Part shown: positions 1-40,735 of the stretch, in pieces
Numbering within the stretch: the first letter of the stretch is position 1
How the letters are laid out: each line of letters begins with the position of its first letter
Source of the DNA: an uncultured Ralstonia sp.
GTDB taxonomy: Bacteria > Pseudomonadota > Gammaproteobacteria > Burkholderiales > Burkholderiaceae
Assembly (NCBI GenBank): GCA_913056305.1
Contig: CAJXMR010000023.1
Span: 1 to 40,735, forward strand
Reading direction: 5' to 3'
Length of the DNA: 40,735 nt
Made by a program: the position numbers and the translations under genes
The notes under the pieces: generated by a model
Told to the model about the DNA's origin: nothing
Database searches by the model: none
What the model saw: only the letters and a program-made list of their open reading frames with translations

Positions 1-1
1 G

Positions 2-1279
2 ATGTTCACCTCGTTCTCGCTGCTGCTGGTGGTGGGCATTGCGCTGCTGATGCACAGCGTGGGCCTGTCGATGGCGCTCGGTGCCTTCATTGCCGGCGTG
101 CTGCTGGCCGACTCCGAATACCGCCACGCGCTGGAAACCGACATCGAGCCGTTCAAGGGCCTGCTGCTCGGGCTGTTCTTCCTGGCCGTCGGCATGTCGA
201 TCGACTTTGGCGTGCTGATGCGCCAGCCGCTGGCGGTGGCGGTGCTGGTGGTGGTGTTTCTGGTGGTGAAGATCGGCGCGCTGCGCCTGCTGGCGACGCG
301 CTTCGGCATCGCCCGTGGGCAGGCCTGGCTGTTTGCCTTCCTGCTGTCGCAGGGCGGCGAGTTCGCCTTCGTGGTGTTCGGGCCCAGCGTGGCGGGCGAG
401 GTGCTGGGCGCCGAGACGGCCGCCACGCTCAACCTGGTGGTGGCCTTGTCGATGGCGGCGACGCCGCTATTGCTGCTGTTCCACGACAAGATCCTGGTGT
501 CGCGCCTGACGGTGGGCAAGCGGCGCGCGCCCGATGCCATCGCGCCGCAGGACAACGCTGTCATCATCGCCGGCTTCGGCCGCTTCGGGCAGATCGTCGG
601 CCGCATGCTGTACAGCCAGGGCTATAGCGCCACCGTGCTCGACCATGATCCCGACCAGGTCGACATGCTGCGCCGCTTCGGCTTCAAGGTCTTCTATGGC
701 GACGCCACTCGCATGGACCTGCTCGAGACCGCCGGCGCCGATACCGCCCGCATGATGGTGGTCGCCATCGACGACATGGAGACCAGCCTGGAGATCGTCG
801 ACCGCGTGCGCGAGCGCTTCCCGCACCTGAAGCTGTACGTGCGGGCGCGCAACGTGTCGCACGTCTACCAGCTGCGCGATCGCGGTGTCGAGGTGATCGA
901 GCGCGAGATGTTCGAGGGCTCGCTGTTGCTTGGTCGGCGCGTGCTGGAAGGGCTGGGCAAGGAGCCCTACGAGGCGCACCGCATCGCCCAGACCTTCCGC
1001 CGCCACACGCTCAATTCGATGGACCAGGTCTACCCGGTCTACCGCGACCAGAAGAAGCTGGTCTCGCTCGCCCAGCAAGGGCGCGACGAGCTGGCCGAGA
1101 TGTTCCAGCGCGACCGCACCCAGCGCAAGCGCCTGCGCGAATCCGGCATGCCATGGGGCGAGGGCGATGCGCACAGCGCCACGCTGCAAGCGCCCGCCGA
1201 GCCCGAGCCCACCGACGAGATCGACCCCGGCCAGCCCATCGACTGCCCGGAGCGCGCCGGCATCCGCCGCGAAGATTGA
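2..1279 (+). CDS. Kef-type K+/H+ antiporter, C-terminal part (5' truncated by window)
   Basis: This is a monovalent cation:proton antiporter-2 family protein of the inner membrane, which exports K+ in exchange for H+ and is gated by its cytosolic nucleotide-binding domain. The visible 425 residues begin inside the membrane domain. Hydrophobic helices fill residues 1-160, including the family-typical segments GAFIAGVLLADSEYRH (about 27-42) and SQGGEFAFV (about 116-124). A TrkA-N (RCK) Rossmann domain follows, with GFGRFG at 191-196 and an acidic residue at the end of strand 2. E. coli KefB/KefC are about 600-620 residues, so roughly 200 N-terminal residues lie outside the window. The first ATG seen is internal. 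KefB, KefC and YbaL cannot be told apart here. Confidence 0.93.
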   Translation: MFTSFSLLLVVGIALLMHSVGLSMALGAFIAGVLLADSEYRHALETDIEPFKGLLLGLFFLAVGMSIDFGVLMRQPLAVAVLVVVFLVVKIGALRLLATRFGIARGQAWLFAFLLSQGGEFAFVVFGPSVAGEVLGAETAATLNLVVALSMAATPLLLLFHDKILVSRLTVGKRRAPDAIAPQDNAVIIAGFGRFGQIVGRMLYSQGYSATVLDHDPDQVDMLRRFGFKVFYGDATRMDLLETAGADTARMMVVAIDDMETSLEIVDRVRERFPHLKLYVRARNVSHVYQLRDRGVEVIEREMFEGSLLLGRRVLEGLGKEPYEAHRIAQTFRRHTLNSMDQVYPVYRDQKKLVSLAQQGRDELAEMFQRDRTQRKRLRESGMPWGEGDAHSATLQAPAEPEPTDEIDPGQPIDCPERAGIRRED

Positions 1280-1300
1280 TGACTGCGGCTGCGTGCCGCG

Positions 1301-2092
1301 TCAGCTGTAGACGCTGACGTTGCTGCCGACCGCGACCGAAGCCGCCGACTGGCCGCCCAGGCTTTGCGACAGCTTTTGCAGGAAATCCTGCAGCGTCACC
1401 GAACTGGTGCTCGACGAAGCGCTGGTCGACGAAGCGCTGGCGGTCGTGCTGGTCGTGCTCGTGCTACCGCTCGAAGTGCCTTGCGCGTCGCTCACCAGCT
1501 TCTGGAAGTCCGACTGCAGCGTCGACAGCGCGCTGTTGGACGACGTGTTCCCGCTGTTCAGTTGCGAGATCAGGCTCTGCAGGCCCGATGCCAGGTCCGA
1601 GCCGTAGCCGGACGTGTTGCTCGAGCTGGACGTGCTGCTGGTGCTGGCGCTCGAGGTGCTGTCACTGCTGCTGGCGCTCTTCAGTGCCGAGAACAGGTCG
1701 TGCGTGAGCTTGCGCATGTCCTGGCCGACGGTCGAGTTGCCGCTGTCATCGGGCGGCGGGGGCGGCGGCATATCGCCATCGGGCGGCGGCATCGATCCGT
1801 TGGCGGCGCTGGTGGAGGTGGTGCTGCCCGTTGCGCTTGTTGCGCTCGCTGCGCCGGTCGAGTCGGTTGACGAGGTGGAACTGCTGCCACTGGTGGACGA
1901 GGTGCCCGACAGGCCGAGCTGGCTGAGGGCCTGCTCGATCGCCTGCATGAAGTCGCCACCGCCGCCGTGCCGATGGCGGCGCACCGGCGTGGTGCTGGTG
2001 GCGTCGTCGGTGGAGCTGGTCGCGCTCGTACTGGTCGACGAGACTGCGCTCGTCGTATAGAGCGCGCTGCTGCTGATGGAAGAGATCGTCAC
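1301..2092 (-). CDS. Ser/Thr-rich low-complexity protein, function unknown
   Basis: A 263-residue protein made mostly of Ser and Thr tracts. Between them lie short amphipathic, helix-prone islands: near residues 45-60 (FMQAIEQALSQLG), a polyproline stretch (MPPPPPP) near 110, a helix around DLFSALKSA, then LASGLQSLISQL, LQSDFQKLV and a C-terminal TLQDFLQKLSQSLGG. The chosen start is GTG at 2092, giving MTISSISSS. An upstream ATG at 2167 would add 25 Arg/Pro-rich residues that do not match the protein's composition. There is no Sec signal peptide. The islands of similar helices in a Ser/Thr matrix suggest an extracellular or surface protein exported by a non-Sec route, but this is inference. 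I recognise no domain with certainty. It is convergent with the Kef gene, 21 bp away. Confidence 0.7.
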   Translation of the reverse strand: MTISSISSSALYTTSAVSSTSTSATSSTDDATSTTPVRRHRHGGGGDFMQAIEQALSQLGLSGTSSTSGSSSTSSTDSTGAASATSATGSTTSTSAANGSMPPPDGDMPPPPPPDDSGNSTVGQDMRKLTHDLFSALKSASSSDSTSSASTSSTSSSSNTSGYGSDLASGLQSLISQLNSGNTSSNSALSTLQSDFQKLVSDAQGTSSGSTSTTSTTASASSTSASSSTSSVTLQDFLQKLSQSLGGQSAASVAVGSNVSVYS

Positions 2093-2189
2093 GGTGTGCC
2101 CCCGGGAATTGGCGTGGTTGGTCCTGCTCCCGGATTGACGGCCGCGGCGGGGGCGGCCTGAAGGCACACACTGCGAAGACGGTGTGAAG

Positions 2190-2214
2190 AAAAAAGGAGC
2201 GCACCTGGCGCTCC
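2190..2214 (-). terminator. Intrinsic terminator of the DUF1835-type gene
   Basis: On the minus strand a perfect 7-bp stem (GGAGCGC/GCGCTCC) with a 5-nt loop is followed by six T residues. It lies 37 bp past the stop of the gene ending at 2251. Confidence 0.85.
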
Positions 2215-2250
2215 CCGACTGACTGGCACAACGGCAGGATGCCGCCGTTC

Positions 2251-3045
2251 TTAAACCGCCACGCTCACATTGCGGCGCAGCTCGCAGGTGGCCAGCGAAT
2301 CGGACTCGCCGCGCAGCAGCAACTGGCCGTTGCCGACCAGTTCACGGCAGCGCCAGAAGACGAACCAATCGCTGGCGAGCAGCCCGTCGATGGCGCCCAT
2401 GATGCTGGCGACCACGTCACGGGCGCTGGCCCAGTCGGTCGGCACGTGTTCGAGGATCACCTCGTCGACGGTGGCGTACGACACCGGCACCAGCGTATTG
2501 CCTTTCCACAGCCGCACGTCGGCGTTCTCGCGCACGGTCTGCTGCCACTCGTAGGCCAGGCGCCCGATGCGCAGCACCGAGACCGGGGCGATGGTGGAGA
2601 AGCGCCGCGCCAGCCGCGCCCCCGGATACATGCCGATGGTGGTGAGCGCCCCCTGGCTGCCGGGCATCTCCAGCTCGCGCATGTCCATGCCGATTTCGTT
2701 GATCCGCTGCGGCGACTGGCACAGGTGGAAGGCCACCCGGCGCAGCATCAGCTGGTCCGACGCGCTCTGCCCATGCCAGAGCGCGACCTCCGTGGTCTGA
2801 TCGCGCAGATCGGCAAGCGACGCCAGCGCGTCGTGCATCTCGGCGGCAAAGTCGATCTTGCTGTTGGGGGCGACGCGCTGCCAGAAGCCCGAACGCGCCA
2901 TGGCGGCGCCGTCGACGTCGGCCAGCGGCCCGACGGCGAGATCGTCGCGCAAGACCACAACGGAATCGGGGCGGCCAGCCTGTGCGAGCGCCTGCTTGAG
3001 CGTGGCGCCGGCAACATCGCCGTTGACGACATGGATGTATTGCAT
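2251..3045 (-). CDS. DUF1835 domain-containing protein
   Basis: A soluble protein of 264 residues. It opens with MQYIHVVNGDVAGATLK, the N-terminal motif of the DUF1835 family (His-Val-x-Asn-Gly-Asp), followed by VVVLRDDLAVGPL. The C-terminal half (about 150-264) has the mixed alpha/beta character of the DUF3658 domain often fused to it. The function of this family is unknown. The gene is monocistronic, with its own terminator downstream at 2190-2214, and is divergent from the M20 peptidase gene with a gap of about 190 bp. The ATG at 3045 is the first start and agrees with the conserved N-terminus. Confidence 0.85.
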   Translation of the reverse strand: MQYIHVVNGDVAGATLKQALAQAGRPDSVVVLRDDLAVGPLADVDGAAMARSGFWQRVAPNSKIDFAAEMHDALASLADLRDQTTEVALWHGQSASDQLMLRRVAFHLCQSPQRINEIGMDMRELEMPGSQGALTTIGMYPGARLARRFSTIAPVSVLRIGRLAYEWQQTVRENADVRLWKGNTLVPVSYATVDEVILEHVPTDWASARDVVASIMGAIDGLLASDWFVFWRCRELVGNGQLLLRGESDSLATCELRRNVSVAV

Positions 3046-3237
3046 GGCGGCAATTGTAGCGACAGTGTCATCGGCGTGCTCTCGTTTTGCGCAGGTCTGC
3101 CGATATTCCTTTGCGCGGCGTCAGAGGTCCCATCCGTAGGGGGAATGGCGCCCCAGGCAACGCTCAGGCACCCGTGCGAAAATCGCGCCTTTGTTGCAAA
3201 CCATAACGAACCGGAACGAGTCGGTGAGGAACCATTC

Positions 3238-4548
3238 ATGAAGACCATGTCGATCGCGCGGGGCATGCGCCCGGCCATGTTGGCGCTGCTGCTGGCCGCG
3301 GGCGCGCTGGCCTCGGGGCAGGCGGCCGCCGTGCCGCCCGCCGAGATCTACAAGCGCGCCCAGCAGGAGAAGCCGGCGCTGATCGACACCATGAAGACGC
3401 TGGTCTCGATCGAATCCGGCAGCAAGGACATCGAGGGCCTGGACAAGATCGCCGGCGTGATTGCCGATCGCCTGCGCCTGCTCGGCGGCGACGTCAAGCT
3501 GGTCGACCCGAGCGAGCACGCCTACCGCATGGCCGACACGCCCGAGAAGATCGGCAAGATGGTGCTGGCGCGCTTCAAGGGCGACGGCAAGCGCAACATC
3601 ATGCTGATCGCGCACATGGACACGGTGTACCTGAAGGGCATGCTCGCGCAGCAGCCGTTCCGCATCGACGGTGAGCGCGCCTACGGTCTGGGCATCGCCG
3701 ACGACAAGAATGGCGTGGCGGTCATCCTGCACACCGTGGCGATCCTGCAGGCGGTGGGTTTTAAGCAATATGGCACGCTCACCGTGCTGATCAACGGCGA
3801 TGAGGAGATCAGCTCGCCGGGCGCGCGCGCCATGCAGGCCAAGCTGGGCGCCGAGCAGGACGCCGTGTTCTCCTGCGAAGGCACCCGCGTGAACGCCGAC
3901 AAGCTGTCGCTGGCCACCAGCGGCATCGGCGCCATCCTGCTGGATGTGAAGGGCAAGGCCTCGCACGCCGGCGGCGCCCCGGAGCAGGGCCGCAACGCGC
4001 TGTATGAACTGTCGCACCAGGTGCTGCAGATGCGCGACCTGTCCAACCCGCAGACCGGCCTGAAGGTCAACTGGACGGTCGCCCAGGCGGGTACCAACCG
4101 CAACGTGATCCCGGCCGTGGCCAGCGCCCAGGCCGACGTGCGCCTGCTGCGCGCGGCCGACGCCGACAAGCTGGAGCAGATGGTGGGCGAGCGCATCAAG
4201 AACAAGCTGATCCCGGATGCGCAGGTGACGGCCAAGTTCGAGCGCCGCCGCCCGCCGCTGGAAGCGACGCCCGCGTCGCGCGCGCTGGCCGAGCACGCCC
4301 AGAAGATCTATGGCGAACTCGGCAAGACGCTTGAGATCGACGACAAGGCCGAAGGCGGTGGGACGGACGCCGCATTTGCAGCGTCCAAGACCCAGGCGCC
4401 GGTCATCGAACGCTTCGGCCTGGCGAGCTTTGGCGCGCACTCGAACGATGCGGAATACGTCGACCTGAACTCCATCGTGCCGCGTCTGTACCTGCTCACG
4501 CGCATGGTGATGGATGTGTCACGCGACCGCGTGGGCGTGACCAAGTAA
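3238..4548 (+). CDS. Exported M20 family metallopeptidase (glutamate carboxypeptidase type)
   Basis: A 436-residue zinc exopeptidase of the M20/ArgE-CPG2 family. The start is ATG 3238, with GTGAGGA 7-8 nt upstream. A typical Sec signal peptide (about 1-31, ending AAA) directs it to the periplasm. The metal site is complete: His126 and Asp128 in AHMDTV, bridging Asp in GIADDKNG (155-156), the catalytic Glu pair in NGDEE (189-190) and the late His in GAHSNDAEY. The dimerisation or lid domain lies at about residues 220-330 (GKASHAGGAPEQG). Homologues such as Pseudomonas carboxypeptidase G2 remove C-terminal glutamate from folates and peptides. The actual substrate here is not shown by the sequence. 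The open frame extends much further upstream, but that part is antisense to the DUF1835 gene. Confidence 0.92.
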   Translation: MKTMSIARGMRPAMLALLLAAGALASGQAAAVPPAEIYKRAQQEKPALIDTMKTLVSIESGSKDIEGLDKIAGVIADRLRLLGGDVKLVDPSEHAYRMADTPEKIGKMVLARFKGDGKRNIMLIAHMDTVYLKGMLAQQPFRIDGERAYGLGIADDKNGVAVILHTVAILQAVGFKQYGTLTVLINGDEEISSPGARAMQAKLGAEQDAVFSCEGTRVNADKLSLATSGIGAILLDVKGKASHAGGAPEQGRNALYELSHQVLQMRDLSNPQTGLKVNWTVAQAGTNRNVIPAVASAQADVRLLRAADADKLEQMVGERIKNKLIPDAQVTAKFERRRPPLEATPASRALAEHAQKIYGELGKTLEIDDKAEGGGTDAAFAASKTQAPVIERFGLASFGAHSNDAEYVDLNSIVPRLYLLTRMVMDVSRDRVGVTK

Positions 4549-4591
4549 CACCTCGGCGTGCGGGTGGGGTGACAACATTCCACCCATCGCG

Positions 4592-4648
4592 GCGACACGG
4601 GACGGTAGCTTGATCGGTTTTCCACCGATCCGCTCCGTCCCGTGTCGC
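4592..4648. repeat. Long inverted repeat overlapping the porin start codon
   Basis: Perfect 14-nt arms (4592-4605 and 4635-4648, GCGACACGGGACGG and its complement) enclose a second perfect 6-bp stem (4612-4617/4625-4630) and a 3-bp AGC/GCT step. Together they make one long hairpin with a 7-nt loop. There is no T-run, so it is a poor intrinsic terminator for the peptidase gene. The right arm contains the GTG start at 4642. Confidence 0.85.
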
Positions 4649-5725
4649 GTTATCTCTTTCGTTACCCCGCCGTACGCGCGGGGGCGCTGTTCGCCCTGTT
4701 GTCGTCTCCCGCGCTGGCCGAGTCCGGCGTGTCGGTATCCGGTTTCATCGATGCCGGCGTGTACCACATGAGCGACCGGCCGACCGCGGTCGGCTCCATC
4801 CAGCCCAGCTCCATCACGCTCAAGGGGCGCGAGGATCTTGATGGCCTTGGCCTTGGCCTTGGCCAGGGCTGGGCTGGGCTGGGCTGGGCTGGGCTGGGCT
4901 GCCGTCTTCAATCTCACCAACCGGTTCAACCTGGGGGATGGCCGCCAGAGTCCGAACGGCGCGTCGCCCTTGTTCTACGGCGAATCGACCGTCGGCATCG
5001 CTGGCCCATTCGGGTCGCTGCGCGCCGGCCGCGGCATGACGCCCATGTGGGTGTTCGACGAGCGCTACGATCCGTGGGCCAACTACCAGATCGTCAGCTC
5101 GATTGCGTGGTATGTGTTCCACCCGTCCTATCGCACCGATCCTTACAACAACGGCGCCTTCGGTGACGTCTCACGCCTGAACAATGGCCTGTTCTATGAC
5201 TCGCCTACATGGCAGGGCTGGCATGCCCACGCCAGCGTGGGTGTGGACAAGCACACTGCGCCAGACGTGTTCGGCAACGTTGACCAGGTCCGCCCCGTTG
5301 CCGCCTCGCTCAATTACGACGCGGGCCCATGGTCCGGCATGCTTACCGCCGAGCGCAATTCCGCACGCGACAACACCTGGTTTGCCGGCGTCACCTATGA
5401 CGTTGGCGCCGTCAAGGTGATGGGCTCGTACAGTCAGACACGCTTGTCCGCCGCCAGCCAGACATTCCTGGGCGACGCCACTGCCCGCCGCACGGCGGCC
5501 ACGCTGGGCGCAGCATGGAACCTCAGCGGTGCGGTCACGCTCAAGGCCGGCATCGGCCGCGACTTCCAGGGCTATGGCGCCGACGGCCTGACCGACTACG
5601 CCAGCCTTGGCGCGGACTACGCGCTCTCCAAACGCAGCACGCTCTATGTCAGTGGTGGGGTGCAGAAAGGGGCGCGTGTGTCCGATATCCGCCGCATCGG
5701 CGCCGGTATGTCGCATACGTTCTGA
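4642..5725 (+). pseudogene. Outer-membrane porin, frame broken at a pentanucleotide repeat (probably phase-variable, OFF)
   Basis: A 16-stranded-type Gram-negative porin. The N-terminal part (GTG 4642) encodes a signal peptide ending ALA at residue 26, then VSVSGFIDAGVY and ITLKGREDL. The rest of the barrel (VFNLTNRFNLGDGRQ onward, to a C-terminal HTF) is read one frame away, ending at 5725. The switch between frames falls in 4842-4900, where GGCCTT units are followed by seven GGGCT units. In homologous porins this spot is a short GGL/AAVF junction, so the repeats are an insertion. Gaining one pentamer, or losing two, restores a single frame of 362 or 357 codons, a normal porin length. The start codon lies inside a large hairpin and has no clear ribosome-binding site. 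It could instead be a dead gene. Confidence 0.8.
4866..4900. repeat. Simple sequence repeat, 7 x GGGCT (preceded by GGCCTT x3)
   Basis: Seven uninterrupted copies of the pentamer GGGCT occupy 4866-4900. Just upstream, 4843-4860 holds three copies of the hexamer GGCCTT. The pentamer array lies exactly where the two porin frames separate, and 5 is not a multiple of 3, so slippage would change the frame. The hexamer array would not. Confidence 0.95.
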
Positions 5726-5783
5726 GACCGTCGGCGCGCCAGCCCTCTATATAAGACACCGTCGCGCGCTTGCGGCGGGCATG

Positions 5784-5817
5784 AAAAAGCCCCGCGCGGC
5801 GCGATGCCAGCGGGGCT
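5784..5817 (-). terminator. Intrinsic terminator of the small repeat-protein gene
   Basis: On the minus strand the stem AGCCCCGC/GCGGGGCT (5810-5817 and 5789-5796) is followed by five T residues (5784-5788). It lies 70 bp after the stop at 5888, and between convergent genes. Confidence 0.85.
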
Positions 5818-5887
5818 CGAGAGGGCCAAAGGCGGGAAATGGAGGATGCCTGGAGACCGGCCCGGAACCAGGGTGCCGATCAACCGA

Positions 5888-6172
5888 TCAGTTCGGCACC
5901 GGATAGCCGTAGACCGTGCCGCCGCCTTCGCGGGCGCGGCCGGCCGGGTCGCTGCGCATGCCTTCGGTGTACGGATCGAACCGGCTGCTGCGCGCGCCTT
6001 CGGTGTAGGTGTCGAAGCGTCCGGAGCGGGCGCCATCGCTGTAGACATCAAAACGCGAGTCCCGCGCGGCCTGGCCGAACACTTCGATACGGCTGGCCTG
6101 CGCCCATGCGCTGCCCGCCGCAAGGGCGCCTGCTGCCACCAGCGCGGCAATACCAATGTGCTTGAGTCGCAT
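5888..6172 (-). CDS. Small exported protein with 12-residue ARSxRFDxYTEG repeats
   Basis: A 94-residue protein. The start is ATG 6172, with a strong GAAGGAG 8 nt upstream. A Sec signal peptide (about 1-24, ending SAWA) precedes three tandem 12-residue units at 36-47, 48-59 and 60-71, with a fourth partial copy (MRSDP). Each unit reads A-R-[DS]-x-R-F-D-x-Y-[TS]-[DE]-G. The tail is Gly-rich and ends YGYPVPN. The Asp/Glu/Tyr pattern could bind a cation or stack as a short beta structure, but I cannot name the family. It is a single gene with its own terminator. Confidence 0.82.
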   Translation of the reverse strand: MRLKHIGIAALVAAGALAAGSAWAQASRIEVFGQAARDSRFDVYSDGARSGRFDTYTEGARSSRFDPYTEGMRSDPAGRAREGGGTVYGYPVPN

Positions 6173-6662
6173 GGCGAACTCCTTCTTCAACTGATTTTCG
6201 GTGCTGTTTTGGGTGCGTGGTCTTGTCATGTCCTGCCACGGCCTGAAGCGTAGGCGAGCTGCCCCACGGTATCCACGGCGGTGCGACGAACGGTTTGTTG
6301 TGGGCGCCGAAATGATGCAAGCCGGCGTGGGTGACCCATCCGGCAAGTTGGTGCTTAGGCAATCGCTACGCCTTTTTGCCTAATCAAGATCCTGTTTCAA
6401 ACAGCGCCGTCAATATTGATGCACCACAGCAGGGCACGACGAGCCGGCAAGCCTTGCCGGAGGCCGCTTTGGTGCGTCGCATCAAGAGCGATGCGTGCGT
6501 ACCACACTTGGGCGGTGGATTCTGTGAATTGCTTTGCCCGGGCTAAGGGCTTTTGTTAAATTTGCGCGGCACTTCCGACACGGAAGTAAGGAAATCTGGA
6601 GGAGCCCACCCTCATGCACACGGGGGCGGGTGTTGAGACAACTCTTTTTATTACGAGCCCAC
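6173..6662. other. 490-bp intergenic region upstream of the intact porin
   Basis: This region separates the divergent repeat-protein and porin genes. It holds a short dyad at about 6443-6459 (CCGGCAAGCCTTGCCGG), a hairpin CTTCCG-acac-GGAAG near 6569-6583, and then GGAGGAG at about 6599-6605, placed 9 nt before an ATG at 6614 that opens a frame overlapping the porin. I see no convincing longer gene in it. Confidence 0.5.
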
Positions 6663-7826
6663 ATGAAAAAGTCTGCCATTCTGGTTGCAGTCGGCGCCCT
6701 GTTCGCAGGTTCGGCCTACGCCCAATCGAGCGTGACGCTGTACGGTATTGTCGATACCACCATTCACTACACCACCAACGCCAATGCCAACGGCAACAGC
6801 CTGCTGCAGATGGACAACGGTGCGGTGTCCAACAGCCGTTGGGGCCTGAAGGGCTCGGAAGACCTGGGCGGCGGCAACAAGGCTCTGTTCGTGCTGGAAA
6901 GCGGTTTTGACCCGCAAACCGGTCGCGCTAACGGCGGTGGCCTGTTCAACCGTCAATCGTTCGTGGGCCTGTCCAACAAGGACTATGGCACGCTGACGGC
7001 TGGCCGCCAGTACAACTTCGGCTTCTCGATGGGCGGCAACTTCGACCCGCTGGGCGTGGGTAACTACCTCGAGAACTCGTGGGTGTACTACGGCATCACC
7101 GGCCTGCGCGTGTCGAACATGCTGAAGTACGAAGGCAAGTGGAACGGCCTGTACGTTGGCCTGGGCTACGGCTTCGGCCAAGCCGCCGGCAGCACGGCCG
7201 ACAACCGCTACCTGGGCGGTGCCGTGTCGTACGAATTCGGCCCGGCCATGATCGGCGCCTTCTACCAGCAACAGCAAGATTCCACCACTGCCGGCAACAA
7301 GCAGAAGGTGTGGGGTCTGGGCGGTAACTACACCGTCGGCCCGGTCAAGCTGTTCGCCGGCTATATCGACAGCAGCGACGGCACCGGCTGCACGAACGCG
7401 GGCTTCGGCTATGGCGGTTGCGCTGGCGACCGCGCTACCCTTGGTTTGAATACGAACGACGCGCAGGCGCCGTTCACCGCTGCAGCACTGGGCGCGGGCG
7501 CAGTGCCGGGCGCAACCAAGCGTCGTGACCACGTTGGCCTGGGCGGCGTGACGTACCAAGTCACCCCGGCGCTGGCACTGACGGGCGCGTTCTACTACGA
7601 CAGCATCAGCAACGCTGCGCTGATCGCAGGCGACACCGGCAAGCGCTACACCGGCGTGCTGCTGGCTGAGTACGCGCTGTCCAAGCGCACCCAAGTGTAT
7701 GGCACGGTTGCCTACGACAAGGCCAAGGATGCTGCTGTCCCCGAAATGGCGGGCGGCACGGCCAACGGCCAGAACGCCAAGACCAACCAAGTTGGCGCTG
7801 GCGTGGGTATCCGCCACATCTTCTAA
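6663..7826 (+). CDS. Outer-membrane porin, Burkholderiaceae (OmpC-like) type
   Basis: A 387-residue general-diffusion porin. It has a signal peptide MKKSAILVAVGALFAGSAYA followed by QSSVTLYGIVDTTIHY, the standard first strand of beta-proteobacterial trimeric porins. NSRWGLKGSEDLGGG (strands 2-3) and NRQSFVGLSNKDYGTLTAGRQ follow. The eyelet-forming loop 3 is around residues 115-140, and the protein ends with the expected aromatic residue (IRHIF). The start is ATG 6663, which gives the signal peptide directly. The ribosome-binding site in front of it is poor, and the best Shine-Dalgarno sequence lies about 60 nt upstream. A strong bidirectional terminator follows. Codon use is smoother than in the broken porin at 4642, suggesting this is the highly expressed one. 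Confidence 0.95.
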   Translation: MKKSAILVAVGALFAGSAYAQSSVTLYGIVDTTIHYTTNANANGNSLLQMDNGAVSNSRWGLKGSEDLGGGNKALFVLESGFDPQTGRANGGGLFNRQSFVGLSNKDYGTLTAGRQYNFGFSMGGNFDPLGVGNYLENSWVYYGITGLRVSNMLKYEGKWNGLYVGLGYGFGQAAGSTADNRYLGGAVSYEFGPAMIGAFYQQQQDSTTAGNKQKVWGLGGNYTVGPVKLFAGYIDSSDGTGCTNAGFGYGGCAGDRATLGLNTNDAQAPFTAAALGAGAVPGATKRRDHVGLGGVTYQVTPALALTGAFYYDSISNAALIAGDTGKRYTGVLLAEYALSKRTQVYGTVAYDKAKDAAVPEMAGGTANGQNAKTNQVGAGVGIRHIF

Positions 7827-7853
7827 TCGACGCTGTCACTCGATTGGGAATGG

Positions 7854-7878
7854 AAAAGGCGCCTTCGGGCGCCTTTTT
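7854..7878. terminator. Bidirectional intrinsic terminator between porin and kdpE
   Basis: AAAAGGCGCC-ttcg-GGCGCCTTTTT: a GC stem flanked by A-run and T-run, serving the porin on the plus strand and kdpE on the minus strand. Confidence 0.9.
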
Positions 7879-7991
7879 CTTTGTGGGTGCCAGCAGTCGC
7901 CGCAGCTGGGCGTCGGATCTGTAATCCGCGCGGAATATGACTGCAACGGCCGCGTCGCGCGCGGCCGGCATCCAGGAACAATGCGAGGGGC

Positions 7992-8696
7992 TTACGCCGC
8001 GAAGCGGTAGCCGACGCCGACTTCGGTGAGCAGATGCTCGGGTCGCGCGGGATCGCGCTCGAGCTTGTGGCGCAGGTGGCCCATGTAGATGCGCAGGTAG
8101 TGGCTGCTGTCCGAATGCGCCGGCCCCCAGACTTCGCGCAGCAGCTCGCGGTGCGTCATGACCGTGCCGCGCCGGCCGAGCAGCACGGCCAGCAGACGGT
8201 ATTCGATGGGGGTGAGGTGTACCGGTTCGCCATTGCGGCTGACCAGGCGGCGCGCCAGGTCGACCTGTACATCACCGAAGCTGATGACGCTGCCGCCGTC
8301 TTCGCCGCGTTTGGCATGGCGGCGCAGCAGCACGCGCAGGCGCGCGATCAGTTCGCCCACGCCGAAGGGTTTGGTCAGGTAGTCATCGGCGCCGGCATCG
8401 AGCGCGGCGATCTTGTCCTGCTCGTCCACGCGGGCCGAGAGCACCAGCACCGGCACTTCCGTCCAGGTGCGCAGGTCGCGGATCAGCGACATGCCGTCGC
8501 CGTCGGGCAGGCCGAGGTCGAGGATCACGGCATCGGGCTGACGGGTGCCGGCCTCGATCAGGCCCCGATCCACGCGGTCGGCCTCGAACACTTCGCAGCC
8601 CTCCGCTTCCAGTGCGGCACGCACGAAGCGCCGGATGTGCGGTTCGTCGTCGATGACCAGGACGGTAGGGGTGAAGGTGAATGCCATGGCGCGCAT
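7992..8696 (-). CDS. kdpE: Response regulator KdpE (OmpR/PhoB family)
   Basis: A transcriptional activator that, when phosphorylated by KdpD, turns on the high-affinity K+ ATPase operon kdpFABC. It has 234 residues. The receiver domain (about 8-125) has the acidic pair in VIDDEP (16-17), phospho-acceptor Asp60 in VILDLGLP, and Lys in LTKPFG. The winged-helix output domain (about 135-232) has LTPIEYRLLAVLL and the stretch SHYLRIYMGHLRHKLE, which is diagnostic of KdpE, ending GVGYRF. Starts at 8696 and 8687 are both possible and neither has a good Shine-Dalgarno. No kdpD or kdpABC is adjacent, although kdpD usually lies directly upstream, so the sensor must be elsewhere if the system works. Confidence 0.9.
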   Translation of the reverse strand: MRAMAFTFTPTVLVIDDEPHIRRFVRAALEAEGCEVFEADRVDRGLIEAGTRQPDAVILDLGLPDGDGMSLIRDLRTWTEVPVLVLSARVDEQDKIAALDAGADDYLTKPFGVGELIARLRVLLRRHAKRGEDGGSVISFGDVQVDLARRLVSRNGEPVHLTPIEYRLLAVLLGRRGTVMTHRELLREVWGPAHSDSSHYLRIYMGHLRHKLERDPARPEHLLTEVGVGYRFAA

Positions 8697-8736
8697 TGTA
8701 AACCTGCCGACCGCCGATTGCCGATTGCTGACGCCC

Positions 8737-8767
8737 CAAAAGACAACGGACCCCGAAGGGTCCGTTT
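8737..8767 (-). terminator. Hairpin terminator of the HiPIP gene
   Basis: An 8-bp stem ACGGACCC/GGGTCCGT (8746-8753 and 8758-8765) with a CGAA loop is followed on the minus strand by TTGTCTTTT. It lies 24 bp past the HiPIP stop. Confidence 0.65.
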
Positions 8768-8790
8768 GTCATGGTGAGGCTAGGGGGCGC

Positions 8791-9102
8791 TTAGGCCTTC
8801 TTGGCCCAGGCGCTGCACCAGCCCTTGTTGGCGACGTCCTTGCCGGCAAACAGCGGGCAGCCGCCCTGGGCCGCCGCGCCACCCTGGTAGAGCGCGCAGT
8901 TGCCGCAGTGCTGGTCGGCTGCGTGCTTCGGATACTTGGCCTTGTCTGCCTTGGTGGTATCGGCCACGTAGCCGAGGGCGACGGCTTGCGGGTCCTTTTC
9001 CGAGACCATCGGGTTGGCCGCGCGTGCCAGGCCCGACATGCCGACGGCGCCCGCAGCGGCCACGATCGGAATGCTCTTCAGGAATTGACGACGATTGGAC
9101 AT
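8791..9102 (-). CDS. High-potential iron-sulfur protein (HiPIP), Tat-exported
   Basis: A small periplasmic electron carrier with one [4Fe-4S] cluster (103 residues). An N-terminal signal of Tat type (NRRQFLKS, then a hydrophobic stretch ending ARA at about 28) fits export of a folded cofactor protein. The four cluster ligands are Cys66, Cys69, Cys82 and Cys96 (C-x2-C-x12-C-x13-C), in the classical HiPIP order, with a C-terminal GWCSAW aromatic cluster. HiPIPs carry electrons from the cytochrome bc1 complex to terminal oxidases or other acceptors. The start at 9102 has AAGGAA about 7 nt upstream. It is a single gene and its partner cannot be inferred from its neighbours. Confidence 0.95.
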   Translation of the reverse strand: MSNRRQFLKSIPIVAAAGAVGMSGLARAANPMVSEKDPQAVALGYVADTTKADKAKYPKHAADQHCGNCALYQGGAAAQGGCPLFAGKDVANKGWCSAWAKKA

Positions 9103-9390
9103 TGCTGATTCCTTTTGTGGGAGTGTGTTGTGTGGCGTCCTCTGCGTTGCCCGTTCCAGAGAATCGGGTGCGCCCTAGGGGACAGCGGACGGCGTCGGCG
9201 CGCCGCTTTTCCGCAGGTGCATTCTGGCACACCGGCGGCCCTGCGGCATCTGCGCAGCGTCAATGTTCTCCATACCTGGGTGCAGCAATTGCTCACTTCG
9301 GCTGGCCGTAGCCCTGGTAGGGGCATGGGTGAATGGAGCCTGCGTGGCTGATAGATTACGCGCCAATCGAGACCGCCCCCCAACCCCGCC

Positions 9391-9978
9391 ATGACCGACT
9401 TTGCCCGCCTGCTGGAAGGCTATCTGCACGCCAAGGATGACAATTTGCCGCACGTGATCGACGGCGTCTTCGCGCCCGATGCACGGCTGACCTTTTCGCT
9501 CGCCACGCAGAACATCGCCTTCCCGCCGCAGACCGACGGCGCCGCCGCCATCGCCAAGACGCTGGTGACCGACTTCGGCCAGCAGTACCGCCGTTGCCGG
9601 ACGTACTACGTCACGCGGCGTGGCGACTTGCCCGACGCGCCAGAACGGGGCGACATGCCGGTCGCCCTGGCGCCGATGCCGTGGCTGGTGGTGATGCAGG
9701 AGCGGAGCACGGGGGCGCTGCGCGTTGGCCATGGCGTCTACCGCTGGACGTTCGCTCGCGCGGGCAAGGATTGGCGCGTGAGCGCGCTGCACATCCATAT
9801 CGCGCGCATGGACGTCATCGACAACGCGCGTGCCGATGCCGGATGCGCGGCCATCCAGCAGGCGTTGCCGTATCCGTGGGTGGATGCCGCGGTGCTGCGC
9901 ACGACGGTGGCGCGGCTGGCGGCGGAGGATGCCGGCCTACGCTGGCTCGCTCCCTTCGGCGAGCCGGCGCGGGACTGA
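9391..9978 (+). CDS. NTF2-like (SnoaL-type) protein, function unknown
   Basis: A 195-residue cytosolic protein. The first 145 residues have the helix-helix-then-curved-sheet pattern of the NTF2/SnoaL fold: FARLLEGYLHAKDDNLPHVIDGVFAPDARLTF at the start, with a later YRWTFARAGKDWRVSALHIHIARMDVI strand pair. The C-terminal 45 residues (YPWVDAAVLRTTVARLA...) are an extra helix. No catalytic residues can be assigned. The ATG at 9391 has no strong Shine-Dalgarno. The gene stands alone, upstream of hppD on the same strand but separated from it by 460 bp. Confidence 0.7.
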   Translation: MTDFARLLEGYLHAKDDNLPHVIDGVFAPDARLTFSLATQNIAFPPQTDGAAAIAKTLVTDFGQQYRRCRTYYVTRRGDLPDAPERGDMPVALAPMPWLVVMQERSTGALRVGHGVYRWTFARAGKDWRVSALHIHIARMDVIDNARADAGCAAIQQALPYPWVDAAVLRTTVARLAAEDAGLRWLAPFGEPARD

Positions 9979-10150
9979 GTGCGGCCGTTGCCGTGCCGGT
10001 GGCAGCGTCGGCCTGACCATCGTGATAACCCTGATTTCGTGCGATTGACGCTCAAGATCGAACGATCATCGCGCGACGCACGCACGGCTGCGATTGTTCC
10101 GGTGCGTCACGGCCTCTAAGCTCCCGGTCACAACGACAGGACACCTGCGC

Positions 10151-10370
10151 ATGACCGGCGCGCCCTCGATCGACGTTCGTGCGCGCGCCGATGCGCGGCC
10201 GTTCGGCCGCTTCGCACCGCGGGTGCGCTCGGCTTTTGCGTGATCGCGCGGGGGCGGCCTCGACACCGCCATCATGGCTTCATCGCGGCGGAGATGCCGC
10301 GTGGGTGAGGCATCCGCAAGGCCAGCCTGGGCTCGGCGCGCTCGCGATCTTGGTCACAGGTCGCGACACG
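10151..10370 (+). pseudogene. Decayed N-terminal remnant of an aromatic-acid:H+ symporter (MFS, AAHS type)
   Basis: An ATG at 10151 with an upstream AGGACA opens 30 codons, MTGAPSIDVRARADARPFGRF and a few more. This resembles the short cytosolic N-terminus (IDxxPxSRFQ) of AAHS-family transporters such as PcaK. After the stop, fragments in other frames read like the next family segments: CVIARGG, GLDTAIM and FIA (compare DGFDTAxxGFIAP of helix 1), then IRKASLGSA (compare KAxLGxxL before helix 2). Similarity fades near 10370 and the rest of the gene is missing. The position before hppD would suit a transporter for an aromatic substrate. Identification is by eye across several frames. Confidence 0.45.
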
Positions 10371-10438
10371 CGCGCGCACGTGCCCGTGGTACAAAGCGTG
10401 GTGTCCTAGTCCCGAGTCACCGCCACAGGAGTTCACGC

Positions 10439-11524
10439 ATGGGCCGCGATGCCGACCTGCCGTTCAAGACCGCCGGCCTGGAGTTCGTCGAGTTCGCCAC
10501 GCAAGACCCGGCCGGGCTTGCGCGGATGCTCACGGCGCTCGGCTTCAAGGCCATTGCGCGGCATGTCAGCAAGGAGGTCACGCTGTACCGGCAGGGCGAT
10601 ATGAACTTCCTCGTCAACACGGAAGCCGATTCGTTCGCGCATCGCTGGGCCGAGGAATACGGCGTGGGTATCTGCGCGATCGGCATCCGCGTGGGCGATG
10701 CGCAACGCGCCTACGACCGCGCCGTCGAGCTGGGCGCGTGGCCGGCCGAGGGCGAGCCGATCGGCCCGGCTGAGTTGGTGATCCCCGCCATCCAGGGCGT
10801 GGGCGACACGCACCTGTACTTCGTCGACCGCTGGCGCGGCAAGCACGGCGCCCGTGGCGGCCTGGGCGATATCTCGATCTACGACATCGACTTCCGCCCG
10901 CTCGACCCGGCCACCGCACACGAAGACTGGCACCACGCCGGCGCCGGCCTGGCGCGGGTCGACCACCTCACGCAGACCGTTGGCGCCGGCCGGCTGCAGG
11001 ACTGGATCGATTTCTACCGAAACCAGCTCGGCTTTCGCGAGATTCACGAGCTGCACACCAACTGGCACGTGGCGGCGGATTCGCGGGTGATGGTGTCGTC
11101 GTGCGGCACCATCCGCATCCCCCTTTATGAAGAGGGCACGCACCGCGCCCACCTGATGCATGCCTACCTGCCCGACCACCCCGGCGAGGGCGTGCAGCAC
11201 ATCGCGCTGGCCACCGACGACATCCTGCGCACGGCCGCCGCGCTGGCCGCCAACGGCCTCATCTTCGTCGAGCCGCCGCCGCGCTATTACGACACCGTCG
11301 ACGCGCGCCTGCCCGGCCACGGGCTGGACCTCGACGCGCTGCAGCGCTACGGCATCCTCGTCGACGGGGAGATCCTGGACGGCGTGCCCAAGCTGTTCCT
11401 GCAGACCTTCGTCAGGCGGCATCCGGGCGAGATCTTTTTTGAGATCGTCCAGCGGCGCGGGCACCACGGGTTTGGGGAAGGGAATCTGGCGGTGCTGACG
11501 GCCGCAGGCAACGCTACGGCCTAG
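10439..11524 (+). CDS. hppD: 4-hydroxyphenylpyruvate dioxygenase
   Basis: A non-haem Fe(II) enzyme that converts 4-hydroxyphenylpyruvate plus O2 to homogentisate and CO2 in tyrosine catabolism. It has 361 residues, the normal bacterial length. The start is ATG 10439, with ACAGGAG 8 nt upstream. A longer frame reaching back to 10274 is only the transporter remnant and leader. It has two vicinal-oxygen-chelate domains. The iron triad is visible in the C-terminal one: His176 (ARVDHLTQ), His254 (GVQHIALATDD) and Glu335 (IFFEIVQRRGHHGFGEGN). The FFEIVQR and GFGEGN motifs are diagnostic. The stop is 10 bp from the left prophage attachment repeat, so the phage did not damage the gene. Confidence 0.96.
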   Translation: MGRDADLPFKTAGLEFVEFATQDPAGLARMLTALGFKAIARHVSKEVTLYRQGDMNFLVNTEADSFAHRWAEEYGVGICAIGIRVGDAQRAYDRAVELGAWPAEGEPIGPAELVIPAIQGVGDTHLYFVDRWRGKHGARGGLGDISIYDIDFRPLDPATAHEDWHHAGAGLARVDHLTQTVGAGRLQDWIDFYRNQLGFREIHELHTNWHVAADSRVMVSSCGTIRIPLYEEGTHRAHLMHAYLPDHPGEGVQHIALATDDILRTAAALAANGLIFVEPPPRYYDTVDARLPGHGLDLDALQRYGILVDGEILDGVPKLFLQTFVRRHPGEIFFEIVQRRGHHGFGEGNLAVLTAAGNATA

Positions 11525-11534
11525 CCATGTGAGG

Positions 11535-11591
11535 GTGGCGCGCCCGGCTGGGATCGAACCAGCAACCCCTGCCTTCGGAGGGCAGTACTCT
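11535..11591. repeat. Left attachment site: 3' 56 nt of tRNA-Arg plus 1 nt
   Basis: A 57-bp perfect copy of 19721-19777. It contains the 3' part of tRNA-Arg(CCG) on the minus strand, from CCA (11536-11538) through the T arm and anticodon arm. It lacks the D arm and 5' acceptor strand, so it is not a tRNA gene. The integrase stop codon is 16 bp away. Confidence 0.95.
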
Positions 11592-11607
11592 CTGCGCCGA
11601 CGACGAC

Positions 11608-12480
11608 TCAGAATGGCAGTATCCGCTGCACTGCGCCGCGTAACTGCTCTGGTGCAAGATGCGCATAGCGCTCTGTTACCGTCACCGACGAGTGCCCTAG
11701 CAAATCTCTAACCGTCTGCAACGGCGTACCTGCCATCACAAGCCAACTAGCGCAGGTATGCCGCATATCGTGGATACGGAAATCCACGATCCCCGCCCTC
11801 CGGCACGCCGCCGAAAACCCCGTCTGAAACGTTGTGATCCGCCGCCCATCCTGGGTGGCGAAAACCCACGGACTGCCCGGCGCATGGCTGCCACGCCACG
11901 CCAACAGATCCCGCAATGCATCGACGGCAGCATCATTGAGCGGAACCGACCGCCGCCGCCCGGACTTTGTGTGCTCCGCGTGTAGCGTCAACAGCCGTCG
12001 ATCCAGGCTGACTCGCGCCCATTCCAGTTTAATTAACTCTGATTTCCGGCATCCTGTATTCAGTGCTAGTCGAATGAACGCGGGAAGGTGAGGGCGACGT
12101 GCGTAACGTTCAGCAGCCTCACATAATGCCGACGCCTCTACCGTAGAAATCCAGCGTACACGACCCTCTGATTCGCCAATACCAAGGCGTAGCGCGGGAT
12201 TGGCGAGATCAGGGCGATCATGCTCGATACGCACGTAGTTGATCGCCGCCGACAACAGCTTCAGCTCACGATTCACGGTGGCAGGCTTGACGCCATCCAC
12301 AACACGACGCTCGACGTAAGCGCGCACGTGCGCCCGCTTTAGATCAACTATCAGCATCCCACCAAAGTGGGGTTGTAATCGCTGAAGCGAATAATAATCG
12401 CGTTGTCTACTACGATGCACGACCGACGACATATAGATGCCAATGACATCCTCAAACGTCATACTCCCCGCCTGCTGCAT
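11608..12480 (-). CDS. Phage integrase, tyrosine recombinase
   Basis: A site-specific recombinase of 290 residues that would join the phage attP to the tRNA-Arg attB. The SAM-like core-binding domain is at about 8-90. The catalytic domain has the full set: Arg145 (NTGCRKSEL), Lys172 (HTKSGRR), His237 and Arg240 (IHDMRHTCASW), His263 (LLGHSSV) and nucleophile Tyr272 (TERYAHL). The start could be ATG 12480, or ATG 12462, which has GGGGAG almost touching it. It reads towards the left att repeat and is divergent from the gene at 12537 with a 56-bp gap. Many filamentous phages borrow XerCD. This one brings its own integrase, as Pf-type phages do. Confidence 0.95.
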   Translation of the reverse strand: MQQAGSMTFEDVIGIYMSSVVHRSRQRDYYSLQRLQPHFGGMLIVDLKRAHVRAYVERRVVDGVKPATVNRELKLLSAAINYVRIEHDRPDLANPALRLGIGESEGRVRWISTVEASALCEAAERYARRPHLPAFIRLALNTGCRKSELIKLEWARVSLDRRLLTLHAEHTKSGRRRSVPLNDAAVDALRDLLAWRGSHAPGSPWVFATQDGRRITTFQTGFSAACRRAGIVDFRIHDMRHTCASWLVMAGTPLQTVRDLLGHSSVTVTERYAHLAPEQLRGAVQRILPF

Positions 12481-12536
12481 TATCTTTGGTGTAGTTTACC
12501 GCTGCAATTAACAGGCCGCCACGGCAGGGGAGAAAC

Positions 12537-13208
12537 ATGGGGGTAGAAGATCGCAATTGGTACCACGACCGTAAAAAACAGAAGCCAATCAATCCTGACT
12601 GGCAAAGGGAATACAACCGCTGGTACGGCAAGCCGAACACGCCCACACCCAAGAAACCCGGCATGCACTGGACGCTAACGCTGGCGTGCTGGGCCACGTT
12701 CTTTCTTGCGGTGTACATCGGCGTCAGATACATCATGAGCTTCAAGGTACCGGCCCCGAGCGCACCAATTCAGCCCGCGCCGCCTATCGTCGAAAACACC
12801 CCGCAGCGACCGGCACAACCGGTTCGACAACCGCAACCAGAAATCGTGCTTTACAAGTGCGAGGACCACGGCCAAACAACGTACTCCAAAACGCCGTGCC
12901 CCGAGCCTGTCCGCATCATCACCACCCAACCAGAACCGCCAGCGCAAACACAACCACCATCGCAGCACGTTGACCCGAACGCAGAGCTAGCACGTCAGTG
13001 GGATGCACGTATGGCCCAGCGTGACCGCGACATTGCCGCTGAACAAAGCGCACTACAGGCGCAGACCAATGCGACAAACACACAGTGCAATCAGCTACGC
13101 AGCAACCTGCTCAGCATCCAGCGAATGCCGCTGACGTATCAACAAACTAGTCCGTGGCGAGAACAGATGAACGGCATCCGCAGCCAGATGAACCAACTGC
13201 ACTGCTAA
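12537..13208 (+). CDS. Phage accessory membrane protein with DUF4124-like motif, function unknown
   Basis: 223 residues, start ATG 12537 with GGGGAGA upstream. The cytosolic N-terminus is rich in aromatic and basic residues (DRNWYHDRKKQKP, EYNRWYGKP). One transmembrane helix follows (about 45-67), then a Pro/Gln-rich linker, a short segment VLYKCEDHGQTTYSKTPC (about 104-121) that looks like a DUF4124 motif with two Cys, and a C-terminal helical part with two more Cys, the last being the final residue. It is transcribed against the structural genes. Its stop overlaps the Rep stop by 4 nt (13205-13208). Not part of the known filamentous core set. Lysogenic conversion or superinfection functions are possible but unproven. 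Confidence 0.75.
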   Translation: MGVEDRNWYHDRKKQKPINPDWQREYNRWYGKPNTPTPKKPGMHWTLTLACWATFFLAVYIGVRYIMSFKVPAPSAPIQPAPPIVENTPQRPAQPVRQPQPEIVLYKCEDHGQTTYSKTPCPEPVRIITTQPEPPAQTQPPSQHVDPNAELARQWDARMAQRDRDIAAEQSALQAQTNATNTQCNQLRSNLLSIQRMPLTYQQTSPWREQMNGIRSQMNQLHC

Positions 13209-14263
13209 TGCAAAGACGGCGGATCATCGTCGTCAATCACCTCCGGAGGGTCAAGCTCAAAGCCATCCTCCGCCAGCGAGAACCAGAAGCACTTACGACC
13301 ATGCGACACGTAGGTGCTCATCCCCTGCCAATTCGCGCCGCTCTCCACCAGATAGCGCATCGTCGCATCCATGCCAGCGCGAAACGAGCCTTCATCATCC
13401 TCAGAGCGAAACTGCCCAATGGTCTCCCGCTCCGGAATCTCGATACCCTTGGATGACCAGTAACGCCGCTCATTGAGCTTGTGCTGCGTTCCTTTGGTGA
13501 TGTACTTGCTCAGGTACGCAGCAACGCGATGGACACCCACAATGCGCCTACGGCCCTTGCTCTTCGGCCCCTGAATATCGACGTTGCCGTTACCCTTGCC
13601 GACCACCGCATGCCATGCGTCGCGTAGCGCAATCGCATCACGCCAACCGCGCACGCCGACATGGATATGGATGCCTCCGCTCTTGTGGTGTTCGATCACG
13701 GCAACGAAGTGAAACGCATCGCCCTCGCGCACCAGCCGGGAGTCTTTGCGAACGCGACGCACGAAGGCTTTCCAGTCCCTCGCAGCGCGCTCACGATCAG
13801 CCATGAGGCCGCGATACGTCAACGTCAGCAGATGATCGAGACGAGCGGTTTTAGCCAACTCGCGCACCTTGCGCCGCGCACGCTGCATAGCGCTCGCCAT
13901 CGACTTTTCCTGATCCTCTGACTTGCCACGCTCCGATTTCGGCTTCGGCACGACGATGCCGAATTTCCCTTCAAACGGGTTGCCGTAGTGACGACGAACC
14001 GGATAGCCGACTACCTCGCGTTGCCCATCCGGCCAGCGCCGCACACGGACGATGATGTCATCACGGATGGACTCTTCGCCAAAGCCCGCCTGTTCACGCA
14101 AATCACGCTTGCGTTGTTGATACGCGAGGGCCGAAAGGTCGGAATCCTTGACGCCCATTTGTTGCAGTTGCTCTGCCGACAAATGGAACTGACGATTGTC
14201 ATAGCTTTGTGCTATTGTGGTTTGCAGCATGACCGATGCCTGAACGTTTCCGGTTGTGCACAC
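13205..14263 (-). CDS. Phage replication initiator, HUH endonuclease (rolling-circle Rep)
   Basis: A nickase-ligase expected to cut the phage plus origin and drive rolling-circle replication. It has 352 residues if started at GTG 14263. ATG 14230 (residue 12) is an alternative start. The motifs in order are LTLTYRG (about 147-152), the metal-binding HUH motif GGIHIHVGV (His199, His201), and the nucleophile motif AAYLSKYITKG with Tyr250 and Tyr254 three residues apart (YxxxY), as in two-tyrosine Reps. The N-terminal 130 residues are basic and phage-specific. The acidic C-terminus is DDDDPPSLH. The gene starts next to the origin region and its stop overlaps that of the gene at 12537. Confidence 0.9.
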   Translation of the reverse strand: MCTTGNVQASVMLQTTIAQSYDNRQFHLSAEQLQQMGVKDSDLSALAYQQRKRDLREQAGFGEESIRDDIIVRVRRWPDGQREVVGYPVRRHYGNPFEGKFGIVVPKPKSERGKSEDQEKSMASAMQRARRKVRELAKTARLDHLLTLTYRGLMADRERAARDWKAFVRRVRKDSRLVREGDAFHFVAVIEHHKSGGIHIHVGVRGWRDAIALRDAWHAVVGKGNGNVDIQGPKSKGRRRIVGVHRVAAYLSKYITKGTQHKLNERRYWSSKGIEIPERETIGQFRSEDDEGSFRAGMDATMRYLVESGANWQGMSTYVSHGRKCFWFSLAEDGFELDPPEVIDDDDPPSLH

Positions 14264-14846
14264 GCCCTGGGAGGTTTGCAGACCTCGCCGGGGCTTTCTT
14301 TTTTGGACCCTTCAATGTTGGTCCACTACCCGCAGAGCCTTGTATTTGCTGGCTCGGTTCTCAAGTGTTAGTGATTCAAGTCTAGGGGCGCGCTTCGCGC
14401 GCCCCGCCTGCCGTCGCTGCGCTCCGTCACGCGTGTCGCGCGAAGCGTCTGCCCATCCCCACCTACCACCCACCTCTACAAAACGCGCTAACGGCCCGCC
14501 CGACGCATCCAAAGACCAGATTGAGGCCTTCGGCCTAGAGGCGCTCGCCGCGCGGCCTCTCAGCTCGCCCAGCAGGGTTGTCACCGTTCCGCTAAGTTCG
14601 TCGTCCCTTTCGCGAACATAGCGTCGGCTCTGTGGGCTTTCGCGGCATAAACGGCTACCTCCCCACCTCCAAACAAACGGAGGCGGGTCCCCTCCATTTA
14701 TTCCACGTCCCACAGAGCCGCCGCTCTCATGTTCGCGGGACGACGAACTCAGCGGAACGGTGACAACAGCAGCCCTCGCAGGCTCACCGAGAGAAAGACG
14801 CCGGGACTCAGAATCTAGCGGCCCGGTAACTTTGAAAGGCAAAACC
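14264..14846. promoter_or_regulatory. Phage intergenic region, probable replication origin and packaging signals
   Basis: About 580 bp without a convincing gene. It contains a perfect hairpin at 14385-14405 (GGGGCGCGC-ttc-GCGCGCCCC), further GC hairpins around 14522-14560, and the large nested inverted repeat at 14577-14767. Filamentous phages keep plus- and minus-strand origins and the packaging signal in such hairpin-rich intergenic DNA beside the Rep gene. The assignment of particular hairpins to these roles is inference. Confidence 0.75.
14577..14767. repeat. Nested 60-nt imperfect inverted repeat in the phage origin region
   Basis: Left arm 14577-14636 and right arm 14709-14767 pair almost throughout. 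Matched blocks are GTTGTCACCGTTCCGCT, AGTTCGTCGTCCC, CGCGAACAT and CGGCTCTGTGGG, separated by one mismatch and small bulges. The 72-nt centre contains its own small stem (CCNCCTCC/GGAGGNGG, about 14662-14686). Confidence 0.9.
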
Positions 14847-15143
14847 ATGGAACAGCTTTCCTTCACCCTGATCGGCGGCCTCTGCACCATGCCTCTGTGG
14901 TTTGCACTGCCGCGCCGTCGCACCATCAAGCGCGGCAAGCTTCCGTTCCGCCCGTGGCAGCAACTCACGCTACGCCTGCCGATCCGCCGCCTCATCCGCG
15001 CCGCCTCGCACTTCATCTGGACTCGCCCCGATGGCAAGCAATTCGTCTGCCGCACGTTCCGCGCTCTAGTTGCCCGCGTGATGGACTACGACGGGCATCT
15101 AATGCAAGGCCTGCTGCGATCAACAGCACTACGAAAGCGCTAA
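14847..15143 (+). CDS. Small basic phage protein with N-terminal hydrophobic helix, function unknown
   Basis: 98 residues. The start is ATG 14847 with AAAGG 9 nt upstream. A hydrophobic N-terminus (LSFTLIGGLCTMPLWFALP, about 4-22) is followed at once by a strongly basic body (RRRTIKRGK, RLPIRRLIR and a C-terminal ALRKR), so a membrane-anchored cytosolic protein is likely. It lies between the origin and pI/Zot, on the opposite strand to the structural genes, and its stop overlaps the Zot stop by 4 nt (15140-15143). I do not recognise it. Genes in this position in other filamentous phages often affect the host or superinfection, but nothing in the sequence proves that here. Confidence 0.7.
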   Translation: MEQLSFTLIGGLCTMPLWFALPRRRTIKRGKLPFRPWQQLTLRLPIRRLIRAASHFIWTRPDGKQFVCRTFRALVARVMDYDGHLMQGLLRSTALRKR

Positions 15144-16318
15144 TTACGCGCGATGGACTGCACCGGCTTCGGATGACGAATCAACCCGTCACCACCATAA
15201 CCGGACCACTCCGCAGCACCATCACGCACAACCGCCGCTGCTGGCACCGGCTCACGCGACGAATCGACTCCAGACGCTAGAACTTGATCGCGCGCCGCAT
15301 CCGCAGACGCCACCGGCGCGACTTCCTGATACGGATCGAACGGCCGATTCGCAAGCCACTGACGCGACTGCATTTGATCGAGGCCCGAATCGGTGCCCTG
15401 TTGCGTATACGCACGGCACCTATCGCCCATGCACACCGCGCCAACAACACGCGGCATCGCCTTGACCTCTCTCAGCGCGCTATATGCAGGAGCACTCTCA
15501 GGATGACCCGGCACCACTGGAAAAAAGGCCGCAAGCTGCTCCGCTGGATCAGCAGAGCGAACACCGGTAGCAGCAGAAGAAGCCACAGGAGCGCTGGCCG
15601 CGCCCGGCGCGCCAGCCTTTGCAGAAACGTCAGCATCGGGATGCACCTTCTTTTCGACCTGGTGATAGACGCGCCAGATCGCCAGCACCGCAAGCATGAT
15701 CGCGCCAATCATCACAACCATCGCAGGCGGGATGCTGTACTTGCGCTTGATATGCAGGCTGGCGGACTTGTACAGCCCGAATGACGATTTCGGCAGCGAC
15801 CACTTCTTTTTGATCGGCGCGGACTTGAAGGCCTCGGGATTGCCGACCTCTGGCCATTCGTACCACCAGCGCCCGAGCAAACCGACATCGCGCAAGTGAA
15901 CATGCTGACCCACCAGCTTGCGAATGTGCGAATCGAGAAAGCCCGGTGACTGCGTGATCAGCAGAAACGTGACACCCGTATGCCGCACCGTCTCAAACGC
16001 GGCGACGTGATTCGGCACGTTGCTAGCCGCCGACCGCACACGAAAGATGCGCTGCGCCTCATCGATGACGATGAGCGACTTCTCAGGAAACGTGAAGTAG
16101 GGCAGCGAACGCTGATCGGGGTCCTCAGGATCGACACGCATCTCCGTCCATTCCGCAACCGGCGGAAGCGGGATATAGGGCAAACGCAACTCCGGAATGC
16201 CCTGCATGAACAGCGGTCGGCCTTGCTTCACCGCCTCAGCCATCATCTGTACCGCCAACGCGGTCTTGCCACCGCCAGGCGTAGCGGTAATCAGCGTGAT
16301 AGGTTGCGTCGCACTCAT
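15140..16318 (-). CDS. Phage assembly ATPase pI (Zot family)
   Basis: The inner-membrane morphogenesis protein that drives extrusion of the ssDNA through the envelope. It has 392 residues. The Zot/pI P-loop domain has Walker A at 11-19 (TATPGGGKT), Walker B at 81-88 (SLIVIDEAQ) and an ITQSPGFLDSHIRKLV segment (about 121-136). A basic stretch precedes the single transmembrane helix at about 198-217, and a periplasmic tail of about 175 residues, rich in Ala/Pro/Ser, carries a Cys pair (CMGDRC). Its ATG overlaps the pVI stop (ATGA), giving translational coupling. The Zot name comes from the Vibrio CTX phage homologue and does not imply a toxin here. Confidence 0.95.
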   Translation of the reverse strand: MSATQPITLITATPGGGKTALAVQMMAEAVKQGRPLFMQGIPELRLPYIPLPPVAEWTEMRVDPEDPDQRSLPYFTFPEKSLIVIDEAQRIFRVRSAASNVPNHVAAFETVRHTGVTFLLITQSPGFLDSHIRKLVGQHVHLRDVGLLGRWWYEWPEVGNPEAFKSAPIKKKWSLPKSSFGLYKSASLHIKRKYSIPPAMVVMIGAIMLAVLAIWRVYHQVEKKVHPDADVSAKAGAPGAASAPVASSAATGVRSADPAEQLAAFFPVVPGHPESAPAYSALREVKAMPRVVGAVCMGDRCRAYTQQGTDSGLDQMQSRQWLANRPFDPYQEVAPVASADAARDQVLASGVDSSREPVPAAAVVRDGAAEWSGYGGDGLIRHPKPVQSIARN

Positions 16319-16590
16319 CCCGTGACCCTCCCGAACCGCTTCAACGTCATCAGCGAAATGCGCGCGACGATACCGCCCGCAATCACGCTCAGCGCCGTGA
16401 AAAATCCCGAGATCGCCAACACCGAAGCAACCGAGCCAGTCAGCCCACCGAGCGAGCCCTTAGCGGCGGAAAACGCGGCACCGACCGCCGCATCGAGCCC
16501 GACAAACGTAACCAACCCGATACCGATAGAGACCAGCAACTGGCGGGCAAGCGGCCCAATCAGGGCCATCAGAAAAGCAGCAATCGGCAT
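16315..16590 (-). CDS. Phage minor coat protein pVI-like
   Basis: 91 residues, very hydrophobic, with three predicted transmembrane stretches (about 3-30, 32-45 and 53-80) and a basic C-terminus (SLMTLKRFGRVTG). Size, hydrophobicity and position between the pIII-like gene and pI match pVI of filamentous phages, which caps the end of the virion with pIII. The start ATG 16590 overlaps the stop of the pIII gene (TGATG), and its stop overlaps the pI start. Confidence 0.8.
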   Translation of the reverse strand: MPIAAFLMALIGPLARQLLVSIGIGLVTFVGLDAAVGAAFSAAKGSLGGLTGSVASVLAISGFFTALSVIAGGIVARISLMTLKRFGRVTG

Positions 16591-17852
16591 CACTCACCCC
16601 CGCCTTGCTTTGCGCCGACCACGATGAACGCAGCCGCCAGCCACCCCATAGCGATCACCAAGGGGCGAATCATCGAACCGAAGCTACACACCGGCGCCCA
16701 ACTGATCGCGAAGCTACGGCCCATCACCGTAAACGGAACATCAGCTGGACAGGACGCGTTATCCGGCCCCCAACCACCATCAGGCGTAATCGCAACATTG
16801 ATCTGCTGTTCCTTCAGGTCGGGCGCATCGGGAATCTGCCCCTCCTCGGCACAGCCCATGCGCGTTTCGTGCCCTGTACACGGGTCGTCCTGCTTCTCAG
16901 GGGCCGTATTGACCACCACCCCGCTCGCGTTGGTCTGCGTGGCGGTATTGCCGTTGGCATCGACCTCCTGTTTAACCACGTTGAGCGTCGCCGTCTTGCC
17001 ATCTGCATTAGGCGTGACGACAGCCACATCGCGATAGCGCTTCCCCGTGATAGGGTCCACATATGGGTCACTCAAGTTGATCGTGATCGGCGTAGGAGAG
17101 GGCGCTAACGTGACAGGCAACGGCACCTTCGCCGCCGACAGATCAGTCGCCACCTGGTCGGGCATCGGATAGATCAACGCCTTGTTCCAATTGGCGTCAT
17201 TCGCGGCCTGCGTCGCGGGTGCATTAGGGTTAGGCCCGCACGTACCCGTACCAGAGGAATACACGTAGCCAGCCACACAGCCACCCTGAAACACCGTCAC
17301 CGTATAGGTGCCGTATTGAGGCGCGGCTGGATTCTTCACCGAGACATACACACAGCCACCACCAGAACACGGGCCAACGATACCAACGAACGTATAGCCC
17401 GCCGAGGTCACAGCAGCACCGGGACTATCTCCAACCCCATTCCCGTTGTCGACCAAGTACTGAAAACCGTCAAAGCCCGGATCACTCGCATGCGGACTGG
17501 TAGCAGGAGCACACCACCCACCAGGCTGCAAGCACTGCTGAATCCCAGCCTGCAACAGGTATTGCAGGATGGCGCTGGTCGCAAGGCCAACGGGATTCAA
17601 GCGGATCGCCGCCAGCCCAACGCTCGCCGCAGTCGAACCGAGCCGCGCAGTCGCCGGAATCTTCGCAACAACACCAGCGACGCGAGCCTCCATCTCCACA
17701 GCTGCCGCCCCACCGTTGATCGTGGTCGCACCAACCGTAGCCCAACCGCCCGAAACCGTGCCGATCGGCGGCACCGGGTAGACCGGAATCGTCGAAGCAA
17801 ACGCGCTATTAAACGTCACCACTAACGCAAATACAGCGAGCATCAACCGCAT
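16590..17852 (-). CDS. Phage adsorption protein pIII-like (TspB-related)
   Basis: 420 residues. A signal peptide (about 1-20, ending SAFA) is followed by a long extracytoplasmic region with Gly/Pro-rich parts and Cys pairs, a low-complexity middle, and a conserved C-terminal module. That module has DDPCTGHETRMGC, a late CP...SWAPVCSFGSMIRPLV block and a membrane anchor (about 393-415), the pattern of TspB-type proteins encoded by inoviruses. pIII proteins bind the pilus and secondary receptor and release the finished virion. Start ATG 17852 overlaps the stop of the 30-residue gene upstream (TGATG). A GTG one codon earlier is less likely. Confidence 0.87.
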   Translation of the reverse strand: MRLMLAVFALVVTFNSAFASTIPVYPVPPIGTVSGGWATVGATTINGGAAAVEMEARVAGVVAKIPATARLGSTAASVGLAAIRLNPVGLATSAILQYLLQAGIQQCLQPGGWCAPATSPHASDPGFDGFQYLVDNGNGVGDSPGAAVTSAGYTFVGIVGPCSGGGCVYVSVKNPAAPQYGTYTVTVFQGGCVAGYVYSSGTGTCGPNPNAPATQAANDANWNKALIYPMPDQVATDLSAAKVPLPVTLAPSPTPITINLSDPYVDPITGKRYRDVAVVTPNADGKTATLNVVKQEVDANGNTATQTNASGVVVNTAPEKQDDPCTGHETRMGCAEEGQIPDAPDLKEQQINVAITPDGGWGPDNASCPADVPFTVMGRSFAISWAPVCSFGSMIRPLVIAMGWLAAAFIVVGAKQGGGE

Positions 17853-17944
17853 CACTCACCCCCACCGCTCGAGAAAAAAATAACGGCGGCCGGAAGGACC
17901 ACCGCCAAGAACCCTGCCCAGGTCCAGAAATCAGTTGCGAGCAT
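17852..17944 (-). CDS. 30-residue phage membrane peptide (pVII/pIX-like)
   Basis: A tiny gene encoding MLATDFWTWAGF followed by a hydrophobic helix and the tail SSGGGE. It overlaps its upstream neighbour and the pIII gene through TGATG at both ends. Ff phage pVII and pIX are 32-33 residue one-helix proteins of the virion tip and sit in the same part of the gene order. The short length makes homology hard to prove, but the double stop/start overlap strongly supports that it is translated. Confidence 0.72.
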   Translation of the reverse strand: MLATDFWTWAGFLAVVLPAAVIFFSSGGGE

Positions 17945-18276
17945 CACAGCCCCCTACGCAACGCCACCACCGCCCACGCGGCCACCATCGCCGCCACAAC
18001 GCCCCAGCCAACGGTCATGCCGTCCGTGAACTGCGCAGTCGTGTCGCACACCGGGAACGACAGCGAAGGCGCGGCAGCATCCGCCAACTGCGTCACAGCG
18101 CCGTCTTGCGCGATAACAGAACGACGAACGACCCACGCACCGGAGGACTGCACAAACTCCGATACGTAGGTCGTCTGTCCCACGCTTTGACCGATCGGGG
18201 CCGCGCTATACACCGCGTCCGTCGCTTCCGCGTTGGAGGAGAAGCAACGAGCGCCAACCAGCGCCCCCGAGGCCAT
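17944..18276 (-). CDS. Phage virion-region protein with C-terminal membrane helix
   Basis: 110 residues. The N-terminal 85 residues are polar and contain two Cys (CFSSN near 11 and VCDTT near 77). The C-terminus is a transmembrane helix (about 87-105) ending ALRRGL. The start ATG overlaps the stop of the major coat gene (TAATG). The gene lies between major coat and the pVII/pIX-like peptide, so a minor structural or assembly role is likely. No named family recognised. Confidence 0.75.
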   Translation of the reverse strand: MASGALVGARCFSSNAEATDAVYSAAPIGQSVGQTTYVSEFVQSSGAWVVRRSVIAQDGAVTQLADAAAPSLSFPVCDTTAQFTDGMTVGWGVVAAMVAAWAVVALRRGL

Positions 18277-18461
18277 TACAGCGCCTTGCGCAACATCTTG
18301 AACGCGAAGATGCCGACGATCACCACGAGCACCGCAGCGCCCACGGTTGCGGCATCCGTACCAGCGCCGGTCAGGGCCGTGGTAACGGACGGATCGACGG
18401 CAGCATTCGCGGCAACAGCACCGCCCAGCGAAGCCAGACCAACAGCGATTTTCTTGAGCAT
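18276..18461 (-). CDS. Phage major coat protein pVIII-like
   Basis: 61 residues, start ATG 18461 with a strong GGAGGAAA just upstream. It has a signal sequence MLKKIAVGLASLGGAVAANA, then a mature protein of about 41 residues: a short amphipathic N-terminus (AVDPSVTTALTGAGTDAATV), a membrane helix (AAVLVVIVGIFAF) and a basic C-terminus (KMLRKAL) that would face the ssDNA inside the virion. This is the standard design of inovirus major coat proteins. Longer upstream frames are rejected because of the ribosome-binding site. The next gene overlaps its stop codon. Confidence 0.93.
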   Translation of the reverse strand: MLKKIAVGLASLGGAVAANAAVDPSVTTALTGAGTDAATVGAAVLVVIVGIFAFKMLRKAL

Positions 18462-18525
18462 GGTTTCCTCCATATCGAGAGGTTGAGAAAAGCCGCCGCG
18501 TTGCTCACCGCGACGACCAGGGAAC

Positions 18526-18666
18526 TTAGAGACGAAGCCAATCGGCAAGAGCACGCAGGCGTCGCGAACGCTTGGCGGCGGTCATATACGGGCCAGCGAA
18601 GCGCTTGCGATCCAAACGGCGCGCTGCCCAACGGCAGCCGATGTAGGAGAGAAAGGGGAGCAGCAT
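18526..18666 (-). CDS. Small basic phage protein (46 residues)
   Basis: It begins MLLPFLSYIGCRWAARR and continues as a strongly basic peptide (RRLDRKRF, AKRSRRLRAL). Its ATG overlaps the stop of the 60-residue gene upstream (TGATG), which supports translation by coupling. A longer frame from 18747 is in phase but redundant with the overlap. It lies just before the major coat gene. Function unknown. Confidence 0.55.
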   Translation of the reverse strand: MLLPFLSYIGCRWAARRLDRKRFAGPYMTAAKRSRRLRALADWLRL

Positions 18667-18848
18667 CACGACCTCCGAATACGCTTGATGCCCACTGCGT
18701 TGCAGTGAAGAACGCGAAGGCGCTGCGCCGCAGGCTTGTTCCAACACGCTTCGATCGAAGCGACCAGCGCAAGCACCACGCGACGAATCTGCGCACCGTG
18801 CCGATGGCCAGCACCGCCGAAAAGGTCAAGCTGCCTGTGATCGCGCAT
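18666..18848 (-). CDS. Small phage protein (60 residues)
   Basis: MRDHRQLDLFGGAGHRHGAQ followed by a mildly hydrophobic stretch (VVLALVASIEAC) and a basic end (GIKRIRRS). The start ATG 18848 follows GGGGG at 5 nt spacing, and its stop overlaps the next start. It lies between the ssDNA-binding protein and the coat gene, where filamentous phages carry tiny genes. The N-terminal QLDLF motif resembles a beta-clamp-binding peptide (QLxLF), which could link it to the host replisome. That is only a motif match. Confidence 0.55.
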   Translation of the reverse strand: MRDHRQLDLFGGAGHRHGAQIRRVVLALVASIEACWNKPAAQRLRVLHCNAVGIKRIRRS

Positions 18849-18865
18849 CGCATCCCCCGTTAACT

Positions 18866-18888
18866 GAAAAAGCCCGCCGCAGCGGACT
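18866..18888 (-). terminator. Phage terminator after the ssDNA-binding protein gene
   Basis: On the minus strand AGTCCGC-tgcg-GCGGGCT (one mismatch) is followed by a T run (18866-18871). It starts 5 bp past the pV-like stop and would limit read-through into the small and coat genes. Confidence 0.7.
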
Positions 18889-18893
18889 CTCGA

Positions 18894-19232
18894 TTACAGC
18901 GCAGCAGCCTGCGCCTTCGGTGCGTTCGCGGGCGGACGAACCTGCTGCTCAACGGGAACCAGATCGACCACGCGCAACGTCAACTTGCCTTCGAACTGAC
19001 CAAGGCCAATCGTCGCTTCGAACTTACCCGGGCGAACCTTGCCGTTCAGATGCTTCGGCAGCATCACCATGCCGGGCATCGTCTCGCTCATGACCTGACC
19101 ATCAGATGTCGTGTACTCAGTGGTCGTCATGCACGCGCACTCTTCCATGTGGTACGGCTGCCCGTTCTTCTTCGATGTGCCTTCACGGACGGTGATGGCG
19201 TGGATGTCGACAACAACGCGGTTCTTCTGCAT
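18894..19232 (-). CDS. Phage ssDNA-binding protein (gene V-like)
   Basis: 112 residues, start ATG 19232 with TAGGAGC upstream. It begins MQKNRVVVDIHAITVREGTSKKNGQPYHME, a beta-rich OB-like N-terminus with basic and aromatic residues, and continues with KFEATIGLGQFEGKLTLRVVDLVPV. Its length, fold pattern and position at the head of the structural operon fit the helix-destabilising protein that coats new single strands before packaging. The Ala/Pro C-terminal tail is probably disordered. It is divergent from the regulator gene across a 150-bp region with operator-like repeats. Confidence 0.85.
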   Translation of the reverse strand: MQKNRVVVDIHAITVREGTSKKNGQPYHMEECACMTTTEYTTSDGQVMSETMPGMVMLPKHLNGKVRPGKFEATIGLGQFEGKLTLRVVDLVPVEQQVRPPANAPKAQAAAL

Positions 19233-19292
19233 GGCACTGCTCCTATCAATTTGCCGGTCCTTGCGGATGCCGGGATGGTGTAGAGTTCAGCT

Positions 19293-19358
19293 ACATGACA
19301 ACTTGCCAACATGGCGATATGTCATGTGAAAGATAGTATGCATGGCGATATGTCATGT
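19293..19358. promoter_or_regulatory. Operator-like repeats between phage regulator and structural operon
   Basis: An 18-bp perfect direct repeat (catggcgatatgtcatgt) occurs at 19310-19327 and 19341-19358, 31 bp apart. Its last eight bases TGTCATGT also occur inverted (ACATGACA) at 19293-19300. The three TGTCATGT sites fill the gap between two divergent genes, as expected for sites of the phage repressor. Binding is inference. Confidence 0.7.
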
Positions 19359-19381
19359 CAAGGCAATCACTAAGGCCGACC

Positions 19382-19786
19382 ATGAAAACATCGATTGATT
19401 TCTTCAATGAATTTGTTGAAGCCAATAAGCCGGCTGGCCAGAAGCGCATCCAAGAGCTATGCGACGTTGACCAGACGACCGTAAGCCACTGGAAGAAGCG
19501 AGGCGGAATGACGCCGGCCGCAACGGTCAAGGTTGGAATGGCCCTCGGGTACCCGAGCGACCTATGCTACCGAATCGCCGCCATCGAAGCAGAGCGCAGT
19601 GAGACGGGTCGCAAGTTCCTTACGACGATGGCGCACGCCGCAGCATCCATCGCAACGATGGCAGTACTCGGTACCGTGGGATTGGTGGTCTCAGGCATCG
19701 GCAACAATGCTCAAGCCCAAGTGGCGCGCCCGGCTGGGATCGAACCAGCAACCCCTGCCTTCGGAGGGCAGTACTCTATCCATTGA
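19382..19786 (+). CDS. Phage HTH regulator with C-terminal membrane helix; frame crosses the attachment site
   Basis: 134 residues from ATG 19382 (AAGG upstream; ATG 19355 is the longer choice). The N-terminus has a helix-turn-helix (RIQELCDVDQTTVSHWKKRG, about 22-41). AIEAERSETGRK and a transmembrane helix (about 83-107) follow, an arrangement seen in DUF3693-like proteins of filamentous phages. It is divergent from the structural operon and beside operator-like repeats, so it is likely the lysogeny regulator. The last 21 residues (ARPAGIEPATPAFGGQYSIH) are antisense to the tRNA-Arg gene, and the stop codon is chromosomal. In the excised circle the same frame would run on for 39 different residues. 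Confidence 0.75.
   Translation: MKTSIDFFNEFVEANKPAGQKRIQELCDVDQTTVSHWKKRGGMTPAATVKVGMALGYPSDLCYRIAAIEAERSETGRKFLTTMAHAAASIATMAVLGTVGLVVSGIGNNAQAQVARPAGIEPATPAFGGQYSIH
19721..19777. repeat. Right attachment site within tRNA-Arg
   Basis: A 57-bp perfect copy of 11535-11591, covering the 3' 56 nt of the intact tRNA-Arg gene plus one flanking base. Sequence outside the repeats differs on both sides, which fixes the att core limits. Confidence 0.95.
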
Positions 19787-19797
19787 GCTACGGGCGC
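19722..19797 (-). tRNA. tRNA-Arg (anticodon CCG)
   Basis: 76 nt including an encoded CCA. The acceptor stem is GCGCCCG/CGGGCGC with discriminator G. D arm, anticodon stem CTGCC/GGCAG with loop CTCCGAA (anticodon CCG, reading CGG), and T arm GCTGG-TTCGATC-CCAGC can all be drawn. It is intact despite serving as the prophage attachment site. Its 3' part is shared with the left repeat. Confidence 0.96.
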
Positions 19798-20141
19798 ACG
19801 TCGGCACAGGACGTGCCGAAAAGAAGTCGCATAGGATAGCGTGTTTGCCCGCAACCGTCCATCGCGTCCCAAGACAGCGGCCGTTCTGACATGCTTTTGA
19901 CCTGCGTCGAAAAGTGACGCTACGGGCAGACCCGCGTGTCAAACGGCAGGGCATTACGGCTATAATCGCCCGTCATTTGTCAAGAAAATACGGGGACAGG
20001 TCTGTTCGGGCCCATGTGGCGGCATCGCACGGTCATCCTGCCCTCGTTGCGGCCCCCACGCACTGCCGGCGATGCTCGTGATTGCAGCCGGTGGCGCTCA
20101 GGCGGCCGCCCTGAGCGATTCCACCCTCCTGAGAGTTGAGC
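19798..20141. other. Intergenic region between tRNA-Arg and cytochrome c gene
   Basis: 344 bp. It contains the upstream side of the tRNA gene, a good sigma70-type promoter on the plus strand at 19937-19966, and a GC-rich leader with the direct/inverted echo CTCAGGCGGCCGCCCTGAG (20097-20115). No gene seen. Confidence 0.6.
19937..19966 (+). promoter_or_regulatory. Probable sigma70 promoter of the cytochrome c gene
   Basis: TGTCAA (19937-19942), an 18-bp spacer and a consensus TATAAT (19961-19966), about 175 bp before the ATG at 20142. Confidence 0.6.
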
Positions 20142-21017
20142 ATGAGCGACGCGCAACACGACGAACACGAGCCCCTGATCAAGACCCCCAAGCAGCTGAT
20201 CATCGCGGTGGTCGCTGCCTTTGCCTTTGCCGTTCCCATTCTCATCATCATCCTGCTGGCCAACTATGTCGGGCTGGGCGTCAAGGAAGGCGCGGGTAGC
20301 TCCGGCATGTCGGAAGAGGCCGTCAACGATCGCATCAAGCCGGTCGCGCATCTCGAACTGAAGGACGCGAATGCGCCGCGCGTCTTCAAGACCGGCGAGC
20401 AGCTCTACAAGGAAGTTTGCGCGACCTGCCACGCCGCCGGCATTGCCGGTGCGCCCAAGTTTGGCGATGCCGCCAGCTGGGGCCCGCGTCTGCCGCAGGG
20501 GCTGGATGGCCTGACCAAGGTGGCACTGGCCGGCAAGGGCGGCATGCCCGCACGCGGCGGCACCTCGCCCGACGACGTAAGCGACTACGAACTCGAACGC
20601 GCCATCGTCTACATGGCCAACTCGGGCGGCGCCAAGTTCCAGGAACCGGCTGCGCCGGCGGGTGGTGCGGCCGCCCCGGCGGCATCGGCAACGGAAGCCG
20701 CAGCGCCGGCCGCTCCGGCAGCGGCCGCACCTGCCGCCGCTGCTCCGGCCGCAGCCGCCGCGCCGCAGGCCTCCACCGGCGACGTCGGCAAGAAGGTCTA
20801 CGACTCGACCTGCCAGATGTGCCATGGCGCCGGTGTGGCCGGCGCGCCCAAGTTTGGCGACAAGGCTGCCTGGGCCCCGCGCATCGCAACCGGCAAGACT
20901 GCGCTGTACAACAGCGCGCTGCACGGCAAGAACGCCATGCCGCCCAAGGGCACCTATGCCGGCTCCGACGACGACGTGAAGGCCGCTGTCGACTACATGG
21001 CCGCTGCCGCCAAGTAA
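20142..21017 (+). CDS. Membrane-anchored dihaem cytochrome c (c5-like domains)
   Basis: An electron carrier of 291 residues. An N-terminal uncleaved membrane helix (about 18-41) anchors it on the periplasmic face. Two homologous class I cytochrome c domains follow: the first with CATCH (Cys93, Cys96, His97) and probable Met ligand Met135, the second with CQMCH (Cys224, Cys227, His228) and Met266. Both share AG(I/V)AGAPKFGD after the haem motif. They are joined by an Ala/Pro linker (about 169-211) that probably acts as a flexible tether. The two domains arose by duplication. The likely role is passing electrons from bc1 to oxidases. Start ATG 20142 is preferred to TTG 20136. A strong terminator follows. 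Confidence 0.93.
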   Translation: MSDAQHDEHEPLIKTPKQLIIAVVAAFAFAVPILIIILLANYVGLGVKEGAGSSGMSEEAVNDRIKPVAHLELKDANAPRVFKTGEQLYKEVCATCHAAGIAGAPKFGDAASWGPRLPQGLDGLTKVALAGKGGMPARGGTSPDDVSDYELERAIVYMANSGGAKFQEPAAPAGGAAAPAASATEAAAPAAPAAAAPAAAAPAAAAAPQASTGDVGKKVYDSTCQMCHGAGVAGAPKFGDKAAWAPRIATGKTALYNSALHGKNAMPPKGTYAGSDDDVKAAVDYMAAAAK

Positions 21018-21037
21018 GTCGTCTTCGCCTCCCAGGA

Positions 21038-21063
21038 AAGCCCGCCGTGTGCGGGCTTTTTTG
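21038..21063 (+). terminator. Intrinsic terminator of the cytochrome c gene
   Basis: AAGCCCGC-cgtgt-GCGGGCTT followed by a T run, 21 bp past the stop. Confidence 0.93.
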
Positions 21064-21175
21064 TTGCTGGCGCTCGCGCGCGACGACGGTGCGGTACGTG
21101 GCTTGCTATGCCATGGATGAGGTGCGACGCGCGGCGCAGCCGCCGCGCGCCAGATGACGCAAACGGAGGTTGCCC

Positions 21176-21589
21176 ATGCGACATGAACGACTCACGGCGG
21201 CCAGCTGCCTGGCCGCAATGCTGCTGGTTGCAGCGCCCACGGCGCAAGCCGCCGACAACTGGGTAAAGCTCGCCCCGCTGGCCAACAGCGGCGGCACGCT
21301 CTATCTGGATCAGGACTCTCTCGAACGCAGCGCCGACGGCACTGTGCGCGCCACCTCGCGCGATGCCTACGATGCGCCGCGCCAGCTGTCGAACGGCAAG
21401 GCGTACCAGTACGACGCGCGCACCTCGGTGTACGACTGCAAGAACGCGCGCATCCTGCCCGTCAGCGCGCGGATCGAGGACAGCCAGCATGGCACCGTGC
21501 TGGCCAAGACCATCGACGGGCCGCGCTGGGAGGCGGTCGTGCCCAATTCCGAGGGCGAGGCGATCCTGCGCGCGGTCTGCAGGAAATAA
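21176..21589 (+). CDS. Exported surface-adhesin E-like protein
   Basis: 137 residues. Start ATG 21176 with GGAGGT upstream. A Sec signal peptide of about 26 residues ends AQAA. The mature part has the layout of the protein E/surface-adhesin family: an early W followed by S..GTLYLDQDSL, then VRATSRDAYDAPRQL, a Cys in VYDCKNARILP and a C-terminal Cys (RAVCRK) that probably forms a disulfide with it. Members are small periplasmic or surface proteins. Haemophilus protein E binds host matrix, but environmental members have no known ligand. Confidence 0.75.
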   Translation: MRHERLTAASCLAAMLLVAAPTAQAADNWVKLAPLANSGGTLYLDQDSLERSADGTVRATSRDAYDAPRQLSNGKAYQYDARTSVYDCKNARILPVSARIEDSQHGTVLAKTIDGPRWEAVVPNSEGEAILRAVCRK

Positions 21590-21602
21590 GGCGCCGTATC
21601 GG

Positions 21603-22682
21603 CTATTGCACCGCCGGCGCAGGGGCCAGATCGACGCGCAGGGTGCCGTCCATGTCCATGCGCGTGGTGCCGCGCGCGGCCGCTTCGCGGTAGTGGTAGA
21701 GGTCGAAACGTAGCGGCTCGCGCGTGGACGAGTCGGTGACCAGCACGCGGCTGTTGGTCACCAGCACGTTGTACATCTTCAGGTCGCCCGACTGGATCCA
21801 GATGCGGCTGGCGGCGGTGGTCGGCGCCGGGGCGCACATCGGCGCGGCTGGGCCGAAGCCGAGCACCAGCCCGTCCGGCGTCACGCGGGCCGTCTTCATC
21901 TCGCCCGTGAGCCGTGGCGGCGGAAACACGGTGGTCTGGTCCAGCACCATGGTGTCGCCGTCGAGCTTGGCGCCGCTGCGATCGAGCGGGGCCAGCCCCG
22001 CCAGCTGCAGCCCCATCGATTTGAGCAGCCCCAGCGTCTGGACCCCCATTACGCCCAGGTCGGTGGGCGTGTAGACGAGGTAGCGCGACTCCTTGAGCGC
22101 CAGCGTGCCGCGCATGCCGAAGGGCAGCCACACGCCCGGGAAGTGGTTGCGCAGTTTGAGCCCGCCCGCCACGTCGAGCACCCCGTCACCGGGCGTGAGC
22201 GACAGCGCATTGAGCGAGCGCGGTGCGTAGTCCAGCAGGTAGGTGTTGAATAGCGCATCGAGCGAGGCCTTGGGCACCGTCACCTCGCCACCCAGGATGC
22301 GGATGTCGAACTGGCTCGGGTCGTCCATGTCGACGGGCTGGCCGGGCGTGTGGGGCACCAGTTGCGCGGTGAGCTGATGCACGTGGAAGCCGATGTCGCC
22401 GGTGATGCGGAAATCGACGTTGCGCATCTGCACCACGGGCGGCGCGCTGCGGGAGTCGCGTACGGCGGCATGCTGGTCGCCTGCGACGCGCGTGCCGCCA
22501 GCGGTCGGCTCGCAGCGCTGGCTCCATTGTTGGCGTACGCTGGCCAGGTCTTTGCGTTGCACGGCGGCCATGGGCGGTTCGGCGGCGCGGCACAAGGCGC
22601 TGGCCAGCAGGCCGGCCAGGCCGAGCGTCAGCAGCGCGAGGCGCAACGAGAAAGCGGCGAGGGCAAGGGCGGGGGCGATCAT
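21603..22682 (-). CDS. Exported protein, paralogue of the upstream gene, function unknown
   Basis: 359 residues with an N-terminal hydrophobic signal (about 8-33, ending SALCRAA). The body resembles the protein encoded at 22679-23809 over most of its length. Both have MRNVDF or LRHVDF, a GFxVxQL helix, PGxPxxxDD, a DALFNT or AALFNT helix, then WLPFGMRGTL or WVPIELRGPL, VFPPPRL or LFPPPAL, and TPDGLVLGFG or ARDGLVMQIG. The start ATG overlaps the stop of its paralogue (ATGA), so the two are translationally coupled and probably act together in the envelope. No known domain recognised. Confidence 0.78.
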   Translation of the reverse strand: MIAPALALAAFSLRLALLTLGLAGLLASALCRAAEPPMAAVQRKDLASVRQQWSQRCEPTAGGTRVAGDQHAAVRDSRSAPPVVQMRNVDFRITGDIGFHVHQLTAQLVPHTPGQPVDMDDPSQFDIRILGGEVTVPKASLDALFNTYLLDYAPRSLNALSLTPGDGVLDVAGGLKLRNHFPGVWLPFGMRGTLALKESRYLVYTPTDLGVMGVQTLGLLKSMGLQLAGLAPLDRSGAKLDGDTMVLDQTTVFPPPRLTGEMKTARVTPDGLVLGFGPAAPMCAPAPTTAASRIWIQSGDLKMYNVLVTNSRVLVTDSSTREPLRFDLYHYREAAARGTTRMDMDGTLRVDLAPAPAVQ

Positions 22683-23809
22683 GGCGCGGTCCTCTTGGCG
22701 AGTTGCACGGTGGTCTTGGCAGGGCGCGCGGCAAGCGTGTCGAACGAGGGCATCAGCACGCGGATGCCGCCGTCGGTCGAGAAGCGCAGCGAGCCGGCGC
22801 TCAACTGTTCGCGATAGCGGTACAGGTTGAACATGAACGGCTGCGACGGATCGGCAACGACGATGTCGATGCGCGCATTCATCGGCATCGAGCGCATGAA
22901 GCGGATGTCGCCGCCGCGAAAGAGGATGTACGGGCGCTGTGCGTCAGCTGCATTGGCCAGCGGCGGCATCTGCGGAGCGCCGTCGCCGATCTGCATGACC
23001 AGCCCGTCGCGCGCGACGCGGATGGCGGACAGCTTCAGGTCGAGCGCCGGCGGTGGGAACAGCTTGGGCACCTGCATGACGATCTCGCTGCCGGCGAGCT
23101 GCACCGCTGGCGTGGACACCGGCAGCAGGTCGGCCAGTTCGATATGCGCCGCGCCCATCAGCGCGCCGGCATCCTGGTTGCGCACCTTGACCACGTTGGG
23201 GCGGAAAACGATGGTCTGCGGGTCACGCAAGACGAGCGGGCCGCGTAGCTCGATCGGCACCCAGGCGCCGCGGCGGCGCATCTCGGCGCGCATGGTCAGC
23301 GTGCCGTCGTCGAGCGCGAAGGTGAAGCGCCGCAAGGGCGGCTCGCTGCCCGGCCCGCGCGCGAAGACGACGGTGTTGAACAGCGCTGCCATGCTGTCGG
23401 CGCTCACGCGCACGGTGCCGGACACGGGCTGCAGCGCGTAGGAGGACACGTCGTCAAGCCAGATCGGGTCGCCGGGCTGGCGCGGCACCATGCGCAGCGC
23501 GAGCTGGTCGACCAGGAAGCCGACGCCGCCGTCGAAGCGGAAATCGACGTGGCGCAGGTAGGAGATGGCATCCGGCTGGCCGGAGTCGCGCAGCGTGGTG
23601 GGGCGCACCTCGCGCGTGCCGATGCCGCCCACCGAGAATGGCGCGCGCGCCTGATGGCGGGCCTCCTCGAGCTGCCTGGCCTTGGCCGCCTCGATGCCGC
23701 CGGAGGCGCCATCACCGGCGCTCGCGCAGCTCTGCAGCGACAGCGCCGCACACAGGATGCCCGCTGCGCGGACGGCCCACCCACGTTGATGCAACCTCAA
23801 GTCCCACAT
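22679..23809 (-). CDS. Probable lipoprotein, paralogue of the downstream gene, function unknown
   Basis: 376 residues, start ATG 23809 with GAGGAG 8 nt upstream. Longer frames to 24082 run antisense through the MerR gene and are rejected. The signal peptide ends LSLQSCAS, a lipobox-like site with Cys at about residue 28, so a lipid anchor is likely. The body shares a chain of motifs with the 21603-22682 protein. It is the first gene of a two-gene operon, divergent from a MerR regulator (85 bp) that might control it. Function unknown. Confidence 0.78.
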   Translation of the reverse strand: MWDLRLHQRGWAVRAAGILCAALSLQSCASAGDGASGGIEAAKARQLEEARHQARAPFSVGGIGTREVRPTTLRDSGQPDAISYLRHVDFRFDGGVGFLVDQLALRMVPRQPGDPIWLDDVSSYALQPVSGTVRVSADSMAALFNTVVFARGPGSEPPLRRFTFALDDGTLTMRAEMRRRGAWVPIELRGPLVLRDPQTIVFRPNVVKVRNQDAGALMGAAHIELADLLPVSTPAVQLAGSEIVMQVPKLFPPPALDLKLSAIRVARDGLVMQIGDGAPQMPPLANAADAQRPYILFRGGDIRFMRSMPMNARIDIVVADPSQPFMFNLYRYREQLSAGSLRFSTDGGIRVLMPSFDTLAARPAKTTVQLAKRTAP

Positions 23810-23894
23810 CGACGGTCTCCTCGTCGTGAGAGGGCCGGAAACCACCCGGCGACTTGGCGCGGTCGTGTTGCCGCGCTCGTGTAGAATTTTTTGC

Positions 23895-24746
23895 ATGCCT
23901 GCCCGCAAACCAACCGGCGATGCCGGTCCGCCAGCCCAACCGCCCAGTGCGCCCGGTATGCCCGTGCGCGAGTTCACCATCGATGAGCTCGCGCGTGCGG
24001 CTGAGACCACCGTCCGCAACGTCCGCTCGTACCAGGACCGCGGCCTGCTCGACCCGCCCGAGCGGCGCGGCCGCGTGGGCATCTACACGCAGGCGCACCT
24101 GGGGCGGCTCAAGCTGATCAACCACCTGCTGGCGCGCGGCTACACGCTCGCCAACATCCAGGAACTGCTCAAGGCCATCGTCGAGGGCCACGATCTGCGC
24201 TCCATCCTCGGGCTCGAATCCGCCATCAGCAGCCCATGGTCGGAAGAGGCGCCCAAGCATTTTTCGCTGCTCGCGCTCGCCAAGCTATTCGGGCGATCCA
24301 TGTCTCGCCAGGCGCTGGCCCGCGCCATCGCACTCGGCCTGCTGGAGCCCGACGGCCTCGGCTACCTGGCCCGCAACCCGAAGGCGCTGATGGCGGGCTC
24401 GCAGATGGCGCGCGCCGGTTTCCCGCTGGTCGACGTGCTCGACATCATCGAGCGTGCGCGGCCGCATGCCCAGGCGGTGGCCGATGACCTCGTCGCCATG
24501 GTCGTGCGCGAGCTCGACAGATATGGCGAAGGCCAGCTGCCGCCGGTCGAGGACGTGCCGCGCCTGGTCGACGTGATCTGGCGCATCCGGCCGCTGGCGC
24601 TGGTGGCGGTCGAGGCCGAACTGATGCGCGCGCTCGAGATTGCCGCCAACAAGTACCTCGGCGACCGCGTGGCACAGGTCCTTGAGCATCTGCACGAACC
24701 GCCGGCGCCGAACGGGTCACGCGAGCCGCCCGCGTCGAAGTCTTAA
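23895..24746 (+). CDS. MerR family transcriptional regulator
   Basis: 283 residues. The winged-helix MerR DNA-binding domain is at about 26-95 (FTIDELARAAETTVRNVRSYQDRGLLDPPERRGRVGIYTQAHLGRLKLI). A long C-terminal helical region of about 185 residues contains no Cys cluster, so a metal sensor of the MerR/ZntR type is unlikely. An organic ligand or a protein-level signal is more probable. Start ATG 23895; a second ATG at 23958 is also possible, and both lack a clear Shine-Dalgarno. It is divergent from the paralogous envelope pair and convergent with the monooxygenase operon, so either could be its target. Confidence 0.88.
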   Translation: MPARKPTGDAGPPAQPPSAPGMPVREFTIDELARAAETTVRNVRSYQDRGLLDPPERRGRVGIYTQAHLGRLKLINHLLARGYTLANIQELLKAIVEGHDLRSILGLESAISSPWSEEAPKHFSLLALAKLFGRSMSRQALARAIALGLLEPDGLGYLARNPKALMAGSQMARAGFPLVDVLDIIERARPHAQAVADDLVAMVVRELDRYGEGQLPPVEDVPRLVDVIWRIRPLALVAVEAELMRALEIAANKYLGDRVAQVLEHLHEPPAPNGSREPPASKS

Positions 24747-24759
24747 GACGTTGTCTCCT

Positions 24760-24783
24760 GGCGCGCCCTGCGTGGGGCGCGCC
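24760..24783 (+). terminator. Hairpin between the MerR gene and the convergent operon
   Basis: A perfect 9-bp stem GGCGCGCCC/GGGCGCGCC with a 6-nt loop, between convergent genes. It has no clean T run on either strand, so terminator function is uncertain. Confidence 0.5.
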
Positions 24784-24813
24784 TCATCTATTTCTACGTT
24801 GCCTGCGACCGGA

Positions 24814-25710
24814 CTACGATCCAGCCGCGCCAGCCGATGACAGCTTGCGGCGGATCGACGGTGACGGTGCCTCGCCGTTGGCAGCGGCATAGGCCTCGAT
24901 TTCCGAGATCAGCTTGGGCAGGCGCTCCAGCGCCGCGCGGTTGTCCTCGTCCCACGGGTGGAACGACGGCCGGAAGTAATCCAGGAACTCCGGAATGATC
25001 TTGCGCAGCGGCGCCGGGTGGATCCACAGGAAGTGGAACGCTTTGCCCAGCCCGAGGAATTTGTGTTCGCAGGTGCGGTCGGCAAAGATCAGCCGCAGGT
25101 GCACGTAGAACACCATCGCCCAGAACGAGACCGTGGTCAGCAGCATGACCGACGTGCGCAGGATGTAGCGGCGCAGGCCCGGCTTGATGGCGAGGTTCCA
25201 CACGTCGTAGCTGACCGCCTTGTGCTCGGTCTCTTCCATGGCGTGCCACATCCAGACCTGACGGTAACCGTGCTGGGAGTTGCGCCCGAGGCCGTCGTCA
25301 TGCGCCAGCACCTGGTTGGCCAGCATGGCCGTGTAGTGCTCCAGCGCCACCGTCACCGCCAGCTGGTGCGACTTGGGCGTGTATTTGCGCAGCACGTTCA
25401 GGAACTTGCCGACGAAGCGGTCGATCCGGTTGGCGGGCAGGCCGGCGCGGTCGAGCAGGTCGTTGTACAGCACGTGCTCGCGCGTGTGCATGGCTTCCTG
25501 GCCGATGAAGCCGGCCACGGCCTGCTTCAGTTCCGGGTCGGTCACCAGGTGGCGGTAGTTGCGCACGCTGTCCATGAAGAAGCGCTCGCCTGTCGGGAAG
25601 AAGATCGACAGCGCGTTGAGGAAGTGGGTGACGTGGTTGCCTCGTTCGTGCCAGTTGCTGATGCGGTCGGCTGGCAGGTGAGGATGCACGTCGCGGCGGA
25701 CTGGCATCAT
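24814..25710 (-). CDS. PF10118-type predicted metal-dependent hydrolase
   Basis: 298 residues, the last gene of a four-gene operon. It is mostly helical, with His/Glu-rich helices: GQEAMHTREHVLYN (about 70-83), ALEHYTAMLANQ (about 120-131) and MWHAMEETEHKAVSYD (about 152-167). This EAxxH...EH...EExEH pattern suggests a ferritin-like di-metal site. Hydrophobic segments (TSVMLLTTVSFWAMVFYV) suggest membrane contact. The family is widely annotated as a predicted metal-dependent hydrolase without a proven reaction, and a di-iron oxidase or decarbonylase-like role fits the residues as well. Its ATG overlaps the stop of the alpha/beta hydrolase gene (ATGA). Confidence 0.8.
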   Translation of the reverse strand: MMPVRRDVHPHLPADRISNWHERGNHVTHFLNALSIFFPTGERFFMDSVRNYRHLVTDPELKQAVAGFIGQEAMHTREHVLYNDLLDRAGLPANRIDRFVGKFLNVLRKYTPKSHQLAVTVALEHYTAMLANQVLAHDDGLGRNSQHGYRQVWMWHAMEETEHKAVSYDVWNLAIKPGLRRYILRTSVMLLTTVSFWAMVFYVHLRLIFADRTCEHKFLGLGKAFHFLWIHPAPLRKIIPEFLDYFRPSFHPWDEDNRAALERLPKLISEIEAYAAANGEAPSPSIRRKLSSAGAAGS

Positions 25711-26771
25711 GGGCGGGTCTCCTGGAGAGCGGTCTCGGGGTGAGTGGCGGGGGTGCGGCCTTGTCCTTGTCCCTGCGCTTGTTCAAGGAAGGCGCAGAGG
25801 TCGGTGCCCACGCGCACGGGGTCCTCCTCCATCGGGATATGGCCGAGCGCCGGATACATGCGTAGCGTCGCGTGAGGGATGCGGCGGGCGAATTCGCCGG
25901 CGTGCGCGGGCGGGATCCACCGGTCGCGCTGTCCCCACAGGATCAGCGTCGGCACGCGGATGGCGGCCAGCACGCTGGTATCGACGCTGTCGAAATCGAA
26001 CTTCGACACCATCTTGCCGAAGGCGGAGCGGGCGCCGTCGGCGTAGAAGAACTCGGTATAGCGACGCAGGGTCGGCGCCGACACGCGGGCCGGGTCGCCG
26101 TACACGTCGCGCGTGGCGGCGCGCACAATGCCTTCGGGCAGCAGCCACGGCGTGGTCAGTCGCACCGGCAGGTGATTGAACAGGTCGAGGTAGACCGGCA
26201 GCTTCATCGGGAAGCCGGCGGAGTCGATCAGCACGAGTTTCTCGATGCGCTCCGGGTGGCGTGCGGCGTAGTCCCACGCCACCATGCCGCCCAGCGAGTT
26301 GCCGACGAGCGAGAGCTGGGTCAGGCCGAGCGAATCGATAAAGGCGTCGATGAAGTCGCGGTACAGCGGCAGCTCTGCGGTGCGCGGGCGGCCGTGCGCG
26401 TCGCGCAGTGGCCCGGTGATCCCGAACGGCGGCAGGTCCAGCCGGATCACGCGCCAACGCCGCGTGAGCTGCGGCAGCACGCCGTCCCACGTGTGCAGCG
26501 ACGCGCAGACACCGTGGATCAGCAGCAGCGTGCCTTCCGCGTTGGCGGGACCTTCATCGGTGTAGTGCACGCGCGTACCCATCAGCGGCAGGTAGCGCGA
26601 CTGCGGCTTGGCGTAGCGCGCGATCAGCACGTCGCGCGGGATGCTGCGCAGGCCGAGGCGGCCGGGGCTGAGCATGGCACGCGCGGCGTCGAGCAGCGTG
26701 GCGCGCCGGGGGCTGGCGTAGACCTCGCCCGAGGCGTTGCCGAGCGGCGGAGTCGATGCGGTGGTCTTCAT
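25707..26771 (-). CDS. Alpha/beta-hydrolase
   Basis: 354 residues, start ATG 26771. Canonical fold: oxyanion region LLIHGVCAS (about 83-91), nucleophile elbow VGNSLGG with Ser159, then Asp283 (GQRDRWIPP) and His311 (ALGHIPMEE), completing the triad. The N-terminal 60 residues are an extension before the core. It lies between an SDR and a ferritin-like hydrolase in an operon headed by a Baeyer-Villiger-type monooxygenase, so an esterase or lactonase acting on the monooxygenase product is the natural guess. The substrate is not determined by the sequence. Confidence 0.88.
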   Translation of the reverse strand: MKTTASTPPLGNASGEVYASPRRATLLDAARAMLSPGRLGLRSIPRDVLIARYAKPQSRYLPLMGTRVHYTDEGPANAEGTLLLIHGVCASLHTWDGVLPQLTRRWRVIRLDLPPFGITGPLRDAHGRPRTAELPLYRDFIDAFIDSLGLTQLSLVGNSLGGMVAWDYAARHPERIEKLVLIDSAGFPMKLPVYLDLFNHLPVRLTTPWLLPEGIVRAATRDVYGDPARVSAPTLRRYTEFFYADGARSAFGKMVSKFDFDSVDTSVLAAIRVPTLILWGQRDRWIPPAHAGEFARRIPHATLRMYPALGHIPMEEDPVRVGTDLCAFLEQAQGQGQGRTPATHPETALQETRP

Positions 26772-26781
26772 CGGCCGGTCT

Positions 26782-27672
26782 CTACTTGGCGCGGGCGGTA
26801 GCCGGCGCGGCCTCGTCGCGCAGGTTCTTCTTGCGTGTGCGGCGCGCCTTGAACACGACCAGCGCCTGGTAGGCGGCAGGCAGGATGCGCGCCATCGCGT
26901 CGGCGGCATAGGCATCCGGGCCGATCAGCACGCGGCGCTTGTTCTTGCGTACGCCGTCCAGGATCACGCTTGCCGCCTTCTCGGGGCGGGTGATGAAAAA
27001 CTTCTCGAACTCGTCCTTGCCTTGCTGCTCGTCGCGGACCAGGAAGCCGTTCATGCTCGGCGACATGCGGCTGGACTTGGCGATGTTGGTCTTGATGCCG
27101 CCCGGGTGTACGCAGGTGGCCGACACGCCGCAGTCCATCAGGTCCAGCTCCTGGCGCAGCGCGTCGGTGTAGCCGCGCACCGCGTATTTGCTGGCGTTGT
27201 AGGCGGCCATGCCGGGCTGCGCGAAGACGCCGAAGATGCTCGACGTGTTGACCACGTGCCCCTCGCCGGTGGCTTTGAGCAGCGGCAGGAAAGCCTTGGT
27301 GCCGTGCACGACGCCCCAGAAGTTGATGTTCATGATCCAGGCCAGCTCGTCGTCGTCCATGCCTTCGATCGTGCTAGATAGCGCCACGCCGGCGTTGTTG
27401 AAGATCAGGTTGACCTTGCCGTGCGCGGTGGCGGCTTCTTCGGCCCAGCGGTAGACGGCCGCGCGGTCGGCCACGTCCACGGCGTGGGTGGTGATGCGGA
27501 TGCGCTCGCCTTCATGCGCGCGGACGAGCTGCACGGTCTGCGCAAGCGCGGCCTCGTTGCGATCCGCCAGCGTCAGGTGGCAGCCCTCGCGTGCCAGGGC
27601 CAGCGCCAGCGCGCGGCCGATGCCCGACGCGGCACCGGTGATGGCGGCAACCTGGTTGTTGAACGACTTCAT
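26782..27672 (-). CDS. Short-chain dehydrogenase/reductase
   Basis: 296 residues. Classical SDR: NAD(P)-binding TGAASGIG (12-19), NNAG (92-95), catalytic Ser144/145 (NTSS), Tyr158 and Lys162 (YNASK), and PGGIKT after strand 6. The C-terminal extension (KARRTRKKNLRDEAA) is basic. Acidic Asp37 (LTLADRNE) after strand 2 points to NAD(H) preference. It is the second gene of the operon, ending 10 bp before the alpha/beta-hydrolase start. It probably oxidises an alcohol to the ketone used by the monooxygenase, or reduces the reverse. The direction is not known. Confidence 0.9.
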   Translation of the reverse strand: MKSFNNQVAAITGAASGIGRALALALAREGCHLTLADRNEAALAQTVQLVRAHEGERIRITTHAVDVADRAAVYRWAEEAATAHGKVNLIFNNAGVALSSTIEGMDDDELAWIMNINFWGVVHGTKAFLPLLKATGEGHVVNTSSIFGVFAQPGMAAYNASKYAVRGYTDALRQELDLMDCGVSATCVHPGGIKTNIAKSSRMSPSMNGFLVRDEQQGKDEFEKFFITRPEKAASVILDGVRKNKRRVLIGPDAYAADAMARILPAAYQALVVFKARRTRKKNLRDEAAPATARAK

Positions 27673-27753
27673 GACGTGGTCTCCTGTGGGCCGGCGCGTG
27701 GTGGAAAGGGGGCAGGTCGCGCCGGCACGGCCCCGTTCTGGGTTGGGTATGCG

Positions 27754-29373
27754 TCAGACGCGGTCGAGCGCTTCTTCGGCGGTGGTGTTCTGTGTGGCGG
27801 GCACGGTGCGCGCTGGCACGCGCCGCGGCGTGCCTTTGGGCGCGGGCAGCGCACGGGTGCGATAGTCGGCCAACCGGAAATGCGCGGTGGCGCGCCGGAA
27901 CTGCCAAGTGAAGCCCGGCCACAGCGTGGTGTTCTTGCCGGTCTTCGGATCGAGGTACCAGCTCACGCAGCCGCCTTCGGACCAGATCGCGTGGGCCAGC
28001 CGTTTCTGCAGGCCATCGTTGAAGCGGCGCTGCACATCCGGGCGCACGTCGATGGCCGCCACGCGATGCGCGCGCATCGACTTGAGCGCGTCCACCACAT
28101 ACGCCACCTGCGACTCGATCATGAACACCATCGACGAGTGGCCAAGCCCCGTGTTCGGGCCCACCACCATGAAGAAATTCGGAAAGCCCGCCACCGTGGT
28201 GCCCAGGTAGGCTTCGGCCCCGCCGCCCCAGGCATCGACCAGGTCGACGCCGCCCGTGCCCAGGACGGCGCCGCGCGGGAATGGATCGGTGGCGTGGAAG
28301 CCGGTGCCGAAGATCAGGCAATCGACCTCGCGCCGCGTGCCATCGGTGGTGACCACGGCATTCGGCTCGATGCGCGCGACGCCGGTGGTGATGACGTCGA
28401 CGTTCTGCCGCGTGAGCGACGGGTAGTAGTCGTTGGAGACCAGCACGCGCTTGCAGCCGATGGTGTAGTCGGGCGTGACCTTGTCGCGCAGGATCGGATC
28501 AGCGATGCGGCGCTTGATATGACGGCGCGCCATCAGCTCCACCGCCTTCATCAGCTTGGGGTTGACCACGAAGCCCAGCACGCGCGATTCGAGCATCCAG
28601 TAGATGCCGGTGCGCATCAGCTTTTGCGTGAAGGGCAGGTGGCGGAACAGCCAGTGCTCGGCGCGCGACACTTCGCGGTCGGGCTTGGGCAGGATCCACG
28701 GCGGGGTGCGCTGGTACAGGTCGAGCCGGCCCGCCTTGGGCGCGATCTGCGGCACGAACTGGATGGCCGAGGCACCGGTGCCGATCACGGCCACGCGCTT
28801 GCCGCGCAGGTCGTAGTCGTGCTCCCACAGCTGCGAGTGGAAGGCCTTGCCCTGGAAGGTGTCGATGCCGGGGATGTTCGGCCACGCCGGGCGGCTCAGG
28901 CCGCCCATGCCGGAGATCAGCGCACGGGCCCGGTAGCGGCGGCCGTCGGCCATGTCGAGATTCCACACGCCGGCGACATCGTCGAAGGCCGCGCGTGCCA
29001 GCGCATGGTTGAAGCGGATATGCCTGCGCACGCCAAACTGGTCGGTGCAGCGCTCCAGGTAGGCGCGGATTTCCGGCTGCGGCGAGAACATGCGCGACCA
29101 GTCCGGATTGGGCGCGAACGAGAACGAATACAGATGCGACTGCACATCGCACGCGCAGCCCGGGTAGTGGTTGTCGCGCCAGGTGCCGCCCACCGAGTCG
29201 GCCTTCTCGAAGACCACGAAATCGTCGATGCCGTGCTGCTTGAGCTGGATCGCCATGCCTAGCCCGGCAAAGCCGGTGCCGATGATGGCGATCTCGACCA
29301 GCTCAGGGGTGTCGCTGCTGCGTGCGGCCGAACCAAAGGCGTCGGCGCGCGGAAAGTCGGTCCGGGCGTTCAC
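27754..29373 (-). CDS. Flavin-dependent monooxygenase, Baeyer-Villiger type
   Basis: 539 residues, GTG start at 29373 with ACGGAG 7 nt upstream. FAD-binding GTGFAG at 32-37, the GGTWRDNHYPGCACD stretch (62-76) typical of class B monooxygenases, the Baeyer-Villiger fingerprint FQGKAFHSQLWEHD at 173-186, and NADPH-binding GTGASA at 198-203. It inserts one O2-derived atom next to a ketone, or oxygenates N or S, using NADPH. It is the first gene of an operon with SDR, hydrolase and PF10118 genes, an arrangement resembling the mymA-type clusters of actinobacteria. A promoter with palindromes lies directly upstream. Confidence 0.93.
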   Translation of the reverse strand: MNARTDFPRADAFGSAARSSDTPELVEIAIIGTGFAGLGMAIQLKQHGIDDFVVFEKADSVGGTWRDNHYPGCACDVQSHLYSFSFAPNPDWSRMFSPQPEIRAYLERCTDQFGVRRHIRFNHALARAAFDDVAGVWNLDMADGRRYRARALISGMGGLSRPAWPNIPGIDTFQGKAFHSQLWEHDYDLRGKRVAVIGTGASAIQFVPQIAPKAGRLDLYQRTPPWILPKPDREVSRAEHWLFRHLPFTQKLMRTGIYWMLESRVLGFVVNPKLMKAVELMARRHIKRRIADPILRDKVTPDYTIGCKRVLVSNDYYPSLTRQNVDVITTGVARIEPNAVVTTDGTRREVDCLIFGTGFHATDPFPRGAVLGTGGVDLVDAWGGGAEAYLGTTVAGFPNFFMVVGPNTGLGHSSMVFMIESQVAYVVDALKSMRAHRVAAIDVRPDVQRRFNDGLQKRLAHAIWSEGGCVSWYLDPKTGKNTTLWPGFTWQFRRATAHFRLADYRTRALPAPKGTPRRVPARTVPATQNTTAEEALDRV

Positions 29374-29412
29374 GTGGCGTCTCCGTGGGCGCCGTTTCAG
29401 CGCCTCTTAATG

Positions 29413-29469
29413 TGACATTGGTCGATGTCATCGTAGGGGGCGCTGCTGGGTGCGTCAATCGGTCGATTG
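29413..29469 (-). promoter_or_regulatory. Promoter and two palindromic operators of the monooxygenase operon
   Basis: On the minus strand TTGACG (29453-29458), a 17-bp spacer and TACGAT (29430-29435) form a good sigma70 promoter, about 57 bp before the GTG. The palindrome TGACAT-tggtcg-ATGTCA (29413-29430) touches the -10 box, and CAATCG-gt-CGATTG (29456-29469) touches the -35 box. Both contain AT(T/C)GGTCGAT, 41 bp apart. Repressor binding is inferred. Confidence 0.7.
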
Positions 29470-29553
29470 GAGACGCGGCTCTAAAAGCGGCGCGGCAGGC
29501 GTTTGAAACGGAATGCGCTTACAAATCCGGGACTTGCGCGCGATTGGGTAGGG

Positions 29554-33924
<4,371 letters not shown>

Positions 33925-33937
33925 GGTGCGCCTCGCT

Positions 33938-34606
33938 TCAGCCTTCTGCGCTGCCGAGCAGGCCGTGGCGCACGGCAAAGTCGAACAGCGCGGCTTCGGT
34001 GCTGAGCTGCAGCTTGCGCATGCCTTTCTGCTTTTGCGCGCTGATGGTTTTCACGCTGCGGTTCAGGCGCATGGCAATCTCGCTGACCGACAGGCCGGTC
34101 ACGTACAGGCGCAGCACTTCCAGCTCGCGCTTGCCGAGCAGGTTGATCGGATCGTTCTCGGGCGGTTCGGTCTCGGTGGAGCGCCGGATCAGCTTGGCGT
34201 CTAACTGCGGCGAGAGGTAGATGCGGTCCTCCAGCAGCGCGCAGAGGCCTTCCACGATGTGGCGCAGCTCGTCGGACTTGCTGACGATGACCTTGATGCC
34301 GGCGCGCAGGATGTTGCCCATCAGCACGCGCGTCTCGAGCATGGTCAGCACCATGATGCGCAGGTCCGGATGGCGGCGCTGCAGGAATTCGATCAGGACG
34401 ATGCCATCGCCGTAGCGGCTGCCAGGCATCGCGTAGTCGGTGATGATGATGTCGCAGTGCACCTGCTCGAGCAGGGACAGCAGCTCGTCGACGTTGGTGG
34501 CTTCGCCCGTCACTTCAAAGCCCGCGGTGTTGGTGACGAGGTGTCGCACGGCGGCCACCACGCCAGGATGGTCGTCGGCAATCACGAGTCGGACGGGCGC
34601 CTGCAT
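33938..34606 (-). CDS. BvgA/EvgA-like response regulator (LuxR/NarL family)
   Basis: 222 residues. The receiver domain is at 1-125 with IADDHP (acidic pair 11-12), phospho-acceptor Asp57 ([10 protein letters not shown]) and Lys in VSKSDE. The LuxR-type helix-turn-helix is at about 155-212 ([43 protein letters not shown]). It is the first gene of an operon with the BvgS-like kinase, whose HPt domain would pass phosphate to Asp57. BvgA-type regulators control virulence or surface genes. With the kinase broken in this sequence, the regulator may be unphosphorylated or fed by another donor. It is divergent from the CDF exporter. Confidence 0.92.
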
Positions 34607-34835
34607 GTCGATGCTTCTCCGTGAGGAAGGTGACGTGCGGCAACCTATTTGCCGCGCTATGAAGAATCGCCCATGCGGCTTGACGGGAAAATCGGAAAAA
34701 TCTTATTCATAGGCGGATGCCCGCATCGGTCTGGTGCAAAAGGGTTGCAACGTGTTGAGAATGCGCCTCTGTCGCAACTGCAAGACACATCTGCCGCGTG
34801 GCAAAATGCTCGCGATTTTTCAAAGGTTGCCGCTC

Positions 34836-35984
34836 ATGTCTTCGACTCCACCCACCATCGCCTCCGCCGCCGACCGCCAGCAAAGCGCCGAACGCTCGAC
34901 CATCGTCAGCGCCGGGGTCAATTGCGTGCTTTCTGTCTGCCAGATCGTGGCGGGGATGTGGTCGCATTCGCAGGGGCTGGTGGCCGACGGGCTGCATACG
35001 CTGTCGGACCTGATCGCGGATGGCATCGTCTTCATTGCCAACCGCAACAGCCACAAGGGGCCGGACGAAGACCACCAATACGGCCACGCGCGCTACGAGA
35101 ACGCCGCATCGCTGGGGCTGGGCCTGCTGCTGCTGGCGGCCGGCGGCGGCATGATCTGGACGGCGGTGGAGAGCCTGCGCTCGCCGCACGGCCCGGAGGC
35201 GGTGCATGGCCTGGCGCTGTGGGTGGCGTTGCTGGCGCTGGCATCCAAGGAAGGGCTGTTCCGCTACATGCTGGCGGTGGCCAAGCGCATCGGCTCGCGC
35301 ATGCTGATCGCCAATGCGTGGCATGCGCGCTCGGATGCGATCTCGTCGCTGGTGGCGGCCATTGGCGTGGCGGGCAACCTGATGGGCTTGCGTTGGCTCG
35401 ATCCGATCGCGGCCTGCGTGGTGGGGCTGATGATCGCCCGCGTTGGCCTGAAGTTCGGCTGGGAGGCGCTCAACGATCTGATGGACCGTGCGCTGCCGCC
35501 GTCGCACGTGCAGGCCATCCGCGCCAGCTTGGCGGCCACGCCGGGGGTGCTGTCCGTGCACGACCTGCGCACGCGCGTGACGGGCGATCAGGCGCTGGTC
35601 GACGCGCATATCGAGGTGGACCCGCGCGTGTCGGTGAGCGAAGGGCACGCCGTGGCCGTGCGCGCACGCGCGAGCGTGCTGGCGGTGCAGTCCGACATGC
35701 CGGTGCTCGACGTGCAGATCCACGTCGACCCGCGCGAGCGGGCGTATACCGATCCGTTGCACCTGCCCGATCGCGACGCGGTGGCGGCCCTGCTGGCCGA
35801 GGTGCTGCCGCACGCAGGCGCGCTCGACGCGCGCGATTGCGTGCTGCATTACGTCGATGGCGCGGTCGAGCTGGACCTGATCCTGCCGGCCGCACTCTCG
35901 GTGGAAGACGCCGCACGCCTGACCGCCGCAGTGGCCGCGCGCTGGGGCCGCGAAGTCCATGTGCGCGTGCTGGTGCGCAGCTAA
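34836..35984 (+). CDS. Cation diffusion facilitator (CDF) metal exporter
   Basis: 382 residues. An inner-membrane divalent cation:H+ antiporter with about six transmembrane helices (about 25-230) and a longer than usual cytosolic C-terminus. The metal site has HTLSD in helix 2 (His54, Asp58) and HARSD in helix 5 (His163, Asp167). Family members use HD-HD for Zn/Cd, or mixed residues for Mn/Fe/Co. This one shows His-Asp in both helices. The C-terminal ferredoxin-like domain is at about 235-310, followed by an extra, related alpha/beta segment (about 315-382). Start ATG 34836 has AAAGG upstream. ATG 34806 would add ten residues. Confidence 0.9.
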   Translation: MSSTPPTIASAADRQQSAERSTIVSAGVNCVLSVCQIVAGMWSHSQGLVADGLHTLSDLIADGIVFIANRNSHKGPDEDHQYGHARYENAASLGLGLLLLAAGGGMIWTAVESLRSPHGPEAVHGLALWVALLALASKEGLFRYMLAVAKRIGSRMLIANAWHARSDAISSLVAAIGVAGNLMGLRWLDPIAACVVGLMIARVGLKFGWEALNDLMDRALPPSHVQAIRASLAATPGVLSVHDLRTRVTGDQALVDAHIEVDPRVSVSEGHAVAVRARASVLAVQSDMPVLDVQIHVDPRERAYTDPLHLPDRDAVAALLAEVLPHAGALDARDCVLHYVDGAVELDLILPAALSVEDAARLTAAVAARWGREVHVRVLVRS

Positions 35985-36270
35985 GCCGCTGACACGACCG
36001 CTGACACTACCCATTCCCGCCCGGGGGCGCGTGCCGCAGCCGGCCCTGGCTGCGCAATCCCCCGGGTAACCGGGTTGGCCAGCACGTTGCCGCGTCGTCG
36101 GCACTTGCGGTTTGGAGGCGCCCACCTACCGCCTGGGCAATCAAGTTTCCGCCCTGCCTGCCGATTTCATGGACACAAGAGCGGAACACATTCCGCCATC
36201 CCCTTCCCCGGCGCGGCCAATGCCCCAGCAGCCTGCATTGCGGCGTGCCAGACCGATCTGCGAGAACACC

Positions 36271-36495
36271 ATGGACCAGCAACTCGACGCCCGATGGCGC
36301 AGCGAAGTGCAGGAAGCGATGCGCACTGTGCAACGGCGGTTTGGAATATCGCAGGCCGACTTGACCCAGCGCCTGTCGCGCGACGCGCTGATCACCGCCC
36401 TGACGGATGCGATCTGGTCGCAGCGTGCGGCCTACGCCCGCCTGCGCGGGACGCTGGCGGTCTCGCCCGAAACGGCGGATGAATCGACCCTGTGA
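36271..36495 (+). CDS. Small helical protein, function unknown
   Basis: 74 residues from ATG 36271 (GAGAA upstream), all helix-prone: MDQQLDARWRSEVQEAMRTVQ, then RRFGISQADLTQRLSRDALITALTDAIW. The open frame goes back to ATG 36169 or 36112, but the added residues are Pro/Arg-rich and look non-coding. GISQADLTQRLSRDALITAL has a helix-turn-helix feel but is too short to call. It is 56 bp before another small gene on the same strand. Confidence 0.5.
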   Translation: MDQQLDARWRSEVQEAMRTVQRRFGISQADLTQRLSRDALITALTDAIWSQRAAYARLRGTLAVSPETADESTL

Positions 36496-36551
36496 TCGCC
36501 CAGGCGGCCGGAGGGCATTGGGGTCAATGCGGTAGATGAGGCAGGTGAGGT

Positions 36552-36779
36552 ATGCGGTACTGCGGTTCGTTGGATCTGGAACATCTGTTGCGCCAGCCGT
36601 TTGGGCTACTGGGTGTGCTGGTGCGGGACCCGGCAACGGGCCTGCCCCAGCCGTCGGTGGACGTGGCGGCGCGCGCCGTGCTGCTGCGTGCGGCCGGCTA
36701 TGAGGTGATGCCGATGTGTGCGCATCATGACCGGCGCGGCTTTTGCCTCGGCCACCCGGAACAGACCATCGGCATGTAG
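36552..36779 (+). CDS. Small hypothetical protein with Cys/His-containing C-terminus
   Basis: 75 residues, ATG 36552 directly preceded by GGTGAGG. The N-terminal half is helix and strand (LDLEHLLRQPFGLLGVLVRDP). The C-terminal part has CAHHDRRGFCLGHPEQ, two Cys and three His that could hold a metal, although the spacing matches no zinc finger I know. Possibly co-transcribed with the 36271 gene. Followed by a hairpin terminator. Confidence 0.55.
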   Translation: MRYCGSLDLEHLLRQPFGLLGVLVRDPATGLPQPSVDVAARAVLLRAAGYEVMPMCAHHDRRGFCLGHPEQTIGM

Positions 36780-36827
36780 GCGCTGCAACTTGCGGGTGCG
36801 GCGCGGTTTCGCGCGGTTTCACGACAG

Positions 36828-36848
36828 ACCCGGCCCTTGGCCGGGTTC
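36828..36848. terminator. Hairpin terminator between convergent genes
   Basis: ACCCGGCC-ctt-GGCCGGGT (36828-36846), followed by TCTT on the plus strand. Shared by the 36552 gene and the GST gene, whose stop is at 36850. Confidence 0.6.
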
Positions 36849-36849
36849 T

Positions 36850-37566
36850 TCATTTGAGCGCGTCCAGTTCGGGGTAGTGGCGGAAGATGCCCATGGTGTT
36901 GAACGGAATGCGCCGCGGCGATTGCAGATAGGCCGCGATGCGCGGCAGCGCCGCTACCCGGTCGTGCAGCGCGACCAGATGTGGCAGGCGCCCCTCCAGG
37001 CGCAGCATGTGGCGCGGGAACGCGTAGCGCAGCCCGGCCATGATCTGGAACAGCGAGAGGTCGACGTAGGTGAGCGCATCGCGCACGGTCCAGGTAGGCC
37101 CGGCCGGATTGCGCGCCAGCACGCCCTCGAAATACCACAGGAACTTGGGCGCCCGGTTGGCGAGGAAATCGGCCGTGCGGCGGCGCGCCTCGTCGTGCTG
37201 CTCTTCGTAGTACAGGCGGGACGCGATCGGGTGGTGCGTGTCGTGGATCTCCACCACGAAGTCGGCAACGGTCAGCTGCAGCTGGTGCGTCCACAGGCCG
37301 CCGGCCTCGTCCTGCGGTGCCAGGCCGTAGTGCTGGCCGAGGTAGAGCAGGATGTTGGCCGTCTGCGCGATCACCAGGTCGCCGGCGATGAGGACGGGCG
37401 GCGCAAACGGCGGCGTGGCCAGCTTCGGGTCGTCGAGCACGGCTTCCAGGGCGGCCGCGTCCTCGCGGGCGAGATCGACGTAATCGACGCCGGCCTGCTC
37501 CAGCGCCAGGCGGATGAACTCGCCGCGGCCCTGGATCTCGGGCCAGTAGTAGAGCGTGGTCGGCAT
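36850..37566 (-). CDS. Glutathione S-transferase
   Basis: 238 residues, ATG 37566 (a TTG at 37587 would add seven). The N-terminal thioredoxin-like domain starts TLYYWPEIQGRGEFIRLALEQAG, matching the YYxxxGR(A/G)E(F/L)IRL motif that sigma/alpha-like and related bacterial GSTs use to bind glutathione, with Tyr7 or Tyr6 as the likely catalytic residue. A later PVLIAGDLVIAQTANILLYLG segment supplies the cis-Pro and glutathione contacts. The C-terminal helical domain is at about 90-230 (LTYVDLSLFQIMAGLRYAFP). A cytosolic detoxification role is the general expectation. Divergent from the MFS gene. Confidence 0.9.
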   Translation of the reverse strand: MPTTLYYWPEIQGRGEFIRLALEQAGVDYVDLAREDAAALEAVLDDPKLATPPFAPPVLIAGDLVIAQTANILLYLGQHYGLAPQDEAGGLWTHQLQLTVADFVVEIHDTHHPIASRLYYEEQHDEARRRTADFLANRAPKFLWYFEGVLARNPAGPTWTVRDALTYVDLSLFQIMAGLRYAFPRHMLRLEGRLPHLVALHDRVAALPRIAAYLQSPRRIPFNTMGIFRHYPELDALK

Positions 37567-37658
37567 GGTCGGGGCCGATGCGGTCAACGGATTCGATGCA
37601 CCGCAGTAGAGACGGCGCCTGCGATCGATAATAGGCGGTCCTCCTGGAATCGCTAGCC

Positions 37659-38959
37659 GTGCACACTTCCGCCACCAGACCGCCAGCTGCCCCCGCTGCG
37701 CCCGCCAATCCCGCTGCCGCCACCGCAGCGCCCGTCATCGAACCCGCCGACCCGTCGCGCTGGCTGGTGCGCGGCACACCGGGCTACCGCCGCGCCAACC
37801 TGGCGCTGTTCGCGGCTGGGTTCTCCACCTTCTCCCTGCTGTACTGCGTGCAGCCGCTGATGCCGCTGCTGGGGCATGACTTCGGCCTTACGCCTGCGCA
37901 GACCAGCCTGGTGTTGTCGATTTCCACCCTGCTGCTGGCCTTCGCCATCCTGTTTGCGGGGCTGCTGTCGGAGTCGGTCCACCGCAAGACGCTGATGGGG
38001 GTGTCGCTGGTGCTGTCGTCCGCGCTTACGCTGGCAGCGGCCGTACTGCCGGGCTGGGATGGCCTGCTGGCCTCGCGCGCGGTGCTTGGCGTGCTGCTCG
38101 GCGGCGTGCCCGCGGTGGCGATGGCCTACCTCGCCGAGGAAGTCCACCCGCAAGGCCTGGGCATGGCGATGGGCCTGTACGTGGGCGGCACCGCCTTCGG
38201 CGGCATGGCCGGGCGGGTGCTGACCGGCGCGGTGGCCGATCATGCCGGTTGGCGCGTCGCAATGGGTTTCACCGGCGCACTGGGTTTGCTGGTGGCGCTG
38301 GCCTTCCTGTGGCTGCTGCCGCCGTCGCGCCGTTTCGTGCCGCGCCGGGGCGTGGCGCTGGGCGATCTGTTCGACTCCCTGGGCGAACACCTGCGCGAGC
38401 CCGGCCTGCGCGCGCTGTTCGCCATGGCCTTCCTGCTGATGGGCGGCTTCGTCACGATCTACAACTACGCCAGCTTCCGGCTGCTGGGCGCGCCGTATGC
38501 GCTCAGCCACACGGCGGTCGGGGCGATCTTCATGGTGACCTGCTCGGCATCGGCGCCTCCACCTGGTTCGGGCGGCTGGCCGATCGCCACGGCCGCGGCC
38601 GCATGCTGCTGACCGGCACGGCGCTGATGTCGGCGGGCGTGCTGATGACGCTGGCCGCGCCGCTGGCGTGGGTGATCGGTGGCATCGCGCTGCTCACGTT
38701 CGGCTTCTTTGGCGCGCACGCGGTGGCCAGCGGCTGGGTCGGGCGCCGTGCCAAGCGCGCCAAGGGGCAGGCCGCCGCGCTGTACCTGCTGGCGTACTAC
38801 CTCGGCTCCAGCATCGCCGGCACGGCGGGCGGCAAGCTCTATGCACGGTGGGGCTGGCCGGGCGTGGTGGCGATGGTCGGGGCGATGCTGGCCTGCGCCG
38901 TGCTCAATGCCACGTGGCTGTGGCGGCGCGCGCCGCTGCCGCCCGGGGCGAAGCGCTGA
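37659..38959 (+). pseudogene. MFS transporter with a one-base frameshift (near 38537)
   Basis: A 12-helix major facilitator of the YnfM/arabinose-efflux-like type. GTG start 37659 and a Pro/Ala-rich N-tail, then FSTFSLLYCVQPLMPLLGHDFGL (helix 1), SRAVLGVLLGGVPAVAMAYLAEEV (helix 4) and GWRVAMGFTGALGLL (helix 6). Frame 1 is good to FMV at 38537. The reading then continues in another frame as LLGIGASTWFGRLADRHGRGRMLLTG to GAKR at 38959. Adding one T after 38537 would read FMVYLLGIGAS, the expected helix, so a single base is missing. The site is not a homopolymer. As sequenced, helices 9-12 are lost. Either a true lesion or a base-calling error. Confidence 0.85.
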
Positions 38960-39054
38960 GCGCTGCGTGGCTCGTGCGTCACCGAGATTGACGACCACAC
39001 GGGGAATTCGCGTATCGTGCCGTGGTCCGTGTCTGCACGATCCCGTTCCTCACC

Positions 39055-40735
39055 ATGCACACACTCTCTCTGTTGTTGACGCGACGCGGCTGGCTCGCGT
39101 GGTTGCTGGCGCTGCTGGCCCTGGCCGGCGGTGCCCAGGCCGCACCGGTGTCGTTCGCCAAGCTGTCGGCGCTCACGTCTTCCACCAACAGCGCATCCGC
39201 GCCTGCCGCCACGCCGGCGCAGACGCGCGAATCACTCGATGCCGTCATCACGCTGCTCGACAACGACCAGCAGCGTGCCGCGCTCGTCAGCCAGCTCAAG
39301 CAGCTGCGCGCGGGCATGACCGCGCAGCAGACGGCGCAGGCCCAGCAGGCGCCCGGCCTGCTGGGCGCCGTCGCCTCGCTGATCGAGAACGGTTCGCTCG
39401 AGCCCGACATGGAAGCCGGCGCACCGCGCTACTGGCTGCGCCGCCTCGACGCCGCCGACGGCGATGCCAACCTGCTGGCCGCGCCCGGCAAGCGCCTGCA
39501 CCTGCTGGGCGACTTTGCCGGCACCGTCGGCATCTGGGCGGCCATCGCGGGCAGCCTGCTGGGGCTGGGCTGGCTGATCCGCCGCGTGGTCGGCGTGCAG
39601 GCGGGTCTCGGGCCGCATCCGACCACGCGCGCGTTGTTTGTCGATGCGCTGCGCAAGATCGGCCCGTGGGCGGTGTCGTTTGCGGTGCTGTTGCGCCTGC
39701 CGCACGACGCCACGCCGGGCTTCGTGCTGGCGGCGGTGCTGGCCTATGCCATGGTGTGGGGCGCGATCGTGGCGGCGGCCACGGCGATGCTGTTCTCGCT
39801 GTTCGCCGGCAGTGCACACCGGCGAGTGGCGGTGGGCATCCTGCTGCGTCGCGCCACGCTACCGATCTTCATCACCGCCGCTGTGGGCGCCTGCGGCGAC
39901 GCGCTGATCGATCCGCGCGTGGCGCTGGTGCTGGGTGGCGCGCTGAGCCTGCTGGTGGCCACGCTGTGCAACGCGGTGTCGTCGCTGATGCTGGCGGTGG
40001 GCGCGCTGTGGTTCCGCCGCCCGATCGGCCAGCTGATCGCCAACCGCCCGTATGAGGTGCGCAGCGGCCAGCATGCCGGCAACCAGCTGCGCCGGGCCGT
40101 TGCCGTGCTGTGGCCGGTGCCGGTGGTGGTGCTGGCCGGCGCCACCGTGCTGGCGACGCTGGCCATGCCCGACAACGTCGACGCCGTGTCGCGGCGCGCG
40201 GTGATGACCTCGCTGCTGCTGGTGGCGGCGTTCTTCCTCGCCGCCGTGGTGGGGCCGCGCGCGCACTGGCGCGGGCACCTGCGCGTGCATGTGCGTGTCC
40301 AACTCGGCCGCACCTCGCCGTATCTGGAGCGGCTCAAGCATTTCCTGACGGCGCTGGTGCAGCTGGCGATCTGGATCGCCTTCCTGGAACTGGTGACACG
40401 CGTGTGGGGCCACACCCTGGCGGAGCTGCTGCACCACTCGGTCAACGGCCGGCGCATCGCCGATGCCATGGCCGGGCTGGTCGGCACGGTGTTCTCCACC
40501 TGGCTGGTGTGGATCCTGCTCGATACGGCCATCCTGCAGGCGCTTTCGCCCGCCACGGCGCGGCAGGCGCCCAGCACGCGCGCGCGCACCATCCTGCCGC
40601 TGCTGCGCAACGGCTTGAAGGTGACGCTGGTGGTGACCGCCGGCATTGGCGTGCTGGCCAACCTGGGCGTGAACGTGACACCGCTGGTGGCCGGCGCCGG
40701 GGTGATCGGCCTGGCGGTGGGCTTTGGCGCGCAGT
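39055..40735 (+). CDS. MscS-family mechanosensitive channel (YbiO-like), 3' truncated by window
   Basis: The first 560 codons of a large MscS-type channel; the frame is open to the end of the window. A signal peptide MHTLSLLLTRRGWLAWLLALLALAGGAQA is followed by a periplasmic helical domain (about 30-140, with ITLLDNDQQRAALVSQLKQLR), as in YbiO/DUF3772-type members. Many transmembrane helices then lead to the MscS core: RTILPLLRNGLKVTLVVTAG (about 509-528) and the pore-lining GAGVIGLAVGFGAQ (about 547-560), where the window ends. It opens on membrane stretch to release solutes. ATG 39055 has no strong Shine-Dalgarno. Confidence 0.92.
   Translation, partial: MHTLSLLLTRRGWLAWLLALLALAGGAQAAPVSFAKLSALTSSTNSASAPAATPAQTRESLDAVITLLDNDQQRAALVSQLKQLRAGMTAQQTAQAQQAPGLLGAVASLIENGSLEPDMEAGAPRYWLRRLDAADGDANLLAAPGKRLHLLGDFAGTVGIWAAIAGSLLGLGWLIRRVVGVQAGLGPHPTTRALFVDALRKIGPWAVSFAVLLRLPHDATPGFVLAAVLAYAMVWGAIVAAATAMLFSLFAGSAHRRVAVGILLRRATLPIFITAAVGACGDALIDPRVALVLGGALSLLVATLCNAVSSLMLAVGALWFRRPIGQLIANRPYEVRSGQHAGNQLRRAVAVLWPVPVVVLAGATVLATLAMPDNVDAVSRRAVMTSLLLVAAFFLAAVVGPRAHWRGHLRVHVRVQLGRTSPYLERLKHFLTALVQLAIWIAFLELVTRVWGHTLAELLHHSVNGRRIADAMAGLVGTVFSTWLVWILLDTAILQALSPATARQAPSTRARTILPLLRNGLKVTLVVTAGIGVLANLGVNVTPLVAGAGVIGLAVGFGAQ

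What the first reader, a model, noticed from the sequence alone, without database searches (positions are those of the whole stretch)
4642..5725. Porin likely switched on and off by a GGGCT pentanucleotide repeat
The N-terminal and C-terminal parts of a porin are in different frames, and the change falls in seven tandem GGGCT units. Arithmetic is exact: 1084 nt between GTG 4642 and the stop at 5725 is not divisible by 3, while +1 unit (1089) or -2 units (1074) is. This gives 362 or 357 residues, normal for the family. The rest of the barrel and its C-terminal Phe are well preserved, which argues for a gene in use rather than old decay. Repeat-slippage control of surface proteins is established in Neisseria, Haemophilus and others. 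I know of no description for this porin.
Basis: partly seen in the sequence, partly recalled or inferred. Interest (0 to 1): 0.78.

Follow-up and report, generated by a model that had tools for sequence, protein, structure and literature searches.

The report
Porin gene broken by pentamer repeat
A spare outer-membrane pore gene is split into two reading frames by a run of seven GGGCT repeats; slippage of the repeat probably broke it and could flip it again, but the evidence leans towards an accident in a poorly equipped gene copy rather than an evolved on/off switch.

Summary
Seven perfect GGGCT units (4866-4901) separate the N-terminal part of a Porin_4 gene (profile 3-65) from the rest (profile 63-304), in another frame. 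The array is far longer than chance gives. It is the longest pentamer array in the 840 kb of this genome that I examined, a G-quadruplex motif with 2-nt loops, and sits beside a hexamer array.

The broken frame is probably real and slippage-made: clear frame breaks are rare in this assembly, and the larger part is still constrained. Against a switch in use: none of 12 related porin loci examined has such an array; the first start codon lies in the stem of the neighbouring gene's terminator, without a Shine-Dalgarno match; the N-terminal part has lost conserved residues (weak statistics); the genome holds 23 other porin genes of this family. GGGCT arrays read in seven other genomes of the family lie in no convincing gene.

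Best reading: an OFF allele of a redundant, patchily distributed porin, broken by an intrinsically slippery microsatellite. A selected phase switch remains possible (about 0.25). No second isolate or raw reads were available, so copy-number variation is untested.

The parts
4642..4866 (+). N-terminal piece of a Porin_4 gene: GTG start, signal-peptide-like stretch (by eye), first two strands; its frame runs on to a stop at 5164-5166
   Evidence: Pfam PF13609 profile 3-65, E 4.1e-9; own frame best of six by codon usage, though the model left it uncalled; best non-self match in 31 genomes is the own paralog C179, 43%
4842..4864 (+). TGGCCT hexamer array, 3.8 copies, frame-neutral
4866..4901 (+). 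GGGCT pentamer array, 7.2 copies, where the frame changes; also a G-quadruplex motif with 2-nt loops on the coding strand
4898..5725 (+). C-terminal piece of the porin (275 residues, ends in Phe) in another frame
   Evidence: Pfam PF13609 profile 63-304, E 1.4e-28 for the frame from 4838; constraint kept
4592..4648 (+). Hairpin with perfect 14-bp outer arms (4592-4605 / 4635-4648) that contains the GTG start; shares the GGGACGG/CCGTCCC core of the terminator after the M20 gene in three relatives, without their T run
4549..5775 (.). Variable slot between conserved flanks: the porin here; short spacer (4 of 15) or about 4.1 kb of other DNA (10 of 15) in the other species of the genus; one of 15 split between contigs

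Best explanation
This is an OFF allele of a redundant, patchily distributed porin gene of the Omp32/Porin_4 family. Shown: the frame changes at a pure GGGCT array, at the place where homologs encode a short Gly-rich segment between strands 2 and 3, and none of the 12 related loci examined has such an array. Inferred: slipped-strand mispairing expanded the array, perhaps helped by its G-quadruplex capacity, and so broke the frame recently. Further slippage would move the array through all three frames, so the state is reversible in principle. I think the array is an accident in a weakly or hardly expressed gene copy that sits against its neighbour's terminator, not an evolved phase-variation switch.
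For: Array, and the frame change at it. Far above chance, second-longest repeat in 840 kb. Of 24 Porin_4 genes in this genome it is the only one matched in two frames. Frame changes without a nearby start codon are rare: 1 in 840,735 bp here (in the MFS gene of this window), against 1 in 400,000 bp of three relatives, so a break coinciding with the longest pentamer array is unlikely to be chance. C piece still constrained, so the break is recent. Poor start: no Shine-Dalgarno match, start in the terminator-like stem. N piece keeps 9 of 14 invariant residues, the C piece 75 of 86 (Fisher p 0.046). No such array in 12 related loci. GGGCT arrays read in seven other family genomes lie in no convincing gene. 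The array is one of few G4 motifs with loops of 1-3 nt (4 in 800 kb of other contigs, 2 in the window).
Against: The six orthologs in genus g3 also lack a start codon with a Shine-Dalgarno match before the signal-like stretch, so a poor-looking start may be normal for this subfamily; the comparison is also biased, because it takes the best of many starts for each other gene. The relaxed-constraint signal in the N piece is weak: 9 changes against 2 (p 0.065), and the N and C ratios do not differ significantly (p 0.18). The promoter scan is uninformative (0 found, 0.4 expected). A long-silent gene should carry more stops or indels in 825 bp, and it has none. Surface proteins are the usual targets of repeat switching.
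Confidence: 0.55

Rival explanations
1. A true contingency locus: slippage of the GGGCT array switches the porin on and off, and this variation is selected, as in Neisseria and Haemophilus.
For: Pure pentamer array in the first quarter of a surface-protein gene; codon usage fits the two frames; C piece conserved; only split porin of 24. Porin switching by repeats is known: PorA with a promoter poly-G and a 7A tract in the reading frame (PMC3639595 passages). PMC4692102 (passages) cites work that finds simple repeats enriched near N termini, taken as a sign of phase variation.
Against: No such array in 12 related loci; no other pentamer repeat of 18 bp or more in 840 kb of this genome; no Shine-Dalgarno match, start in a terminator-like stem; residues lost in the N piece.
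Confidence: 0.25
2. Assembly or sequencing artefact: the copy number or a nearby base is wrong in this 411-contig draft and the real gene is in one frame.
For: Draft of 411 contigs, 88.46% complete. A second frame break lies in an MFS transporter of the same contig near 38536. The paralog on contig C179 appears to leave its frame within the last 45 or so bases of the contig. Two cruder counts are higher here than in the relative G010: upstream frame open 30 bp or more past the change 5.9 against 3.3 per Mb, and all same-strand frame changes 164 against 100 per Mb (most of these should be ordinary neighbouring genes).
Against: By the strictest sign, no start codon of the downstream frame near the change, there is 1 in 840,735 bp here against 1 in 300,000 bp of G010 and 0 in 100,000 bp of two others. 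An array of 36 bp is spanned by ordinary short reads (general knowledge).
Confidence: 0.15
3. Programmed ribosomal frameshift at the array yields a full-length porin from this sequence.
For: Frame open on both sides; strong RNA structure and a possible RNA G-quadruplex.
Against: No slippery X-XXY-YYZ heptamer in the upstream frame between about 4640 and 5166; the homologous matches are each in one open frame.
Confidence: 0.03

Closest known systems
Omp32-type porins (PDB 1e54; Pfam PF13609 Porin_4)
   Same: A profile of eight relatives matches Omp32 over positions 1-307 of 317, E 4e-18; both window pieces match Porin_4
   Different: The frame is broken, and two repeat arrays stand where the family has a short Gly-rich segment
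Neisseria meningitidis PorA phase variation
   Same: Porin expression altered by simple-repeat tracts, one of them in the reading frame (PMC3639595 passages)
   Different: Tracts there are homopolymers and expression changes are demonstrated; here a pentamer, with no evidence of expression or variation
Neisseria Opa CTCTT pentamers (recalled, no call)
   Same: Pentanucleotide array in the 5' part of an outer-membrane protein gene that shifts the frame
   Different: Opa arrays are conserved and proven to vary (recalled); this array is absent from the 12 related loci examined
Indel-broken singleton genes as classed by GeneTack (PMC3711429, passages)
   Same: A single-species frame break in a gene intact elsewhere, which that paper assigns to indel mutation or sequencing error
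   Different: It has a tandem repeat at the break, one of the paper's marks for phase variation
G4-forming repeats of Xanthomonas and Nostoc (PMC4692102, passages)
   Same: G-rich quadruplex-capable short tandem repeats
   Different: Those are heptamers, studied mainly in intergenic regions and found at rather conserved places; this one is a pentamer inside a gene

Membership tests
Porin_4 / Omp32-type porin | Match to the family profile over its length | tested here: met
   Two pieces, profile 3-65 and 63-304 of 310, both over cut-off
Porin_4 / Omp32-type porin | Uninterrupted reading frame with signal peptide and barrel | tested here: not met
   Frame changes at 4866-4901; signal-peptide-like N terminus seen by eye only
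Porin_4 / Omp32-type porin | C-terminal aromatic residue | tested here: met
   C piece ends in Phe
Simple-repeat phase-variable (contingency) gene | Pure tandem array with a unit not a multiple of 3 within the 5' part of the gene | tested here: met
   GGGCT x 7.2 at 4866-4901
Simple-repeat phase-variable (contingency) gene | Array copy number varies between cells or isolates | not testable with these tools
   One genome per species, no reads; one copy of the array in the genome
Simple-repeat phase-variable (contingency) gene | Array present in homologous genes | tested here: not met
   None in 12 related loci: 9 with the turn located, 3 more scanned whole (one hexamer array in L162 lies outside its match). 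All are other species or a paralog, so same-species conservation is open
Simple-repeat phase-variable (contingency) gene | Gene otherwise equipped for expression | tested here: inconclusive
   No Shine-Dalgarno match, start in terminator-like stem; promoter scan uninformative; g3 orthologs also lack clean starts
Pseudogene | Disabling change plus relaxed constraint | tested here: inconclusive
   Frame broken; C piece not relaxed (30 vs 25), N piece perhaps relaxed (9 vs 2, p 0.065; N against C p 0.18)
Programmed frameshift gene | Slippery site and conserved frame transition | tested here: not met
   No heptamer; homologous matches each in one open frame

The most novel reading that the evidence does not exclude
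A nutrient-type porin in an environmental member of the Burkholderiaceae is a contingency gene: a quadruplex-forming GGGCT array between strands 2 and 3 flips the frame at high rate, and a second, frame-neutral hexamer array beside it tunes the length of that segment, giving cells a reversible choice of outer-membrane permeability.
Probability: 0.2. Interest if true: 0.6.

Novelty: new member of a known kind. Interest (0 to 1): 0.35.

Why it matters
If the array varies and the porin is made in some cells, repeat-based phase variation would extend to a porin in a group where the listings of my five paper searches (60 of 188 rows shown) named none. If not, it is a clear example of how a slippery G-rich microsatellite silences a spare gene and mimics a switch, and why an array in one genome is not proof of phase variation.

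Tried and rejected
Chimera of two porins: the N piece's best relative apart from itself is the same paralog as for the C piece (43%, E 8e-9), so rejected. General frameshift-prone assembly: not favoured as the main cause by the strictest count of the frame census, with two caveats: cruder counts are higher here than in relatives, and the census did not itself flag the porin, because its model left the N piece uncalled. A first comparison with relatives' open frames reached only window genes: none of the fetched relatives' frames found a qualifying place in the 20 sampled contigs; of the six 'frame' flags I judged, by eye, only the MFS gene real. Naming the organism: no call names it. The genus has 16 species held, this one included; replicon sizes suggest Ralstonia, with g3 probably Cupriavidus (recall and inference only); plasmid and structure searches did not settle it. 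No structure prediction was made.

Full report
What is there. GGGCT is repeated 7.2 times without a mismatch at 4866-4901, directly after 3.8 copies of TGGCCT at 4842-4864. The frame that starts at GTG 4642 enters the arrays and, left as it is, ends at 5166 (174 aa); the frame that ends at 5725 is another one. Pfam Porin_4 matches the first piece at profile positions 3-65 and the second at 63-304, so the two pieces make up one porin and the change of frame lies at the arrays. A codon-usage score is highest, of six frames, in these frames (N piece at the 42nd and the first C stretch at the 55th percentile of 1325 gene pieces). A stricter coding model called 4901-5710 coding but left 4546-4900 uncalled.

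Is it more than chance? The array is 36 bp. In 25 order-3 Markov copies of the window the longest repeat of period 4 or more was 18 bp. In 800 kb of other contigs of this genome only one longer exact repeat (periods 1-9) was found, an 8-mer array of 39 bp that runs over the stop codon of an open frame. No other run of four GGGCT units exists in the genome. The array is also a G-quadruplex motif with 2-nt loops. Motifs with loops of 1-7 nt are common (40 in 800 kb); those with loops of 1-3 nt are few (4 in 800 kb, and 2 in the window).

Family and location. The closest solved porin is Omp32 (1e54, E 4e-18 for a profile of eight relatives). The arrays stand at the G-x-E-D-L-G-G-G segment of that alignment, between the second and third strands (that this is a periplasmic turn is recalled). 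Relatives carry a short Gly-rich stretch here. I examined 12 related loci: in the 9 where the turn could be located, no repeat of three or more units lies within 90 bases before or 150 after its start; the other three, scanned whole, have none within the match, though one has a hexamer array about 1 kb upstream of it (L162).

Distribution. Strong relatives are few: 6 of 60 genomes of genus g3 (60-62% identity), Pigmentiphaga humi (52%, the only locus returned from the named genome collection), 3 genomes of one other family among 399 of the order (own genome apart; 37-44%), and one paralog in the same genome on contig C179 (67% over the matched part). The 15 other species of the genus have none at E 1e-20 (best 7.5e-12). 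At the window's locus they keep flanking genes but not the porin: 4 of 15 have a spacer of about 80-150 bp, 10 have about 4.1 kb of other DNA (in G009, the one looked at, a molybdopterin-dehydrogenase-type operon), and in one the site is split between contigs. The genome has 24 Porin_4 genes in all, 23 besides this one, one of them 1 kb downstream; this is the only one matched in two frames (the C179 copy is cut by its contig end).

Start and control signals. In three relatives with the short spacer the upstream M20 peptidase gene is followed by a GGGACGG/CCGTCCC hairpin (one arm varied by a base in G006) and a T run, an ordinary terminator. In the window the hairpin is there with perfect 14-bp outer arms (4592-4605, 4635-4648; z -6.8 for 4550-4700), but the T run is gone, and GTG 4642 lies in the 3' arm. 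It is the first in-frame start and the only ATG, GTG or TTG ahead of the signal-like stretch; TTG 4699 and GTG 4729 come later. Its Shine-Dalgarno energy is +0.3, weaker than the best site of 97.6% of 380 genes, a comparison that favours the other genes since each could use the best of several starts; the paralog has -11.1. The sigma-70 scan of 4400-6700 found 0 sites where shuffles give 0.4, so it says little. Against over-reading all this: the six g3 orthologs show no start codon with a Shine-Dalgarno match before the signal-like stretch either (two have an ATG within 20-40 codons, L060 and L064), so the subfamily may start in an unusual way.

Selection. Over 218 shared columns the C piece differs from its relatives with dN/dS near 0.3, and changes unique to it (30) are about as many as those unique to the paralog (25). 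It keeps 75 of 86 residues invariant in the other eight sequences; the paralog keeps 75 of 82 by the same rule. So there is no old decay. The N piece is different: 9 of 14 such residues kept against 9 of 9 in the paralog, and 9 unique changes against 2 (p 0.065). The share of invariant residues kept differs between N and C at p 0.046, the ratio of changes does not (p 0.18). This is a weak sign of relaxed constraint ahead of the break.

Is the break real? A coding-frame census on 840,735 bp of this genome found one same-strand frame change without a start codon of the downstream frame within 60 bp, in an MFS transporter of this same window near 38536 that lies in one frame in two relatives. It found one in 300,000 bp of G010, where the upstream frame stops 4 bp on and a gene overlap is likely, and none in 100,000 bp of G006 and G012. 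Cruder counts are higher here than in G010: 5 against 1 changes with the upstream frame open 30 bp or more (5.9 against 3.3 per Mb), and 138 against 30 changes in all (164 against 100 per Mb). Frame breaks are therefore probably rare and the assembly not generally faulty, but two breaks in one 40-kb contig are odd and raw reads are needed.

Arrays elsewhere. Five or more GGGCT units occur in 8 of 299 genomes of the family, this one included. I read one array in each of the seven others (8 to 34 units; G119 has a second place that I did not read). None lies in a porin. Coding-scored frames overlap two of the seven (L142, L146) and look like shadows of genes on the other strand, which is my judgement. 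GGGCT thus behaves as a generic microsatellite in this family, which favours accident over design here, though the sample is small.

Mechanism. Shared by the first two readings and inferred, not shown: slipped-strand mispairing, perhaps eased by quadruplex formation in the G-rich strand, changed the unit number and with it the frame. All three frames through the array are open and leave it towards different stops (5039, 5166, 5725). The present allele cannot make a full porin by ordinary translation. Whether the reverse step matters to the organism is the open question. The poor start, the lack of arrays in relatives, the many other porins and the N-terminal losses make me put an evolved switch at about 0.25 and an accident in a spare gene at 0.55.

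Comparison with print. Passages of PMC3639595 describe PorA switching by a promoter poly-G tract and PorA-negative variants from a 7A tract in the reading frame, so repeat-controlled porins are known. PMC3711429 (passages) holds that single-species frame breaks mostly come from indels or errors, and uses tandem repeats in clusters of broken genes as a mark of phase variation; this case has one mark of each. PMC4692102 (passages) finds quadruplex repeats in Xanthomonas at rather conserved places and unlikely to serve phase variation, and cites work in which simple repeats are enriched near N termini. PMC7723262 (passages) uses repeats with 5-10 nt units as variable typing markers in Ralstonia pseudosolanacearum, relevant only if the genus is Ralstonia. 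The listings of paper searches (20 of 43, 15 of 55, 3 of 3, 10 of 10 and 12 of 77 papers shown) name no description of this porin or array; beyond them I saw passages of the four papers named.

Noticed in passing
window 37659-38956 (+), break near 38536: An MFS transporter gene is split into two frames by a small indel outside any repeat; two relatives have it in one frame. Real mutation or assembly error not decided.
   Followed up: partly
L081 (G000 contig C179), first 45 or so bases: The 67%-identical porin paralog appears to leave its reading frame just before the contig end (by eye), so both members of this pair look broken in the draft; contig ends are error-prone.
   Followed up: no
L059-L064 (six g3 orthologs): None shows a start codon with a Shine-Dalgarno match before the signal-peptide-like stretch; the subfamily's true start may be unusual.
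   Followed up: no
window 11535-11591 and 19721-19777: A perfect 57-bp direct repeat, one copy at the end of tRNA-Arg (ccg), bounds about 8.2 kb, and the repeat matches nine Burkholderia phage records: it looks like the two attachment sites of an integrated element.
   Followed up: partly
G000:C16:33939-33977 (L117:13939-13977): An 8-mer ACTGCTTA array, 4.9 copies, that starts at the stop codon of a 198-aa open frame; the longest repeat in the sample.
   Followed up: partly
L146 (G083:C1, near 1599376): 34 copies of GGGCT beside a gene that looks like ClpB (by eye), the longest such array among those read.
   Followed up: no
window 4549-5775: The same slot between conserved flanks holds a porin, a short spacer or about 4.1 kb of other DNA in different species of the genus: a variable insertion site.
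   Followed up: partly
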